DNA of 64,000 nucleotides, taken from assembly GCF_900215245.1 (NCBI RefSeq), contig NZ_LT907842.1, positions 558,001-622,000 on the forward strand, written 5' to 3'. The DNA comes from Pseudomonas fluorescens. Lineage in GTDB: Bacteria; Pseudomonadota; Gammaproteobacteria; Pseudomonadales; Pseudomonadaceae. A program made the translations under genes and the position numbers. Positions within the stretch are counted from its first letter, which is position 1. The number at the start of each line of letters is the position of its first letter. Shown in pieces: positions 1-64,000 of this stretch. Below the pieces are notes generated by a model. It had not been told where the DNA came from and did no database searches. It saw only the letters and a program-made list of their open reading frames with translations.

Positions 1-228
1 CCTCGCACTGCGCAGCGAGCTAAGTAGCGATGCCGTTGTGCAAAGCGATTTCGCGCTGCTCTGCTCAATTCCGCTGCGCGACGGGTGCGATGTGCTGGAC
101 GTCATAGGGCGGCGGATGGATACGCCGAGCTCGTGATACAAGAACGGGTGTGTAACGGCATGCGCACAACGCGGCGGAACACGGGCACCGGCATTGACGG
201 CGGGTGCTCATGCTAAAGAGCTAGCCCA
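1..228. other. Intergenic stretch at the left edge; nothing recognised
   Basis: These bases lie downstream of the minus-strand diguanylate cyclase. I see no convincing coding frame, tRNA or strong terminator. The neighbouring gene on the left is outside the window. Confidence 0.5.
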
Positions 229-1788
229 TCAAGGCTGCTCAGCCACCACGCAATTGCGCCCGTTTTGCTTGGCCTGGTACAACAGCTGGTCAGCCCGTTC
301 AAGCACCACCGCAATCGAATCGGCGCCGGGGTGCCATAGCGCGACGCCCAGCGAAACCGTCAGGTGCCCGACCGTTTCGATGGCCGCTGCGTCGATTGAA
401 GCACGCAGTCGCTCGGCAACATCGATGGCCGCCTGAAGCGAACTATTGGGCAATAACAACACGAATTCCTCGCCACCAACCCTGCAGGGCAAGTCGTTAG
501 ACCGTGAGTTCTGTTGCATGAGCTGCGCGATCGCCCTCAGGGTTTCATCACCTGCCGCGTGGCCGAAAGTGTCGTTCACACGTTTGAAGTGGTCGATGTC
601 CATGGAAACAACGGCGAACGCTTTTTCAGCGTCCTCCCAACGCGCCAGGACATCCTGCATCGCTCGGCGGTTGGCGAGCCCTGTCAGCGCATCGGTTTGC
701 GCTTGCTGATTGAGCTTGCCGATTTTCTCTTGCAGCAGGGTGGCGCCGAGCAACAGTGCTCTGCGAATCTGCCAGCTTTCGAAATAACGCGCCGGGACTG
801 CGCTGATGCGTTCGTAGCTGTCGGGTGTGTCCAGCCGTTTAGCGCACTCGGCAAGCCTGGACAGTGGCGCCGAGATCCTTGCGCCCAGCCACCAGATCAA
901 GATGATGCCGAACAGCGCCAGCGGCGCTATACCCTGCATGACTTTGGCCATGGTGTGCTGCAGGACGGCCTGGATGTTTTCCAGTGGCTGTTGCGAAATC
1001 ACTCCCCAACCACTGCTGGGCACCTTGGCGAAGCCCGCGAGCATTTCCACGCCATTGGCATCCGTCGCCTGTAAAGTACCGGCGTCCTGACTGAGCGCTG
1101 CATCGGCGATCAACCCCGTTCCCGTGACGCTGCCTATCTGCGCGGGATCGGTGTGATAGAGCACCCGGCGGGCGCTGTCGATAAGATAGACATGCGCGCC
1201 ATCCTTACGCACATTGGTATCCATCAGCGCCTGCAGTGTATTTCTCTGCTCAAGCCGGACACTGCCGCCTATCAGGCCCAGGTATTCGCCTTTCGCGTCG
1301 AATATGGGCTGGGAAATGAACACCACCAGATTGCCGGAGAGGGACCTGAACGCATTGCTGATTCTTGGCACACGAAGGCTGAGCGGCTCCTTGTGTTGCA
1401 GCGTGCGCCCATCGAGATGGAGGCTTTGCGGGGCTGAGGCAATGATTGATCCGCCCGCGTCGGCGATCAGCACGGAGTTGAAACTGGCGTCCTGGCCAAA
1501 CAGTCGATCGGCCTCCTCGGCCAAATAGCGCTTATCGTCAAACGCCTTACCAATGAGCACGGAGCCAAACTTTAACTTGTCCAGGTCCGAGTCAAGCACC
1601 TGCTCCACACTCAGCGCGATCCGAGCGGCGTAGGCCTTGTTCACCTCCAGGGCATTCTCAATCAACTCCTGCTTCTGAATCTTGAACGTCACCCAGAAAC
1701 TGTTGACCAATGTTGCAAAGGCAGAGAGCAGCACAAAGATAAGAATCAGCGTGCGAAGGTTGAGCTTAGGCTTCGGTCGAGTGGTCAT
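229..1788 (-). CDS. Membrane-bound diguanylate cyclase with periplasmic sensor (Cache-like) region and GGDEF domain
   Basis: Predicted to make cyclic-di-GMP from two GTP at the inner membrane. The 519-residue protein has an N-terminal membrane segment (about residues 13-32), a roughly 240-residue periplasmic region that looks like a double Cache sensor, a second membrane segment near residues 290-305, a short HAMP-like linker and a C-terminal GGDEF domain. The active-site motif is intact (GGEEF, residues 438-442), and an RxxD product-inhibition site (RSND, 429-432) lies five residues upstream at the canonical spacing. The enzyme should therefore be active and feedback-inhibited. No EAL domain is present. 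The ligand sensed is unknown. The gene stands alone, between the left edge and tRNA-Ser. Confidence 0.93.
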   Translation of the reverse strand: MTTRPKPKLNLRTLILIFVLLSAFATLVNSFWVTFKIQKQELIENALEVNKAYAARIALSVEQVLDSDLDKLKFGSVLIGKAFDDKRYLAEEADRLFGQDASFNSVLIADAGGSIIASAPQSLHLDGRTLQHKEPLSLRVPRISNAFRSLSGNLVVFISQPIFDAKGEYLGLIGGSVRLEQRNTLQALMDTNVRKDGAHVYLIDSARRVLYHTDPAQIGSVTGTGLIADAALSQDAGTLQATDANGVEMLAGFAKVPSSGWGVISQQPLENIQAVLQHTMAKVMQGIAPLALFGIILIWWLGARISAPLSRLAECAKRLDTPDSYERISAVPARYFESWQIRRALLLGATLLQEKIGKLNQQAQTDALTGLANRRAMQDVLARWEDAEKAFAVVSMDIDHFKRVNDTFGHAAGDETLRAIAQLMQQNSRSNDLPCRVGGEEFVLLLPNSSLQAAIDVAERLRASIDAAAIETVGHLTVSLGVALWHPGADSIAVVLERADQLLYQAKQNGRNCVVAEQP

Positions 1789-1992
1789 TGTTGAACTATC
1801 CGGGTGTGCGGGAGAAAGACAAACGATTTCACCCTTGGTATCGCATCCTGGCCGAAAGCAGCCGCTGCCGCCGGCTTGGAGGCCCGCCAGCCAATTCTGA
1901 ACGCACTGAGCCGATGTGTCTGAGAGTCGACGCTATAAAACACCGTCAGTCCCAGATTGGACCTATATGGCCTTTTTTCAGACGCCAGAAAC

Positions 1993-2033
1993 CACAAACC
2001 CCCGACTTTCACTAGGAAAATCAGGGGTTTGTG
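1993..2033 (-). terminator. Hairpin downstream of tRNA-Ser
   Basis: A perfect 10-bp inverted repeat (CACAAACCCC at 1993-2002 and GGGGTTTGTG at 2024-2033) lies just 3' of the minus-strand tRNA gene. The minus-strand sequence after it is T-rich. It probably ends tRNA transcription. Confidence 0.6.
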
Positions 2034-2044
2034 TTTGTAGAATG

Positions 2045-2134
2045 TGGCGGTGAAGGAGAGATTCGAACTCTCGATACAATTTCTTGTATACACACTTTCC
2101 AGGCGTGCTCCTTAAGCCACTCGGACACTTCACC
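2045..2134 (-). tRNA. tRNA-Ser (anticodon GGA)
   Basis: On the minus strand the 90-nt gene begins GGTGAAG and ends CTTCACC, then G and an encoded CCA. The 7-bp acceptor stem pairs perfectly. The T-arm contains GTTCGAATC. The anticodon loop reads CTGGAAA, giving anticodon GGA, which reads UCC/UCU serine codons. A long variable arm is present, as expected for a class II serine tRNA. Confidence 0.97.
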
Positions 2135-2469
2135 GTATCTCGTCAAACCAGTTCAGTCTGTCGAGGCGCGCTAATGTAGTCGAAAGCCTTTCTGATGGCA
2201 AAGGTTTTTTTCAGAATTTTCATGCGGTTAGGCGGTTATGCCGTTACCTGCCCGGCGAGGGCGGTGATTCTGCCATTCTCGGGCACCGCCGGCATGCGCT
2301 TGGGACGGCTGCTGCGCCCTGCCCTAGGCCGTCTAACCTAGGGGATGCGGGAAAAGTCTGACTGAGTAGTCAGTCACGGCGCTTTACCGGGGCGGGCGTG
2401 GTGGGTAACGTCTGCGCATGCTCTTCTATAAACAGCCTATCTATAACAAGTCCTACAAGGAACCGCGTC
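2135..2469. other. Intergenic region upstream of the crotonase gene, with inverted repeats
   Basis: This 335-bp gap separates the 5' end of tRNA-Ser from the plus-strand crotonase gene and should hold both promoters. It contains a 7-bp perfect inverted repeat with an 8-bp spacer (CCCTAGG 2322-2328, CCTAGGG 2337-2343). A 6-bp repeat with a 4-base loop (CTGACT/AGTCAG, 2358-2373) follows. Either could be an operator. TATAAA- and TATAAC-like boxes at about 2428-2450 could be the crotonase -10. No gene is seen. Confidence 0.45.
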
Positions 2470-3162
2470 ATGAGTGAGTTGATTGCCTACCACCTCGAAG
2501 ACGGTATCGCGACCCTGACCTTGAGCAACGGCAAGGTGAATGCCATTTCTCCGGCGGTGGTCAGTGAGTTTAATGCGGCACTGGATCAGGCCGAGAAAGA
2601 TCGGGCGGTGGTGATCATCACCGGGACGCCGGGGATTCTGTCGGGCGGTTATGATTTGAAGGTGATGACGGCCGGGCCGAAAGAGGCTATTGGCCTGGTG
2701 ACATCGGGCTCGACGTTGGCGCGTCGCCTGTTGTCGCACCCGTTCCCCGTCATCGTCGCCTGCCCAGGGCATGCGGTGGCCAAAGGTGCGTTCCTGCTGT
2801 TGTCGGCAGATTATCGGATTGGTGTGGACGGCCCGTTCAGCATTGGCCTGAACGAAGTGGCGATCGGCATGACCATGCACCATGCCGGTATCGAGCTGGC
2901 GCGGGACCGGCTGCGCAAGTCGGCGTTTCATCGTTCGGTGATCAATGCCGAGATGTTTGACCCGCAGGGCGCACTGCAAGCGGGCTTCCTGGATAAGGTG
3001 GTCGCACCGGAAGAATTGCACGCGGCGGCCCTGGAAGCGGCCCGCCAATTGAAGAAGATCAATATGAACGCCCACAAGCACACCAAGCTGAAGGTGCGTA
3101 AAGCACTGCTGGAAGCATTGGATGATGCAATCATCCAGGATCAGGGCCATATCCTGAGCTAA
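2470..3162 (+). CDS. Crotonase / enoyl-CoA hydratase family protein
   Basis: A 230-residue single-domain crotonase-fold protein, predicted to act on a CoA thioester (hydratase or isomerase) in the cytoplasm. The start is the ATG at 2470 preceded by an AAGGA ribosome binding site. The open frame continues upstream but that part does not resemble the family. Oxyanion-hole regions are recognisable around GGYDLK (near residue 59) and GHAVAKGAF (near residue 100). The usual paired catalytic glutamates are not obvious, so the exact reaction cannot be assigned. It is monocistronic, followed by a clear terminator. A general enoyl-CoA hydratase label is safe; the substrate is unknown. Confidence 0.9.
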   Translation: MSELIAYHLEDGIATLTLSNGKVNAISPAVVSEFNAALDQAEKDRAVVIITGTPGILSGGYDLKVMTAGPKEAIGLVTSGSTLARRLLSHPFPVIVACPGHAVAKGAFLLLSADYRIGVDGPFSIGLNEVAIGMTMHHAGIELARDRLRKSAFHRSVINAEMFDPQGALQAGFLDKVVAPEELHAAALEAARQLKKINMNAHKHTKLKVRKALLEALDDAIIQDQGHILS

Positions 3163-3184
3163 CACCCCGCAGCGGCAACGCCTG

Positions 3185-3212
3185 AGCCCGACCTTGAGTC
3201 GGGCTTTTTCTT
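3185..3212 (+). terminator. Rho-independent terminator of the crotonase gene
   Basis: An 8-bp perfect stem (AGCCCGAC 3185-3192, GTCGGGCT 3198-3205) with a 5-base loop is followed by a T-rich tract, 23 bp after the stop codon. Confidence 0.9.
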
Positions 3213-3375
3213 ACCGATAAATCCGAAACCTCGTTAGCCGCTCTAGTCAGGCCTTGTCGGCTTACCTTGAAACATGTGCTTAAACATCGCCTAACTCCTA
3301 CGTCTGTAGGGGCAATTGCCGAATACAGTGCACATCCGTACACTGCGCCACCTTTTGTCCCGATGGGCCGTGTCG

Positions 3376-4122
3376 ATGCTCTTTCTGTTACGTATGTTGT
3401 TGATGGGCCTGCACTTTATGGTTGCCGGTGTGCTGGGCGTGCTGCTGGGCATTTGTCGGCCGTTCAATCCCGACAACAGTCGCTTGTGCGCGTGCCTCTA
3501 TGCGCTGCCCGCCATGTGGATATTGCGTTTAAACGTGAAGACGGATGTCGACTCTCTGCGCAACAAGCCCGGTACGTGCGTGATCATCGCCAACCACCAG
3601 TCCAACTATGACCTGTTTGTGTTGGGTAATGTGGTGCCTTACCGCACGGTGTGCATCGCCAAGAAAAGCCTGAAATGGGTGCCGCTGTTCGGCCAGTTGT
3701 TCTGGCTGGCAGGCAATGTGCTGATCGACCGTGGCAACGCGCACAAGGCGCGCCGCGCGATGCTCACGACCACGCACACCTTGCAGCATCAGGACACGTC
3801 GATCTGGGTGTTCCCGGAAGGCACGCGCAACCTGGGCAAAGGCCTGTTGCCGTTCAAGAAGGGCGCGTTCCATATGGCAATCGCGGCAGGTGTGCCGATC
3901 GTCCAGGTGTGTGTCAGCAATTACGTCACCCATATGCAACTTAATCAGTGGAACAGCGGTGATGTGCTCATACGCTCGTTGCCACCGATTCCTACCGCAG
4001 GCCTGACTTCGGATGACATCCCTCAATTGATGCAGGCCTGTCAGACGCAGATGGATGAATGCATTGCCGCGATGGACCGTGAGCTGCAAAGTGCCGCAAC
4101 AATCGAACTCGCTTCCAGCTAA
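3376..4122 (+). CDS. 1-acyl-sn-glycerol-3-phosphate acyltransferase (PlsC-like)
   Basis: Predicted to transfer an acyl chain to lysophosphatidic acid at the inner membrane, making phosphatidic acid. The 248-residue protein starts with a hydrophobic membrane anchor. It carries both hallmark blocks of the PlsC/LPLAT family: an NHQSNYD block (the H-x4-D catalytic pair, about residue 73) and FPEGTRN (about residue 151). I chose the ATG at 3376 because it begins directly at the hydrophobic segment. A longer frame from a TTG at 3316 exists, so the start is uncertain. It is followed 42 bp later by the CorA-like gene and may share its transcript. Pseudomonas has several PlsC paralogues; which this is cannot be told here. 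Confidence 0.9.
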   Translation: MLFLLRMLLMGLHFMVAGVLGVLLGICRPFNPDNSRLCACLYALPAMWILRLNVKTDVDSLRNKPGTCVIIANHQSNYDLFVLGNVVPYRTVCIAKKSLKWVPLFGQLFWLAGNVLIDRGNAHKARRAMLTTTHTLQHQDTSIWVFPEGTRNLGKGLLPFKKGAFHMAIAAGVPIVQVCVSNYVTHMQLNQWNSGDVLIRSLPPIPTAGLTSDDIPQLMQACQTQMDECIAAMDRELQSAATIELASS

Positions 4123-4164
4123 GCTGCCCAACACCTGTCCTCCTAACAAGAAGCGATCTGCACC

Positions 4165-5136
4165 ATGGGTAGAGTTGTTGCGGCCGCCGTTTACAGCGGC
4201 GGAAAGAAAGTCACCGATATTACCCTCGATGAGGGCGCGGCCTGGGCCGCCAAACCCGACCATTTTGTCTGGATCGGCCTGGAAGAGCCCAACGCCCATG
4301 AACTGGCCAACCTGCAACGCCAGTTCAACCTGCATGAACTGGCCATTGAAGACGCCCTGGAAAAACACAGCCGACCGAAGCTGGAAACCTTCGGCGATGC
4401 GCTGTTTATCGTGACCTACTCACCGGTGCGCGAGAACGGCAAGCTGGTGTTTATCGAAACTCATATTTTCGCCGGTAACGGCTACATCATTACCGCACGC
4501 AACGGCCACTCAGCGTCGTACGGCTATGTGCGCCAGCGCTGTGAGGCGCGGCCGCTGTTACTGGAGCATGGGGAAGATTTCGTACTCTATGCGCTGCTGG
4601 ACTTCGTCACCGAAAACTACCAGCCGGTGAGCGAGGCGATCCATGCCGAGATCGATGAGCTGGAACGCAACGTGTTGTGCAATTCCCTGAGTGAAACCGA
4701 TATCCACAACCTCCACGGCCTGCGTCGTGACGTGCTGCGGCTCAAGCGTTATGTGGCGCCGATGGTCGAAATCAGCCAGGAATTGCAAAAACTGAGCTTC
4801 CCGTTTATCGACAAAAACATGCGCCCCTACTTCCGTGACGTGCAGATCCACGTGACGCGGCAGATGGAAGACCTGACCACCCTTCGCGATATCGCCAGCC
4901 AGACCATTGAGATCGGTGTGTTGCTGGAGGCCTCACGTCAAAGCGTGGTGCAACGCAAATTCGCCGCGTGGGCGGCGATTCTGGCATTCCCCACCGCAGT
5001 GGCGGGGATTTATGGGATGAACTTCCAGAACATGCCCGAGCTGCAATGGCACTACGGCTATTTTGCGGTGCTCGGGTTTATTGCGGCAGGCTGCACCGGT
5101 TTGTGGGCGAGCTTCAAACGTTCGGGCTGGCTTTAA
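4165..5136 (+). CDS. CorA family magnesium/divalent cation (or zinc) transporter
   Basis: The 323-residue protein has a long cytoplasmic N-terminal domain rich in charged helices and two C-terminal membrane segments. The signature GMN tripeptide of the CorA/ZntB superfamily is at residues 284-286, at the end of the first membrane helix. This predicts a homopentameric cation channel in the inner membrane. Family members carry Mg2+, Co2+ or Zn2+, and sequence reading alone cannot decide which. The ATG at 4165 has an AAGAAG ribosome binding site. The stop codon overlaps the stop of the convergent amidotransferase gene by 3 bp, leaving no room for a conventional terminator. Confidence 0.92.
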   Translation: MGRVVAAAVYSGGKKVTDITLDEGAAWAAKPDHFVWIGLEEPNAHELANLQRQFNLHELAIEDALEKHSRPKLETFGDALFIVTYSPVRENGKLVFIETHIFAGNGYIITARNGHSASYGYVRQRCEARPLLLEHGEDFVLYALLDFVTENYQPVSEAIHAEIDELERNVLCNSLSETDIHNLHGLRRDVLRLKRYVAPMVEISQELQKLSFPFIDKNMRPYFRDVQIHVTRQMEDLTTLRDIASQTIEIGVLLEASRQSVVQRKFAAWAAILAFPTAVAGIYGMNFQNMPELQWHYGYFAVLGFIAAGCTGLWASFKRSGWL

Positions 5137-5858
5137 ACCGCCGCCTCTGGCTTGTGCGCGACAAAGCGCATCATCCATTCCGCCACGGTGGCACCGTGGT
5201 GGTCGCGCTCCAGGCTTGCCACGCCGTGGGTATAGACCTTTTCCCCCAGAGTTGTCTGAAGAATCTCCAGCAACTCGCGGGAATAATCGTGGATGAATTC
5301 CGGGTGGCCCTGGAAGCACAGCACCTGGTCTTCGATGTGATACGCCGCATACGGGCAAAAATCGCTGGACGCTATGACCGTGGCGTTTTCCGGCAGGCGG
5401 GTCACTTGATCCTGATGACTGATCAGCAAGGTCAGTTCTTCCACCACCGGGCTCATCCATGGCGCCTTGGCATTCAGCGTGTAGTCGTGGATGCCCATGC
5501 CCCAGCCTTTGCTGGCGCGTTCAGTCTTGCCGCCCAACAGCAGCGCCAATAACTGGTGACCGAAACACACGCCCAGCAACTTGTCGCCGCGCGCATAGCG
5601 GTCGAGCAAGTAGGTTTTAAGGGTCTGGATCCATGGGTCGGTGCCGAAGGAATCGGCCTTGCTGCCGGTGATCAGGTAGGCGTCGAACACCTCATCATCT
5701 GACGGGTATTGGCCCTGGACGACGTTGTAGATGACAAATTCGGCGGCTATCGGTTGCTTGGAGAACAGGCGTTTGAACATCTGCCCGTACCCTTGGTACT
5801 GATCGATCAAGCCTGGACGCAGGATATCGGTTTCCAGGATACAGACGCGTAGCGACAT
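5133..5858 (-). CDS. Class I glutamine amidotransferase (GMP synthase-like domain)
   Basis: A stand-alone 241-residue amidotransferase domain. It shows the nucleophile elbow GVCFGHQ (Cys near residue 92) and the GHPEF block that supplies the catalytic His-Glu pair. Such proteins hydrolyse glutamine or, in the gamma-Glu hydrolase subgroup, gamma-glutamyl amides. No synthetase partner is nearby, so the acceptor is unknown. The start is the ATG at 5858, which begins the conserved beta strand (SLRVCILETD); the open frame continues upstream without family similarity. The gene is convergent with the CorA-like gene, with overlapping stop codons. Confidence 0.9.
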   Translation of the reverse strand: MSLRVCILETDILRPGLIDQYQGYGQMFKRLFSKQPIAAEFVIYNVVQGQYPSDDEVFDAYLITGSKADSFGTDPWIQTLKTYLLDRYARGDKLLGVCFGHQLLALLLGGKTERASKGWGMGIHDYTLNAKAPWMSPVVEELTLLISHQDQVTRLPENATVIASSDFCPYAAYHIEDQVLCFQGHPEFIHDYSRELLEILQTTLGEKVYTHGVASLERDHHGATVAEWMMRFVAHKPEAAV

Positions 5859-5974
5859 AAAAATACCTGACACGGTGATGGGAATAATGCACACCCCAGC
5901 CTGCCCTGAAATACCCCTGCAAAGCAAGTCCCACCATGGGCCTACCCGCAGGAGCGACGGTGCGCCGATTCAAC

Positions 5975-6050
5975 GTGCCCGCGATGGCGTCATATCAGCC
6001 AACATTTGCAGTGGCAGACATACCGCTATCGCGGGCAAGCCCGCTCCCAT
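5975..6050. repeat. Degenerate REP pair (REPIN remnant)
   Basis: Inverted arms GCCCGCGATGGCG and CGCTATCGCGGGCAAGCCCGCTCCCA flank about 30 bp between the amidotransferase gene and the FadB-like gene. The right half is a well-preserved REP; the left half is degenerate. Confidence 0.7.
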
Positions 6051-6085
6051 GAGGGTTCTCTATTGCCCAACATATTGCGTTTCGA

Positions 6086-8233
6086 TCAGGCGAATATTGC
6101 GCCCTGGGCAGCTTTTTCCAGTAGCAGAGCCGGCGGCGAGAACCGCTCGCCATACTGCTCAGCCAGGTAGCGCGCGCGGGCGATAAAGTCGTTGAGCCCG
6201 TACTGGTTGATAAACTGCAGCGCGCCGCCACTCCACGCGGCAAAGCCAATGCCGAAGATCGAGCCCACGTTGGCGTCAGCCGTCGACATCAACACGCCCT
6301 CCTCCACACACCGCACGGTTTCAATCGCCTGGATAAACAGCAAACGGTCGCGCACATCCTGTGGCGAAATCTGTTTGCCGGGCTGTTCGAAGCGCCCTTT
6401 CAACTCGGGCCACAGGTGTTTCTGCCCGCCTGCGGGGTAATCGTAGAAACCGCCCCCGGCCGCCTTGCCCGCACGCTTGTATTCATTCACCAACAGATCG
6501 ATCACCCGCGTCGCCGGATGCGTCGGCACCTCCCGACCTTCCGCCTGCAGATCCTTCGCAGTCTGCTGTCGGATATGACTCATCAGGCTAAGCGACACTT
6601 CATCCGACACCGCCAACGGCCCCACCGGCATCCCGGCCTTGCGCGCTTCGGTCTCGATCATCGGCGCGGCCACGCCTTCGCCTAACATCGCAATGCCTTC
6701 GTTGGTAAAGGTGCCGAACACCCGTGAGGTGAAGAAGCCACGACTGTCGTTGACCACAATCGGGGTTTTCTTGATTTGCAGTACGAAGTCGAAACCTCGT
6801 GCCAGGGTTTCGTCGCTGGTCAGGGCGCCCTTGATGATTTCCACCAGCGGCATCTTGTCGACAGGGCTGAAGAAATGCAGGCCGATAAACTTGCCTTGAT
6901 CGGGCACCGCGTTGGCCAGGCCGCTGATGGGCAGCGTCGAGGTGTTGGAGGCAATCACCGCGTCGGCACCGACCACGTTTTGCGCAGCCGCCGACACCTT
7001 GGCTTTGAGTTCACGGTCTTCGAAGACCGCTTCGATGATCAGGTCGCAGCCAGCCAGGTCGGCGTCATCCTGCGTAGGATGAATCCGTGCCAGGGTGCTT
7101 TCGCGCTGTTCGGCCGTCAGTTGCCCACGGCTGACCTTCTTGTCCAGCAGCGCGGCCGAATGGGCCTTGCCCTTCTCGGCGGCTGCCAGGTTGACGTCCT
7201 TGAGCACCACCTCGATGCCCGCACAGGCACTGACATACGCGATGCCCGCCCCCATCATCCCCGCGCCAAGCACGCCGACTTTACGTGTGAGGTAAGGCGC
7301 GAAGCCGTGTGGGCGTGAGCTGCCGGCGTTGATTTCATTGAGCTGGAACCAGAAGGTGCCGATCATGTTTTTCGCCACCTGCCCGGTGACCAGCTCGGTG
7401 AAGTAGCGCGTTTCAATCAGGTGCGCCGTGTCGAAATCCACCTGGGCGCCTTCCACGGCGGCACACAGGATCTTCTCCGGCGCCGGGAAGCAGCCATGGG
7501 TTTTACTGCGCAAAATCGACGGCGCAATCGCCAGCATCTGCGCCACTTTGGGGTTCGACGGCGTGCCGCCGGGGAGCTGATAGCCGTGGGTGTCCCACGG
7601 CTGCCTGGCCTCAGGGTGGGCGAGAATCCAGGCGCGGGACTTGGCCAGCAGGTCTTCGCGGTCCGCCGCCAACTCATTGATCAAGCCCGCTTGCAACGCC
7701 TGCCGCGCACGGACTTTTTTACCTTCGAGCAAATACGGCAAGGCTTTTTCCAGCCCCAGCATGCGCACCATGCGGACCACCCCGCCGCCGCCCGGCAACA
7801 GGCCCAGGGTGACTTCCGGCAAGCCGAGCTGCACCGACTGGTCGTCCAGCGCGACGCGGTAATGGCAGGCCAGGCAAATCTCCCAGCCGCCGCCCAACGC
7901 AGCGCCATTGATCGCGGCAACCACCGGTTTGCCGAGTGTTTCCAAGCGGCGCAATTGCGCCTTTAACACCCACACACCGGCGTAGAAATCCTTGGCGTGC
8001 GCTTTGTCGACTTTGATCAATTCATTGAGATCACCCCCGGCAAAAAAGGTCTTCTTCGCCGAGGTAATGACCACACCGGCCAGCGTGTCCTTATCCGCTT
8101 CCAGGCGCGCGACAGTGGCTGCCATCGCCTCGCGGTACGCACCGTTCATGGTGTTGGCGCTCTGGCCAGGCATGTCGAGGGTCAGCACCACGATCTGGTC
8201 CTGGCCTTTTTCGTAACGAATGGCTTCGGTCAT
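6086..8233 (-). CDS. Multifunctional fatty acid oxidation enzyme, FadB/FadJ-like (enoyl-CoA hydratase + 3-hydroxyacyl-CoA dehydrogenase)
   Basis: A 715-residue two-module beta-oxidation enzyme that hydrates enoyl-CoA and oxidises 3-hydroxyacyl-CoA with NAD+. The N-terminal crotonase module has the NGAALGGGWE oxyanion region near residue 106. The NAD-binding Rossmann motif GAGMMGAG is near residue 320, followed by the FFSPVDKMPLVE block typical of hydroxyacyl-CoA dehydrogenases. The ATG at 8233 is chosen because upstream codons encode an arginine-rich shadow of the thiolase gene. It lies 16 bp downstream of the thiolase gene, so the pair forms a beta-oxidation operon. This is a FadB-type paralogue; length and order fit the acetyl-CoA acyltransferase/FadB-like pairs common in Pseudomonas. 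The chain-length preference is unknown. Confidence 0.94.
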   Translation of the reverse strand: MTEAIRYEKGQDQIVVLTLDMPGQSANTMNGAYREAMAATVARLEADKDTLAGVVITSAKKTFFAGGDLNELIKVDKAHAKDFYAGVWVLKAQLRRLETLGKPVVAAINGAALGGGWEICLACHYRVALDDQSVQLGLPEVTLGLLPGGGGVVRMVRMLGLEKALPYLLEGKKVRARQALQAGLINELAADREDLLAKSRAWILAHPEARQPWDTHGYQLPGGTPSNPKVAQMLAIAPSILRSKTHGCFPAPEKILCAAVEGAQVDFDTAHLIETRYFTELVTGQVAKNMIGTFWFQLNEINAGSSRPHGFAPYLTRKVGVLGAGMMGAGIAYVSACAGIEVVLKDVNLAAAEKGKAHSAALLDKKVSRGQLTAEQRESTLARIHPTQDDADLAGCDLIIEAVFEDRELKAKVSAAAQNVVGADAVIASNTSTLPISGLANAVPDQGKFIGLHFFSPVDKMPLVEIIKGALTSDETLARGFDFVLQIKKTPIVVNDSRGFFTSRVFGTFTNEGIAMLGEGVAAPMIETEARKAGMPVGPLAVSDEVSLSLMSHIRQQTAKDLQAEGREVPTHPATRVIDLLVNEYKRAGKAAGGGFYDYPAGGQKHLWPELKGRFEQPGKQISPQDVRDRLLFIQAIETVRCVEEGVLMSTADANVGSIFGIGFAAWSGGALQFINQYGLNDFIARARYLAEQYGERFSPPALLLEKAAQGAIFA

Positions 8234-8249
8234 GACGAATTCCTTGGGC

Positions 8250-9455
8250 TCAGAGGCGTTCAATAATAGTGGCGATGCCCATGCCACCGCCGACACACAG
8301 GGTCGCCAGGCCGTAGCGTTGCTGGCGCACGTGCAGCTCGTCGAGCAAGGTGCCAAGGATCGCGCAGCCTGTGGCGCCCAACGGGTGGCCCATGGCGATG
8401 GAGCCGCCATTGACGTTGACCCGCGCAGCATCGATGCCCATGTCCTTGATGAACTTGAGCACCACCGAGGCAAACGCTTCGTTGACTTCGAACAGGTCGA
8501 TGTCTTCCACGCGCAAACCGGCCTTGGCCAAGGCTTTGCGTGTAGCCGGCGCCGGGCCGGTGAGCATGATGGTCGGGTCGGTGCTGGTAACCGCCGTGGC
8601 GACAATCCGCGCCCGCGGTTGCAGGCCCAGTTCACGGCCTTTGGCCGCCGAGCCGATCAGCATCAGCGCCGCGCCATCGACAATGCCGGAGCTGTTGCCG
8701 GGTGTGTGTACGTGGTTGATGCGCTCCACATGGCTGTAGACCCGTAGCGCGGTGGCGTCGAAACCCATCTGCCCCATCATCTCGAAGCTCGGCTTGAGCT
8801 TGCCGAGGCCTTCGAGGGTGGAGTCGCCACGGATAAACTCGTCATGGTCCAGCAGTACGATGCCGTTCTGGTCCTGCACCGCAATCAGCGATTTGTTGAA
8901 AGAACCGTCTGCGCTCGCCCTGGCCGCTTTCTGCTGGGAATGTAGGGCGAAGGCGTCGACGTCCTCGCGAGTGAAGCCTTCCAGGGTCGCGATCAAATCC
9001 GCACCAATGCCCTGGGGCGTGAAGTGGCTGTGCATGTTGGTTTGCGGGTCGAGCACCCAGGCGCCGCCATCGCTGCCCATCGGCACGCGGGACATGGATT
9101 CGACGCCACCGACCACCACCAGGTCTTCAAAGCCGGAGCGCACTTTCATCGCGCCGAGGTTGACCGCTTCAAGGCCCGAAGCGCAGAAGCGGTTGATCTG
9201 TACACCGGCAACACTGACGTCCCAGTCGGCCACCAGTGCGGCGGTCTTGGCGATATCGGCCCCCTGGTCACCCACTGGGGTGACGCAGCCAAGGACGATG
9301 TCATCCACCTGGCGCGTGTCGAGATCGCTGCGCTGGGCGAGCGCGGTGAGCAAGCCCGCCACCAGGTTTACCGGTTTGACGCTGTGCAAGGCGCCGTCGG
9401 CCTTACCTTTGCCGCGCGGCGTGCGTATTGCATCAAAGATCAAAGCTTGGGTCAT
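8250..9455 (-). CDS. Acetyl-CoA C-acyltransferase (thiolase)
   Basis: The thiolytic partner of the downstream FadB-like enzyme, cleaving 3-ketoacyl-CoA to acetyl-CoA and a shortened acyl-CoA. The 401-residue protein has all thiolase signatures: acylated cysteine Cys91 in [10 protein letters not shown], the NEAFA block, the [14 protein letters not shown] histidine block near residue 350 and the C-terminal CVGGGMG cysteine. The start is the ATG at 9455, with a GAGGA ribosome binding site. It is the first gene of the operon, and a promoter is expected in the 390-bp gap upstream. A possible TTGAAA -35 with a TAAGGT -10 lies about 60 bp upstream. Confidence 0.95.
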
Positions 9456-9846
9456 GACGTCCTCGAACCGCTGTGCATGTGTGACCCTTACCTTAGGCCC
9501 GATTGACACGGTTTCAATGACGGATGCGCTCATTGCTTTTGACCGCCTCGCTCGGACGAACGGTAGCCAGCTACTGGAAACGCCCGGTTAAACGTTTTAG
9601 CTGTCTAGCCTCAGGGCTGGCGCCAAGATGGCCTTAGGCCTCATGCCGTTTTTAGCGGATTTGCTGATTAGCTGATATGAAATGGATCTAAGCCGCAAAG
9701 AACGAGGGCTCTAAGGTTGAATCAGTAAGAAGTTGCTGCCGGGTTTTGCTGGAGCAACTGTAAGAAAAGCGACACGTCACGTTGCGATACTGAAATTAAC
9801 CGGCACGCATTTGACGCTCAGGAATAACAACAAAAGGCAGTCAGCC
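9456..9846. other. Divergent intergenic region between the thiolase operon and a 31-codon gene
   Basis: This 391-bp gap should carry the promoter of the thiolase-FadB operon (minus strand) and of the short plus-strand gene. A palindromic TAAACGTTTTA-like element occurs at about 9590. I see no other gene, RNA or repeat in it. Confidence 0.4.
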
Positions 9847-9942
9847 ATGTTTAAACACACGAAAGTACGTCAGGCGGGACTTATTCTTTTCGCCACCACA
9901 CTGATTCTGATCTTACCCAATTTAACCAAGATCATTGGGTGA
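9847..9942 (+). CDS. Very small membrane protein (31 aa), uncharacterised
   Basis: A 31-codon frame beginning ATGTTTAAACACACG. The peptide has a basic head (KHTKVRQ), one hydrophobic segment of about 17 residues (residues 11-27) and a short tail ending KIIG. This is the layout of a single-span inner-membrane microprotein. An AAAGGCAG ribosome binding site sits 10 bp upstream. It stands alone between the thiolase operon and the cytochrome c gene. The function is unknown; small hydrophobic proteins of this kind often bind larger membrane complexes, but nothing here identifies a partner. Confidence 0.5.
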   Translation: MFKHTKVRQAGLILFATTLILILPNLTKIIG

Positions 9943-10104
9943 CGGCTCAATCCCCACATTCCGTGCACACACCGCCACAGGACTGCAGGTTTTGGCAGCA
10001 CCTGCCGGGACATTGCGTCTAGCGGTCCCGTTGCAGGGGCTGTCTTTTTGCGTGCAGATTTCCGGTATCGTGGGCGCAACCGCCACTTCAAACCGGGCTG
10101 CCCC

Positions 10105-10911
10105 TTGAAACCGATCCTTGCCTTCCTCGCCTTACTGTTGGCCCTGCCCGCTGCGGCGGCGCAATTGACCATTGAGTTGGACCACGCCAGCAAAACCTGG
10201 CAGACCGAGGACCTGCTCAAGCACCCCGACGCGCAGACGGTGCAGATCGTTGATGACGTTTCCTACAAGCGCAACATGACGTATCGCGCAGTGCCGTTGG
10301 CGAAACTCCTGCCAGGTCTTAAACCCGATAACCACCTGCAGGCCGTCGCCCTGGATGGGTTTGCCGCCGAGCTGACGGCCGCGCCACTGCTGGAAACGCA
10401 CGGCGCACGTGCCTGGCTGGCGGTGGAAGACCCGGCGCACCCATGGCCCGCGCTGGCGCCGGACAAACCCAGCGCCGGGCCGTTCTATCTGGTGTGGACC
10501 GACCCACACGCTGCGTCTATCAGCCCTGAGCAGTGGCCGTTTCAACTCTCCGCCATCAAGCAACTGAAGACGGTGGCCGAGCGTTTTCCGGCTCTGGTGC
10601 CCGACCCGAAGTTGGCCGCAAATGACCCGATCAACCAGGGCTTTGCGGTGTTCCAGAAAAACTGCCTGGCCTGCCATCGTCTCAACGGCGCCGGCGATGC
10701 ACAGATGGGCCCGGACCTGAACGTGCCCTACAGCCCCACCGAGTATTTCAGCGGGGATTTCCTCAAGCGCTATATTCGCGACCCGCAGAGCCTGCGGCAT
10801 TGGCCACAAGCGAAGATGCCGGCGTTTACCGCGAGTGTGTTGCCGGATGGCGAGCTGGAGTTGCTGGTGGGGTATTTGAAGCATATGGCGGGGCGTAAAC
10901 AGCAGCCCTGA
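10105..10911 (+). CDS. Periplasmic cytochrome c with N-terminal redox-enzyme-like domain
   Basis: A 268-residue exported protein with a signal peptide ending AAAA (about residue 18). An N-terminal domain of about 160 residues resembles the small molybdopterin-oxidoreductase-like fold. The C-terminal monohaem cytochrome c domain has the haem-attachment site CLACH near residue 190 and a likely distal Met in KMPAF near residue 239. It should act in periplasmic electron transfer. The start is uncertain: TTG at 10105 places the signal peptide at the very N-terminus, while a TTG at 10048 would add 19 residues. No partner dehydrogenase is adjacent. Confidence 0.85.
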   Translation: MKPILAFLALLLALPAAAAQLTIELDHASKTWQTEDLLKHPDAQTVQIVDDVSYKRNMTYRAVPLAKLLPGLKPDNHLQAVALDGFAAELTAAPLLETHGARAWLAVEDPAHPWPALAPDKPSAGPFYLVWTDPHAASISPEQWPFQLSAIKQLKTVAERFPALVPDPKLAANDPINQGFAVFQKNCLACHRLNGAGDAQMGPDLNVPYSPTEYFSGDFLKRYIRDPQSLRHWPQAKMPAFTASVLPDGELELLVGYLKHMAGRKQQP

Positions 10912-10928
10912 GCGTCGCGAACATGCCC

Positions 10929-10956
10929 TGTGCGAGCGGGCTCGCCCGCTCGCACA
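10929..10956. repeat. Perfect 12-bp stem hairpin between convergent genes (collapsed REP or terminator)
   Basis: TGTGCGAGCGGG (10929-10940) and CCCGCTCGCACA (10945-10956) are exact complements around a CTCG loop. The arms carry REP-like GCGAGC sequence. It lies between the convergent cytochrome c and transglutaminase genes and may slow or stop transcripts from both sides. No T tract follows. Confidence 0.7.
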
Positions 10957-10979
10957 TTTGATCAGCTGCGTTCTGGCGA

Positions 10980-11783
10980 TTATTGCTGCTGCACTGAAAT
11001 CACCGGCGTCGGCGCAACGAACACCTTGGCATGCATCTGCTCATGCCCGCCACCACGGCGCATGCCGCGTACCGGGCAGGCATCCAGGTAGTCCAGGCCC
11101 ACGGCCAGTTTCAAATGCCGCTCCGGCCGGGCCAGTTGGTTGGTCACGTCAAAGCTGTACCAGGCGTCCTCCAGCCAGGCTTCGGCCCAGGCGTGGCTGG
11201 CCAGGTGCGTGCTGTCTTCGGTGTACAGATACCCCGACACATATCGCGCAGGAACCCCCAGGCTGCGTGCACAGGCCAGGAACGCATGGGTGTGGTCCTG
11301 ACAAACACCCGCCCGACCGGCAAAGGCCTGCGCCGCACAGGTGTCGACTTCGGTGGCGCCGGGCGTGTAGACCATGGATTGGTTGAGGGCGTGCATCAGG
11401 TCGATCAACGCGCTGCGGTCGCGACGTTGATGGCAGTGTTGCTCGGCAAAGCCGCGCAGTGCCTCGTCGGGCTCGGTCAGGCGCGTGCTGCGCAGGAACG
11501 GGAACGCTGACTGGCTCTCGTGTTCGGCCTCGCGTAATTCGTCGATATCCACCTGGCCACGGGCGCCAATGATGATGGCGTCGTGGGGTTCATCCAGGGT
11601 CAGCACGTGCAGGATGTTGCCGAACGGGTCCACCTGCGCCCGCACCGGGCGCGGCAGGTCGAGTTGCCAACTGAGCACATGCTGGCGCTCGCTGTCGTGG
11701 GGCGTGAGGCGCAGGTACTGGATGCTGGCGCGCACCTGATCTTCGTAACGGTAGGTGGTTTCGTGGCTGATGGAGAGTCTCAT
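10980..11783 (-). CDS. Transglutaminase-like cysteine protease-fold protein
   Basis: A 267-residue protein with the bacterial transglutaminase-like N-terminal domain (first ~100 residues, starting MRLSISHETTYRYED) and the catalytic core. The Cys-His-Asp triad can be read: Cys near residue 160 in AGVCQDHTH, His in SHAWAEAW and Asp in the following FDVTNQ. Family members hydrolyse or transfer amide bonds. It is the last gene of a three-gene operon with the alpha-E and ATP-grasp genes, its ATG overlapping the alpha-E stop (ATGA). Such trios are predicted to form and process peptide or amide linkages, but the substrate is not known. Confidence 0.92.
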   Translation of the reverse strand: MRLSISHETTYRYEDQVRASIQYLRLTPHDSERQHVLSWQLDLPRPVRAQVDPFGNILHVLTLDEPHDAIIIGARGQVDIDELREAEHESQSAFPFLRSTRLTEPDEALRGFAEQHCHQRRDRSALIDLMHALNQSMVYTPGATEVDTCAAQAFAGRAGVCQDHTHAFLACARSLGVPARYVSGYLYTEDSTHLASHAWAEAWLEDAWYSFDVTNQLARPERHLKLAVGLDYLDACPVRGMRRGGGHEQMHAKVFVAPTPVISVQQQ

Positions 11784-12730
11784 GCCGCCTCCAGGTAGGA
11801 ACTGTAGATGGCGTCGCCCAACTGGCGGACCAAGGGAATAAAATCGGTCAGCCAGGCGTGCAGGCCTTCCTCGAGAATTTCATCGATGGCGGTAAAGCGC
11901 AGGCGCGCGTCCATCTCGGCGGCCAGGCGCTGGGCCGGGCGGCCGTTGAGGCCGGGCAGGCTGGCGAGGATCTGGTCGATCTCTTCGCTGCAGGCCCGCA
12001 GGGAACGCGGGACGTCTGCGCGTAACAGCAGCAACTCGGCCACTTGCCGGGCGCCGGGTGCGTCGCGGTAAATCTCGGTGTAGGCCTCGAACGACGACAA
12101 GGCGCGCAACAAGGCGCTCCATTGATAGTAGGCGTGGGCCGTGCCGTCGGTGACGGTGGCGGCTTGGTCACCGGCCATTTCATAGCGCGCATCGAGCAGG
12201 CGCAGGGTGTTGTCGGCGCGCTCGATAAAGGTGCCCAGGCGAATAAAACGAAACGCATCGTTACGCATGATGGTGCCGTAGGTAGCGCCCCGGAACAGGT
12301 GCGAACGCTCCTTCACCCATTCACAAAACCGGCTCATGCCGTAGAGGCTCAGCCCTTGCTGGGCGATATCGCGAATATCCAGCCAGGTGGCGTTGATGTT
12401 TTCCCACATGTCGGCGGTGATTCGCCCACGCACCGCGTGGGCGCTGGCCCGTGCGGCGCCGAGACAACTGTAGATGCTGGCCGGGTTGGCCGCGTCCAGC
12501 GCAAAGAAGTGCAACAGGCGTTCGGCGTGCAGTTCACCGTGGCGTTCGTGGTAATCGTCCAGCGTGCCGGTAATCAACAACGGCATGGCCAATTCATGCA
12601 GACCATCGCCGCGCCCATCCTGGGGCATCAGCGACAACGAATAGCTGACATCGAGCATGCGCGCGAGGTTTTCCGCGCGCTCCAGGTAGCGCGACATCCA
12701 GTACAAATCCGAGGCAGTTCTACTCAACAT
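11780..12730 (-). CDS. Alpha-E domain-containing protein (DUF403)
   Basis: A 316-residue all-helical protein of the alpha-E family, recognised by its start (SRTASDLYWMSRYLERAEN) and by its neighbours. Members always occur with a circularly permuted ATP-grasp enzyme and usually a transglutaminase, and no activity has been shown directly. The start is the ATG at 12730; codons upstream are a shadow of the preceding gene. It sits 4 bp after the ATP-grasp gene and overlaps the transglutaminase gene by 4 bp, so the three are translationally coupled. Confidence 0.93.
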   Translation of the reverse strand: MLSRTASDLYWMSRYLERAENLARMLDVSYSLSLMPQDGRGDGLHELAMPLLITGTLDDYHERHGELHAERLLHFFALDAANPASIYSCLGAARASAHAVRGRITADMWENINATWLDIRDIAQQGLSLYGMSRFCEWVKERSHLFRGATYGTIMRNDAFRFIRLGTFIERADNTLRLLDARYEMAGDQAATVTDGTAHAYYQWSALLRALSSFEAYTEIYRDAPGARQVAELLLLRADVPRSLRACSEEIDQILASLPGLNGRPAQRLAAEMDARLRFTAIDEILEEGLHAWLTDFIPLVRQLGDAIYSSYLEAA

Positions 12731-12734
12731 GGCA

Positions 12735-14144
12735 TCAGTCCTCGACCACCCAAGTGTCTTTGGTGCCGCCGCCCTGGGACGAATTGACCACCAGCGAGCC
12801 TTCACGCAGCGCCACACGGGTCAAGCCGCCGGGAACGACGCGGGTTTCCTTGCCGGACAATACAAACGGCCGCAAGTCGATATGGCGCGGCGCGATGCCG
12901 TTTTCGACGAAGGTCGGGCAGGTGGATAAACACAGGGTCGGTTGTGCGATATAGGCGTGGGGCTTGGCCTTGATACGGGCGCGGAAGGCTTCGATTTCCG
13001 CCGCCGTGGAGGCCGGGCCGACCAGCATGCCGTAGCCGCCGGAGCCTTGGGTTTCCTTGACCACCAGGTCCGGCAGGTTGGCCAGCACATGGGAGAGTTC
13101 ATCGGGCTTTCGACACTGAAACGTCGGAACGTTCTTCAGAATCGGCTCTTCATCCAGGTAAAAGCGGATCATCTCGGTGACAAAGGGGTACACCGACTTG
13201 TCATCCGCCACCCCGGTGCCGATCGCGTTGGCCAGTACCACATTGCCCGAGCGGTAGGCCGCGAGCAGGCCGGGCACGCCAAGCATCGAATCCGGGTTGA
13301 AGGCCAGCGGGTCGAGGAAGGCGTCGTCGAGGCGCCGGTAGATCACGTCAACGGCCTTGGGGCCGTCGGTGGTGCGCATGAATACGCGGTCGTCGCGCAC
13401 GAACAGGTCGGCACCTTCTACCAGTTCCACGCCCATCTCCCGGGCCAGGAACGCATGTTCAAAAAACGCGCTGTTGAAGCGCCCCGGGGTCAGCACCACC
13501 ACACTTGGATTATCCAGCGGGCTGGAGCTTTTGAGGGTGTCGAGCAGCAGGTTGGGGTAATGATCAATCGGCGCAATGCGCTGCGCCGCGAATAATTCCG
13601 GGAACAGCCGCATCATCATCTTGCGATCTTCAAGCATGTAGCTGACACCGCTTGGGGTGCGCAGGTTGTCTTCCAGCACGTAGTAAGTGCCATCGCCATC
13701 GCGTACGAGGTCGACTCCGGAGATGTGGGAATACAGATCGCGGTGCAGGTCCAGGCCCTGCATTGCCAGTTGATATTGCTCGTTGGCCAGCACCTGCTCG
13801 GCGGGGACAATGCCGGCCTTGATAATGCGCTGGTCGTGATAGAGGTCGGCGAGAAACATGTTCAGCGCCTTGACCCGTTGAATACAACCACGCTCGACAA
13901 TCCGCCATTCACTCGCCGGAATACTGCGCGGGATCGTGTCAAAAGGGATCAGACGCTCAGTGCCCTGTTCATCCCCATAAAGGGTGAAGGTGATGCCCGC
14001 GCGGTGGAACAGCAAGTCGGCTTCACGCCGGCGCTGCGCCAGCAGTTCGGGCGGCGTGTCGGCCAACCAACGGGCGAACTCGCGGTAATGGGGGCGGACC
14101 TGCCCTGCCCCGTCGTACATTTCATCGTAATAAGTGCGGGTCAT
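12735..14144 (-). CDS. Circularly permuted type 2 ATP-grasp protein
   Basis: A 469-residue protein of the circularly permuted ATP-grasp family (old DUF404/DUF407), expected to couple ATP hydrolysis to carboxylate-amine ligation. Recognised from its start (TRTYYDEMYDGAGQVRPHY), the central DGTYYVLEDNLRTPSG block (ATP/metal-binding type) and the C-terminal GSGGYGMLVGP glycine-rich loop. The start is the ATG at 14144 with a good ribosome binding site. It is the first gene of the operon with alpha-E and transglutaminase. The ligase would build an amide or peptide product and the transglutaminase-fold enzyme would modify or cleave it; this division of labour is inference. Confidence 0.94.
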   Translation of the reverse strand: MTRTYYDEMYDGAGQVRPHYREFARWLADTPPELLAQRRREADLLFHRAGITFTLYGDEQGTERLIPFDTIPRSIPASEWRIVERGCIQRVKALNMFLADLYHDQRIIKAGIVPAEQVLANEQYQLAMQGLDLHRDLYSHISGVDLVRDGDGTYYVLEDNLRTPSGVSYMLEDRKMMMRLFPELFAAQRIAPIDHYPNLLLDTLKSSSPLDNPSVVVLTPGRFNSAFFEHAFLAREMGVELVEGADLFVRDDRVFMRTTDGPKAVDVIYRRLDDAFLDPLAFNPDSMLGVPGLLAAYRSGNVVLANAIGTGVADDKSVYPFVTEMIRFYLDEEPILKNVPTFQCRKPDELSHVLANLPDLVVKETQGSGGYGMLVGPASTAAEIEAFRARIKAKPHAYIAQPTLCLSTCPTFVENGIAPRHIDLRPFVLSGKETRVVPGGLTRVALREGSLVVNSSQGGGTKDTWVVED

Positions 14145-14308
14145 GCCGTACTCCTTGTCACCCGGGCGCAAGCACTGTCGCAAGGCCCGTGCCATCGGCA
14201 TAAACACTTAAGAATCAGCCAGTTAAATAACCTACAAAATCTGACCGCACCGTCCTGGTGCGCAGAATGCCAGCGCGCATGACGCGCGCTTCATCGCAAT
14301 GCAGGCTT

Positions 14309-14329
14309 TGACTATCAACAGCATAGTCA
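14309..14329. promoter_or_regulatory. Candidate operator upstream of the ATP-grasp operon
   Basis: TGACTAT (14309-14315) and ATAGTCA (14323-14329) form a perfect 7-bp inverted repeat with a 7-bp spacer. It lies between the ATP-grasp operon start and the putative sRNA promoter, where it could control either. The regulator is unknown. Confidence 0.4.
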
Positions 14330-14372
14330 GAGTTGATTTCACTGCCCGGCCCCGCCTGCGGATAATCACCCC

Positions 14373-14454
14373 CATCGGCTGAACAGGTTTGTTTCCTGAG
14401 ATTTCAGCGAACCTCTCTTCCCTTTGAGCCACCCTGTTCGGGTGGCTTTTTTTT
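14373..14454 (+). ncRNA. Candidate small RNA, about 80 nt
   Basis: A plus-strand unit with a promoter-like TTCACT (14338-14343), 17-bp spacer, GATAAT (14361-14366), then about 80 nt ending in a strong intrinsic terminator. No reading frame of note lies within it and both neighbours are transcribed the other way. I do not recognise the family. The 5' end is inferred from the -10 position. Confidence 0.45.
14427..14454 (+). terminator. Strong rho-independent terminator on the plus strand
   Basis: AGCCACCC (14427-14434) and GGGTGGCT (14440-14447) form a perfect 8-bp stem with a 5-base loop, followed by eight consecutive T residues. No plus-strand gene lies upstream within 3 kb, which points to an sRNA. 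Confidence 0.9.
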
Positions 14455-14557
14455 GTGCACGAAAAGTGCTCGGTACTTTCGGAAAATTTCAGACAGCACA
14501 AACAAAATCGGCCGACCCAAAGGTCAGCCGATACGCTGCGTTGCTCATAAAATCCAG

Positions 14558-14899
14558 CTACATGGGTAACCCACGCACCTCCTGCTTGACGCCCCACCCT
14601 TCGATGATTCCGCCCAGCGGCTCGACCACCGCTTCAAAGTCCTGCTCGAAGTCTCCTATACCGTCGTAGGTTGCGAACATGATTTTGCTCAGCTCCAGGT
14701 ACCAGGCGCCATCATCGCGCGCGCTGACCTGGGCATTCAGGGATTCCCCACGAAATCGACCCGCAGCCCTGCGCGCCCGTTCCTCATCCGGGAATATGGC
14801 GTAGAACTCAATGGGGTGAAAACGCGAGAAGTCAAAGCCGCCCTCTTTCATGCGGCGCAGTACGTTGGTGCTGATGTCTTCTTGATAGGCTGTGCTCAT
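14558..14899 (-). CDS. RraB-like ribonuclease E inhibitor family protein
   Basis: A 113-residue protein with the layout of the RraB family: an acidic helical N-terminus followed by an alpha/beta domain with the conserved ending EGWGVK. In E. coli, RraB binds the C-terminal scaffold of RNase E and changes which RNAs it cleaves. Membership is inferred from overall pattern (YDGIGDFEQDFE, GWG) and is less secure than for longer proteins. The gene is monocistronic with an AGGAGG ribosome binding site. RNase E itself is encoded 43 kb away in this window. Confidence 0.7.
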   Translation of the reverse strand: MSTAYQEDISTNVLRRMKEGGFDFSRFHPIEFYAIFPDEERARRAAGRFRGESLNAQVSARDDGAWYLELSKIMFATYDGIGDFEQDFEAVVEPLGGIIEGWGVKQEVRGLPM

Positions 14900-15111
14900 G
14901 AAACGTCCTCCTCAAACTGATGGATAGACTTTCCGTGCTTCCCGAAGCCCGCGCCCTACTGGCGCGGGTACCACGGCAATGACATGACCGCGGGAAAACA
15001 AGCATGTAGCTGACAAGACCAGACCTTAGCGATTCATTCGCTGATCTCAGTTGCAGAGTAGCGCGAAGCTTTCACCTCCACCAGAGGGTTTGAAGGGCAT
15101 ACAGGGAATGT

Positions 15112-15348
15112 TCAGGCGGCGGGGGAGATGTCGAGAATTTGAATGCTGTTCTGGTCTTTGAGGATCTTGACCGTGGGCTCGGGCTTGCGGCCCTCAAGGT
15201 CATTAAGGTCGAGTTCGGCGGCCACGGGCACCAGCTTGTTGCGAATCATGTGTGCCGCATCTTCGAGGCTGGGTTTTTGCGCGCAGGCGAACTGCTCCAC
15301 GGACTGTACGCCGTGATCATCAACGAAGGTAATCTGCCACTTTTGCAT
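15112..15348 (-). CDS. Conserved hypothetical protein, 78 aa
   Basis: A 78-residue soluble protein beginning MQKWQITFVDDHG, with an AGGAGG ribosome binding site (GAGGAGGCACCGATG on the minus strand). It has no signal peptide, membrane span or recognised motif. Codon use matches its neighbours, so it is likely a real gene. The function is unknown. Confidence 0.7.
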   Translation of the reverse strand: MQKWQITFVDDHGVQSVEQFACAQKPSLEDAAHMIRNKLVPVAAELDLNDLEGRKPEPTVKILKDQNSIQILDISPAA

Positions 15349-15451
15349 CGGTGCCTCCTCGATAAAACCCGTGTCTGGGCTTACTCATATCTGGACCTTG
15401 AGGGACCGGCAAACGTTCCACTCAAGGTCGGAGGCACCTGATTAATTGCGC

Positions 15452-16057
15452 TTATTTTTCAGCGTGTGCTTTCAAGGCTTTCAAGGTGTTGAACGGCGCG
15501 TCCACCACAAACTTGTTGGCCAGCCACGACGGCACACTGCCGCCTGGCTCGGTGTGCACCTGGTAGGTGACTTCGGTCTGGTTGTCGCCTTTGGGCACCA
15601 GCTTCCAATAACCGTCCACCTGGGCAACGCGCACGTAGCCTTTGACTTCCGGCTGATAGGTCGGCACTTCCAGCAGTTTGCGGGTCACAGTGCCATCGGC
15701 GGCCTTGGACGTGGTGATCTCAAGGATCGAATCGCGGTCGGTGACCGGGAACGGTGCCTTGAACTGGGTGTAGGTCCAGCTCTTGTCACCTTCGGTCTTG
15801 AGCAGTTTTTGCGATTTGCATTCGTGAATCCAGGAGCAGGCACCGGCCACGTCTTCCTGCAGGGCCTGGATCTTGGCGACGGGCGCCTTGATCAGGGTTA
15901 CACCGCGATACGCCTTGTATTTGGAACCGGCGACTTCGCTCAGGGACACCTTGATACCGTCTTCGTCCTTGACGACTTGCCAATCTTCCGCCTGGGCAGT
16001 GGCCGCAAATAACACCGTAAAACCGCACAACACAGCCATTCGTTTCAGCGAACCCAT
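15452..16057 (-). CDS. START domain-containing secreted protein
   Basis: A 201-residue protein with a signal peptide (cleavage near ATAQA, residue 22) and a START-like lipid-binding domain spanning the rest. Recognisable features are the DGIKV strand, the FKAPFPVTDRDSI block near the middle and the C-terminal amphipathic helix. Bacterial START proteins are thought to bind lipids or hydrophobic molecules; the ligand is not known. The start is the ATG at 16057 with an AAGGAA ribosome binding site; the upstream open frame lacks similarity to the family. It is separated from the YkgJ gene by 41 bp and may be co-transcribed with it. Confidence 0.88.
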   Translation of the reverse strand: MGSLKRMAVLCGFTVLFAATAQAEDWQVVKDEDGIKVSLSEVAGSKYKAYRGVTLIKAPVAKIQALQEDVAGACSWIHECKSQKLLKTEGDKSWTYTQFKAPFPVTDRDSILEITTSKAADGTVTRKLLEVPTYQPEVKGYVRVAQVDGYWKLVPKGDNQTEVTYQVHTEPGGSVPSWLANKFVVDAPFNTLKALKAHAEK

Positions 16058-16098
16058 TGTTGTATTCCTTATTGTTGAAGTTCCGATAGTAAAGCCCA

Positions 16099-16353
16099 TC
16101 AAGCCGCCGTCATCTGCTCCCACCAGCCGATCAAGCGGATCGCATCGGCTTGATCGTGGCCACACACCTCAAGGTCTGCCTTGAAGTCACTGCACACCGC
16201 TGGTCGCTCCGGCTGCCCGAACAACAGGCATAGCTGTTCGACCGACAGGTGCAGGCAGCGTTCGCCTGCCGGTTTGCCGTGGGGCATTCCAGGTAAGGGC
16301 GAACTGATGGAGGGGGCGATGCAGCAGGCGCCACAGCCTTCACGGCATTTCAT
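16099..16353 (-). CDS. YkgJ family cysteine cluster protein
   Basis: An 84-residue protein with the cysteine pattern of the YkgJ/zinc-or-iron chelating family: Cys3, Cys7, Cys10 and Cys11 at the N-terminus (CREGCGACC) and further cysteines at about residues 33, 42, 54 and 63. It is predicted to bind Zn or an Fe-S cluster. The function in the cell is unknown. It precedes the START gene in the same direction. Confidence 0.88.
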   Translation of the reverse strand: MKCREGCGACCIAPSISSPLPGMPHGKPAGERCLHLSVEQLCLLFGQPERPAVCSDFKADLEVCGHDQADAIRLIGWWEQMTAA

Positions 16354-16513
16354 GACCAGCAGGTCCTCGACGACTCAATGTGGATGGCCGGGCTAGAGTA
16401 CGCCCTTAAACAGCCGTTTTAAAATGGTCTAACAGGGGTTTTTCGCACAAAACAAAAGTGACTGACCAGTCTGCGACAAATGGTCGGCGGTCGGCGTCAC
16501 CTTTGCGGGGAAT

Positions 16514-16999
16514 TTATTGCTTGAATTCGAAATCGAGGGCGGCGCCTTCGATATCGCGCCGTTCTTCATTGCGCAGTTGCAACTGCATCTGGTTGCTGAG
16601 CAGGCGGCCATTGATCTGGAACGCACTGTCGTCGGTGGGCTTTTCAGCAAACATGGGCGGTAACAACGGCACGCTCTTCGGTTTAGGCATGGTGCCAATC
16701 GGCTGCAAATGTCTGACCATTTCCGTCGGCAGGGACAAGTCCAACTGTACCGGTGGCAGTTTGGTCTGGGCTATTTCATGGGCAGACTTGGATTTGCTCG
16801 CTATCGGTGCGCGTTTTTTTATTACCGCAGGTTTCTTCTTGGCTGCCGGAGCCTTTTTAGCCGGCGCCGACTTCTTCGCAGGGGCCTTCTGTTCGGTACC
16901 GGCGGCGGGCTTGTCAGCCACAGGCGCCGCCAGCACCGAGCCGGCATTGCACAGGCTGAGCAGGCCAATCACCACAACAGCACGAAAAATAGAGGTCAT
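16514..16999 (-). CDS. Exported Ala/Lys/Pro-rich hypothetical protein
   Basis: A 161-residue protein with a signal peptide (hydrophobic stretch to about residue 24, AAPV). A low-complexity Ala-Lys-Pro segment (about 30-70) follows, then a C-terminal region without recognised motifs. The low-complexity part explains why similar proteins are sometimes mislabelled translation initiation factor 2; there is no GTPase domain. The start is the ATG at 16999, directly ahead of the signal peptide. Its location is presumably periplasmic; the role is unknown. Confidence 0.75.
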   Translation of the reverse strand: MTSIFRAVVVIGLLSLCNAGSVLAAPVADKPAAGTEQKAPAKKSAPAKKAPAAKKKPAVIKKRAPIASKSKSAHEIAQTKLPPVQLDLSLPTEMVRHLQPIGTMPKPKSVPLLPPMFAEKPTDDSAFQINGRLLSNQMQLQLRNEERRDIEGAALDFEFKQ

Positions 17000-17093
17000 A
17001 TCGCCAACAGCATTAACGGCAGAAGGCCATATGCTCGCTTTTTGTGCGCGGCATGACAAGTCTGATGATTGGCCAGCGCGTCTTGCGACCCTT

Positions 17094-18533
17094 TCAAAAA
17101 CCCGCCGCCGTCTCCTGACACAACTGGTTGGCCAACATTCCCAGTGTCATCAGCGCCCGCTCTGCCTCGCGGTTCCACGGCGTTCCGCAGTTAAGGCGAA
17201 TACAGTGGTTGAACTGTTCCGTGTTACTGAAGATCACCCCCGGCGCAATGCTGATGCCCTGCTGCAGTGCGCGCACGTGCAGTTCCTGGGTATTGACCCG
17301 TCCTGGCAAACTGACCCACAGAATGAAGCCGCCGGTCGGGCGCGTCATCTGGGTGCCTTCCGGAAAATACTGCTGCACCGCCAGCTGGAAAGCACTGAGG
17401 TTCTTGCGGTATTCCTGACGGATGTAGCGCAGGTGCCGGTCATAGCCACCGTTCTCCAGGTACGCCGCGACGCCCATCTGCGTCACGCTGCACGCCGAGT
17501 GGGTACTGAACATCTGCAACCGCTGGATTTCCTGCTGGTACTTGCCGGCGATCATCCAGCCGATGCGCACGCCAGGGGACAAGGTCTTGGAAAAGCTCGA
17601 GCAATAGATCACCCGGTCCAGGCGGTCATAGGCTTTCAGCGCCTTGGTGCGACCCAGTTCGAACATCAGCTCGCCGTAGATATCGTCCTCGACGATCTGA
17701 ATATCGAAATCCGAGGCCAGGCGCAGCAACTGTTTCTGGCGCTCTTCGGGCATGGTCGCGCCCAGCGGATTACTCAGGCGCGTGGTCAGCACCAACGCCT
17801 TGATCGACCATTGGTTCGCCGCCAGTTGCAGGGCTTCAAGGCTCATGCCGGTGGAGGGGTCACTGGGGATCTCGATGACTTTGAGGCCCAGCAGGTCGGC
17901 CAATTGCAGCAAGCCGTAATACGTCGGGGACTCGGCGGCAATCAAGTCGCCAGGACGGGTCAGCACCCGCAAGGACATCTGCAAGGCATCGACACAACCG
18001 TGGGTAATCACCACTTCGGAGGGGTCGACGACCACGCCGGCATCGCGCATGCGAATCGCCACCTGGCGCCGCAGCGGTTCAAAGCCGGGGCTGAACATAT
18101 AGCTGAATGCCCGCGGGCTCTGGAAGCGTGTGACCTTGGCCAACTGTTGGTGCAGCGCCCGTACCGGCAAGTAGTCGACACTCGGCACCGCCGCGCCCAA
18201 CGGGAACACGCCCTCACGGCGCGACTCGACCAATACCTGCTGGATGATGCTGCTGCGGGTGACCAACCCCGGCCGCTCGACCCGCGCAATGTCCGGCGTG
18301 GGCGCCGTGAGTGCGGGCGTCTGGTGCACGTAATAACCCGATTGCGGCCGCGCCCGGATCAGCCCCTGGTCTTCCAGGTTGGCGTAGGCCTGCAACACCG
18401 TGGCGTGGCTGACGTTGAGCTGTGAACTCATCTTGCGCACCGAAGGCACGCGCTCACCGGGTTGATAAACACCGCGCCGGATGTCCTCAGCCAGTTGCTG
18501 GGCAATACGTTGGTAAAGCAACAGATTGGTCAT
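17094..18533 (-). CDS. MocR/PdxR-like transcriptional regulator (GntR wHTH + aminotransferase domain)
   Basis: A 479-residue regulator joining an N-terminal GntR winged helix (residues 1-75; PGERVPSVRKMSSQLNVSHA) to a class I aminotransferase-like domain. The PLP-binding lysine lies in SSFSKTLSPGVRIGW (near residue 310), so it probably binds PLP. MocR proteins often regulate vitamin B6 or amine metabolism, usually of an adjacent target, but no such gene is next to it. The nearest target cannot be named. The gene is monocistronic and is followed by the Ala/Lys-rich protein gene 94 bp on. Confidence 0.93.
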   Translation of the reverse strand: MTNLLLYQRIAQQLAEDIRRGVYQPGERVPSVRKMSSQLNVSHATVLQAYANLEDQGLIRARPQSGYYVHQTPALTAPTPDIARVERPGLVTRSSIIQQVLVESRREGVFPLGAAVPSVDYLPVRALHQQLAKVTRFQSPRAFSYMFSPGFEPLRRQVAIRMRDAGVVVDPSEVVITHGCVDALQMSLRVLTRPGDLIAAESPTYYGLLQLADLLGLKVIEIPSDPSTGMSLEALQLAANQWSIKALVLTTRLSNPLGATMPEERQKQLLRLASDFDIQIVEDDIYGELMFELGRTKALKAYDRLDRVIYCSSFSKTLSPGVRIGWMIAGKYQQEIQRLQMFSTHSACSVTQMGVAAYLENGGYDRHLRYIRQEYRKNLSAFQLAVQQYFPEGTQMTRPTGGFILWVSLPGRVNTQELHVRALQQGISIAPGVIFSNTEQFNHCIRLNCGTPWNREAERALMTLGMLANQLCQETAAGF

Positions 18534-18671
18534 GACGCAGCACTCGATTTCACGGGTATTTTATTTTTGTGTGAAACATACCAGCACAGTTTAGAAGTGT
18601 ACGGGGACAGTTGCGAGAATAGTCGAGCGCGAGCGGCAGTGATAGAAAAAACTGTTGGGTGAATACAGAAC

Positions 18672-18770
18672 AAAAAGGTGGAAGCGGGCTTGCTCGCGAA
18701 GGCAGTGCGTCAGCCAATGAAATGTTGACTGTCACTGCGCAATCGCGCGCAAGCCCGCCCCCACCTTTTG
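18672..18770. repeat. REPIN (REP pair), GCTTGCTCGCGAA type
   Basis: Two inverted REP sequences (left GCGGGCTTGCTCGCGAA, right GCGCGCAAGCCCGC) flank about 45 bp between the MocR gene and the OmpA-like gene. The outer ends AAAAAGGTGG/CCACCTTTT also pair. Confidence 0.9.
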
Positions 18771-18784
18771 ATCGGCGACAAGCT

Positions 18785-19600
18785 TCAGCGCGCAGCGCCT
18801 AATTGGCCCTTCTCATCAGAGAACACAATTTCCACACGACGGTTCTGGGCGCGGCCTCGTTCGGAGGCGTTGGCTTCCACGGGGTACTGGTCGCCGTAGC
18901 CTTCAACCTGGATGCGTTTTTCGTCGATGCCCAGGTCGATCAGCACGTCGGCGACTGCCTGTGCACGATCACGGGACAGCTTGAGGTTTTCCTGTTCGCC
19001 GCCGGTGTTGTCGGTGTAGCCCTCGATGCGCACCACGCGCTTGGGGTTCAGCTGCAGGAACTGCACGATCTTCAACACAGTGCGGTTGGCCGAGTTTTGC
19101 AGCTCCGAGTCACCGGTGTCGAACAGCACATCACCCAAGGTCATCACCAGGCCGCGATCGGTCTGGGTGGTGGTCAAGCTGGCGATTTGCTCTTCGAGCC
19201 ACTTGCCCTGCTGCTGCACACTGGCCAGCTTGTTTTCACGCAGCGCCAGTTGCAGGCGTTGGCGCTCCAGTTCGAGCTTGGTACCGCGCTCGGCGTTAAG
19301 GCCTTGCTCGGTGTGTTCGCGGGCGATGGCACTGTAGCGCTGGCTCAGGTAGGCGTAATGCACCACATCCGCACCGCTGCCCCAGTAGCTGGACAGGCGA
19401 TCAGCGCGGGCCAGGGATTCACCGGCGCGAATCACATCCTTAGGCGCAAAACGCAGTACGTTGGCGTCTTCCTTGACCTTCTGAAAATCACTGCCGGCCT
19501 GCTGCAATGCCTGCTCGCTATTGGGTTGGCTGGCGCAACCGCCCAGGGCAGCGCTGCCCACCAGCAGCACACAGCTCAAACCACGGATCATCGGGCTCAT
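18785..19600 (-). CDS. OmpA family lipoprotein with DUF4398 domain
   Basis: A 271-residue outer-membrane lipoprotein. The lipobox ALGGC places the lipidated cysteine at residue 22. A DUF4398-type helical region follows (about 30-130), then a C-terminal OmpA peptidoglycan-binding domain with the diagnostic GYTDNTG block, LSRDRAQAVADVL and GYGDQYP. It likely tethers the outer membrane to peptidoglycan. Its ATG overlaps the stop of the DUF4398 lipoprotein gene by 4 bp, so the two are co-translated. The REPIN lies just downstream. Confidence 0.94.
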   Translation of the reverse strand: MSPMIRGLSCVLLVGSAALGGCASQPNSEQALQQAGSDFQKVKEDANVLRFAPKDVIRAGESLARADRLSSYWGSGADVVHYAYLSQRYSAIAREHTEQGLNAERGTKLELERQRLQLALRENKLASVQQQGKWLEEQIASLTTTQTDRGLVMTLGDVLFDTGDSELQNSANRTVLKIVQFLQLNPKRVVRIEGYTDNTGGEQENLKLSRDRAQAVADVLIDLGIDEKRIQVEGYGDQYPVEANASERGRAQNRRVEIVFSDEKGQLGAAR

Positions 19601-19959
19601 TGGGCTTCTCCCAACTGCAATTGCTTACGCAGACGGGTGATGCGGGTATTGAGCACGTTCAATTGCTCCTGGCTCTTGCGGGTCAGAATTTTCGCTTCGG
19701 CGAGGCGCGCGTCCAGCTCGGCCTGTTCGGCCCGCATACGCGCATGCTTGTAGGATTGGTCAGCCATATCGGCCTTGGCCCTGGCGAACTTGTCTTCGGC
19801 CAGCTTAAGTTCCGGCGACTCATCGGTGCTGGCACCTACGGCGCCGGCTTGCTCCAAGGCTTGCTGGGTGAGGCGTATTTGTTCATTCGGCGCAGGATCA
19901 GCTGCACATCCCGCCAAAGCGACAACGGCGAGGGCCGCGAAAAGAGGTCGAAGAGTCAC
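19597..19959 (-). CDS. DUF4398 domain lipoprotein
   Basis: A 120-residue lipoprotein: signal peptide, lipobox ALAGC with Cys18, then a long alpha-helical DUF4398 domain (coiled-coil tendency, residues 50-115). It matches the N-terminal part of its downstream neighbour, suggesting both came from duplication of the same domain. It probably acts in the envelope. It follows the binding-protein gene by 9 bp. Confidence 0.9.
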   Translation of the reverse strand: MTLRPLFAALAVVALAGCAADPAPNEQIRLTQQALEQAGAVGASTDESPELKLAEDKFARAKADMADQSYKHARMRAEQAELDARLAEAKILTRKSQEQLNVLNTRITRLRKQLQLGEAQ

Positions 19960-19968
19960 TGTAAATCC

Positions 19969-20778
19969 TTACTTTGCTGGGGTGCCGACGGGTTGCTGCA
20001 ATTGCGCTTTCCAGCGTTCGAGGTTGCGCTGCAATGCGGCTTGCGCGGCACCGGACGCGGGCAATTCTGTCATCTTTTTGGCCAGCTGTCCGCGTAGCCA
20101 CGGATCGTTGCAGGCGGAGTTGTGGGAAATCGCCAGGTACAGGCCAGGCTGATCGACCGGCACATCGCGAGCAATCAAGTCGTTGCTCATGCCCAATGTC
20201 TGGGCCATGGCCATGCCGGAATAACGTCCGGCAAGCACATAGTCGACATCCCCCAGCAGCAGTTTCTGAAAGGCCGGCGTCAAGCTGGGCAGGCGTTGCA
20301 GGCTGAGTTGCTGGGCGGCGAAGGTCTCGAAGCCGGCACTCAAGCGCGCACGCTCGGATACCGCGCCCTTATGGCCGTGAAGGTCGGCGGCCGTGGTGTA
20401 GGGCAGCGGCGAATCCTTGCGAGTCCAGACCAGGTAATCGATCTGTACCAGCGCCGGGTGGATGTAGTCGAGGGTTTCCAGTTCGCCGAGGTTCAGCGGC
20501 GCATCGGCGAGGATGTCCATGCGCCCGCTGCGCACTTCATCCAATGCCACGGAGCGTTTGCCGCCGTAGAGCAGGTCGATTTTCAAGCCGAGATCCTTGC
20601 CGACTTGTTGCAGCACATCGGCGGTGGCGCCGATCAGGTGCGTCGGGTCTTGGGGGTCGCGCCATAACAGCGGCGGTGCATCCGGGCTTCCGGTCATCAC
20701 CAGGCGATCACATTTACCGGCGGCCAGCGCCAGGCTTGGCAGCAGCGACAGAGCCAGCAGTACGGGACGCAAATCCAT
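19969..20778 (-). CDS. Transporter substrate-binding domain (SBP_bac_3-like) periplasmic protein
   Basis: A 269-residue exported protein: signal peptide (LALSLLPSLALAA), then a bilobed periplasmic-binding fold recognisable from DVLQQVGKDLGLKIDLL and the DILADAPLN region. No permease or ATPase is adjacent, so it may be a sensory or structural receptor rather than an ABC component. The start ATG at 20778 places the signal peptide first. It heads an operon with the two DUF4398/OmpA lipoprotein genes, whose combination suggests an envelope role. The ligand is unknown. Confidence 0.85.
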   Translation of the reverse strand: MDLRPVLLALSLLPSLALAAGKCDRLVMTGSPDAPPLLWRDPQDPTHLIGATADVLQQVGKDLGLKIDLLYGGKRSVALDEVRSGRMDILADAPLNLGELETLDYIHPALVQIDYLVWTRKDSPLPYTTAADLHGHKGAVSERARLSAGFETFAAQQLSLQRLPSLTPAFQKLLLGDVDYVLAGRYSGMAMAQTLGMSNDLIARDVPVDQPGLYLAISHNSACNDPWLRGQLAKKMTELPASGAAQAALQRNLERWKAQLQQPVGTPAK

Positions 20779-20809
20779 GGCGATATCTCCAGTTGAAAAA
20801 GGGCCGCGC

Positions 20810-20838
20810 AAAAAAAAGCCCGGTCACTCGACCGGGCT
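20810..20838 (-). terminator. Rho-independent terminator of etfBA
   Basis: A perfect 9-bp stem (AGCCCGGTC 20817-20825, GACCGGGCT 20830-20838) with loop ACTC. On the minus strand a run of T residues (20810-20816 as A on the plus strand) follows, 22 bp after the etfA stop codon. Confidence 0.93.
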
Positions 20839-20860
20839 CTTTATAAGTGAAGCGGCTGGA

Positions 20861-21790
20861 TTAGACCAGCTTCTCCAACTCGGGTACGGCTTCGAACAAG
20901 TCCGCGACCAGGCCGTAATCAGCCACCTGGAAGATCGGTGCTTCTTCGTCCTTGTTGATCGCTACGATCACTTTGGAGTCTTTCATACCGGCCAGGTGCT
21001 GGATCGCGCCGGAGATACCGACCGCGATGTACAGCTGTGGCGCAACGATTTTGCCGGTCTGGCCGACCTGCATGTCGTTGGGTACGAAACCTGCGTCGAC
21101 GGCCGCGCGGGAAGCGCCGACCGCAGCGCCCAGCTTGTCGGCCAGGGCGTACAGGTGCTTGAAATTGTCACCGTTCTGCATGCCACGACCGCCGGAAACG
21201 ACGATTTTGGCAGCGGTCAGTTCAGGACGATCCGACTTGGCCAGCTCTTCGCCGACAAAGCTGGAAGTGCCAGCGTCGTGAGCAGCGGAGACGGCTTCCA
21301 CAGCAGCCGAACCGCCTTCAGCGGCAACCGGGTCGAAACCGGTGGCACGTACGGTAATGACTTTTACCGAAGCGTTGGACTGTACGGTGGCAATGGCGTT
21401 ACCGGCGTAGATCGGGCGCTTGAAGGTGTCGGCGCTTTCGACCGAGATGATCTCGGAGATCTGGTCAACGTCCAGCTGAGCGGCAACGCGCGGCAGGATG
21501 TTTTTACCGTTGGAGGTAGCGGCAGCCAGGATGTGGCTGTAGCCAGCGCCCAGCTCTGCAACCAGCGGAGCCACGTTTTCCGGCAGCTGGTGAGCGTAGG
21601 CGGCGTTGTCGGCCAGCAGCACTTTGCTCACGCCAGCGATTTTTGCCGCGGCTTCAGCCACGGCGCCAGCGCCTTGGCCGGCTACCAGCACGTGAATGTC
21701 GCCACCGATTTTAGCGGCGGCGGCCACGGTGTTCAGGGTCGCTGGAGCCAGCACCTTGTTGTCGTGTTCTGCGATTACCAAGATAGTCAT
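20861..21790 (-). CDS. etfA: Electron transfer flavoprotein alpha subunit
   Basis: A 309-residue FAD-binding subunit of ETF, which takes electrons from acyl-CoA and other dehydrogenases and passes them to ETF:quinone oxidoreductase. The C-terminal FAD domain has [10 protein letters not shown] (near 204), the [13 protein letters not shown] segment, GQTGK and the terminal [20 protein letters not shown] blocks. It starts 2 bp after etfB, so both subunits come from one mRNA. Partner enzyme genes are the divergent etfD and the acyl-CoA oxidation genes at 6-9.5 kb. Confidence 0.98.
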
Positions 21791-21792
21791 GA

Positions 21793-22542
21793 TTAGATTA
21801 CCTTCGCTTCGTTTTTCAGTTTCTCAACCAGTTCAGCCACCGACTTGACCTTGATGCCCGCGCTGCGTGCAGCCGGTGCTTCAACCTTGACGGTCTTGTT
21901 GGTGGAGGCGGTGGAAACGCCCAAAGCTTCTGGAGTGACCGACTCAAGCGGCTTCTTCTTGGCTTTCATGATGTTTGGCAGGGACGCGTAGCGCGGCTCG
22001 TTCAAACGCAGGTCGGTGGTGACGATGGCCGGCAGTTTCAACGACACGGTCTGTGCGCCGCCGTCGATTTCACGGGTCACAGCGACGCTGTCGCCGCTCA
22101 CTTCGACTTTGGAGGCGAAGGTGCCCTGGCCGTAACCGGTCAGCGCAGCCAGCATCTGGCCGGTCTGGTTGTTGTCACTGTCGATGGCCTGCTTGCCGAG
22201 GATCACCAGCTGAGGCTGTTCCTTGTCGACAACGGCTTTGAGCAACTTGGCAACGGCCAGGGAGGTCAGGTCTTCAGCGGACTCGACCAGGATGGCACGG
22301 TCGGCGCCCAGCGCCAGGGCGGTACGCAGCTGCTCTTGAGCAGTGGTCGGGCCGATGGAAACCACGACGATTTCAGTCGCCACGCCTTTCTCTTTCAGGC
22401 GTACGGCTTCTTCCACGGCGATTTCGCAGAAAGGGTTCATCGACATCTTGACGTTAGCGAGGTCGACGCCGGAATTGTCCGCCTTGACGCGAACTTTCAC
22501 GTTGTAATCGACAACGCGTTTGACAGCTACAAGAACCTTCAT
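21793..22542 (-). CDS. etfB: Electron transfer flavoprotein beta subunit
   Basis: A 249-residue AMP-binding subunit of ETF. It is recognisable from [18 protein letters not shown] at the start, the [13 protein letters not shown] loop, [15 protein letters not shown] (AMP-binding region) and the [21 protein letters not shown] recognition-loop end. It is the first gene of etfBA and is transcribed divergently from etfD across a 518-bp region. Confidence 0.98.
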
Positions 22543-22910
22543 GGATTCCTCGTTACTCTCCGGTGAAAAGAAAGTCGCCTAGGCGAACCTGGCGGTTGAT
22601 GCTCATCGGCACACAAGGGCACCTCCAAAAACCTCGGCATGTGACACAGCGATGGGCGAATAATGACCGTTCGTCAGTGGTGACTGAGAGGTCATTCCTT
22701 ATCGCGACGTGTAAACTGCGCGCCATTCATTAAGCGCGCGCCACGTATTTTGCCGTTGCCCTGCTTTTGGACGTGCTCTTGAAACCTGCGGTGTGCCTAC
22801 GGTTAGCGCAAAACCGACCGTATATTGACCGGAACGCCTATTCTGGTCAATACGCCAAAATAGCCAGTCATAAGCCGCGTTGCTTTGATTTACCTAGCTT
22901 CCAAGCAATT

Positions 22911-22924
22911 CAAACAAACGTTTG
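22911..22924. promoter_or_regulatory. PsrA-type operator upstream of etfD
   Basis: CAAAC-N4-GTTTG at 22911-22924, inside the perfect palindrome ACAAACGTTTGT (22914-22925). This fits the published PsrA consensus (G/C)AAAC(N2-4)GTTTG/C. It sits immediately upstream of the -35 box. PsrA is a fatty-acid-responsive repressor of beta-oxidation genes, which fits the gene it precedes. Confidence 0.7.
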
Positions 22925-22926
22925 TA

Positions 22927-22955
22927 TTGGACGCTGCCAGTGGTGTAGATATAAT
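22927..22955 (+). promoter_or_regulatory. Sigma-70 type promoter of etfD
   Basis: TTGGAC (22927-22932), 17-bp spacer and a perfect TATAAT (22950-22955). The predicted start near 22962 leaves a leader of about 100 nt before the GTG start codon. Confidence 0.75.
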
Positions 22956-22975
22956 GCGCCACCTAGAGAGAAAGG

Positions 22976-23004
22976 TGGGTCTTGCCGTTGCTGCAAGACG
23001 ATAC
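22976..23004 (+). other. Hairpin in the etfD leader
   Basis: GTCTTGC and GCAAGAC form a perfect 7-bp stem around a 7-base loop within the predicted etfD leader. No T tract follows, so it is not a terminator. It may stabilise the leader. Confidence 0.4.
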
Positions 23005-23060
23005 CGAACCTCCACCCATTAGAAAAAAAAGCCTGTTGAGCCTTGAGTAGGAGATAGCCT

Positions 23061-24725
23061 GTGGAACGCGAATACATGGAATTCGACGTGGTCATCGTCG
23101 GCGCTGGCCCGGCAGGCCTGTCTGCCGCCTGCCGACTGAAGCAGAAGGCCGCCGAAGCCGGTAAAGAAATCAGCGTCTGCGTGGTCGAGAAAGGCTCCGA
23201 AGTCGGCGCACATATCCTTTCCGGTGCCGTGTTCGAACCACGTGCCCTGAACGAACTGTTCCCGGACTGGAAGGAACTCGGCGCCCCGCTCAACACCCCT
23301 GTAGTGCGCGATGACATCTATGTATTGCGCAGTGCCGACACCTCCACCAAGGTGCCGGACTTCTTTGTGCCCAAGACCATGCACAACGAAGGCAACTACA
23401 TCATCTCCCTCGGCAACCTGTGCCGCTGGCTGGCCCAACAGGCCGAAAACCTGGGTGTGGAAGTCTACCCAGGCTTCGCCGCCCAGGAAGCGCTCTTCGA
23501 CGAAAACGGCGTGGTCCGCGGGATCATCACCGGTGACCTCGGCGTCGACCGCGAAGGCAATCCGAAAGAAGGCGTCTACACCCCCGGCATGGAACTGCGC
23601 GGCAAGTACACGCTGTTCGCCGAAGGCTGCCGCGGCCACATCGGCAAGCAGTTAATCCAACGCTTCAAACTGGACAGCGACGCTGACGCCCAGCACTACG
23701 GCATCGGCCTCAAGGAAATCTGGGAAATCGACCCGGCCAAACACCAACCAGGCTTGGTCGTCCACACCGCCGGTTGGCCGCTGGACATCATGAGCAACGA
23801 GAACACCGGTGGCTCGTTCCTTTATCACCTGGAAAACAACCAGGTGGTGGTCGGCCTGATCGTCGACCTGTCCTACAGCAACACTTTCCTGTCGCCGTTC
23901 GATGAATTCCAGCGCCTCAAGCACCACCCGGTTCTGGCTCAGTACCTGGAAGGCGGCAAGCGCATCAGCTACGGCGCCCGCGCCCTGGCCAAAGGCGGCA
24001 TCAACTCGTTGCCGAAGATGGTCTTCAAGGGCGGTGCATTGATTGGCTGTGACCTGGGCACCATGAACGTGGCCAAGATCAAAGGCAGCCACACGGCGAT
24101 GAAGTCCGGCATGCTCGCGGCAGATGCCGTGGCCGAGCGCCTGTTTGCCGAATCCGAAGGCGGCGACGAGTTGACCAACTACGTCGACAGCTTCAAAGCC
24201 AGCTGGCTCTATGAAGAACTGTTCGCCAGCCGTAACTTCGGCCCGGCGATGCACAAATTCGGCCCGATCATCGGCGCCGGCTTCAACTGGTTCGACCAGA
24301 ACATCCTCGGCGGCAAAATGCCGTTCACCCTGCACGACACCAAGCCGGACTACGCGTGCCTGAAGCTGGCCAAAGACAGCAAGAAGATCAATTACCCGAA
24401 ACCCGACGGCAAGTTGAGCTTCGACAAGCTGAGTTCGGTGTTCATCTCCGGTACCAACCATGAAGAAGAACAGCCGTGCCACCTGAAGTTGAAAGACCCG
24501 AGCATCCCGATCGGCACCAACCTGCCGCTCTACGATGAACCGGCGCAGCGCTACTGCCCGGCCGGCGTGTATGAAGTAATCACCCAGGAAGACGGCGAGA
24601 AGCGCTTCCAGATCAACGCCCAGAACTGCGTGCACTGCAAGACCTGTGACATCAAGGACCCTTCGCAGAACATTACCTGGGTAACGCCGGAAGGCGCGGG
24701 TGGGCCGACTTATCCGAATATGTAA
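23061..24725 (+). CDS. Electron transfer flavoprotein:ubiquinone oxidoreductase (ETF-QO)
   Basis: A 554-residue membrane-associated flavoprotein. It takes electrons from ETF and reduces ubiquinone, joining beta-oxidation and amino-acid catabolism to the respiratory chain. The FAD-binding motif is VVIVGAGPAGLSAA (near residue 9), with the GTNHEEEQPCHL block near residue 465. A C-terminal 4Fe-4S site contains NCVHCKTCDIKDP (residues about 528-540). The start is GTG at 23061 with a GGAG ribosome binding site. It is divergent from etfBA and followed by a terminator. Confidence 0.98.
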   Translation: MEREYMEFDVVIVGAGPAGLSAACRLKQKAAEAGKEISVCVVEKGSEVGAHILSGAVFEPRALNELFPDWKELGAPLNTPVVRDDIYVLRSADTSTKVPDFFVPKTMHNEGNYIISLGNLCRWLAQQAENLGVEVYPGFAAQEALFDENGVVRGIITGDLGVDREGNPKEGVYTPGMELRGKYTLFAEGCRGHIGKQLIQRFKLDSDADAQHYGIGLKEIWEIDPAKHQPGLVVHTAGWPLDIMSNENTGGSFLYHLENNQVVVGLIVDLSYSNTFLSPFDEFQRLKHHPVLAQYLEGGKRISYGARALAKGGINSLPKMVFKGGALIGCDLGTMNVAKIKGSHTAMKSGMLAADAVAERLFAESEGGDELTNYVDSFKASWLYEELFASRNFGPAMHKFGPIIGAGFNWFDQNILGGKMPFTLHDTKPDYACLKLAKDSKKINYPKPDGKLSFDKLSSVFISGTNHEEEQPCHLKLKDPSIPIGTNLPLYDEPAQRYCPAGVYEVITQEDGEKRFQINAQNCVHCKTCDIKDPSQNITWVTPEGAGGPTYPNM

Positions 24726-24744
24726 GTCGATTGCTTGACCTGAA

Positions 24745-24769
24745 AGGCTCCCGGACGGGGGCCTTTTTT
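24745..24769 (+). terminator. Rho-independent terminator of etfD
   Basis: An 8-bp stem (AGGCTCCC/GGGGGCCT with one G-T pair, loop GGAC) followed by six T residues, starting 20 bp after the stop codon. Confidence 0.88.
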
Positions 24770-24804
24770 GTGGCCGGCATAAATCGAATGTGGGACCCGC
24801 TTTC

Positions 24805-24893
24805 TGTGGGAGCCAGGCTTGCCCGCGATGCAGGCGACTCGGTCTGTCAGTAAAACTCAGCGGATGTCATCGCAGGCAAGCCAGCTCCCACAT
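24805..24893. repeat. REPIN, GCTTGCC(C/T)GCGAT type
   Basis: TGTGGGAGCCAGGCTTGCC at the left and its inverted partner GGCAAGCCAGCTCCCACA at the right, separated by about 50 bp. A partial extra copy (AATGTGGGACCCGC) sits just before it at 24788. Confidence 0.9.
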
Positions 24894-24916
24894 TGACCGA
24901 GTTATATCGACAGAAC

Positions 24917-25807
24917 CTAAGCCGCGCGCTCTTCACCCGGATTGCGCAGGAAGTAGCGCTTATATTCGCGACTGAACTGCGACGTACTCTGATACCCCAC
25001 GCTGTGCGCCGCCTGCGCCACGCTCAGGCCGTCCACCAGCAGTAACTGTTGAGCCTTGAGCAAGCGCAGACGCTTCAGGTACTGCACCGGCGACAACAAC
25101 GTGCAGCGCTTGAAATGCTCATGAAACGTCGACGCACTCATGTGCGCATACCCCGCCAGCGTCTCGATATTCAACGGCTCGGCGTAATGGGCATGCAGGT
25201 GATTCAACGATGTGGCGATTCGCGAAAACTGCCCCTGCTGCTCCACCAAAGCGCGCAACACATCCGCCTGCGGCCCGCGCAGCGCCGTGAACAACAACTC
25301 GCGCACCCGCGCCGGGCCCATGATCCGGCTCTCCAGCGGATCGTGCAGGCATTGCAACAGCCGCTCGACGCAACCGCGCATTGCGTCATCGAGCACCACC
25401 GAGCTCATCGACTCCAGGGTCTGCGCCGTCGGCGGCGGCCCCGCCTGAATGCCCATGGCCATGACCAACTCGCCCAGCACCACGCGGTCTATGCCGACCG
25501 TAACGCCATACAGCGGCGCATTCGGCAGGGCAAAGGTCTCGCACTCGAAGGGCACCGGCATCGCCTGGATCAGGTAGTGCCCCGCGCCATACTCCAGCGT
25601 ACGCGGGCCCAGATAGGCAACTTTGCTGCCCTGGGCGACGATCATCAGGCTCGGTTCATAAATCTGTGGCCCGCGCGCCACGTCACAACTGGCGCGCAAG
25701 ACCTGCACGCCCGGCAGGTTGGTCGAGGAAAAACCGTCGCGGGGCGTCAGCCCCTTGATCAAGGCAACCAGCGTGGCGTTGGCGTCGAGATGGCGGGTCA
25801 ACAACAT
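24917..25807 (-). CDS. AraC family transcriptional regulator
   Basis: A 296-residue regulator with an AraC_N-type ligand domain (residues about 25-180) and two C-terminal helix-turn-helix motifs (LAGYAHMSASTFHEHFKR and AQAAHSVGYQSTSQFSREYKR). It is divergent from an alcohol dehydrogenase gene 181 bp away, a common arrangement in Pseudomonas in which the regulator controls the dehydrogenase. The inducer is unknown. The start is the ATG at 25807. Confidence 0.93.
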   Translation of the reverse strand: MLLTRHLDANATLVALIKGLTPRDGFSSTNLPGVQVLRASCDVARGPQIYEPSLMIVAQGSKVAYLGPRTLEYGAGHYLIQAMPVPFECETFALPNAPLYGVTVGIDRVVLGELVMAMGIQAGPPPTAQTLESMSSVVLDDAMRGCVERLLQCLHDPLESRIMGPARVRELLFTALRGPQADVLRALVEQQGQFSRIATSLNHLHAHYAEPLNIETLAGYAHMSASTFHEHFKRCTLLSPVQYLKRLRLLKAQQLLLVDGLSVAQAAHSVGYQSTSQFSREYKRYFLRNPGEERAA

Positions 25808-25988
25808 GGCAAAAAACTTCGCGAAAAAGGGATGAGAACATCATCGCAGGTCTGAGGGCACATAAATCCAAACACAGGGCACTCCCGGACGAATAGGCAT
25901 GAGGTTCGGAGCAATCGCCATGGCCGCAGCCAGGCCCGGCGCGGAGAATGCGCCACCTCCCTAGTCAGTCCTTTTGCGAGGTTTCTTC

Positions 25989-27041
25989 ATGTATACCGCC
26001 ATCGGTTATGCCGCCCAGTCGGCGACCACGCCCCTCGCCCCCATGTCCTTCGAACGTCGCAGCCCGCGCGCCGATGACGTGGCCATCGAAATCCTCTACT
26101 GCGGCGTGTGCCACTCCGACATCCACCAGGCCCGCAATGAATGGGGTATTGCCGTGTACCCGCTGATGCCGGGCCACGAGATCGTCGGCAAAGTCACCGC
26201 CGTCGGCGCCAGCGTTACCGCGCATAAAGTCGGCGACCTGGTTGGCGTCGGCTGCATGGTCGATTCGTGCCGCCACTGCGACGCCTGCCAGGCGGACCTG
26301 GAGCAATATTGCCTCGAAGGCCCGACCATGACTTACGCGACCCCGGACCGCGTCGATGGCAGCAACACCATGGGCGGCTACTCCGACAGCATCGTGGTCA
26401 GCGAACACTTCGTGGTGAAAATCCCGGCCAAGCTCGACCTGGCCAGCGCCGCGCCGATTCTCTGCGCCGGCATCACCACTTACTCGCCGCTCAAGCATTA
26501 CGGCGTAAAGGCTGGCGACAAAGTTGGCGTGCTGGGCATGGGTGGCCTCGGCCACATGGGCATCAAGTTCGCCAAGGCGATGGGCGCAGAAGTGACGCTG
26601 TTCACCCGCTCCGCCAGCAAGGCCGAGGAAGGCCGTCGCCAGGGCGCCGACCATGTGATCGTGTCCACCGACGCCGAGCAGATGAAAGCCGCCGCCGGGC
26701 ACTTCGACTTCCTGCTGGACACCATTCCGGTGCAGCACGACGTGAACCCCTACCTCGACGTGCTGCGCTTTGACGGCGTGCATATCCTGGTCGGTTTGAT
26801 CGAGCCGGTGGACCCGCCGGTGAATGCGGCCAAGCTGGTGTTGGGGCGTAAAGTGCTGGCCGGTTCCTTGATCGGCGGCATTGCCGAAACCCAGGAAGTC
26901 CTGGATTTCTGCGCCGAGCACAACATCACCTGTGACATCGAAATGCTCGATATCCGCCAGATCAACGAGGCCTACACCCGCATGATCGCCGGTGATGTGA
27001 AGTACCGCTTTGTCATCGACATGGCGACCCTGAAGGCCTGA
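25989..27041 (+). CDS. Zinc-dependent NAD(P)-alcohol dehydrogenase (YahK/CAD-like)
   Basis: A 350-residue medium-chain dehydrogenase of the cinnamyl-alcohol-dehydrogenase-like group (YahK type), predicted to reduce aldehydes with NADPH. Catalytic zinc ligands are in CGVCHSD (near residue 38) and GHE (near residue 63). The structural zinc cysteines are in CRHCDACQADLEQYC (near 94-108), and the cofactor loop GMGGLGHMG is near residue 181. The ATG at 25989 is chosen over a TTG 15 bp upstream. It ends nose to nose with the IclR gene, whose stop codon begins at the next base. Confidence 0.95.
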   Translation: MYTAIGYAAQSATTPLAPMSFERRSPRADDVAIEILYCGVCHSDIHQARNEWGIAVYPLMPGHEIVGKVTAVGASVTAHKVGDLVGVGCMVDSCRHCDACQADLEQYCLEGPTMTYATPDRVDGSNTMGGYSDSIVVSEHFVVKIPAKLDLASAAPILCAGITTYSPLKHYGVKAGDKVGVLGMGGLGHMGIKFAKAMGAEVTLFTRSASKAEEGRRQGADHVIVSTDAEQMKAAAGHFDFLLDTIPVQHDVNPYLDVLRFDGVHILVGLIEPVDPPVNAAKLVLGRKVLAGSLIGGIAETQEVLDFCAEHNITCDIEMLDIRQINEAYTRMIAGDVKYRFVIDMATLKA

Positions 27042-27050
27042 TCAGGCCTT
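27033..27050. repeat. 18-bp palindrome covering two stop codons
   Basis: AAGGCCTGATCAGGCCTT is a perfect palindrome. Its left half encodes the end of the alcohol dehydrogenase (Lys-Ala-stop) and its right half the end of the IclR protein (Lys-Ala-stop). It has no T tract. Confidence 0.8.
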
Positions 27051-27845
27051 CGCGCCCAACTCCGCGGACAGCCGGGCTGCGACCTGCTTGATCACAGGAA
27101 TCAGCTCGGCCATTTTTTCCAGCGGCATATAGGGCACGGTACTGGCGATGCTGATGCCGGCGACGATTCGCCGGCTGGCATCGCGCACCGGTGCCGCCAC
27201 ACACCGGATCGACGGTTCGTTGTCTTCCAGATCGAACGCATACCCCCCCACCACGTATTCGCGCATGCGCTGCTCGAATTGCGCCCAGGATTGTTCCGGG
27301 TGCTGCGGCCATTGCAGGCTTTTCCCGCCGGCAGGCAGGCTGACTTCGTACAGACGCTGCCACTCCTCGACCGCGTCATCCAGCAGCAACGCCTTGCCGA
27401 TACCGGTGCGCGCCAACGGCATGCGATGGCCGACCCGCGAGCGCATTTCCGGGCCGTTGCGGCCGGGATTCTTGTGCAGGTAGAGCACGTCGTCGTATTC
27501 GCGAATGGCCAGGTGGATGGTGTCGCCGGTCAGCGCCGACAGCTCATCCAGATAAGGCACGGCCAGGCTCACCAGAGGCAGTTCTTCACGGGCCTGGAAA
27601 CCCAACTCGATCAACTTCGGCCCCAGCAGGTAACCGACTTGCGGCACCACACGCAGGTAACGCTCCTCCACCAGGCAACTGGCCAGGCGGTGGGTGGTGC
27701 TGCGGGTGGTGCCGATGCGCCTGGCGATCTCTTTCAGATCCCGTGCACCGGCCGCCACCGCTTGCACCACGCCCAGGCCACGCAACAAGGTCTGGGTGCC
27801 GGTGGGCGCGGCGTCTTTGACGGGGGTGTGGGCGTTTTCCTGCAT
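27042..27845 (-). CDS. IclR family transcriptional regulator
   Basis: A 267-residue IclR protein with an N-terminal winged helix (RIGTTRSTTHRLASCL, near residue 50) and a C-terminal ligand-binding domain. The start is the ATG at 27845. The frame remains open upstream through the REPIN, but those codons are repeat sequence, not protein. It lies downstream of araH in the same direction, with the REPIN between them. It is a plausible regulator of the sugar operon, though IclR genes often control neighbours on either side. Confidence 0.93.
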   Translation of the reverse strand: MQENAHTPVKDAAPTGTQTLLRGLGVVQAVAAGARDLKEIARRIGTTRSTTHRLASCLVEERYLRVVPQVGYLLGPKLIELGFQAREELPLVSLAVPYLDELSALTGDTIHLAIREYDDVLYLHKNPGRNGPEMRSRVGHRMPLARTGIGKALLLDDAVEEWQRLYEVSLPAGGKSLQWPQHPEQSWAQFEQRMREYVVGGYAFDLEDNEPSIRCVAAPVRDASRRIVAGISIASTVPYMPLEKMAELIPVIKQVAARLSAELGAKA

Positions 27846-27919
27846 ATCGGGCCTATTGGGAAGTACGAAAACGGCGCCATTATGGCAAATGCTGAACCTC
27901 AATACAGTGGAGATCCAAC

Positions 27920-28008
27920 TGTGGGAGCAGGCTTGCTCGCGAATGCGGTATGTCAGTTTGCACATCTGCGTCTGATACACCGCATTCGCGAGCAAGCCCG
28001 CTCCCACA
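27920..28008. repeat. REPIN, GCTTGCTCGCGAA type
   Basis: TGTGGGAGCAGGCTTGCTCG and its inverted partner CGAGCAAGCCCGCTCCCACA flank a 49-bp centre, between the IclR gene and araH. Confidence 0.95.
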
Positions 28009-28039
28009 TTGGATTTTCAGTGCTGTTGAGACCGGGTTT

Positions 28040-29005
28040 CTAACGTTGCTTCATACGGTCGATAATCACCGCCAGCAACAGGATCGAACCACGGATCACA
28101 TACTGGTAGAAGGTGTCGATGTTCTTCAGGTTCATCGCGTTCTCAATGATCGCCAGAATCAGCACCCCGGCAATCACATGGCGGATCATGCCGATACCGC
28201 CGCTCAGCGACACCCCGCCGAGCACACAGGCGGAAATCACCGTCAGCTCAAACCCCTGGCCGATCATCGGCTGGCCCGAGGTCATGCGCGACGCGAGGAT
28301 CACCCCGGCCAAGGCGCCGATCAAGCCGTGCACGGCAAAGATGATGATCTTGGTGCGATCAACGTTCACCCCGGCCAGCAACGCCGCTTCCTGGTTACCG
28401 CCAATGGCCATGGTGTTGCGCCCGTAGGTGGTGTAGTTGAGCAGCCAGCCGAAGAACACAAAACACAGCACGGTGATGATGATCGGCACCGGCACGCCCA
28501 TCAGTTGGCCGTTGCCGAACACGAAGAACCGCTCGTCCATCACGCCGACGGCCTTGCCGTTCGAGAAAATGTAGGCCAGGCCGCGCACGATCTGCATGGT
28601 CGCCAATGTGGCAATCAACGCATTGATGCGCAACTTGGCGATCACAATCCCGTTGATCAGCCCCACCACCAGGCCCATGGCCAAGGCGGCCGACACGCCG
28701 AGCACCACGCTGTCGGTGTCACGAATCACAATCCCCGCCACCACCCCGGCGCAGGCAATCACCGAGCCCACCGATAAGTCGAAGTGCCCGGACGCCAGGC
28801 AGAACAACATGGTGCAGGCGGCAATGCCGACCGTGGAAATCGCCAGGCCCAGGCCACGCATGTTGAGCGGCGAAAGGAAGTTGTCGATGAACAGCGCACT
28901 GAGCACGAAGATGCTCAACGCCGCGAGCAGCATCACCCAGTCATCAAGAAACTTGCGCTGGTTGAAACCCGGCCAGAAGCCTTTTGCAGTTTTTACCTGG
29001 GACAT
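28040..29005 (-). CDS. araH: Sugar ABC transporter permease, AraH-like
   Basis: A 321-residue inner-membrane permease with about eight membrane spans, matching the ribose/arabinose-type (BPD_transp_2) permeases. It is recognisable from ASGHFDLSVGSVIACAGV and GGNQEAALLAGVNVDRTK. The ATG at 29005 has a better spacing to GAGGTG than the ATG at 29008. It is the last gene of SDR-araF-araG-araH. The family assignment is secure. The substrate (L-arabinose) is inferred from the AraF-like binding protein and operon layout. Confidence 0.9.
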   Translation of the reverse strand: MSQVKTAKGFWPGFNQRKFLDDWVMLLAALSIFVLSALFIDNFLSPLNMRGLGLAISTVGIAACTMLFCLASGHFDLSVGSVIACAGVVAGIVIRDTDSVVLGVSAALAMGLVVGLINGIVIAKLRINALIATLATMQIVRGLAYIFSNGKAVGVMDERFFVFGNGQLMGVPVPIIITVLCFVFFGWLLNYTTYGRNTMAIGGNQEAALLAGVNVDRTKIIIFAVHGLIGALAGVILASRMTSGQPMIGQGFELTVISACVLGGVSLSGGIGMIRHVIAGVLILAIIENAMNLKNIDTFYQYVIRGSILLLAVIIDRMKQR

Positions 29006-29022
29006 CATTCACCTCGAATTCT

Positions 29023-30522
29023 TCAAGCCCGCGTACGCGGAAGTGCCAGTTGCAATAGCTGTGCTTCGTCCGCGTGTTCGCGGTTCAACTCGCCGGTCAG
29101 CACGCCTTCACTCATCACCAGGATGCGGTCGGAAATGCCCATCACTTCCATCAGGTCGCTGGACACCACGATCACCGCAATGCCGCTGGCCGCCAGGTTG
29201 TGGATGATCTGGTAAATCTCCGACTTGGCGCCGATGTCGATGCCGCGGGTCGGTTCGTCGAGCAGCAACACCTTCATCGGCATCGACAACCAGCGGCCGA
29301 GAATGGCCTTCTGCTGATTACCGCCGGACAGGTACATGATTTTCTGTTGCGCGTTCGGCGTTTTGACTTTCATCGCCTTGATCTGCTGGTCGGCGTTGCC
29401 CTTCTCCCAGCCCTCACGCAGCAGCCAGCCAAACCTGGAATGGGCACCGCGTGCGCTGATATTGATGTTCTCAGCCACACTGGACAGCGGAATGATGCCC
29501 TCCTTCTTGCGGTCTTCCGGGCACAGCAGCACGCCCCCGGCGATGGCGTCGCGCGGCGAGCGCAAGTGCAGCGGCTGCCCACACAGTTCGAGTTGCCCGG
29601 CCGTGCTGCGCACCAGCCCGCTGAGCAGGCGCAGCAGTTCGGTGCGCCCTGCCCCGACCAGCCCGAACAGCCCGAGAATCTCGCCCTTGTGCACCTGCAG
29701 GCTGACCGCTTCACGCAGCCCCGGGCCAAGCAAACCCTCGACCTTGAGCGCCACTTCACCGCGTTCGCGCGGGCGGTAATCGTAGATGTCCTGGATGTCG
29801 CGACCGACCATGCAGGTCACCAGTTGGTCGTGGGTCAGCGTGGCCATGTCGTCAAAGGTGCGCACAAAACGGCCGTCCTTGAACACCGTCACCGCATCGC
29901 AAATACGGAACACTTCTTCCATGCGATGCGACACATACAGCACCACTTTGCCCTCATCGCGCAGGCGCGTGATGATTGCCATCAGCCGGTCGATTTCCCG
30001 CGCCGACAAACTGCTGGTGGGCTCGTCAAAGGCAATCACATGGGCGCCACGGGACAACGCCTTGGCGATCTCCACCAGTTGGCGCTGGCCCAGGGACAGC
30101 CGCCCGAGCTTTTCCTGCGGGTCGATTTCATCGGCCAGACCTTTGAGACATGCCAACGCCTGCTTGCGTAGCAGGCCGCCGTTGACCACCCCGAAACGCG
30201 ACGGCAGATGCCCGAGAAACAGGTTCTCCGCCACGGTCATTTCCGGCACCAGGTGCAGCTCCTGATGGATCACCGCAACACCACTGGCAATGCTGTCGGC
30301 GGCGGATTTGAAGTCCATCGTCTGCTCGCCGATCTGTACCGTACCGCTGCTCGGAATGTAGGCGCCACCAAGGATCTTGAGCAGCGTGGACTTGCCCGCG
30401 CCGTTCTCGCCCATCAGCGCGTGCACCGAGTGCGGCCGCGCTTCAAAGCTGATCTGCGCCAGGGCTTTGACCCCGGGAAATTCCTTGCCGATGCCGTTAA
30501 AGCGCAGGGCCGCGCCGGTCAT
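29023..30522 (-). CDS. araG: Sugar ABC transporter ATP-binding protein, AraG-like
   Basis: A 499-residue double ATPase powering sugar uptake. Module one has the P-loop [12 protein letters not shown] near residue 38, signature [15 protein letters not shown] and Walker [12 protein letters not shown]. Module two has the degenerate P-loop [12 protein letters not shown], signature [16 protein letters not shown] and [14 protein letters not shown]. The ATG at 30522 overlaps the araF stop codon (ATGA), which fits translational coupling. A GTG two codons upstream is less likely. Confidence 0.94.
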
Positions 30523-31499
30523 TTCCACAGACCGATTTTGCTCAACTCTTCCTTGAAGTTGGCGCGCGTGATCAGGGTGACGTTATCCAGGGCGGTGAAC
30601 TTGGCAGGCTCGGTGCCTTTGGTGACCCACGCGAACATCGCGCTGGCGGTTTTGTAGCCTGACGCGTCAGGGCTGAGCAGCATTGAACCGTAGAACCCGG
30701 TGTCGGATTTTTTCAGTTCTTCAATCGCGTCCGTGCCGTTGATGCCGATCCCGATGACGTTGGCCGCCTTGAACCCGGCGCTTTCTGTGGCGCGCACGCC
30801 GCCGAGTACGGTGCTGTCGTTCATGCCGCCAATGAGCAGGTTTTTCGCGCCGCTGGGCAGTTTCACCAGGGCTGAGTTGGTGGCGTCCATGCTGCCCGGC
30901 ACGTCGAGGGTTTTCTGTGCGCTGAACAGGATGTGGTCGGCCGGCAAGCCGGCGGCCTTGAGGCCTTCTACCGAACCGTCGGTGCGTTTCTTGCCGGTTT
31001 CCAGCTCGTCAAAGGTGTTGATGACGGCGTAGGTGTCCTTCCAGTCCCAGTTGCGATGCTTGGCTTCGGTGGCCATGGCCTCGCCTTGTTTCTGGCCGAT
31101 TTTGTAGGCGTCCAGACCGACATAGGGCACGTCCTCCATGGGCTTGCCTTTGGCGTCGACGAACCGGTCGTCCACCGCCAGCACTTTCAAACCGTTGAGC
31201 TTGGCCTTGGCCATGATCGCAGGGCCCAGGGACACGTCCGGCGGGCAGATCACAAAGCCCTTGGCGCCGTTGGCAGCAAGCGTGTCGATAGCGGAGAGGG
31301 TTTTCTCGCCGTCGGGCACGGCGATCTTGATCACGGTAAAGCCCTGGTCCTTGCCGGCTTTTTCGGCGAACGCCCATTCGGTCTGGAACCAGGGCTCTTC
31401 GGCTTGCTTGACCAGAAAGCCGATCTTCACTTCTTCGGCGGATGCAAAGCCGCTGACCGCGATCGCAAGTGCCAGGGTGCCGAGTGTCTTCTTAAACAT
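30519..31499 (-). CDS. araF: L-arabinose-type substrate-binding protein, AraF-like
   Basis: A 326-residue periplasmic binding protein with a signal peptide (cleaved near GFASA). It matches the AraF group: [18 protein letters not shown] at the start, EGLKAAGLP and NAGEST-like central blocks, and a C-terminal [16 protein letters not shown]. It would deliver the sugar to AraG-AraH. The specificity for L-arabinose is by family likeness, since related proteins bind galactose or xylose. Confidence 0.9.
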
Positions 31500-31518
31500 G
31501 AACCACCTCTTGTTGGAT

Positions 31519-32340
31519 TTAGTCGTGGTACATCACAGAACGCCCGCCATCGATCATCAGGCAGGTTGCATTGATAAACGGCGCTTCGTCAGTCGCCAGG
31601 AACAGCGCCGTCATCGCCACCTCTACCGGCTGGCCGATACGCTTGGGCGGGTGCAAATCGAAGGCGCGCTGACGCTCGGCGTGCGGGTCAGGAAAACCGT
31701 TCCAGTAATCGACATTGAGCTGAGTTTCGATATACCCAGGGGCGATGGCATTTACGCGGATGCCCTTGGACGCGTATTCGATGCCCAGGGCGCGCGTGAG
31801 CCCGAGCAGGCCGTGCTTGGCGACGGGATAGGGAAAACAGCCGGGGATGATGTGGCTGGAATGGGTGGAGGCGATGTTGATGATGTTGCCGATGCCCTGC
31901 TCGATCATCAAGGGCAACACCGTGCGGCAGCCGAACCAGGCGCCATCAAGGTCAATGGCGAAACAGCGGCGCCAGTCTTCGTCGGTCATCTGCAAGGGGT
32001 CACGGAACACGTTAACGCCTGCGCAATTGACCAGCACATCCACGCGACCAAAGCGCTCAATGGCCAGGTTGACCAGCGACTGCCACTGCTCTTTGGAAGT
32101 GATGTCGACCGCTTGCGCGACGATTTGCGCACCGCGTTCGCGCCAATGCGCGGCGACTTTTTCGACTTTTTCGGCCTGGATATCCGCGATCACCAGGCGT
32201 GCCTGCTGAGCCTGGAAACAGGCGACGATCGCCTCGCCAATGCCTTGGGCGGCACCGGTGATGATCACCACTTTGTGCTTCAACCGCTCGCCATAGGTAG
32301 GCGCGGGTACGGCGGGTAATGACAACGGTTGGGGCTGCAT
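31519..32340 (-). CDS. SDR family oxidoreductase, probable sugar (arabinose/galactose-type) 1-dehydrogenase
   Basis: A 273-residue short-chain dehydrogenase. Cofactor motif TGAAQGIGEA near residue 30, NNAG-like VNCAGVN and the catalytic YPVAKHG (Tyr-x3-Lys, near residue 170). As the first gene of the operon with araFGH it is likely to oxidise the imported sugar to its lactone, as in the non-phosphorylating arabinose route. No lactonase, dehydratase or semialdehyde dehydrogenase follows it here. The ATG at 32340 has an AGGTGAAG ribosome binding site. Confidence 0.87.
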   Translation of the reverse strand: MQPQPLSLPAVPAPTYGERLKHKVVIITGAAQGIGEAIVACFQAQQARLVIADIQAEKVEKVAAHWRERGAQIVAQAVDITSKEQWQSLVNLAIERFGRVDVLVNCAGVNVFRDPLQMTDEDWRRCFAIDLDGAWFGCRTVLPLMIEQGIGNIINIASTHSSHIIPGCFPYPVAKHGLLGLTRALGIEYASKGIRVNAIAPGYIETQLNVDYWNGFPDPHAERQRAFDLHPPKRIGQPVEVAMTALFLATDEAPFINATCLMIDGGRSVMYHD

Positions 32341-32385
32341 CGCTTCACCTGTTTTATTTTTGGTAGTGAGTGCTGATGCAGCCGA

Positions 32386-32414
32386 CTATAAACCCATCAT
32401 TTGAAATATCTCAA
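32386..32414 (-). promoter_or_regulatory. Promoter of the SDR-araFGH operon
   Basis: On the minus strand TTGAGA (complement of 32409-32414), a 17-bp spacer and TTATAG (complement of 32386-32391) form a good sigma-70 promoter. The start would be near 32379, leaving a leader of about 40 nt. Confidence 0.65.
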
Positions 32415-32440
32415 TATATAAATTTGCATCCCATATATTG
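32412..32440. promoter_or_regulatory. Inverted-repeat operator overlapping the araFGH -35 box
   Basis: CAATATAT (32412-32419) and ATATATTG (32433-32440) are perfect 8-bp complements with a 13-bp spacer, centres 21 bp apart (two helix turns). The left arm overlaps the -35 hexamer. It is a natural site for the IclR-type regulator downstream, though this is inference. Confidence 0.55.
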
Positions 32441-32457
32441 GAATAAACTCAAAAAAA

Positions 32458-32546
32458 TGTGCGAGCAGGCTTGCTCGCGAATGCGCCGGGTCAGTCAATC
32501 AATCATTGGCTGAACGACCGCATTCGCGAGCAAGCCCGCTCCCACA
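32458..32546. repeat. REPIN, GCTTGCTCGCGAA type
   Basis: TGTGCGAGCAGGCTTGCTCG and CGAGCAAGCCCGCTCCCACA in inverted order, about 45 bp apart, between the GNAT gene and the sugar operon promoter. Confidence 0.95.
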
Positions 32547-32577
32547 GGTTGATCTTCAGTGTTTACGACGCAGGGTT

Positions 32578-33057
32578 TCAGCCGATGGCGAAATCGCGCA
32601 GCGCGTCACCTTCCATGCGGTAGCGCACCCACTCTTCCTGCGGCTGGGCGCCGATCGATTTGTAGAAGGCAATCGCCGGCTCGTTCCAATCCAGCACGCT
32701 CCATTCAAACCGCCCGCAGCCGTTATCACAGGCGATCTTGGCGAGGTGGCGCAAGAGCTTTTTGCCCGCCCCGCCGCCGCGTTGCTCGGGGTTGATATAG
32801 AGGTCTTCGAGGTACAGGCAGTTGCTGCCCAACCACGTGGAATAGCTGAAAAAGAACACCGCAAAGCCAATCGGCAAGCCGTCCCGCGAACAAATCAGGC
32901 CATGGGCGGTGGCACCCTCGCTGAACAGGCTGCGCTCGATATCCACCACACTGGCGATCACTTCATGTCGGGCCTTTTCGTACTCGGCAAGCTCGGTGAT
33001 GAACGTCAGGATCTGCGCAGCATCGCTGGGCACGGCGGGGCGAATCTCGATGGTCAT
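32578..33057 (-). CDS. GNAT family N-acetyltransferase
   Basis: A 159-residue acetyltransferase with the GNAT fold. The acetyl-CoA binding motif is in the EQRGGGAGKKLLRHL loop (R-x2-G-x-G/A, near residue 105), and the middle block LYLEDLYINPE is typical of the family's diamine/spermidine-type members. The substrate is unknown. The start is ATG at 33057. It is monocistronic and faces away from the sugar operon. Confidence 0.9.
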   Translation of the reverse strand: MTIEIRPAVPSDAAQILTFITELAEYEKARHEVIASVVDIERSLFSEGATAHGLICSRDGLPIGFAVFFFSYSTWLGSNCLYLEDLYINPEQRGGGAGKKLLRHLAKIACDNGCGRFEWSVLDWNEPAIAFYKSIGAQPQEEWVRYRMEGDALRDFAIG

Positions 33058-33246
33058 GGGCGGCTCTTGGGCAAATTCAAAGCCCACATATTAAGGCGGT
33101 TTGATGACGGATTGCAGTGCAATTTCGCGGTGACCGGGGCGCTTTACTCCGTCGCGCGGTAACCCGAGCACCACCAACCACAGAACAATCCGCCGGGCCG
33201 TGCATGCTAAACAGAGCGCATCAATCCAACGATTCGAGACTTGCTC

Positions 33247-34443
33247 ATGCACGCCACGCCTGCGGTGGGCGCGAAGACATTCGCGCTGTTCTGCCTAGCC
33301 AGCTTCCTGTTGTCACTGTCCTACGGCTCGACGTTTCTGCTGTCGCTGCTGATTCATTCGCGCGGCGGGAACGAGCATGATGCCGGCAGCGTGATTTCCA
33401 TGGCGATGCTCAGCACGTTTGTGGCGGTGGTGTGTTGCGGGCATCTGGCCGATGCCGTGGGCGCGGCACGGGCTATCGCGGGGATGGGCGTGTTGCTGGT
33501 GGTGGCCAGCCTTGGGTTTGCGCTGACGCCGGGTGTTGGTCAAGGCCTGATGCTGTTCGGGCTGTCCCTGGGGTTGGGCTGGGGCGTGTTCTACACCCTG
33601 GGCCCGATCATCGTGACACTGCTGGTGGCGCCCCCTCAGCGGGCCAAATACTTTGCGCTGCTGTCGGGCAGCATGTTGAGCGGGATCGGTGCCGGCCCTT
33701 TGCTCGGGCGCGCCGCCAGTGCATTGGACCTGCCGCTTACAACGGCCTTCTATATTGCGGGGTTCGCCAGCCTCGCGGGCGTCGTGATGTTCTGGCGCCT
33801 GGGCGCACACCTCAACCATCACGCAAATGTGCCCACAGCGAGGATTTCCTGGGCCTCCAGCCGTCGAGTGCTGTCATCCAAAGCTGCATTCGCGATCCTG
33901 ATGGTCGGCCTGGGTGGCTGTGTATTTGGCGGGCTGTCATCGTTTCAGACCAGCTATGCAGCGGCCCATGGGTTGGACTATTCGTTGTTTTTCGCCGGGT
34001 TCCTGAGTGCCGCCATCACCAGCCGCCTGTTGATCGCCGGCCACGTGGTCAAGCGTGATGCCTACCGGGCCGCCTGTGTGTTATCCGGGATCATGCTCGG
34101 CGCTATCGCACTGTTTGCATTTGGTGTCAGCGGTAACTTCAGCTACCTGCTGGCGGCTGCCATGCTGGGGGTGGGCTATGGCCTCACGTATTCCGTGATT
34201 AATGGACTGGTGGCCAGCGAGGCGCCGCCCGGCACTACGTCCCAGGCATTGCTGCTGTTCAGCCTGGCGTACTTTATCGGCGTGTTCGGGTTTCCCTGGC
34301 TGGCCGGCAAGCTCATCGTCGACTACGGCCTGCCGACGCTGCTGGCGAGTGTGCTCGGCGTGGCCCTGCTCAACTGGCTGATCACGGTGGCGCGGTTGAT
34401 CTGGCGCCAGCGCTCGGCACATAAAATCTTACAGGTAACTTGA
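33247..34443 (+). CDS. MFS transporter
   Basis: A 398-residue membrane protein with 11-12 predicted membrane spans and short loops, the layout of the major facilitator superfamily. The loop after span 2 (HLADAVGAARAIAGMG) matches the family's conserved cytoplasmic loop. No motif fixes the substrate. The ATG at 33247 is favoured over a TTG two codons earlier. It is followed 84 bp later by a small secreted-protein gene that may share the transcript. Confidence 0.9.
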   Translation: MHATPAVGAKTFALFCLASFLLSLSYGSTFLLSLLIHSRGGNEHDAGSVISMAMLSTFVAVVCCGHLADAVGAARAIAGMGVLLVVASLGFALTPGVGQGLMLFGLSLGLGWGVFYTLGPIIVTLLVAPPQRAKYFALLSGSMLSGIGAGPLLGRAASALDLPLTTAFYIAGFASLAGVVMFWRLGAHLNHHANVPTARISWASSRRVLSSKAAFAILMVGLGGCVFGGLSSFQTSYAAAHGLDYSLFFAGFLSAAITSRLLIAGHVVKRDAYRAACVLSGIMLGAIALFAFGVSGNFSYLLAAAMLGVGYGLTYSVINGLVASEAPPGTTSQALLLFSLAYFIGVFGFPWLAGKLIVDYGLPTLLASVLGVALLNWLITVARLIWRQRSAHKILQVT

Positions 34444-34527
34444 TACCGTTCGTCGCCATCAAGGCACGAACCGGAAACGGGCGCGGACCAATAAAGGGTA
34501 AGGACATTAATCATATGGAGACACCCC

Positions 34528-34875
34528 ATGAAGCATTCCAAGTTTGCCGCCCTCGCCCTCACCGGTCTGCTGTCCGCCGCCTCGCTGAACGCCTTCGCCG
34601 CGACCTCGTCGACCGGCAAGACTGACCCCGTCGGCAGCCCGCCAAGCCCTGCCACCCAGGAATCCCAGAATTCGATGGGGACCGGCCTCGACACCAATGG
34701 TGGCGCGATCATCGACAACGGCGCTGACCCACGCACCAAAGGCAACGATACCCAACGCCAGGCACCGGCAGCGGTGGGCAACGGCAAAATGGGCCCAGGT
34801 ATCAGCAATGAGCCGAAGGTCAATAAAGGCGATGACAACAACATCCCCGGCGCACCGAAACAACCCGCGCCTTAA
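34528..34875 (+). CDS. Small exported hypothetical protein, Gly/Asn/Pro-rich
   Basis: A 115-residue protein with a clear signal peptide (cleavage near NAFA-AT, residue 24). The mature part is low in hydrophobic residues and rich in Gly, Asn, Pro and Thr, so probably disordered. ATG at 34528 with a GGAGA ribosome binding site. The function is unknown. It is followed 51 bp later by another small gene. Confidence 0.75.
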   Translation: MKHSKFAALALTGLLSAASLNAFAATSSTGKTDPVGSPPSPATQESQNSMGTGLDTNGGAIIDNGADPRTKGNDTQRQAPAAVGNGKMGPGISNEPKVNKGDDNNIPGAPKQPAP

Positions 34876-34926
34876 TGCATCGATAGCAGCACTGACACCC
34901 GATCATTTCCCAGTGAAGAGGTACAC

Positions 34927-35193
34927 ATGAACGTCGATAGAAACCTTGAAAAAGAAGTCCTCACCCGCCTGCTGCACGCCCACCCGCACGGTTTGGGCAA
35001 GGAGGTTTTGGATAACTACCGCGGCGAGAAGGAGGTTGCCAGTGTCTTGGCCTTCCTGCAGGACCGTGGGCTTATCAAGGATGGGCATGTGACCACCGAC
35101 GACGCCGGTGAATATTCGTTGAACCTGCCGATCAAGCTGACCGCGTCCGGTGTGGACGAGGCGCGCAAGTTGGAAGGTGAAAGCCGTCACTGA
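34927..35193 (+). CDS. Conserved hypothetical protein, 88 aa (winged-helix-like)
   Basis: An 88-residue soluble protein. The pattern LLHAHPHGLGKEVL...VASVLAFLQDRGLI...YSLNLPIKLTASGVDEA resembles a small winged-helix domain of the kind seen in DNA-binding regulators, but no trusted family match can be claimed. ATG at 34927 with an AAGAGG ribosome binding site. It is plausibly a real gene from its codon use. Confidence 0.7.
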   Translation: MNVDRNLEKEVLTRLLHAHPHGLGKEVLDNYRGEKEVASVLAFLQDRGLIKDGHVTTDDAGEYSLNLPIKLTASGVDEARKLEGESRH

Positions 35194-35341
35194 TGCATGT
35201 TGCCTGGCCTGGCCCTGGCGACAGGGCCAGTGGCCGTAGTGCAATGCCGCTTGCAAGCAAAGCCACCGATACCGCCATACAGGCGCGCAAGGCTGCGCGT
35301 ATCGAAGCGTGAGAAAGATCAGCCATTCAACCCCCTTGTAC

Positions 35342-35426
35342 TAGCGGGTTTGCTTGCGAATGCGCAGTGACAGTCAACCAAGATGTCGACTGACACCGCG
35401 CCTTCGCGAGCAAGCCCGCTCCCACA
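35342..35426. repeat. REPIN with one degenerate arm
   Basis: Right arm CGAGCAAGCCCGCTCCCACA is intact. The left arm (GCGGGTTTGCTTGCGAATGCG) is altered. It lies between the 88-aa gene and the methyltransferase. Confidence 0.85.
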
Positions 35427-35450
35427 GGTTGAGCTGAGTTGCCAGTGAGA

Positions 35451-36179
35451 TCAGCGGCGTGCCGACACCAGCAGCATCATCGGGCGCTCTTGTTCTTCCG
35501 CCAGTTCTGGCCGCGCCATCAGGTCCGCTTCGCTTGGGCCCCACTCCTCGATATGACTCAACGCAAACCCCGCCTGAATCAACAGATTGAGCAACGTGCC
35601 CAGCGTACGGTGCTGCTTGATAACGCCATCGGCCAGCCAGTTGGTGACGCGTGGCCCTTCGATTTGATAGCCATCCACCGGCCAACTTTTTCGGCCTTGA
35701 TCATCGACCAGCCACCCAGGATTGCGCGGTGACATGAAAATAGGGTGCTCGATGGAAAACACCAGTCGCCCGCCGGGCACCAGCGCCTGATGGATACGCT
35801 CGAACAGGCCCTTAAGGTCGACGATGTAATGGAAGGCCAGGGAGCTGTAGGCCAGATCGAATGAGGCCGCCGGCAGGTCAAGTAGCTCCAGGTCGGCAAC
35901 CGTGTAGGTGATACCCGCTGCCGAGGTCATCTCTTTGGCCCGCGCCAGCATCTTGTGCGACACGTCCAAACCGAGCACGTGCGCAGCGCCCTGCTCCTGA
36001 GCCCAGCGACTGAACCAACCATAGCCACAGCCCAGGTCCACCACGTTCAAGCCAGCCATCGCTGGCAGCTGTGCCTGCAACGCAGGCCACTCCGGCGCAC
36101 CGGCCAGGCCTTCGACCGAGCGGCCCATCTTGCTGTAGCCCTCGAAGAAGGCGGGCGTGTCGTAGATATTCTGCGTCAT
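35451..36179 (-). CDS. Class I SAM-dependent methyltransferase
   Basis: A 242-residue methyltransferase with the SAM-binding motif NVVDLGCGYGWFSRWA (near residue 45) and the acidic LGLDVSHKML block. The N-terminus YDTPAFFEGYSKMGRSVEGLAGAPEW resembles small-molecule methyltransferases. The start is the ATG at 36179. It is the last gene of a likely operon with the PfkB kinase (26-bp gap), NCS1 permease and probably the ADP-ribosylglycohydrolase. The substrate is unknown; whether it belongs to that pathway is uncertain. Confidence 0.9.
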   Translation of the reverse strand: MTQNIYDTPAFFEGYSKMGRSVEGLAGAPEWPALQAQLPAMAGLNVVDLGCGYGWFSRWAQEQGAAHVLGLDVSHKMLARAKEMTSAAGITYTVADLELLDLPAASFDLAYSSLAFHYIVDLKGLFERIHQALVPGGRLVFSIEHPIFMSPRNPGWLVDDQGRKSWPVDGYQIEGPRVTNWLADGVIKQHRTLGTLLNLLIQAGFALSHIEEWGPSEADLMARPELAEEQERPMMLLVSARR

Positions 36180-36204
36180 TGCGTTGCTCCGTGCTGATGA
36201 CCGC

Positions 36205-37122
36205 CTATTTTGCCAACAATGCATCCACTTCGTCAGCCCCGGGCGACGTCGCCGGGCCCCAGCGCGTGACCGCCAGCGCTGCCGCGGCATTGGCCCGGCG
36301 TGCCGCCGCAGCAGGCGCCAAGCCCTTGGCCAACCCGGCCAGAAACACACCGGCATGGGCATCGCCAGCGCCGTTGCTGTCCACCGCGTGCACCTTGAAA
36401 CCCGGCACATGCTCCGCCTTGCCTTGACGGCTCACCCAGCAGCCATTGGGCCCATCGCGCACCACCAGCAAGGCTTCGGCGGGCAGGTGGCGATTGAGCG
36501 CCAGCAGCGCCTCGGCCAGCGTCCCGGCGCCGGTAAACGCAAGGGCTTCCGGGCCGTTGCTGGTCCAGATATCGATACGCGGCAGCAAAACAGTCATCAA
36601 GGCCGAATCCGGCGCCTTGACCAACGGCCCCGGGTCGAACACCACGGTGATTTCACGCGGCAGCGCCAGCAGCCAATCGAGCAAGGCCTGGGCCTTGCCT
36701 TCGAGCAACAAACTGTAGCCGCTGACGTACACATAATCGTCCGCGCGCGGTAACACGCCGGCCAAATCCTCAGCCCTCAAGTCACCTTCAGCGCCGATGT
36801 GGGAAATGAAGGTGCGCTCAGTGGTGGCCTCGGTCAGCGACACACACAAACCCGTGTCTTTATCGTCGCTGGCTTCCTGAACCATCTCCACACCTTCGGC
36901 CTGCATGGCCGCGCGGGCCAGGTCGCCGAAGCGCCCTGTTCCATGGCGCCCGAGGTAGACCACCGGCAAACCATTGCGCCGCGCGGCTGCCATCACGTTG
37001 AAGCCACCGCCGGCTTCGAAACTGGCCGATTGCGCCAGCACATCGCCGCCCGTCGCGGGCAAGGTATCGAGGGCCATGACCAGGTCGACGATGACCTGAC
37101 CGGTGTGCAGCAATCTAGACAT
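36205..37122 (-). CDS. PfkB/ribokinase family sugar or nucleoside kinase (YegV-like)
   Basis: A 305-residue kinase of the ribokinase family. Substrate-side glycine pair GGGFNVMAAARR (near residue 38) and the catalytic anion-hole motif DSNGAGDAHAGVFLAG with the base Asp in GAGD (near residue 260). The neighbours (ADP-ribosylglycohydrolase, NCS1 permease, GntR regulator) match the E. coli yegW/yegTUV set, in which YegV is the kinase. It would phosphorylate a sugar or nucleoside released or imported by that system. It overlaps the permease gene by 8 bp. Confidence 0.9.
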   Translation of the reverse strand: MSRLLHTGQVIVDLVMALDTLPATGGDVLAQSASFEAGGGFNVMAAARRNGLPVVYLGRHGTGRFGDLARAAMQAEGVEMVQEASDDKDTGLCVSLTEATTERTFISHIGAEGDLRAEDLAGVLPRADDYVYVSGYSLLLEGKAQALLDWLLALPREITVVFDPGPLVKAPDSALMTVLLPRIDIWTSNGPEALAFTGAGTLAEALLALNRHLPAEALLVVRDGPNGCWVSRQGKAEHVPGFKVHAVDSNGAGDAHAGVFLAGLAKGLAPAAAARRANAAAALAVTRWGPATSPGADEVDALLAK

Positions 37123-38581
37123 TGGGGCTCTCTACTAACGCTGAACGACGGTCGGCCGCGCCGCCCATTACGGCATAACTACCGCCGGCCACCAGGAAGG
37201 TGACAATCCAGCCCAGGCCGTTGTGGCCCAGCCAGGAATCGGACAATGGCCCGGCGAACCAGATGTTTTCGGCGGTGGTGCCGATAGTGGTGAAGCTGAA
37301 ACCCAACACGATCGCCACCGCCCAGGCGCCGAATGCACGCCACTCCACGCCGCCACGGTACCAATAGGCACTGCTTGGGCTTACGTCCAACAGGTCCTTG
37401 GCGCTGTAGTAGTGGCGGTGAATCAGGTCGACCACGAAGATCCCGACCCACGCGGTGATCGGTACTGCCAGCAGCGAGATGAAGGTGATGAACGGGCCAT
37501 AGAAGCTGTCGGCGATCAGCATGAAGTAAATCGAACCGGCGAAGATCGCCACAATATCGACGATGACCGCGTGCACGCGCTTGACCTTCAAGCCGAGGGT
37601 CAAGGTCGTCAGGCCCGCCGAATACACCGAAAGGTTGTTGGAGAGCAGCAGCCCACCAAACGCGGTGATCAGGTACGGCACGGCCATCCAGGTAGGGAGC
37701 ATGTCGCGGATCGCGATGATCGGGTCAGTGGCCGAGGCCAGGTCGTTGTTGCCGACCGACAGCAGGCCGCCAAGGGTGATCAGCAGCACCAACGGAATCC
37801 CCGCACCAAACGCGGCAGAGGCCACCAGGCGCGCGGCCTTGACGCTGCGGTGCTGGTAGCGCGACATGTCGGCACCGGCGTTGGCCCAACCGATACCGGT
37901 GCCGGCGGCCATGGTGCCGACGCCGATGATCATCGCGCTCAGCGGCGCCGGGGTGGCATTGAACACCGCGCTCCAGTCGATGGTTGCGCAGAGGAAGCCG
38001 CCGACCAGAATATTCAACCCACCGAATACATAGGTAGCCCACTTCTGAATCACCAGCAGCGTGGCGTGGCCCAGGCCGGAAACAGACAAGGTCAGCAGCA
38101 CAAAAATGGCGATGAATATCAGTGTCAGCACTGGTGCGCTTTTCGCCTCGACCGGCGAATGGAACAGGATCGAGCACAGCGACAGCAGCACGAAGGCTGC
38201 AGTGGTGGTGTTGACGGTTTCCCAGCCCAGGCGCGACATCAGTGACACCAGGGTCGGGCCGATATTGCCACGCACGCCGAAAATCGCGCGCGACAGGGTC
38301 AAGCTCGGTGCACGCCCACGCCGGCCGGCGATGGAGATGATGCCTACCACCGCGAAGGAGCCGGCAGCGCCGAGAATGGCGACGATGATTGCCTGCCAGA
38401 TTGCCAAGCCACGAAACGCCACCAACGTCGCGCCAAGCGGCAAGCCGAGGATGCTGATGTTAGCGGCAAACCACACCCAGAACAGTTGCAGCGGGTGGCC
38501 GTTGCACTCGCTTTCCGGGACCGGTTCGATACCACGTGTTTCCAGTTGCCCGGCGCTTTGGCCGGAAGAAGGGGTGCTCAT
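37115..38581 (-). CDS. NCS1 family purine/cytosine-type permease
   Basis: A 488-residue transporter with about 12 membrane spans of the nucleobase:cation symporter-1 family (the CodB group). The family region PLGATLVAFRGLAIWQAI lies near residue 40, and TGIGWANAGADMSRYQ near residue 230 corresponds to the substrate-site region. It should import a nucleobase, nucleoside or a related compound. In E. coli the corresponding gene in the yeg cluster is a different (MFS) nucleoside transporter, so the two are analogous rather than homologous. It is in operon with the kinase. Confidence 0.9.
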   Translation of the reverse strand: MSTPSSGQSAGQLETRGIEPVPESECNGHPLQLFWVWFAANISILGLPLGATLVAFRGLAIWQAIIVAILGAAGSFAVVGIISIAGRRGRAPSLTLSRAIFGVRGNIGPTLVSLMSRLGWETVNTTTAAFVLLSLCSILFHSPVEAKSAPVLTLIFIAIFVLLTLSVSGLGHATLLVIQKWATYVFGGLNILVGGFLCATIDWSAVFNATPAPLSAMIIGVGTMAAGTGIGWANAGADMSRYQHRSVKAARLVASAAFGAGIPLVLLITLGGLLSVGNNDLASATDPIIAIRDMLPTWMAVPYLITAFGGLLLSNNLSVYSAGLTTLTLGLKVKRVHAVIVDIVAIFAGSIYFMLIADSFYGPFITFISLLAVPITAWVGIFVVDLIHRHYYSAKDLLDVSPSSAYWYRGGVEWRAFGAWAVAIVLGFSFTTIGTTAENIWFAGPLSDSWLGHNGLGWIVTFLVAGGSYAVMGGAADRRSALVESPNV

Positions 38582-38667
38582 GAGGGGTGCTCCTGGTGCC
38601 TGTATTGTTGTGGTTGTGGCAGATACTCAAAGCTTTAACCGGTCGTCCTGACTCACCTACGATTTAA

Positions 38668-38756
38668 TGTGGGAGCTGGCTTGCCTGCGATAGCGGCCTT
38701 CCAGTTGATGCATCAGTGACTGACAGGTCGCTATCGCGGGCAAGCCCGCTCCCACC
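38668..38756. repeat. REPIN, GCTTGCCTGCGATAGCGG type
   Basis: TGTGGGAGCTGGCTTGCCTG and GGGCAAGCCCGCTCCCACC in inverted order. It lies in the 189-bp gap between the permease gene and the ADP-ribosylglycohydrolase gene of the same cluster. Confidence 0.93.
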
Positions 38757-38770
38757 TTGATCTGCGGTGC

Positions 38771-39772
38771 TTAGCGCAGATCAAGCAGCCCCTGCACCAA
38801 CGGCTGCAAATCCAGGCCGTTGACGGCCTTGACCTGCTCGATCATTGCTTCAGGCCAGCACTGCATCCCCAGGCACGCGCCCAACATGGCGCCGAGAATC
38901 GCGGCGATGGTGTCAGTGTCGCCGCCCAGGCTGGCGGCCAGGCACAGGGCCTCAAAGGCATTCATCGCGCCCACCGCCACTCGCTGCGCGAGGGCAAACG
39001 ACACCACCACCGACTCCTGGGACGCGACGGAGGTGCCGATCAGTTCGTACAGCAAGTCGGCAAACAGGGCTTTGTCGCCGCTGCCGACGCTTAAAGTCCG
39101 CGCCCAACTGATGCGGGTGGAAATGCGTCCACCGGCAACCCAGTGACCATGGCCTTCGGCCTGCTGGGCGATTTGGGTGCCGATGTTCAGCGCCTCCCCC
39201 AGATCCACCCCGTTGATACCCGCCGAGACCACCGCCGCAACGGCCGCCGCGCTGGAAATCCCCAGGCTGGTGTTGTGAGTGACCTGGCACGCCTGGATCA
39301 CCGCCTGGATAAACTGCGCCGGATCGCTGACATCCGCGGCAATCCCCACAGGCGTGATGCGCATCGCAGCACCATTGGTGGTGCCGTAGCGCCCGGACTC
39401 TTCCGGGGTGTGGCCGGCGAGGATCATGTCGATTGCGCGCTTGGTCGACGGGCCGAGCAAATCCTGCGAACCCTTGGCGCGCATTACGGCTTCCCAATCG
39501 ATCAGGCGCTGGGCGAGCACCGTCGGCTCGATCTTGCCTGCGCCTTCCACCAGCAACTCGCCGACCAGGATCGCCTGTTCAGTGTCATCGGTGATGGAGC
39601 CGGCCGGCATGTTTGGCGCGATGGGTTGGTCGGCGTCGGCGTCTTCCAGGGCGGTGATGGCACCGAAACGCTTTTGCACCTGCTCGCGGCTCAGGGACTG
39701 GGTCGGCATGCCCAGAGCGTCGCCCAGGGCCAGACCGTAGAAGGCGCCAAGGGCGCGATTTGCCGAGGTCAT
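38771..39772 (-). CDS. ADP-ribosylglycohydrolase family protein (YegU-like)
   Basis: A 333-residue member of the ADP-ribosylglycohydrolase (DraG-type) family. The dinuclear metal-site motifs are present: SITDDTEQ (near residue 59) and the C-terminal GGDTDTIA (near residue 290). Such enzymes cleave N- or O-glycosidic ribosyl bonds. Its partners here suggest a nucleoside-type substrate rather than ADP-ribosyl proteins, as for E. coli YegU. Its ATG overlaps the GntR gene's stop codon (ATGA). Confidence 0.93.
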   Translation of the reverse strand: MTSANRALGAFYGLALGDALGMPTQSLSREQVQKRFGAITALEDADADQPIAPNMPAGSITDDTEQAILVGELLVEGAGKIEPTVLAQRLIDWEAVMRAKGSQDLLGPSTKRAIDMILAGHTPEESGRYGTTNGAAMRITPVGIAADVSDPAQFIQAVIQACQVTHNTSLGISSAAAVAAVVSAGINGVDLGEALNIGTQIAQQAEGHGHWVAGGRISTRISWARTLSVGSGDKALFADLLYELIGTSVASQESVVVSFALAQRVAVGAMNAFEALCLAASLGGDTDTIAAILGAMLGACLGMQCWPEAMIEQVKAVNGLDLQPLVQGLLDLR

Positions 39773-40482
39773 TTTGACGCTCCAAACTGCAGATGCAGGC
39801 GAAAGTGCAGCGGGTCGAGCAGACTTTCGACGTACTCCATGAAGCGCTCGCGGCGGTCGTAGGTGGTGCGCGAGGCCTTGAGAAACACGGTGCCGGGCGC
39901 GCGACCGAGCAACTCAGCGTCTGCATCGCTGAGGGGCTCGGCGCCGATCCATTGGTCACCTTCGGCGCCGATATAACCGTAAGCGGCCAGGGTAATGGTC
40001 AGGGAATCGTCGATCAGGCCCACGCGCGGCAAGCCTTCCAGGCCACCGGCAGCGGGCATCAGCGAGCGCTCCAGGGACACGGCAGTGCCGTCCGTGGTGC
40101 GCCGACGGCGGTCGAGGGCGATGAATTGGTCACTGCCGAATCGGCTGAGCAGGTCGGGACGGGTCACCGCCTCCAGACGCAGGATGTCAGTGATGACCCG
40201 CGCGCCGGTATCCGCCAGGGCCTGGGCCCAGCCGTTGCGTTGGTCGAGCACCATGCCGTCGAAGGTGACGATGGAGCCGACGCCGCTCTGGGTGGCGATA
40301 TAGTTGCGCCGTTTGAGTTCAGCCAAGGCTTCGCGCAGCGTGCCACGGCTGACCGCGAACTCTTCGGCCAACTGATGCTCGCCCGGCAGCAGGAAACCGT
40401 CGGCCATCACTCCGCCCTCGATACGGCGGATGAGCTCGTCGACGACGCGTTTTTTCTTATCAAATCGGACATGTCTAATCAT
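39769..40482 (-). CDS. GntR family (HutC/UTRA) transcriptional regulator (YegW-like)
   Basis: A 237-residue regulator with a GntR winged helix (LPGEHQLAEEFAVSRGTLREAL, near residue 35-55) and a C-terminal UTRA ligand-binding domain. The ATG at 40482 is preferred over a TTG two codons upstream. An inverted repeat (ACATG-N6-CATGT, 40469-40484) lies at the start codon and could be an autoregulatory operator. It is the first gene of the cluster with ADP-ribosylglycohydrolase, permease and kinase, and its ligand is likely to be the pathway's substrate. Confidence 0.92.
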   Translation of the reverse strand: MIRHVRFDKKKRVVDELIRRIEGGVMADGFLLPGEHQLAEEFAVSRGTLREALAELKRRNYIATQSGVGSIVTFDGMVLDQRNGWAQALADTGARVITDILRLEAVTRPDLLSRFGSDQFIALDRRRRTTDGTAVSLERSLMPAAGGLEGLPRVGLIDDSLTITLAAYGYIGAEGDQWIGAEPLSDADAELLGRAPGTVFLKASRTTYDRRERFMEYVESLLDPLHFRLHLQFGASK

Positions 40483-40484
40483 GT
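40469..40484. promoter_or_regulatory. Candidate GntR-type operator at the regulator start
   Basis: ACATG (40469-40473) and CATGT (40480-40484) are inverted repeats with a 6-bp spacer, covering the ATG of the GntR gene. A weak TTGCTG-17-TTATCA promoter pair lies just upstream on the minus strand. Confidence 0.45.
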
Positions 40485-40552
40485 ACAAATTGATAACCGA
40501 AAGCGTCCAGTGCCAGCAAGTAAATTATTTCAGCGCGATGAAAAAACCCGCC

Positions 40553-41113
40553 TTAAGGCTCAAGGCCAATGCGGAAAAACTCCCCGCCGCTCCATACGCC
40601 AAGCCAGTTCTGACCGTTGATCGGACGACTGACCGCCAACTCGACCAATTGGTAAAAGGCGTTGCGATGCACGAGGGCTTCGAGGTTGGTGCGCACCCGC
40701 AGATAAGGCGCGGGTTCTTGGGTGACCGGGTCGATCACCACGCGCAACGGGTGTTCCAGCCCGGCTTCGACCTGTTCGTCGACATTGGTGGTAAAGCGCA
40801 GTACCTGGCTTTCGCCCTGCCCTTCGACTTCAAGGGTTAACGCGACAAACGGCGCATCATCGACGGTGATGCCGACCTTTTCCACCGGCGTCACCAGAAA
40901 ATACGCATCGCCGTCGCGGCGAATGATGTTGGAGAACAACTTGACCATCGGCTTACGCCCAATCGGCGTGCCCTGATAAAACCAGGTGCCATCGCGGGCG
41001 ATGCGCATATCGATATCGCCGCAAAACGCCGGGTTCCACAGATGCACCGGTGCCGGCCCCTTGCCCTTGGGCAGTTGAGCCAATAGATCATTGGCCTTGG
41101 CGGAATCGGTCAT
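40553..41113 (-). CDS. DUF1285 domain-containing protein
   Basis: A 186-residue soluble protein of the DUF1285 family. It is recognisable from the central block PVHLWNPAFCGDIDMRIARDG and KMVKLFSNIIRRDG-like segment. Family members are widespread in proteobacteria with no known function. It precedes the DUF4823 gene's downstream neighbourhood in the same direction, with 26 bp between them, so they may be co-transcribed. Confidence 0.85.
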   Translation of the reverse strand: MTDSAKANDLLAQLPKGKGPAPVHLWNPAFCGDIDMRIARDGTWFYQGTPIGRKPMVKLFSNIIRRDGDAYFLVTPVEKVGITVDDAPFVALTLEVEGQGESQVLRFTTNVDEQVEAGLEHPLRVVIDPVTQEPAPYLRVRTNLEALVHRNAFYQLVELAVSRPINGQNWLGVWSGGEFFRIGLEP

Positions 41114-41139
41114 GGGCTCTCCCTTATTTACCTGTGAGG

Positions 41140-41745
41140 TTACTGATCACTCATGCCCAGCAGGCCTCGGGCGTACTTCGCCAGCGGGCGGGCAATCAGG
41201 TCTTCTGGCTTGTTGTCATGGAACGTCAGTAAACCGCCACGACTGCGAATACGTGCAGTATCAATCAAATACTGGGTGCTGGTCTCGATCAACATGATCT
41301 GGATGACGCCACTGTCGATCCCCACGCGGTCCAATGCCTGCTGATCGGTCCACTCATCGGCATTGCCGATACGGTCATCGGCCGCCGCAAAACGGCAATA
41401 CAGCAGGTAATGCGCACCCGCTGCACGCGCTTCGGCCATGGCTTGTTCCAGGCCTTCAGGCTGGCGGGCGCGGCGCACCATGGGGAAATATTCGACGAAG
41501 CCGTTAAAGGCCTCTTCGGCCACCACGTTAGGTCGCGGGTAGGCACTGCCCGGCGGTACGAAAGCGCCTTGGGCGATAAAGACAAAGGAGTCCGGCTGTA
41601 TGCGAACGGACGCAGTACGGCGGGTATCACTGTGGTCCAGCAACCCGGCGTCGCTCATCTGATAGCGGGTGCCTTCGGCCATATCGCTGACGGTCATGCA
41701 ACCACTCAGCGTCAACGACGCCAGCAACAAAACCAGACTACGCAT
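41140..41745 (-). CDS. DUF4823 domain-containing lipoprotein
   Basis: A 201-residue lipoprotein: signal peptide with lipobox LSGC (Cys16), then the DUF4823 domain. Conserved features include FVPPGSAYPRP and the strand-rich core. It probably resides in the outer membrane. The start is the ATG at 41745 that opens the signal peptide; the longer open frame upstream adds unrelated codons. The function is unknown. Confidence 0.85.
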   Translation of the reverse strand: MRSLVLLLASLTLSGCMTVSDMAEGTRYQMSDAGLLDHSDTRRTASVRIQPDSFVFIAQGAFVPPGSAYPRPNVVAEEAFNGFVEYFPMVRRARQPEGLEQAMAEARAAGAHYLLYCRFAAADDRIGNADEWTDQQALDRVGIDSGVIQIMLIETSTQYLIDTARIRSRGGLLTFHDNKPEDLIARPLAKYARGLLGMSDQ

Positions 41746-41832
41746 CCCAATCCTCCAAAAGCCGGTGACGGAAAACCGGCGAATGGGCACAAGATGCAGA
41801 ATCCGCGCCATCCAAGAACTACACACAACAAA

Positions 41833-41857
41833 TGTGCGAGCAGGCGTGTTGCCACAG
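41833..41857. repeat. Solitary REP half-site remnant
   Basis: TGTGCGAGCAGGCGTGTTGCC resembles the left arm of the GCTTGCTCGCGAA-type REPIN, with a deletion and no partner. Confidence 0.5.
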
Positions 41858-41876
41858 GGTTCGGCGCACGTTTGGG

Positions 41877-42845
41877 CTAGCCGCCGATGATCTTCATGAT
41901 CGTCGCACCACCGGAGAAGGCCACTTCCTGTTTATCGCCCAACGCCTTCACCAACAAGCCTTGCAAGGCCGGTAAAGCCTGGTGACGCGGTTTGTCCAGC
42001 AGGTCGCCGACGTAGTGACGATTGCTCGACGACAGGCAGCCATGCAACCAGCCGGTGGATGACAGCCGCAGGCGCGAACAGGTCCGGCAAAACGGCACGC
42101 TTTCGTTGGCAATCACGCCGAAAAAGCCTTTGCCCGGCACTTCGTAACGCACCGCAGTGGCGTCCACCGGGGCATTGGCTTGCAGGTATTCGTGGTGTTC
42201 GCCGATCAGGCTGAGCAATTGCTGCAGGCTGACAAATTGCTGCAGGAACGCATTGGAGTCCTTGGCCAGATGGCCCATGCGCATCAGCTCGATAAAACGC
42301 AACTCGTAGCCGCGCTCCAGGCAGTAGTCGAGCAACGGCATCACCTGGTCGAGGTTCTGCCCGCGTAACGGCACCATATTGACTTTGATTTTGATCCCGG
42401 CAGCGCGGGCCTGGTCCATGCCGTCCAGCACGGTGGCCAAGTCACCGCCACGGGCGATGCTGCGGAAAGCGTCGGCGTCCAACGTGTCGAGGGACACGTT
42501 GATGCGGCGAATGCCGGCGTCCACCAGCAGTGGCAGTTTGCGGGCGAGCAGTTGGCCGTTGGTGGTCAGGCTGATATCACTGAGACCCATCCCGCCCACC
42601 GCGCCCATGAAGGCTTCCAGCTTGGGGCTGACCAGCGGCTCGCCGCCGGTGATGCGCAGGCGCTCGATGCCCGCCGCTTCGATCAGATAAGCCACACCAC
42701 GGGCCATGGCCTCGGCCGAGAGTTCGTCTTGGGCAGCCACCAACCGTTTGCCGTTGGGCACACAGTAGGTACACGCGTAATTGCAGGCTGAGGTCAGGCT
42801 GATCCGCAAATTGCGAAACCGCCTGCCTTGACGATCAACGATCAT
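41877..42845 (-). CDS. moaA: GTP 3',8-cyclase (molybdenum cofactor biosynthesis)
   Basis: A 322-residue radical SAM enzyme that converts GTP to the first molybdopterin intermediate. The N-terminal 4Fe-4S site is CNYACTYC (Cys21, Cys25, Cys28). The C-terminal second cluster is CRTC...C (Cys253, Cys256, Cys270). The protein ends with the functionally needed Gly-Gly. It stands alone, without other moa genes next to it; Mo-cofactor maturation genes (MobA-like and XdhC) lie 20 kb on. Confidence 0.96.
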   Translation of the reverse strand: MIVDRQGRRFRNLRISLTSACNYACTYCVPNGKRLVAAQDELSAEAMARGVAYLIEAAGIERLRITGGEPLVSPKLEAFMGAVGGMGLSDISLTTNGQLLARKLPLLVDAGIRRINVSLDTLDADAFRSIARGGDLATVLDGMDQARAAGIKIKVNMVPLRGQNLDQVMPLLDYCLERGYELRFIELMRMGHLAKDSNAFLQQFVSLQQLLSLIGEHHEYLQANAPVDATAVRYEVPGKGFFGVIANESVPFCRTCSRLRLSSTGWLHGCLSSSNRHYVGDLLDKPRHQALPALQGLLVKALGDKQEVAFSGGATIMKIIGG

Positions 42846-42877
42846 GGATCACTCCGGCAGAGGATTGTACGGGCGAT

Positions 42878-42907
42878 CTAAAAGCTGACTTATAAATCAA
42901 CTTTTAG
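42878..42907. promoter_or_regulatory. Inverted repeat upstream of moaA
   Basis: CTAAAAG (42878-42884) and CTTTTAG (42901-42907) are perfect complements; with one mismatch the pairing extends to 11 bp per arm. It lies in the 139-bp gap between the TetR gene and moaA. Possibly an operator. Confidence 0.4.
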
Positions 42908-42984
42908 CAAGGTCCTTGCCTGAGTATATTCCTGGGGTACTGCAACTGGCAGTAATTGATTGCGCCATCACTGTCAGGAATAGC

Positions 42985-43653
42985 TTAACTGGCAGGCGCG
43001 TCGCCGCTCTTCGGTTCAGCGCCTGGCAGTTCAGCGCTGTGCTTGCGTTTGTTGCCCATGCGCACGCCGATATCCATCAGGAACTGGAAGAAACCTTCCT
43101 GATCTTCCAGCACATTGCTCCAGAACGGCGAGTGGTACAGCGCAACCGCGCCGTGCACCAACGCCCAGGCGGCGCAATAGTGGAAATAAGGCGGCACATC
43201 TTCAAGCTTGCCTTCGCTGATGCGGCCCTTGATCAGCAAGGTCAGGCGTTCGAAGTTCGAGGCGCGGATCTTGTGCAGCTCCTCGACCATTTCCGGCACC
43301 TGATGGCCTTTGACCACCTTCTCTTCCAGGCGGTCGAACAGGCGATAGCGCTGCGGATCACGCATGCGGAACTCGAAGTAGGCGCGCGACAGGGCTTCCT
43401 TGTCCTTGTCCACATCAGCCGAATGCAGCAGTTCGTTCAAGTCGCGCTCGTAATCGAGCATCAGGCGCAGGTAAATTTCCGCCTTGGATTTGAAGTGCTT
43501 GTAGATCGTGCCTTTGCCGATACCCACGGCATCCGCAATCATCTCGACGGTGACACTGTCTTCACCTTGTTCAAGGAATAACTTGAGTGCGGTGTCGAGA
43601 ATTTCCTGCTCACGGCGGCGAAACTCACGGACCTTACGGGGTTCTTTGTGCAT
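42985..43653 (-). CDS. TetR family transcriptional regulator
   Basis: A 222-residue TetR-type regulator: N-terminal helix-turn-helix (VEMIADAVGIGKGTIYKHFKSKAEIY, near residues 36-60) and a C-terminal ligand-binding region. The start is the ATG at 43653, beginning a basic segment (HKEPRKVREFRRRE). The upstream open frame is not likely to be used. It corresponds in position to PA2957 of P. aeruginosa. The target is unknown; neighbours are moaA and the rgsA-tatD region. Confidence 0.92.
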   Translation of the reverse strand: MHKEPRKVREFRRREQEILDTALKLFLEQGEDSVTVEMIADAVGIGKGTIYKHFKSKAEIYLRLMLDYERDLNELLHSADVDKDKEALSRAYFEFRMRDPQRYRLFDRLEEKVVKGHQVPEMVEELHKIRASNFERLTLLIKGRISEGKLEDVPPYFHYCAAWALVHGAVALYHSPFWSNVLEDQEGFFQFLMDIGVRMGNKRKHSAELPGAEPKSGDAPAS

Positions 43654-43962
43654 GAGGAAGAGGTCTGCAAAGGTCGAAATAGGGAGGGTTGCGCAGGGCC
43701 ACGGATACGCGGCGATACGATTTACCCGATGCGAGGGATTATCCCGACTGAACGGTCGTTGGGCAACGTCTATGTGAACCCGCAACGCACTTTACTTTCA
43801 ACACGCCAACGATTTGCTCGCTGCCAGTCAGAAATAACACGCAACAACTGCCCCTGTGCACCTGCGCAATGAGAACTCAAGCGAAGCGCGCGTATTCCAA
43901 ATCTGTTTAAAAAACGATCAGATGCGACTGGACTGAATCGGATACTGATCAATACTTGAACT

Positions 43963-44080
43963 GTCGGCGTGGCATCTCCCCCAAGTGACGCGTCGACCTG
44001 GGTACCGACGGACTGCGTGCCCTTGTTTTACTCCTAATGGTCTTAGCCCGGATTCACCCCCCAGAACCCGGGTTTTTTTT
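43963..44080 (+). ncRNA. rgsA: Small regulatory RNA RgsA
   Basis: About 118 nt on the plus strand next to tatD, the place where PAO1 carries PA2958.1 (RgsA, also called P16) beside PA2959 (tatD). A CAATACT box (43950-43956) resembles the RpoS-type -10 expected for this RpoS-dependent RNA, and an intrinsic terminator ends it at 44080. Identity rests on position and length, not on an alignment. The 5' end is approximate. Confidence 0.75.
44047..44080 (+). terminator. Rho-independent terminator of rgsA
   Basis: CCCGG (44047-44051) pairs with CCGGG (44068-44072); after one mismatch three further pairs follow. An eight-T run (44073-44080) ends it. Confidence 0.85.
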
Positions 44081-44098
44081 GCCTGCGATTTGCCTGCC

Positions 44099-44884
44099 TT
44101 ACCCAGCGACGTGGGCCAGCGGGAACAACCGCTTGAAGTTCGCGGTGGTCTGCTCGGCAAAGCGCTCGTACGACTCGCCCCGCAGCATTGCCAGGTAATC
44201 CGCCACGTCGCGCACATATTCCGGCAGGTTCGGCTTGCCGCGATGGGGAATCGGCGCCAGGTACGGCGAGTCGGTTTCCACCAGCAGGCGGTCGGCCGGC
44301 ACCTGACGCGCAACGTCGCGCAGGGCGTCGGCGTTGCGGAAGGTGACAATACCGGACAGGGAAATGTAGAAGCCCAGGTCCAGGGCGGCCTTGGCCATGT
44401 CCCAATCTTCGGTGAAGCAATGCAGCACGCCGGCCTGGGGCAACGCCGCTTCACGCAGCAGGGTCAGCGTGTCAGCGCGGGCGCCACGGGTGTGGACGAT
44501 CACCGGCTTGCCGGTTTGCTGCGCGGCGTGCAGGTGCAGGCGAAACGAGGCCTGCTGCAACTCGGCGGCCTCCGGCTCGTAGTGATAGTCCAGGCCGGTT
44601 TCGCCAATGGCCACCACTCGCGGGTGGTTGAGTTCGCCCAATAGCCAATCGAGGGCCGGCGCTTCACCGGGCTTGAGGTCCAACGGGTGGATGCCTACCG
44701 AGCAATCGACATCGGCATACCGGTCGGCCAGTGCTTTGACGTCGGCAGCGTTTTCGGCGCTCACGCCGATGCACAGGAAGTGCCCTACTCCGCGCTGGCG
44801 CGCTGCCTCAAGGGCGGCATCGAGGGAGCCGCCGTGCTGGGCAAGGTCGAGGCGATCAAGGTGGCAATGGGAATCTACGAGCAT
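44099..44884 (-). CDS. tatD: TatD family metal-dependent hydrolase (DNase)
   Basis: A 261-residue TIM-barrel metal-dependent hydrolase of the TatD family, which has 3'-5' DNase activity. Metal ligands are read in DSHCHLD (near residue 4-10) and GETGLDYHY (near 93-101), with VIHTRG and the C-terminal ETDSPYLAP block. In P. aeruginosa it follows pilZ and holB. Here pilZ is missing, so tatD starts only 77 bp after the holB stop. Confidence 0.96.
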   Translation of the reverse strand: MLVDSHCHLDRLDLAQHGGSLDAALEAARQRGVGHFLCIGVSAENAADVKALADRYADVDCSVGIHPLDLKPGEAPALDWLLGELNHPRVVAIGETGLDYHYEPEAAELQQASFRLHLHAAQQTGKPVIVHTRGARADTLTLLREAALPQAGVLHCFTEDWDMAKAALDLGFYISLSGIVTFRNADALRDVARQVPADRLLVETDSPYLAPIPHRGKPNLPEYVRDVADYLAMLRGESYERFAEQTTANFKRLFPLAHVAG

Positions 44885-44961
44885 AGGAAGTTACGACTTG
44901 AGTCCGGAAAGTTGAGTCACGGAAAGTTGGCGGCCAACGATACACCCGTCGGCCACTGAAA

Positions 44962-46585
<1,624 letters not shown>

Positions 46586-46595
46586 TTAGTCAGAG

Positions 46596-47798
46596 TCATT
46601 GCGGGCTTTGCGGCGCAGCGGTGGCCGGCGCAGGCTCGGTCGGTTGTTCAAGCGGCGCTGGAGTCGGCGCATCGGCAGGTGGCGCCGAGTCTTCCGATGG
46701 TTTCACCAGCGGCGCTGGAGCCGGAGCATCGGCAGGCGCCGCCGAGTCTTCCGATGGTTTCACCACCGGCGCCGGGCTGGAGCGATAGTCGGCCCGGCGT
46801 TTGAGCTGAAACTCACGCACGGCGGCATTATGCGCATCCAGGTCATCGGAGAAAATATGGCTGCCATCGCCCCGGGCGACGAAATACAGGCTACTGCCCG
46901 ACACCGGGTTCAACGCGGCGTGAATCGCCTCGCGGCCGACCATCGCGATCGGCGTCGGCGGCAGGCCGGCAATCATGTAGGTGTTGTAGGGGTTGGCTTC
47001 CTTGAGATGAGCGCGGGTCAACTTGCCGTTGTAGCGTTCACCCAGGCCATAGATCACCGTCGGGTCAGTCTGCAACAGCATGCCGATCTTCATGCGGCGC
47101 ACGAAGACACCGGCGATCTGCCCGCGCTCTTCCGGCACGCCGGTCTCTTTCTCCACCAGCGAAGCCATGATCAGCGCCTGGTAAGGGTCGGTGTACGGCG
47201 CATCGGCGGCGCGCTTGCTCCACTCCTGGGCGAGGACGTCGTCGAGGCGGTTGTAGGCCTTTTTCAGGAATTCGACATCGGTCATGCCGCGCACGAAGCG
47301 ATAGGTATCAGGGAAGAAGCGCCCTTCAGGAAACACGCCAGGGTGACCGAGCTTGTCCATGACTTGGCTATCGCTCAGGCCCGACAAGGTCTGCACGATC
47401 TTTTCGTGCTTGGCCAGAGCCGACCGTACCTGCCGAAAGTTCCAGCCTTCGACCAGCGTCAGGCTGTATTGCACCACTTCGCCGCGCTGCCACAAGCCGA
47501 TCAAGCCCTCCGCGGTCAGGCCAGGAGTCATGCGGTATTCGCCGCTGTGCAACGGCTGACCATCGAGGTTGAAGCGCCAGTAAAGACGTAACCAGAACGC
47601 ACCATCAAGTACGCCGTCAGCTTCAAGGCGATTAAAGGTGCCCGTCGGGGTCGACCCGGCAGGCACATCGAGCAATTGTTCCTGGGTCAGATTCAGGGGC
47701 TGCTTCAGGGCAGAGTCGAGCTTCCAGGCAGAGAAGCCCAGCAGCAAGCCTGCCGAGACCAGGCCGATTTGCAGCAGTAAAACCAGTTTTCGTATCAA
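46596..47798 (-). CDS. mltG: Endolytic murein transglycosylase
   Basis: A 400-residue inner-membrane enzyme that cuts nascent glycan strands to limit their length. One N-terminal membrane segment (residues 4-24), a LysM-like subdomain and the YceG catalytic domain with the catalytic Glu in MASLVEKETGVP. The start is TTG at 47798, one base after the pabC stop codon; no ATG fits the N-terminus. The C-terminus (after about residue 340) is a low-complexity Pro/Ala/Ser/Asp tail with 19-residue repeats (VKPSEDSA...APAP), absent from typical MltG. Confidence 0.93.
   Translation of the reverse strand: MIRKLVLLLQIGLVSAGLLLGFSAWKLDSALKQPLNLTQEQLLDVPAGSTPTGTFNRLEADGVLDGAFWLRLYWRFNLDGQPLHSGEYRMTPGLTAEGLIGLWQRGEVVQYSLTLVEGWNFRQVRSALAKHEKIVQTLSGLSDSQVMDKLGHPGVFPEGRFFPDTYRFVRGMTDVEFLKKAYNRLDDVLAQEWSKRAADAPYTDPYQALIMASLVEKETGVPEERGQIAGVFVRRMKIGMLLQTDPTVIYGLGERYNGKLTRAHLKEANPYNTYMIAGLPPTPIAMVGREAIHAALNPVSGSSLYFVARGDGSHIFSDDLDAHNAAVREFQLKRRADYRSSPAPVVKPSEDSAAPADAPAPAPLVKPSEDSAPPADAPTPAPLEQPTEPAPATAAPQSPQ
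46640..46770. repeat. 57-bp tandem repeats in the mltG tail
   Basis: The segment GCCGAGTCTTCCGATGGTTT occurs at 46684 and again at 46741, with similar flanks on both sides. The unit is 57 bp (19 codons), with a partial third copy at about 46650. It encodes the Pro/Asp/Ser-rich MltG tail. Confidence 0.85.
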
Positions 47799-47799
47799 C

Positions 47800-48618
47800 T
47801 CAAATATCCAATAGCGCGCGAACAATGCCCTGCAGTTTACGGGTGAGTGGCCCAACCGACCAGCTCATCGCAGCGCAGCCACGCACCGGCCAAATGCCAT
47901 AAACGCTGTTGCAGACAAAGACTTCGTCAGCCTGCTGCAACTGCTCAAGGCTGATGTCGGCCACGGCCCACGGGATGCCCAGCGCCTGCGCCTGTGCCAG
48001 AACTTCCGCGCGCATCACCCCGGCAACGCCACAACGATTCAGATCAGCGGTTAGTAACAGGCCGTTGCGCACCAGGAACAGGTTGCTGAAAACGCCCTCA
48101 ATGACGCGTCCGGAGATATCCAGCATCAAGCCTTCGGCATGCTCGGTATCTTGCCACTCAGCGCGGGCGATCACTTGTTCGAGACGATTAAGGTGCTTGA
48201 GACCCGCCAGCAACGGCTGCTCGGCCAAGCGAGTCGCGCACGGAAACAGGCGGATGCCGTCGGCTCCGTGAGCATGGGGATAGGTTGCGGGCGGACCGCC
48301 CTGCAAGATACGGCGCACCGGAGCGCCGGGGTTGATGCCATAACCGCGCAGGCTGTCGCCACGGGTGAGGATCAACTTGAGTACGCCGTCGCCCAGGGCG
48401 GCGGCATACGCCAACACCTCGCTGCGGATCAGCGCTTGATCCGCAACCAGGGCGAGCCGCCTGCAACCCTCAGCGAGGCGTTGCAGGTGACGGTCGAGCA
48501 GCACAGGCTGCCCGGCCTTTACGGCGATGGTCTCGAACAACCCGTCGCCATACGCCAGGCCGCGATCTTTCAGGGGCACGTTGTCCGCTGGCTGACCGTC
48601 GACCCAGCTGTGCATCAC
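47800..48618 (-). CDS. pabC: Aminodeoxychorismate lyase
   Basis: A 272-residue PLP enzyme (class IV aminotransferase fold) that makes p-aminobenzoate from aminodeoxychorismate for folate synthesis. The PLP-lysine region is KHLNRLEQV (near residue 140), with PLP-phosphate loop residues further on and the family block [12 protein letters not shown] near residue 24. The ATG overlaps the fabF stop (ATGA). It is the usual gene between fabF and mltG. Confidence 0.96.
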
Positions 48619-49859
48619 TCAGCGAACCGGCGGAACACCAGCGAACCGTTGGTGCCACCGAAACCGAACGAGTTGGAAATCGCCACGTCGATCGGCATCG
48701 GCTGCGCTTCGTGAGGCACGAAGTTCAGGTCGCAGCCTTCGTCCGGCTCATCAAGGTTGATGGTCGGTGGAGCGACCTGATCCTTGATCGCCATCACGCT
48801 GAAGATCGCTTCGACCGCGCCCGCCGCACCCAACAAGTGGCCGGTCATGGACTTGGTGGAGCTGACTGCCAGCTTGTACGCGTGCTCGCCGAACACCGAC
48901 TTGATGGCTTCGGCTTCCGCCAAATCGCCGGTCGGGGTCGAGGTGCCGTGGGCGTTGATGTACTGCACTTGGTCAGGGTTGACCTTCGCATCACGCAAAG
49001 CGTTGGTGATGCAACGTGCAGCACCAGCACCGTCGGCCGGTGGCGAGGTCATGTGGTAGGCGTCGCCGCTCATACCAAAGCCAATCAGCTCGGCGTAGAT
49101 CGTGGCACCACGCGCCTTGGCGTGCTCCAGCTCTTCCAGTACCAGCGCACCGGCACCGTCGGACAGTACAAAGCCGTCACGGCCCTTGTCCCACGGACGA
49201 CTGGCGCGAGTCGGCTCATCGTTGCGAGTCGACAGTGCACGGGACGCGCCGAAGCCGCCCATGCCCAGCCCGCAGGCGGCCATTTCGGCGCCACCGGCGA
49301 TCATCACGTCGGCTTCGTCATAGGCAATGTTACGTGCGGCCATGCCGATGCAGTGCGTGCCTGTGGTGCACGCCGTGGCAATGGCGTAGTTAGGTCCCTG
49401 TGCGCCCAAGTGGATCGACAGGAAACCGGAAATCATATTGATGATCGAGCCCGGCACGAAGAACGGTGAAATTCGACGGGGGCCGGAATCGTGCAAGGTG
49501 CGGCTGGTTTCTTCGATATTGGTCAAACCGCCAATACCCGAACCCATGGCCACGCCGATGCGCTCACGGTTGGCGTCGGTCACTTCCAGGCCGGCATTAC
49601 GCACCGCCTGAAAACCGGCTGCCAGGCCGTATTGAATGAACAGGTCGAGTTTGCGGGATTCTTTGATCGAGAGATATTCCTCGACATTGAAGCCCTTTAC
49701 CGAGCCGCCAAAACGGGTGGAATAGGCAGAAAGGTCCGTGTGTTCGATCAGACCAATACCACTGTGGCCAGCAAGAATGCCCTGCCAACTGCTCGGCACA
49801 TCCGTACCCAGTGGCGACAACATACCCATACCGGTGACTACGACGCGTCTACGCGACAC
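48615..49859 (-). CDS. fabF: 3-oxoacyl-ACP synthase II
   Basis: A 414-residue condensing enzyme that elongates acyl-ACP with malonyl-ACP. The Cys-His-His triad is in TACTTGTHC (near residue 163), [11 protein letters not shown] (near 303) and [11 protein letters not shown] (near 340). The start is GTG at 49859 with an AGGAG ribosome binding site. It is separated from acpP by a terminator. Confidence 0.97.
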
Positions 49860-49924
49860 AGCACTCTCCTTTTTCTTGATGACGACACTTTGCTTCAGAG
49901 CTCACTTTGCTTCAGAGCTAAAGA

Positions 49925-49958
49925 AAAAACCGCACGCCGTTACAGCAGTGCGGTTTTT
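49925..49958. terminator. Bidirectional intrinsic terminator between acpP and fabF
   Basis: AAAAACCGCAC (49925-49935) and GTGCGGTTTTT (49948-49958) are perfect complements, giving A-rich and T-rich flanks in both directions. It lets acpP be made as a short, abundant mRNA, with read-through for fabF. Confidence 0.85.
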
Positions 49959-49987
49959 CCCTAACAGCAAGCGACGACTACAAACTA

Positions 49988-50224
49988 TTACGCCTGGTGG
50001 CTAGTAACGTAGTCGATAGCAGCTTGAACGGTAGTGATTTTTTCAGCTTCTTCGTCCGGGATTTCGGTCTCGAATTCCTCTTCCAGAGCCATCACCAGCT
50101 CAACGGTGTCAAGGGAATCGGCACCCAGGTCTTCTACGAAGGAAGCAGTGTTGGTCACTTCTTCTTCTTTAACGCCCAGTTGCTCGGCGACGATTTTCTT
50201 GACGCGCTCTTCGATGGTGCTCAT
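49988..50224 (-). CDS. acpP: Acyl carrier protein
   Basis: A 78-residue acidic carrier protein. The phosphopantetheine attachment serine is Ser37 in [18 protein letters not shown]. It carries growing acyl chains for FabD, FabG, FabF and PlsX, all encoded in this window. It has its own promoter and a terminator downstream. Confidence 0.98.
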
Positions 50225-50275
50225 ACCTTGTTTAACTCCTAATGGACAAATTCAGGCAGCTGGCCAGTGGGTAAG

Positions 50276-50303
50276 TGTATAGAAAGCCTTTTCAGCTTTT
50301 CAA
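50276..50303 (-). promoter_or_regulatory. Promoter of acpP
   Basis: On the minus strand TTGAAA (complement of 50298-50303), a 16-bp spacer and TATACA (complement of 50276-50281). The start would be near 50269, giving a leader of about 45 nt. Confidence 0.6.
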
Positions 50304-50416
50304 CTGAAAGCTTCACCCTTGTACCCGGCAGGCCACCTGCCTATAAATTAAGTTGCAGCTTTATAACGGATTTTAGACAGCTCGTATGACATTTTTTTGA
50401 AGCGATCCGTCACAAT

Positions 50417-51160
50417 TTAACTCATGTACATCCCGCCGTTCACCGGGATTGTAGCCCCAGTCACGTATGCCGCACCGTCGGATGCCAGGAAAGTGACCAC
50501 ATTCGCGATCTCTTGTGCCTGGCCCAGACGGCCCAGCGGAATCTGTGTCAGCAACGCTTCACGCTGTGCTTCCGGCAGTTCACGGGTCATATCGGTGTCG
50601 ATGAACCCTGGGGCCACCGAGTTGACCGTAATCGACCGCGAACCGACTTCACGTGCCAATGCACGGCTGAAACCTTCCAGACCGGCTTTGGCGGCTGCGT
50701 AGTTTACTTGGCCTGCGTTGCCCATGGCACCCACTACGGAGCCAATATTGATAATTCGACCCCAACGCGCCTTGGTCATGCCGCGCAAAACCCCCTTGGA
50801 CAGGCGAAACAGACTGTTCAAGTTGGTATCGACCACGTCGTACCACTCGTCGTCTTTCATGCGCATCATCAGGTTGTCGCGGGTGATACCGGCGTTGTTT
50901 ACCAGAATAGCCGGCGCGCCAAATTGTGCAGTGATCTGGGCCAATACCGCAGCAACCGATTCATCACTGGTCACGTTCAGCTCAAGGCCGGTGCCCTGCA
51001 CGCCGTTTTCCTTCAAGGTCGCGGCGATACGCTCAGCGCCGGAAGCGGACGTGGCGGTGCCGATCACAACAGCGCCCTGACGGCCCAGTTCGAGGGCAAT
51101 CGCCTGGCCAATACCACGGCTGGCGCCGGTAACCAGTGCAACTTTACCTTGCAGACTCAT
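50417..51160 (-). CDS. fabG: 3-oxoacyl-ACP reductase
   Basis: A 247-residue short-chain reductase that reduces 3-ketoacyl-ACP with NADPH. Cofactor motif TGASRGIG (near residue 12), NNAGITRDNLMMRM (near 88), catalytic Ser in GSVVGAMG and the YAAAK motif (near 150). ATG with GGAG ribosome binding site. It lies 25 bp after fabD. Confidence 0.98.
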   Translation of the reverse strand: MSLQGKVALVTGASRGIGQAIALELGRQGAVVIGTATSASGAERIAATLKENGVQGTGLELNVTSDESVAAVLAQITAQFGAPAILVNNAGITRDNLMMRMKDDEWYDVVDTNLNSLFRLSKGVLRGMTKARWGRIINIGSVVGAMGNAGQVNYAAAKAGLEGFSRALAREVGSRSITVNSVAPGFIDTDMTRELPEAQREALLTQIPLGRLGQAQEIANVVTFLASDGAAYVTGATIPVNGGMYMS

Positions 51161-51184
51161 GCAGGCTTCTCCTAATTTCAGGGT

Positions 51185-52123
51185 TCAGGCCAGCGCCGCA
51201 CGAGCGGCAGCGAAGGCGTCAGGTGTATTGAGGTTAGCGGTGGATACGCCGTCGGCGCAGCGCTTGTTCAGGCCGGCCAGGACCTTACCCGGGCCACACT
51301 CAACCAGCTCGGTGGCGCCATTGGCAGCCAGGGTCTGGACCGACTCGACCCAGCGCACCGGCTTGTAGAGTTGCTCCAGCAGGTCGCGCTTGAGGGTGTC
51401 GAGGTCGGCGGCCACGGCCGCGCTGACGTTCTGCACCAGCGGGATCTGCGGCGCCTTCCAATTGATGGCGGCGATGGACTCGGCAAAACGCTCGGCAGCC
51501 GGGCGCATCAGCTCACAATGGGACGGCACGCTCACCGGCAATGGCAAGGCACGCTTGGCGCCACGGGCCTTGCAGCCTTCGATGGCACGCTCAACCGCCG
51601 CCTTGGCACCGGCGATCACCACCTGGCCAGGGGAGTTGAAGTTCACTGCGCTGACCACTTCGCCCTGGGCCGCTTCTTTGCAGGCCTCGATCACGACGGC
51701 ATCGTCCAGACCCAGGATAGCGGCCATGCCGCCCTGCCCGGCCGGAACGGCTTCTTGCATCAACTGACCACGACGCTCAACCAGCTTGACCGCTTCAGCG
51801 AGGGTCAGGCTGCCCGCAGCCACCAGGGCGCTGTATTCGCCCAGGCTGTGACCGGCCACGTAAGCCGGGCGCGCGCCGCCTTCCGCCAGCCACAAGCGCC
51901 ACAGGGCGATCGAAGCGGTCAGGATGGCCGGCTGGGTTTTATCGGTTTGATTGAGTTGCTCTTCCGGCCCCTGCTGGGTCAGTGCCCACAGGTCGTAACC
52001 CAAGGCATCGGAAGCTTCCTTGAAGGTTTCCAGGATCAGCGGATGTTGCGCGCCCAGCTCGGCCAACATGCCGAGGGACTGCGAACCCTGCCCTGGAAAG
52101 ACGAATGCGAGGGATGTAGACAT
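51185..52123 (-). CDS. fabD: Malonyl-CoA:ACP transacylase
   Basis: A 312-residue acyltransferase that loads malonate onto ACP. Motifs are FVFPGQGSQ (near residue 6), the catalytic serine in GHSLGEY (near residue 92) and the VPSHCELM histidine region (near 200). The ATG at 52123 is chosen over an upstream in-frame ATG because MSTSLAFVFPGQG is the family N-terminus. Confidence 0.97.
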   Translation of the reverse strand: MSTSLAFVFPGQGSQSLGMLAELGAQHPLILETFKEASDALGYDLWALTQQGPEEQLNQTDKTQPAILTASIALWRLWLAEGGARPAYVAGHSLGEYSALVAAGSLTLAEAVKLVERRGQLMQEAVPAGQGGMAAILGLDDAVVIEACKEAAQGEVVSAVNFNSPGQVVIAGAKAAVERAIEGCKARGAKRALPLPVSVPSHCELMRPAAERFAESIAAINWKAPQIPLVQNVSAAVAADLDTLKRDLLEQLYKPVRWVESVQTLAANGATELVECGPGKVLAGLNKRCADGVSTANLNTPDAFAAARAALA

Positions 52124-52249
52124 GTAACAAGCCCCTAATGATCTGGTCGTCAAAAATGCGTGCCCCTACGGTGGGAGCGCACGAAACTGACAAGTTGGAT
52201 GGTCTATTGAACTGGCCGGTCACATTTAAGCACTCCCGGGCCAATTCGC

Positions 52250-53260
52250 CTAAGGCAACAGATCCTCAAGACGGCCACGCAGGCGTTGCGGCAGGTTTTC
52301 CTGAATCTCGATCAGCGCCCGCGCAATCGCACTCTGAAAGCCCTGCACACCTGCCGAGCCGTGGCTTTTCACCACAATGCCCTGCAGCCCCAGAAAGCTC
52401 GCACCGTTGTGCCGCGCCGGCGCGAGGTCGGCCTGCAAGCGGCGCATCAACGGCAGCGCCAGAGCGCCGACCAAACGGGACGCCAGGCTCTGCTTGAACA
52501 AGGCCTCGATACGCGTGGCAATCATCGTCGCCAGGCCCTCGCTGGACTTGAGCAGGATATTGCCGACAAACCCGTCACACACCACCACATCCGCCTCGCC
52601 CCGGTACAAACCATCCCCTTCGACGAAACCGATGTAATTCAAGCCCCGAGCACCTTGCAACAGGCTGGCAGCGAGCTTGACCTGCTGGTTGCCCTTGATG
52701 TCTTCGGTGCCGATATTCAGCAGGGCTACACGCGGACGAGCCACACCCAGCGCCTCAGCGGCCACCGAGCCCATCACGGCGAACTGAAACAGGTGCTCGG
52801 CACTGCAATCGACGTTTGCCCCGAGGTCGAGCAACTGGCAATAACCTCGCTGCGTGGGAATCGCCGCGACCATCGCCGGCCGATCGATACCGGGCAGCGT
52901 CTTGAGCACATGCCGCGACAACGCCATCAACGCCCCGGTGTTGCCGGCACTGACACAGGCTTGCACCTTGCCATCACGCAACAACTCAAGCGCCACCCGC
53001 ATTGAAGAATCAGGCTTGCCGCGAAGGGCGACCGCAGGCTTTTCATCCATGCCGATGGTTTCGCTGGCCGCTGTAACAGTCAGGCGCGCGCGATCTACCG
53101 CCGGATGGCTGGCAATCAATTCTTCAAGAAGGGAGGGTTGACCGACGAGGGTCAGGTGCAGCGAGGGCGTTGCAGACAGGCTGGCAATGCAGGCCTGAAC
53201 AATGCTGCGGGGACCGAAGTCCCCGCCCATTGCGTCAATCGCGATGACTTGAGCAGACAA
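52250..53260 (-). CDS. plsX: Phosphate acyltransferase
   Basis: A 336-residue enzyme that makes acyl-phosphate from acyl-ACP, the first step of phospholipid synthesis in this pathway. Recognised from [11 protein letters not shown] (near residue 7), the central [11 protein letters not shown] (near 102) and [14 protein letters not shown] (near 205). It follows rpmF with a 4-bp gap, the common rpmF-plsX pair. Confidence 0.97.
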
Positions 53261-53264
53261 GTGA

Positions 53265-53447
53265 TTACTCGTCAGCGCCCTTGTCGATCACTTTACGACC
53301 ACGGTATACGCCTTCTGGCGATACGTGGTGACGCAGGTGAATTTCACCGGTGGTTTTTTCTACAGACAAAGTGCTCGCCGTCAGGGCATCGTGCGAACGA
53401 CGCATGTCACGGGCGGAACGGGATTTTTTGTTCTGCTGAACAGCCAT
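53265..53447 (-). CDS. rpmF: 50S ribosomal protein L32
   Basis: A 60-residue basic ribosomal protein; recognisable from [21 protein letters not shown] at the start. This Pseudomonas form lacks the zinc cysteines found in some species. ATG with a TAGGAGT ribosome binding site. It sits between yceD and plsX, as is usual in proteobacteria. Confidence 0.98.
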
Positions 53448-53460
53448 AATTGATTAACTC

Positions 53461-53991
53461 CTAAACGTTTGGGTCACGCTTTAACTGCGCCAATACACTG
53501 AACGGGTTGGACCGCGTTACCTCGTCCTCGCTCGGTTCGGCCTCGTCATCGAGACCCTCCGGCTGCTGGCATTCTTCCGGATGATGAGCAGGCACAATGG
53601 GCAAGGCGAGCAAAAGCTCCTCCTCGATCAGTGCATGCAGATCCAAAGGATCTTCGCCCAGTTCCAGCACGTCATAACCTTTCGGCAACGACTGGGTATT
53701 CGCACCCTCCTTCACCACGGCATAACTGCATTCGCTATGGATCGGCAGGGTGACCAGCTCAAGACAACGCTGGCAAACCATTTTGACTTCGGTGTCGATA
53801 AAACTGTGGATCACCACAGATTTACGTTCATCTCGTTCAAAAACAAATTTGGCCTGCACCGTACCGACAGTGTCGGAAAGCGGGTCGCAGAGTCTCTCCA
53901 AATCGGCCAGCAGCAATTCACCTTGAAGGGAAGTGCCACGATCTGCCAATTTGCGCGGGTCAACGTGAGGTGGAATCGGGTCATTCAACAT
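53461..53991 (-). CDS. yceD: YceD family (DUF177) protein, 23S rRNA accumulation factor
   Basis: A 176-residue protein of the YceD family, needed in E. coli for normal 23S rRNA accumulation. The conserved CQRCLE metal-like motif is near residue 75, with a further cysteine near 139. The ATG at 53991 is the only start compatible with the promoter (see that entry): the -10 box ends at 54001, so the message begins within about 1-5 nt of the ATG and carries no ribosome binding site. Co-transcribed with rpmF. Confidence 0.94.
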   Translation of the reverse strand: MLNDPIPPHVDPRKLADRGTSLQGELLLADLERLCDPLSDTVGTVQAKFVFERDERKSVVIHSFIDTEVKMVCQRCLELVTLPIHSECSYAVVKEGANTQSLPKGYDVLELGEDPLDLHALIEEELLLALPIVPAHHPEECQQPEGLDDEAEPSEDEVTRSNPFSVLAQLKRDPNV

Positions 53992-54000
53992 AGGCGCAGC

Positions 54001-54028
54001 ATTATAGGGATGCACCCGGCCATGTCAA
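54001..54028 (-). promoter_or_regulatory. Consensus promoter of the yceD-rpmF-plsX-fab operon
   Basis: On the minus strand TTGACA (complement of 54023-54028), 16-bp spacer, TATAAT (complement of 54001-54006), both perfect consensus hexamers. It is 9 bp upstream of the yceD ATG, so transcripts should be leaderless or nearly so. Confidence 0.8.
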
Positions 54029-54096
54029 AGGAAATTCAGCCCTGTGCGTCAGCCGGTCGCCCCGCTAGAATCCCTGGCTGCCTTGAGGAGACGCTA

Positions 54097-54675
54097 ATGC
54101 TGCCTTTATTACTCGCATCCAGCTCGGTTTATCGCCGGGAATTGCTGAGCCGCCTGCACCTGCCATTCATCTGCAGCTCGCCGGATATCGACGAAAGCCA
54201 TCGCGCAAATGAGTCCGCGATTGAGCTGGTCAAGCGCCTGGCCGAAGAGAAAGCCCGCGCCCTCGCCGGCAGCCATCCCGGGCATTTGATTATCGGCTCC
54301 GATCAGGTTGCCGCACTCGAAGGCAGGATCATCGGCAAGCCCCACACGTTCGAAAACGCTCGCGAGCAACTGCTTGCCGCCAGCGGCAAGCACGTCAGCT
54401 TCCTGACAGGCCTGGCACTGCTTAATAGCGAGACCGGGCATTGCCAGGTGGACTGCGTGCCGTTCACCGTGCACATGCGCGTGCTGGACGCCGAGCGCAT
54501 CGAGCGCTACTTGCGCATTGAGCAGCCCTACGACTGTGCCGGCAGCTTCAAGGCTGAAGGGCTGGGCGTGAGCCTGTTTCAAAGCACCGAAGGCCCGGAT
54601 GCGACCAGCCTTGTCGGCTTACCGCTGATTCGCCTGGTGGATATGCTGCTGGCCGAGGGTGTGCAAACCCCTTAA
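54097..54675 (+). CDS. maf: Maf family nucleotide pyrophosphatase (YceF type, 7-methyl-GTP pyrophosphatase)
   Basis: A 192-residue Maf-fold pyrophosphatase. The start LLASSSVYRRELL (with the SSxxR pattern) and GSDQVAALEG (near residue 68) are family signatures. Divergence from yceD-rpmF is the same as for E. coli yceF, which is a 7-methyl-GTP pyrophosphatase, supporting that subtype. The ATG at 54097 has a GAGGAG ribosome binding site. The frame remains open for 500 bp upstream through the antisense of yceD, but that is not coding. It is followed by a REPIN. Confidence 0.95.
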   Translation: MLPLLLASSSVYRRELLSRLHLPFICSSPDIDESHRANESAIELVKRLAEEKARALAGSHPGHLIIGSDQVAALEGRIIGKPHTFENAREQLLAASGKHVSFLTGLALLNSETGHCQVDCVPFTVHMRVLDAERIERYLRIEQPYDCAGSFKAEGLGVSLFQSTEGPDATSLVGLPLIRLVDMLLAEGVQTP

Positions 54676-54690
54676 AACCCGCGCAAAACC

Positions 54691-54785
54691 AAATGTGGGA
54701 GGGGGCTTGCTCCCGATGGCGGCGGGCCAGTTACCAATAAGCTGGCTGACCCACTGCTATCGGGAGCAAGCCCCCTCCCACATTT
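54691..54785. repeat. REPIN, GGGGGCTTGCTCCCGAT type
   Basis: AAATGTGGGAGGGGGCTTGC and its perfect inverted partner GCAAGCCCCCTCCCACATTT flank a short centre, between maf and sppA. It is a different sequence class from the other REPINs in the window. Confidence 0.95.
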
Positions 54786-54806
54786 ATCGACACAGAGCTT
54801 GAGATC

Positions 54807-55790
54807 TCAGCGCAGCGTCGGCCCCTGGAAGCCCATGTACAAGGCCAGTTTCTCCGCCACACTGGCGCCGAGCTTCTTGGAGAAGCGATCAAACGGCGAT
54901 TCCTCAACCGTGAAATCCACCAACTCTTTCTCGCCAATCACATCGCGCGCCACCGAACTGGCACTGCCCAAACCATCGATCAGCCCCAGCGGCAACGCCT
55001 GCTCGCCCGACCACACCAACCCGGAGAACAGCTCCGGATGGTCTTTATCCTTCAGACGATCCCCACGCCCTTGCTTCACGCTCGCAATGAACTGACGGTG
55101 GGTCGTATCGAGCACGCCCTGCCAGAACTGGGTCTCGTCGGCTTTCTGCGGCTGGAACGGGTCCAGGAATGACTTGTGCTCACCCGAGGTGTAGGTGCGA
55201 CGCTCCACACCCAACTTCTCCATGGTGCCGACGAACCCGTAACCGGCCGCCGTCACACCAATGGAGCCCACCAGACTGGCCTTGTCGGCATAGATCTGAT
55301 CAGCGGCACTGGCAATGTAATAGGCACCCGAGGCGCCCAGATCGGAAATCACTGCGTACAGCTTGATGTCCGGATGCAGTGAGCGCAGACGCCGAATCTC
55401 GTCATACACATAACCCGACTGCACAGGGCTGCCGCCCGGGCTGTTGATGCGCAGGATCACGCCTTTGACCTTGGGGTCTTCAAACGCGGCACGCAAGCTG
55501 CTGACGATATTGTCGGCGCTGGCGGACTCCTTGTCGGCAATCACCCCGCGAACTTCGATCAAAGCGGTGTAGTGGCTGCCACGGGTGGCGCCTTTCTCGA
55601 TGTCCATCAGCGGACTGAACAACGCCAGCATGGCAAGCAGGTAAACAAAGGTCAGCAGCTTGAAGAAAATCCCCCAGCGCCTGGAACGACGCTGCTCCTG
55701 GACACTGGCCAGAAGCGTCTTCTCCAGCAGCTTCCAGCTTTTGTCATCACCGCTCTCGGCCTTTTCGGGCGCTTTCCACTCGTCACTCAT
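54807..55790 (-). CDS. sppA: S49 family signal peptide peptidase (SppA-like)
   Basis: A 327-residue inner-membrane serine protease that degrades cleaved signal peptides. One membrane segment (WGIFFKLLTFVYLLAMLALF, near residues 43-62), then the protease domain with the catalytic serine in LGASGAYYIASAAD (near residue 155) and the INSPGGSPVQSG region. It is 21 bp from the HAD gene and shares its direction. Confidence 0.95.
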   Translation of the reverse strand: MSDEWKAPEKAESGDDKSWKLLEKTLLASVQEQRRSRRWGIFFKLLTFVYLLAMLALFSPLMDIEKGATRGSHYTALIEVRGVIADKESASADNIVSSLRAAFEDPKVKGVILRINSPGGSPVQSGYVYDEIRRLRSLHPDIKLYAVISDLGASGAYYIASAADQIYADKASLVGSIGVTAAGYGFVGTMEKLGVERRTYTSGEHKSFLDPFQPQKADETQFWQGVLDTTHRQFIASVKQGRGDRLKDKDHPELFSGLVWSGEQALPLGLIDGLGSASSVARDVIGEKELVDFTVEESPFDRFSKKLGASVAEKLALYMGFQGPTLR

Positions 55791-55811
55791 GCCATCAACC
55801 CCAGCAAAGAC

Positions 55812-56474
55812 TTATTGGGCCCGGCTGAGCCAGGCCTGCAGTTCAGAAAAATGATCAATCGTCAGCCTGGGCTCATATTGCTGCAAGGCATCGGCAGCCT
55901 GGGCGCCGTAGCTGACCGCCACGCTGTCCATGCCAGCATTGCGCGCCATCATCAGGTCAAACGAAGCGTCACCCACCATCAATGCCTGGCGCGGCGCGAC
56001 GCCGCAATGCTCCAGGATTTGCTCCAGCATCAGAGGATGAGGCTTGCTGGCGGTTTCATCCGCCGCGCGAGTGATGTCGAAATAATCTTCGAAGCCATGT
56101 GCCTTGAGCACCCGATCCAACCCGCGACGGGCCTTGCCGGTAGCGACTGCCAAGTGATAACCCTCGGCACGAAAGGCCTCCAGCGACTGCAGGACACCGT
56201 CAAACAAAGGCGAAGGCGTGGCCTCCAGCGCAATGTAATGATCAGCGTAATGGTCGCGAAAGGTCACCAGCTCAGCGTCGCTGATCTGGGGATACAAGGT
56301 ACGGATCGCCTCAGGCAAGCCCAGGCCGATAATGCCTTTTACCGCCAGGTCAGTGCACAACTCGAAGCCCGAGCGGGTCGAGGCGGCATGCATTGACTCG
56401 ACGATCCGACCAATGGAATTGCACAGGGTGCCGTCCCAATCAAAGATCAGCAGCTTGTAATCAAGGTGCGACAC
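55812..56474 (-). CDS. HAD family hydrolase (phosphoglycolate phosphatase-like)
   Basis: A 220-residue HAD-IA phosphatase. The nucleophile Asp12 is in [10 protein letters not shown], motif II/III regions are VATGKARRG and the acidic motif IV region is [15 protein letters not shown]. The substrate is not fixed; related proteins hydrolyse phosphoglycolate or nucleotides. Its start overlaps the rluC stop by 14 bp, so it is co-translated with rluC. Confidence 0.93.
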
Positions 56475-57420
56475 TCAAACGCTCCACGGTCTTGGCCCAC
56501 ATCTCGTCGACCGGTGCCTGCAGCTTCAGTTCGCCACCATCGGGCAGCGGCACCGTCAGCATGTAGGCGTGCAGAAACAGGCGCTTGCCGCCCAGGTCGC
56601 GGATTTCCTTGGAGAAGTCCTCATCACCGTACTTGGTGTCGCCGGCGATGCAGTGGCCTGCGTGCAGCGTATGCACGCGAATCTGGTGGGTACGACCGGT
56701 CACCGGCTTGGCCTCGACCAGGGTGGCGAAGTCACCGAAGCGGCGCAGCACCTTGAACAGGGTCAGGGCTTCTTTGCCCTCCTCGTCCACTTCGACCATG
56801 CGCTCGCCGGAGCGCAGGTTGCTCTTCTGCAATGGCGCACGCACGCTCTTGATGGAACTGGCCCAGTTGCCACGGACCAACGCCATGTAGCGCTTGTCCA
56901 CGCCATCGCCACGCAAAGCGGTGTGCAGGTGGCGCAACATGCTGCGTTTTTTGGCAATCATCAACAGGCCGGAGGTGTCACGGTCCAGGCGATGAACCAG
57001 CTCCAGCTCCTTGGCATCCGGACGCAACTGGCGAAAGGCTTCGATCACGCCGAATGTCAGGCCGCTGCCACCGTGAACCGCAATGCCGCAGGGCTTGTTG
57101 ATCACGATCAGCTTGTTATCTTCGAACACAATCGAGGCTTCAAGGCGCTGCAACAGGCCTTGAGCCAGTGGCACAGGCTCGTCGCGCTCAGGCACGCGCA
57201 CCGGCGGCACACGGACGATATCGCCCGCCTGCAGCTTGTACTCGGGCTTGATCCGGCCCTTGTTCACGCGCACTTCGCCTTTACGCAAGATGCGGTAAAT
57301 CAAGGTCTTGGGCACGCCTTTGAGCCTGGCCAGGAGAAAGTTGTCGATGCGTTGGCCGGCATATTCCGGCGAGACCTCAAGCAGCTGGACGCTGGGGGTC
57401 TGGGGGGCGGTAGTCGTCAT
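56461..57420 (-). CDS. rluC: 23S rRNA pseudouridine synthase RluC
   Basis: A 319-residue RluA-family synthase that makes pseudouridines in 23S rRNA (E. coli sites 955, 2504 and 2580). N-terminal S4 RNA-binding domain ([20 protein letters not shown], residues about 20-40). The catalytic Asp is in [11 protein letters not shown] (near residue 145). It is divergent from rne, as in P. aeruginosa. Confidence 0.97.
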
Positions 57421-58179
57421 GGCGGCGATGATAACAATTTTTTATGGAATTGAAGCACTTAATCATTGCTGCTATAGTCGCGAACGCCGCCAAAAGCGGC
57501 CTGGACAGAGGACTTGCGGCAAATTGCCGGCCCTGACCATCGCAATTCATCAGGACGCGAGGCCGTCCTACGGGGCTTTCGCCACCTTGGAAGGCTCGAG
57601 ATTGTAACAAGCGCAGGTGACATGAGGCCTGAAGCGAGTGCAGAAAGCAGAGTGAATACTCGCGTTCTGCGCCGATATTTACGGCCAGTTCACAAAGTGC
57701 AGTCAGTCTTGAGCCAGACCATGGCGAATGCTTCGGAAACAACGCCTGTTAAGAGCTGAGTGAGAGCGCAATCGCCCACACCTAGTCTTGTTTAGCCATG
57801 AGCGTGGACTCCCCATTGGAGAACACGGTAAATGCCAACCCGCTGCGGATTCTGCGCGCGGCAGCACCCGAATTATCAGGGATACGTGTAGGGTGGAGAT
57901 GCACAACCGTCGGACCGTGTAGCACTAGGCTTATATTTAGACGCTTCATCTCGTCCACAGTCGCCGGTTGATTCCTCCTCCTGACCTTAGCTTTTGTTGA
58001 AGTGGTGCCTTTGTCACCACCGCTAACAAGCAGGACGCGTCCGTCGCGATACCGGCCCACATTGGCGGGTTTTGCTGGACACTGGAGTGGCCAACCACTC
58101 TTGACGCACCTGACACCGACCGTGAGAAGTCGTGTGTGCCGAACGCCGTTTCCGGCAGCCCGGAAACCGACGGTACAAC
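57421..58179. other. Long rne 5' region (leader)
   Basis: This 759-bp gap between rluC and rne holds the rne promoter near its left end and a leader of about 700 nt. RNase E controls its own mRNA through such a leader in E. coli, and pseudomonads have a conserved rne leader motif (rne-II). I see many small hairpins but did not fold them. Confidence 0.7.
57450..57478 (+). promoter_or_regulatory. Promoter of rne
   Basis: TTGAAG (57450-57455), a 17-bp spacer and TATAGT (57473-57478) form a good sigma-70 promoter. The predicted start is near 57485, about 695 nt before the rne ATG. Confidence 0.65.
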
Positions 58180-61100
58180 ATGAAAAGAATGCTGATTAAC
58201 GCAACTCAACCCGAAGAGTTGCGTGTTGCACTGGTAGATGGCCAACGCCTCTACGACCTGGACATCGAGTCCGGTGCACGCGAGCAAAAGAAGGCCAACA
58301 TCTATAAAGGCCGTATTACTCGCATCGAACCAAGCCTTGAGGCTGCCTTTGTCGATTTCGGCTCCGAGCGCCATGGCTTCCTGCCCCTCAAGGAAATCTC
58401 CCGCGAGTACTTCAAGAAAGCCCCTGAAGGCCGCGTGAACATCAAGGACGTCCTGAGCGAAGGCCAGGAAGTCATCGTTCAGGTCGAAAAAGAAGAACGT
58501 GGCAACAAGGGCGCAGCCCTGACCACGTTCATCAGCCTGGCTGGCCGTTACCTGGTCCTGATGCCGAACAACCCACGTGCCGGCGGCATTTCCCGTCGTA
58601 TCGAAGGCGAAGAGCGCAACGAACTGCGTGAAGCGCTGAACGGCCTGGTAGCACCGGCCGACATGGGCCTGATCGTTCGCACTGCCGGCCTTGGCCGCAG
58701 CAGCGAAGAAATGCAGTGGGACCTCGACTACCTGCTGCAACTGTGGACCGCTATCAAAGAAGCGTCCCTGGATCGTTCCGCGCCGTTCCTGATCTACCAG
58801 GAAAGCAACGTAATCATCCGCGCCATCCGCGACTACCTGCGCCAGGACATCGGCGAAGTACTGATCGACAGCGTTGAAGCCCAGGACGAAGCCCTGACCT
58901 TCATCCGCCAGGTGATGCCGCAGTACGCCAGCAAGATCAAGCTGTACGAAGACAGCGTTCCGCTGTTCAACCGTTTCCAGATCGAAAGCCAGATCGAGAC
59001 CGCCTTCCAGCGCGTGGTCGAACTGCCTTCCGGCGGCTCCATTGTTATCGACCCGACCGAAGCCCTGGTGTCCATCGACATCAACTCGGCGCGCGCGACC
59101 AAAGGTAGCGACATCGAAGAAACCGCCCTGCAGACCAACCTGGAAGCGGCTGAAGAAATCGCCCGCCAGTTGCGCCTGCGTGATATCGGCGGCCTGATCG
59201 TGATCGACTTCATCGACATGACCCCCGCCAAGAACCAGCGCGCCGTGGAAGAGAAAGTCCGCGAATGCCTGGAAGCTGACCGCGCCCGTGTGCAGGTTGG
59301 CCGTATCTCGCGCTTCGGCCTGCTGGAAATGTCCCGTCAGCGCCTGCGCCCATCCCTGGGTGAAAGCAGCGGCATCGTCTGCCCGCGCTGCAACGGCACC
59401 GGCATCATCCGTGATGTTGAATCGCTGTCCCTGGCGATCCTGCGCCTGATCGAAGAAGAAGCCCTGAAAGACCGCACCGCCGAAGTCCGCGCGCAAGTGC
59501 CGATCCCGGTTGCAGCCTTCCTGCTCAACGAAAAACGCAACTCGATCACCAAGATCGAACTGCGCACCCGCGCCCGTATCGTCATCCTGCCGAACGATCA
59601 CCTCGAAACGCCGCACTTCGAAGTGCAGCGCCTGCGCGATGACAGCCCGGAAGCCCACAGCGGCCAGTCCAGCTATGAAATCGCTGCTGCCGCTGCGGAA
59701 GTCGAAGAAGTCCAGCCGGCCGCCGCAACCCGCACACTGGTTCGCCAGGAAGCTGCCGTGAAGACTGCACCGGCGCGTGCCAACGCACCGGTTCCGGCCG
59801 AAGTGGCTGCACCGGTTGCCGCCCCTGCCGCCATGCCTGAGCCAAGCCTGTTCAAAGGTCTGGTGAAGTCGCTGGTGAGCCTGTTCGCCACCAAAGAAGA
59901 GCCTGTCGCTCCGGTTGTGGTTGAAAAACCCGCCGCCGAGCGTCCGGCCCGTAACGAAGAGCGTCGCAACGGTCGCCAGCAGAGCCGTAACCGCAACGGT
60001 CGCCGTGACGAAGAGCGCAAGCCTCGTGAAGAACGTGCACCGCGTGAAGAACGCGCGCCACGTGAAGAGCGTGCACCTCGCGAAGCCCGTGAAGAAACCC
60101 CGACCGTAGCCCGCGAAGAACGTGCACCGCGTGAAGAGCGCGCACCACGTACTCCGCGCGCCCCGCGTGAAGATCGCAAGCCACGTGGCGAGCGCGAAGA
60201 ACGTGTGCGTGAACTGCGCGAGCCGCTGGACGCCGCACCGGCCGTTGCTGCCGAAGCTGCCAGCGAAGAGCGTCCGGCTCGCCAGCCGCGTGAAGAACGC
60301 GCCCCACGTGAAGAGCGCCAACCGCGCCCACCGCGTGAAGAGCGTCAACCACGTGCCGAGCAAGCCGCTGCCGCCAGCGAAGAAGAAGTGCTGACTGGCG
60401 AAGAGCAGTCGCAGGAAGATGGCCAGGACAACGCCGAAGGCGATCGTCCACGCCGCCGCTCCCGTGGCCAGCGTCGTCGCAGCAACCGTCGTGAGCGTCA
60501 GCGTGATGCCAACGGCAATGTGATCGAAGGCTCGGAAGAGACCGGCGAAAACGGTGAAGCTGCAACCACAGAGCCGACGGGCGCCGAACTGGCTGCTGGC
60601 CTGGCTGTGACCGCCGCAGTGGCCAGCAGCGTAATCAGCGCACCGGCTGAAGCCCAGGCGCATGAGCAAGCTGAACGCGCTACCGCTGCTGTCGAAGAGA
60701 CTGCGGCTGTAGAAGCGCCGGTTGTTGAAGCGCCAGTTGCTGAAGCCCCGGCGGTTGAAGCCCCTGTCGTCGAAGCAACCACCCCGATCGAAGCCCCAGT
60801 GGTTCCGGAAGTGGAAGTTGCGCCGGTTCGCGAAGCCCAACCCGAAGTGGAAGTGGCTGCTGTTGAGCCTGCACCCGTAGTTGAAGCTCAGCCAGTGGTT
60901 GAAGCAGCTGTTGAAGCCCCGGCTGTCGAAGAAGCTGCCCCGGCAGTGCGTGAAGTTCGCGAAGAACAGACCGCCTTCCAGTGGACGGCCGAACCCGCTG
61001 CACCGGTTGAAGCGCCAGCACCTGCCCCCGTGGTAGAAGAAGCGCCTGCACCGGTTGCCGAAGTGGTTGCCGAACCAGCCCCAGCGGTCGAGCCTGCACC

Positions 61101-61365
61101 CGTGGTTGAAGCGCCAGTGGTTGCCGAAGTCGCAGCGCCGGTGATTGAAGCGGCTCCCGTTAGCGCCCTGACCGAAAATGGCCGTGCGCCGAACGACCCA
61201 CGTGAAGTGCGTCGTCGTCGCAAGGCAGCTGAAGCTGCCGCTGCTGCAGCCGCTGCCGCACCGGCTGCCGAAGTGGTCGAGGCGCCAGCCCCTGCCGCAG
61301 AAACAGTGGTTGAACATGCCCCACAGGCACTGGAAGCAGAGCACGAGCCTAAACCTCTCGTCTGA
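58180..61365 (+). CDS. rne: Ribonuclease E
   Basis: A 1061-residue endoribonuclease at the core of the RNA degradosome. S1 RNA-binding domain (residues about 35-125), RNase G/E catalytic domain, and the zinc-link CPRC (Cys401, Cys404), in the same place as in E. coli. From about residue 530 the protein is a disordered scaffold: first an Arg/Glu/Pro-rich arginine-rich RNA-binding region ([10 protein letters not shown] repeats, near 610-740), then an Ala/Val/Glu/Pro-rich region. The ATG at 58180 opens the family N-terminus [10 protein letters not shown]. It has its own promoter and terminator. Confidence 0.98.
60020..60360 (+). repeat. Arg/Glu/Pro repeat tract in the RNase E scaffold
   Basis: The DNA encodes many copies of the pentamer-like unit Arg-Glu-Glu-Arg with Ala-Pro spacers (APREER). 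This is the arginine-rich RNA-binding part of RNase E. Repeat number is likely to vary between strains. Confidence 0.8.
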
Positions 61366-61384
61366 TCGCCAGCGCTACTAAAAA

Positions 61385-61418
61385 GCCCCGTCAGGTAACC
61401 CTGGCGGGGCTTTTTTTT
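61385..61418 (+). terminator. Rho-independent terminator of rne
   Basis: An 11-bp stem (GCCCCGTCAGG/CCTGGCGGGGC with one G-T pair, loop TAAC) followed by eight T residues, 20 bp after the stop. Confidence 0.95.
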
Positions 61419-61470
61419 GGCTACTGCTCTAATGCACGCAAGGGTTGATCACGCGACTGAGCGACAGGCA

Positions 61471-61908
61471 CTACTTATTCACAGGCACCAAGTCGAAACG
61501 ATTGACCTGGTATTGAAAAAGCAAACAATCCGGCCCCGCTCTACACCCACTGAAGTGCTTTAGCCCCGCAGGCAGCCAGTAATAAGAGCCTGGGGGATAG
61601 TCAACTGTTTTGCCGTCGATAATTGCGTAGAACGTCCCCTGAAGCACCACTGTCGGCAGCGCTTGCGTGTGACGATGGTAAGGATTATCTCTGCCACCGG
61701 GAAACCTTACGAAGGCCTCATAAGGCCCATTGCCCAAGAGATCGCCTTTCACATTGGCATAATAAATCCCCTGGCTACCCGGAACCTCCTTCCACACAAG
61801 AGCAGAGACGGGCTCAGAAATAGGGTCGTTCGGTTCCGGGGGCGGTATATAAGCCCATGCCGCCGTAGAGAGCATGAGGGTTGCGATAGCTACTTTAATT
61901 TTTGTCAT
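61471..61908 (-). CDS. Exported cupin domain protein
   Basis: A 145-residue protein with a signal peptide (cleavage near AAWA, about residue 18) and a cupin fold. The metal-binding style block PYHRHTQALPTVVLQG (near residue 75) and GSYYWLPAGLKHFSG match cupin motifs 1 and 2, with likely histidine metal ligands. Two cysteines near the C-terminus (GCRAGPDC) may form a disulfide. Similar proteins are grouped with DUF4437. The function is unknown. The ATG at 61908 is used; a GTG four codons upstream is possible. Confidence 0.85.
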   Translation of the reverse strand: MTKIKVAIATLMLSTAAWAYIPPPEPNDPISEPVSALVWKEVPGSQGIYYANVKGDLLGNGPYEAFVRFPGGRDNPYHRHTQALPTVVLQGTFYAIIDGKTVDYPPGSYYWLPAGLKHFSGCRAGPDCLLFQYQVNRFDLVPVNK

Positions 61909-62108
61909 GAAGGCACTCACCGTAAATTAATTACGCCTCAGCCTAAACGGGGAAATACTGCCACTTCAGACCCTGGACAGTCAGACAATAAAAGCTTTCC
62001 GCCTCTGAACTGACGGCAGGAAGTATGACTAATAACAGAGCTTGCCAGCGGCCCGCTTCATTAGTCACCTGGAAGTCTAGAAGAGGAAAAAACAAACGCC
62101 ACTGTCGA

Positions 62109-62693
62109 TCACATCCCGTAGTGCAACAACGTGGGCACATCTACATCCCACAGGATCCCTGGGTCATCGACGGCAACTTCTCGCAGGCCCGCACTGGCAA
62201 ACAGCGGCTTGGCCCCACGGTCTCCGGTCAGCGCCATCAAAGCAGGGCCGAACGAACGTCCAAACGCGACGGGATGCCCATACTGACCGCAATGCACAGG
62301 CGCGCTGATGTCAGCCTCCTCCAGCGCGGCGATCACTTGCTCAATACTGGAAGGCAAGATAAACGGCATGTCTCCCAGCACTATCAGCCACCCCTCAGCC
62401 GCAGCGCTGGCCGCGACAGCTGCCGCAATACTGTCGCCCATGCCGGATGAATGCAGCAACAACACCTCACACCCGTAGAGCTGCGCCAGGCGAATCACTT
62501 CAAGCCGCTCTGGCGTGGTCACCACCCACCGCGCTACGACACGCTCAGGCAAGGTCATCAGCACTTGCTCGATGACCGGCCGCGTCACGCCATCGCGCCC
62601 CACGCAACGGGCCAGTAACTTATCCTGATCAACGCCGGCTTCAGCACGAAAGCGGCTGCCCTGCCCCGCTGCCAGCACAATCGCCGTAACCAT
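62109..62693 (-). CDS. Molybdenum cofactor cytidylyltransferase-like protein (MobA/MocA family)
   Basis: A 194-residue NTP-transferase-fold protein. The N-terminal nucleotide motif is VLAAGQGSRF (residues 6-15), followed by the LGDMPFI metal-binding block near residue 95. MocA-type enzymes attach CMP to molybdopterin for the xanthine dehydrogenase family, and the adjacent xdhC supports that role over MobA-type GMP transfer. It overlaps the xdhC stop by 1 bp (TAATG). Confidence 0.9.
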   Translation of the reverse strand: MVTAIVLAAGQGSRFRAEAGVDQDKLLARCVGRDGVTRPVIEQVLMTLPERVVARWVVTTPERLEVIRLAQLYGCEVLLLHSSGMGDSIAAAVAASAAAEGWLIVLGDMPFILPSSIEQVIAALEEADISAPVHCGQYGHPVAFGRSFGPALMALTGDRGAKPLFASAGLREVAVDDPGILWDVDVPTLLHYGM

Positions 62694-63679
62694 TACTCAG
62701 CCGCCACCGGCAGCGGTTTCTTCTGCACCGGTGCCACGCCATTTTTGATCGCGACAATTTCCGCCATCAGTGACAAGGCAATTTCGGCCGGTGTGTGGCT
62801 ACCGATATGCAGACCGATCGGCCCATGCAGACGTGCAATCGCCTCCGCCGACAAACCCAGCGCGGCCAGGGTTTCCCGACGTTTCTGCGTATTAACCCGC
62901 GAACCGAGGGCGCCAATGTAGAACGCCGATGAGTTCAGCGCCGTCAGCAGCGCCATATCGTCCAATCGAGGGTCGTGAGTCAGGCAGACGATGGCCGTGC
63001 GCTCATCCGTCTGGATATTCAATACCGCCTCATCCGGCATGCCGGGCACAAAGCGGCCATGTTGTTCTTCCCAGCCGTAGACGAACTCTTCGCGCGGGTC
63101 ACAGATCAGCACTTCGAAATCCAGCAAGCGCGCCATCTCGGCCACGTAACGCGACAGTTGCCCGGCACCGATCAACAACAGGCGCCAGCGTGGGCCGTAG
63201 ATAGCGCGTAAGCGTTCGCCATCAAACGTCACCGTGTCGGTCTTGCTCGCCGCACCCAGGCTCACGTGGCCGGTGGCCAGGTCCAGCTCGCGGGCGACGA
63301 TTTCATGCGCTTCGCAACGCTGCAGCAGCTCAGCGACCCAACGCCAGTCGTCCACCCGCTCTTCCGTCAAGCGCAACGTGCCGCCACACGGCAGGCCAAA
63401 ACGCGCCGCTTCATCGCGGGTAACGCCGTAGGTCACCAACTGCACCGGCGGGCCGTCATCCACCCAGCGGCCGTCCTGCAACCGCGCGATCAAGTCATCC
63501 TCAATGCAACCGCCGGACACCGATCCGATCACCACACCATCACCGCGCAAGGCCAACATCGCCCCCGGTGGACGCGGTGCACTGCCCCAGGTCTGAACCA
63601 CGCTGTACAACAGCACTCGCTGCCCGGCGCGGCGCCATTGGAGCACGCTGCGCAGGACATTCAGATCCACGCTATCCAT
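62693..63679 (-). CDS. xdhC: XdhC family protein (molybdenum enzyme maturation)
   Basis: A 328-residue protein with an XdhC/CoxI N-terminal domain (PPGAMLALRGDGVVIGSVSGGC, near residue 40) and a C-terminal Rossmann-like domain (LIGAGQLSRYVAEMA, near 168, and GALGSRVNTQKRRETL). XdhC proteins bind the molybdenum cofactor, help sulfurate it and insert it into xanthine dehydrogenase-type enzymes. It is co-translated with the MocA-like gene. The client enzyme is not in the window. Confidence 0.94.
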   Translation of the reverse strand: MDSVDLNVLRSVLQWRRAGQRVLLYSVVQTWGSAPRPPGAMLALRGDGVVIGSVSGGCIEDDLIARLQDGRWVDDGPPVQLVTYGVTRDEAARFGLPCGGTLRLTEERVDDWRWVAELLQRCEAHEIVARELDLATGHVSLGAASKTDTVTFDGERLRAIYGPRWRLLLIGAGQLSRYVAEMARLLDFEVLICDPREEFVYGWEEQHGRFVPGMPDEAVLNIQTDERTAIVCLTHDPRLDDMALLTALNSSAFYIGALGSRVNTQKRRETLAALGLSAEAIARLHGPIGLHIGSHTPAEIALSLMAEIVAIKNGVAPVQKKPLPVAAE

Positions 63680-63756
63680 CCAACCTCCGCCGCGTTATTG
63701 AAGAGCTATTGATTGACTGTAAAGCAAAAGATTCCAAAAGTGATCGGGTACAAACG

Positions 63757-63785
63757 CAAACGCCCCGAACAAGTCGGGGCGTTTG
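63757..63785 (-). terminator. Hairpin downstream of dctA
   Basis: CAAACGCCCCGA (63757-63768) and TCGGGGCGTTTG (63774-63785) are perfect 12-bp complements with loop ACAAG. Located 37 bp after the dctA stop. The T tract is weak, part of the stem itself. Confidence 0.8.
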
Positions 63786-63821
63786 TGAGTGGCTTCGGCG
63801 TCAGTTCACGCCATCTACCTG

Positions 63822-64000
63822 TTACTTCACTGCAGCAGGCGCAGGACCTTCGGCCACACCCAGGTCATCTTCCGGACGGGTGTCGGAGATGCCGGTACCG
63901 CCGGATGCCAACTCGCTCTGCAGCTTGTCGGTGTCCAGTTCGTTGACCCACTTGGCCACAACGATGGTGGCAACGGCGTTACCCACCAGGTTGGTCAGTG
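63822..64000 (-). CDS. dctA: C4-dicarboxylate transporter DctA, C-terminal part (cut by window edge)
   Basis: The last 58 codons of a minus-strand gene whose start lies beyond 64,000. The translation reads [20 protein letters not shown], then [18 protein letters not shown] and ends AAVK. This matches the end of DctA (glutamate/aspartate:sodium symporter family), including the [16 protein letters not shown] ending usual in Pseudomonas. It imports succinate, fumarate and malate. A terminator-like hairpin follows the stop. Confidence 0.92.

Follow-up and report, generated by a model that had tools for sequence, protein, structure and literature searches.

The yegTUV genes of Escherichia coli, with the regulatory gene yegW (ggaR), constitute an operon without clear function in the best-studied bacterium. 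Their products include a GntR-family regulator, an ARH-family hydrolase (YegU) and a PfkB-family kinase (YegV), with an importer encoded alongside, a gene content that an earlier note on the DNA studied here had given correctly. A 2024 paper tied the regulator to ADP-glucose (PMC10819704). Within a window of 64,000 nucleotides from Pseudomonas fluorescens, we find a module of the same type, in which relatives of the regulator, hydrolase and kinase are encoded with an importer in a single locus. The kinship with yegTUV proposed in that note is borne out by identities of 31% (hydrolase to YegU) and 28% (kinase to YegV). The systems differ in that the importer is an NCS1 permease in the window and a nucleoside-MFS protein in E. 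coli, and in that yegW lies on the opposite strand and encodes a regulator only distantly similar to that of the window (33 bits).

Open reading frames and profile searches confirmed five genes on the minus strand of the window, four of them in the order GntR/UTRA regulator, hydrolase, permease, kinase. The first (39769..40488) encodes a GntR-family regulator with a UTRA ligand domain (PF00392, 54.4 bits; PF07702, 45.1 bits; both over cut-off); these limits follow from a TTG start, while an alternative ATG at 40482 coincides with the start read earlier. It overlaps by 4 nt the gene for an ARH-family (ADP_ribosyl_GH) metal-dependent hydrolase of 333 residues (38771..39772; PF03747, 200.9 bits), a putative 5-phosphoriboside hydrolase. 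A spacer of 189 nt (38582..38770), holding an 87-bp inverted repeat (38669-38755) that is presumably REP-like, separates this gene from that of the putative importer, an NCS1-family permease of 488 residues (37115..38581; PF02133, 183.9 bits against a cut-off of 23.5). The latter overlaps by 8 nt the gene for a YegV-like PfkB-family kinase of 305 residues (36205..37122; PF00294, 145.2 bits against 25.8) with the catalytic motif GAGD; D254 is invariant in all 13 module kinases compared. All four proteins score over their profile cut-offs, and the set and its order are as previously described. The fifth gene, for a class I SAM methyltransferase of 242 residues (35451..36179; Methyltransf_11, 80.3 bits on a longer ORF), starts 25 nt past the kinase, not 26 bp as had been given.

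Among 80 Pseudomonas loci, chosen as the best of 147 found, 79 carry all four genes together and the remaining one, L030, stops at a contig edge; all 20 further diverse Pseudomonas regions also carry them together, and this arrangement is not chance. P. simiae is one of the species covered (L040). The hydrolase is present in 68 of 149 sampled Pseudomonas genomes. The methyltransferase, which had been entertained as an added pathway step, follows the kinase gene in 9 of the 79 loci (two of the 79 stop less than 800 nt past the kinase), a frequency that leaves the proposal unsupported; the gene probably lies outside the module. Neighboring genes were surveyed in 29 Pseudomonas loci selected to exclude a DUF1285 context, with the short contigs L036 and L038 included, by clustering conserved flanking ORFs and comparing representatives of 10 of the 24 printed clusters with Pfam. 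Four representatives scored over cut-off, as an ABC exporter-type protein, a GNAT acetyltransferase, a sugar-binding periplasmic protein and a 2-keto-3-deoxygalactonokinase, and these families give no pointer to a riboside; the other six had no Pfam family and may be spurious ORFs. Within this survey of 29 loci and 10 of 24 clusters, no aglycone-degrading gene was recognized beside the module.

The GntR/UTRA gene is present in all 80 relatives. A putative promoter and operator was discerned at 40472..40519 on the minus strand, where TTGCTG and, 17 nt further, TTATCA are followed by TTTGTACATGATTAGACA over the gntR start codon; it would be gntR's own promoter. The block TTTGTACATGATTAGACA is mostly kept in 36 aligned sequences (35 loci and the window), and the DNA further upstream varies. 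Since the block takes in the first gntR codons, coding constraint may explain part of its conservation. No riboswitch reached the gathering score in the nine loci searched.

Beyond Pseudomonas, the enzyme pair remains constant while the importer is exchanged. Among 26 strong hydrolase matches, which include the genome of the window itself, the importer beside the hydrolase was NCS1 in seven, nucleoside-MFS (yegTUV) in ten and a PotABCD-like ABC system in nine. Three importer classes, rather than the two (NCS1 and MFS) envisaged in the earlier note, are thus found next to the enzyme pair. A PfkB gene accompanied the hydrolase in 22 of these 26 matches, the retrieved stretch ending too early in the other four; beside weak hydrolase matches, whose neighborhoods were checked solely for relatives of module proteins, it was found in none of 33 stretches of 2-4 kb and none of six of 12 kb. 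Hydrolase and kinase distances are correlated (r = 0.93 over 13 pairs; none of 2000 permutations reached this value), with a contribution from shared ancestry. The Pseudomonas cluster is a member of a widespread bacterial module that includes yegTUV. NCS1 versions occur in Lactiplantibacillus, Plesiomonas, Photobacterium, Paraburkholderia and Pseudomonas, and NCS1 relatives were also found without the module (Streptomyces, L129). Because the MFS clade is nested among NCS1 rows within the YegU branch of the tree, MFS is the likelier newcomer, which suggests that it took the place of NCS1 in the branch of E. coli and not the reverse; the exchange noted earlier thus holds, though not its portrayal of NCS1 as the local substitute.

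The hydrolase belongs to the ARH superfamily, as judged by its PF03747 score and its predicted fold; the best of five AlphaFold2 models had a mean pLDDT of 85.8, and three were poor (64.6, 55.6 and 53.7). Both dimetal motifs are kept (T61-D62-D63-T64, TDDT; D285-T286-D287-T288, DTDT), as are, by motif, the pyrophosphate-binding glycine (N133-G134) and histidine (H166). The catalytic Asp97 of DraG, crucial according to PMC7050489, is replaced by Leu105, a register fixed through the D97N chain 2woe, which itself differs at that site. The adenine-reading ExxA motif of DraG (Glu121, Ala124) corresponds to R128 and T131 in an alignment to 2woc. Gln25 stands at the position of DraG Glu28, the equivalent of the Glu-flap residue Glu41 of ARH3 (PMC7050489), and glutamine occupies it in all 80 relatives. 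As E41A inactivates ARH3 (PMC8319183), the activity of a hydrolase lacking this glutamate is uncertain. When flap and position 104 are considered together, module hydrolases form two types, Glu/Asn, to which YegU belongs, and Gln/Asp, to which the window enzyme belongs; the residue table omits L187 and L188, two of the six enlarged weak-match loci, as under the score limit. Leu or Ile replaces Asp97 in all scored rows of the Gln/Asp type.

The window permease falls short of the TIGR00800 ncs1 subfamily cut-off (68 against 353.1 bits) and, on these scores, represents a divergent NCS1 branch; neither the protein nor a six-row profile, used as query, matched any PDB sequence. YegT exceeds the cut-off of the nucleoside permease model TIGR00889 (654.9 against 446.1 bits). 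In the ABC binding proteins of module loci we compared PotD positions that we take to be ligand-binding: W34, Y37, D168, E171, W229, W255 and D257 are each kept in 12 of 12, and all 12 differ at T35 (Lys or Gln), S83 (Asn), Y85 (Ala or Val) and Y293 (Ala). These replacements hint at a pocket widened to take a larger ligand that is still cationic, PotD being the one paralogue compared, a reading weakened by lysine at position 35 in 10 of the 12.

Taken together, these features indicate that the Pseudomonas cluster probably imports and breaks down a ribose-linked compound. We give about an even chance to the module being a substrate-inducible catabolic or salvage route for a ribose-linked small molecule, in which the kinase acts before the hydrolase. 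Against this reading stand the loss of the flap glutamate, the lack of a recognized aglycone-degrading gene in the neighbor survey and the occurrence of NCS1 relatives away from the module. The opposite order, in which the hydrolase first splits the imported riboside into free ribose and base, leaving the kinase to make ribose-5-phosphate, seems to us possible but distinctly less probable. Ribokinases are the solved kinases nearest by sequence, and the ribokinase model TIGR02152 is the top NCBIfam match (106.3 bits, under its cut-off of 299.65), both of which fit hydrolysis first; the predicted kinase structure (pTM 0.85, weak at 24-37 and 94-102) is about equally similar to adenosine kinase, fructokinase, ribokinase and aminoimidazole riboside kinase. 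Among the E. coli RbsK residues that we take to be ribose contacts, however, N14, K43 and E143 are each kept in none of 13 module kinases (the alignment being gapped around 43 and 143), while D16, G42, N46 and D255 are kept in all 13, making free ribose a doubtful substrate. ARH pockets, moreover, hold ribose with a phosphate at its 5-position and need its 2,3-hydroxyls (PMC7050489, PMC6309922), and in single records of Enterococcus and Listeria an ARH gene follows a PTS importer, which would phosphorylate its cargo, and the annotated neighbors include no kinase. The last observation informs the order weakly, since the hydrolases linked to a PTS lie on a long branch of their own in the tree, and a PTS of the beta-glucoside type could point to a glucoside. 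On these grounds the order left open in the earlier note now appears likelier to be kinase first. Processing of another N- or O-glycoside, or of an unrelated permease solute, is rather improbable: the diversity of importers, extending in a related gene pair to that PTS of the beta-glucoside type, and the retained acidic and tryptophan residues of PotD would accommodate it, but ARH catalysis requires the cis 2,3-hydroxyls of ribose (PMC7050489) and YegT scores as a nucleoside permease.

Two further readings detach the hydrolase or the regulator from riboside breakdown. That the enzyme strips ADP-ribose from proteins or nucleic acids, as do DraG, ARH1, ARH3 and Tri1, beside unrelated neighbors, is very unlikely; the predicted fold and metal motifs are the same, yet Asp97, ExxA and the Glu flap are gone, the DraG model TIGR02662 (90.9 against 337.05 bits) and the Tri1 model both stay below cut-off, and linkage to kinase and importer is constant. 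An action on ADP-glucose and the storage of glycogen, the role suggested for GgaR (YegW) and yegTUV, has the slightest chance in our estimation. ADP-glucose frees GgaR from DNA in vitro and ggaR deletion increases glycogen (PMC10819704), but this role transfers poorly because GlgC exceeds its cut-off in none of 149 Pseudomonas genomes (best 56 against 424.9 bits, with weak relatives in all 149), while the hydrolase is present in 68 of 149 sampled. ADP-glucose would also lack a glycosidic bond of the kind known to be cut by ARH enzymes, and the window regulator is distant from YegW. Pseudouridine was considered and is an unlikely substrate, since E. coli carries psuTGK in addition to yegTUV and PF04227 was found in none of 149 Pseudomonas genomes.

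In the preferred, kinase-first route, the permease would import the intact riboside and the PfkB kinase would phosphorylate the 5-hydroxyl of its ribose. The hydrolase would then bind the ribose through its 2,3-diol to two divalent metals, with the 5-phosphate in the ARH pyrophosphate pocket, and cleave the C1 bond to yield ribose-5-phosphate and free aglycone; GntR/UTRA may keep the operon repressed through an operator at the start codon of its own gene, and be released when an intermediate of the pathway binds to it. The nucleoside or ribosylated base proposed earlier survives insofar as ribose-linked compounds are the likeliest class; an ordinary beta-nucleoside sits poorly with ARH1 and ARH3, which cleave alpha-linked ribose only (PMC6309922, PMC9738213), and a cationic or alpha-linked riboside best fits the mixed evidence. 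No published substrate for the module was found among the matches listed in a search with subscription journals mostly outside its coverage. As a speculation that we consider improbable in its entirety, module hydrolases might form a distinct ARH subfamily shifted from ADP-ribosyl removal to free 5-phosphoribosides, with a relocated catalytic acid (Glu flap with Asn104, or Gln flap with Asp104), and the module might be the first route dedicated to breaking down ribosides that are alpha-linked or cationic, alpha-nicotinamide riboside and alpha-ribazole being examples. One would not expect ordinary nucleoside hydrolases to accept such compounds; should the substrate be alpha-linked or cationic, it would suggest a disposal route for nucleosides that these enzymes may leave.

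A single module with exchangeable importers, extending from lactobacilli to Pseudomonas, turns the question of yegTUV into that of one shared compound; Pseudomonas provides hosts without a recognizable GlgC in which to test module function, and Gln25 and Asp104 are named residues to probe. Compared with DraG, ARH1 and ARH3, the window hydrolase shares fold, dimetal motifs and, by motif, the pyrophosphate-site glycine and histidine; it lacks the DraG and ARH3 features described above, and its genetic partners are different from those of all three. In logic, the proposed route resembles the pseudouridine pathway, in which PsuT is the importer, PsuK the PfkB kinase and PsuG the glycosidase that then acts on the 5-phosphate, although PsuG (PF04227) is of a family other than ARH. 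It also resembles the frl fructoselysine operon, where the GntR-family regulator FrlR, an importer and the PfkB kinase FrlD precede a deglycase acting on the phosphorylated compound; there the cleaving enzyme, FrlB, is different and the kinase is 21% identical.

The combination of GntR/UTRA regulator, ADP-ribosylglycohydrolase (ARH, PF03747), NCS1 permease and PfkB kinase is a real, conserved and uncharacterised module, and the interpretation in the earlier note holds in outline, its details requiring correction with respect to the range and direction of transporter exchange, the methyltransferase step and the kind of nucleoside expected as substrate. The positions it gave for five genes were borne out by ORF and Pfam/NCBIfam profile checks on the window. 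Hydrolases 89-95% identical to the window's occur in many Pseudomonas species, bearing mostly fluorescens-group names. The host genome (6.51 Mb, a single contig) contains one other PF03747 match, a C-terminal fragment scoring 68 bits; the 83-aa ORF holding it (locus L002, G000:C1:5654813-5654959) covers no more of a DraG-like hydrolase than its C-terminal end and is apparently a truncated gene remnant.

Among the best 80 of 147 loci matched by the hydrolase, all 80 from Pseudomonas, the four module genes were recognisable in 79, the remaining locus stopping at a contig edge. The hydrolase was present in 68 of 149 sampled Pseudomonas species, and enlargement of 20 divergent cases among these 68 revealed the four genes in every one. 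A methyltransferase follows the kinase in just 9 of the 79 loci, which speaks against its proposed role as an added pathway step. Since flanking genes vary by clade, and a promoter-like stretch with a block at the gntR start (TTTGTACATGATTAGACA; window 40472-40519) is largely conserved among Pseudomonas loci, the four genes constitute a unit, probably with its own control region. The block across the start suggests self-regulation by the gntR product, part of its conservation possibly reflecting coding, as it overlaps the first gntR codons. The promoter-like hexamers, 17 nt apart, end so near the start codon that the gntR transcript may be leaderless. Between the hydrolase and permease genes the operon is split by an 87-bp inverted repeat (window 38669-38755), which resembles a Pseudomonas REP pair; single arms also occur at window 35418 and 32538. 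At a few Pseudomonas loci the reading frame of the kinase (L005, L021, L036, L039) or permease (L014, L134) lies in two pieces, through frameshift, pseudogene formation or draft error.

A profile from 14 hydrolases, run over 398 genomes of the phylum, matched in 41 at E <= 1e-20. The earlier note had proposed looking for the gene set with alternative transporters, and these were found: the 26 strong matches (E < 1e-120, the window's own included) adjoin NCS1 permeases (7), YegT-type MFS importers (10) or PotABCD-like ABC transporters (9), with a kinase visible next to 22 and the stretch ending too early in the other four. Beside weak matches, no module-type kinase or importer occurred in 33 stretches of 2-4 kb or in six of 12 kb, four of the latter being enlargements of loci among the 33. 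In plasmid records the module adjoins NCS1 (Paraburkholderia, Plesiomonas, Lactiplantibacillus), MFS (Pantoea, Salmonella) or ABC importers (Mesorhizobium, Rhizobium, Paracoccus). One Enterococcus and one Listeria record (L120, L126) carry a beta-glucoside-type PTS gene directly followed by an ARH gene, with no kinase annotated nearby; these ARH proteins branch apart from the other hydrolases and carry Phe at residue 104. One related NCS1 protein, from Streptomyces, lacks an adjacent module hydrolase or kinase.

When five importer labels (NCS1, ABC, MFS, PTS, none) are mapped onto a hydrolase tree of 40 rows, with four DraG-like rows as the root, five changes are required, one above the minimum of four; supported branches demand at least two for NCS1 and at least two for ABC. 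The MFS clade (support 97) groups with Plesiomonas and Photobacterium NCS1 rows, then Lactiplantibacillus, in a branch of 10 rows (support 99). A single ABC row falls, at no fixed place, inside a 12-row branch (support 100) with Pseudomonas-Burkholderia NCS1 rows. Given a number of unsettled forks and some long rows in the tree, exchange from NCS1 to MFS is the likely direction.

The window kinase is 27%, 19% and 28% identical to E. coli RbsK, PsuK and YegV; its nearest PDB chains by sequence are ribokinases, and its fold matches adenosine kinase, ribokinase-like proteins, fructokinase and aminoimidazole riboside kinase about equally. RbsK residues N14, K43 and E143 are absent from all 13 module kinases. 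Hydrolase Glu253 (window numbering), possibly a subfamily residue, is kept in all scored kinase- and PTS-linked hydrolases; three of the four DraG-like rows have Arg or Gln there.

For E. coli yegTUV, none of whose genes is stated to have a clear function, ADP-glucose has been proposed as GgaR effector (PMC10819704). None of 149 Pseudomonas genomes has a GlgC above the cut-off; of 14 control genomes, 7 do. ARH enzymes are described as dependent on both metals as well as on the cis 2,3-OH groups (PMC7050489), and ARH1 and ARH3 as cleaving only alpha-linked ribose, alpha-NAD included (PMC6309922, PMC9738213). These properties speak for a riboside, as the earlier note's nucleoside or ribosylated base would be, and against common beta-nucleosides if alpha-only activity is kept in the module subfamily. 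A cationic riboside could plausibly be carried by NCS1, since a nicotinamide riboside transporter of yeast is reported to be homologous to the NCS1 thiamine transporter Thi7 (PMC6837554), and the ABC binding proteins of module loci hint weakly in the same direction.
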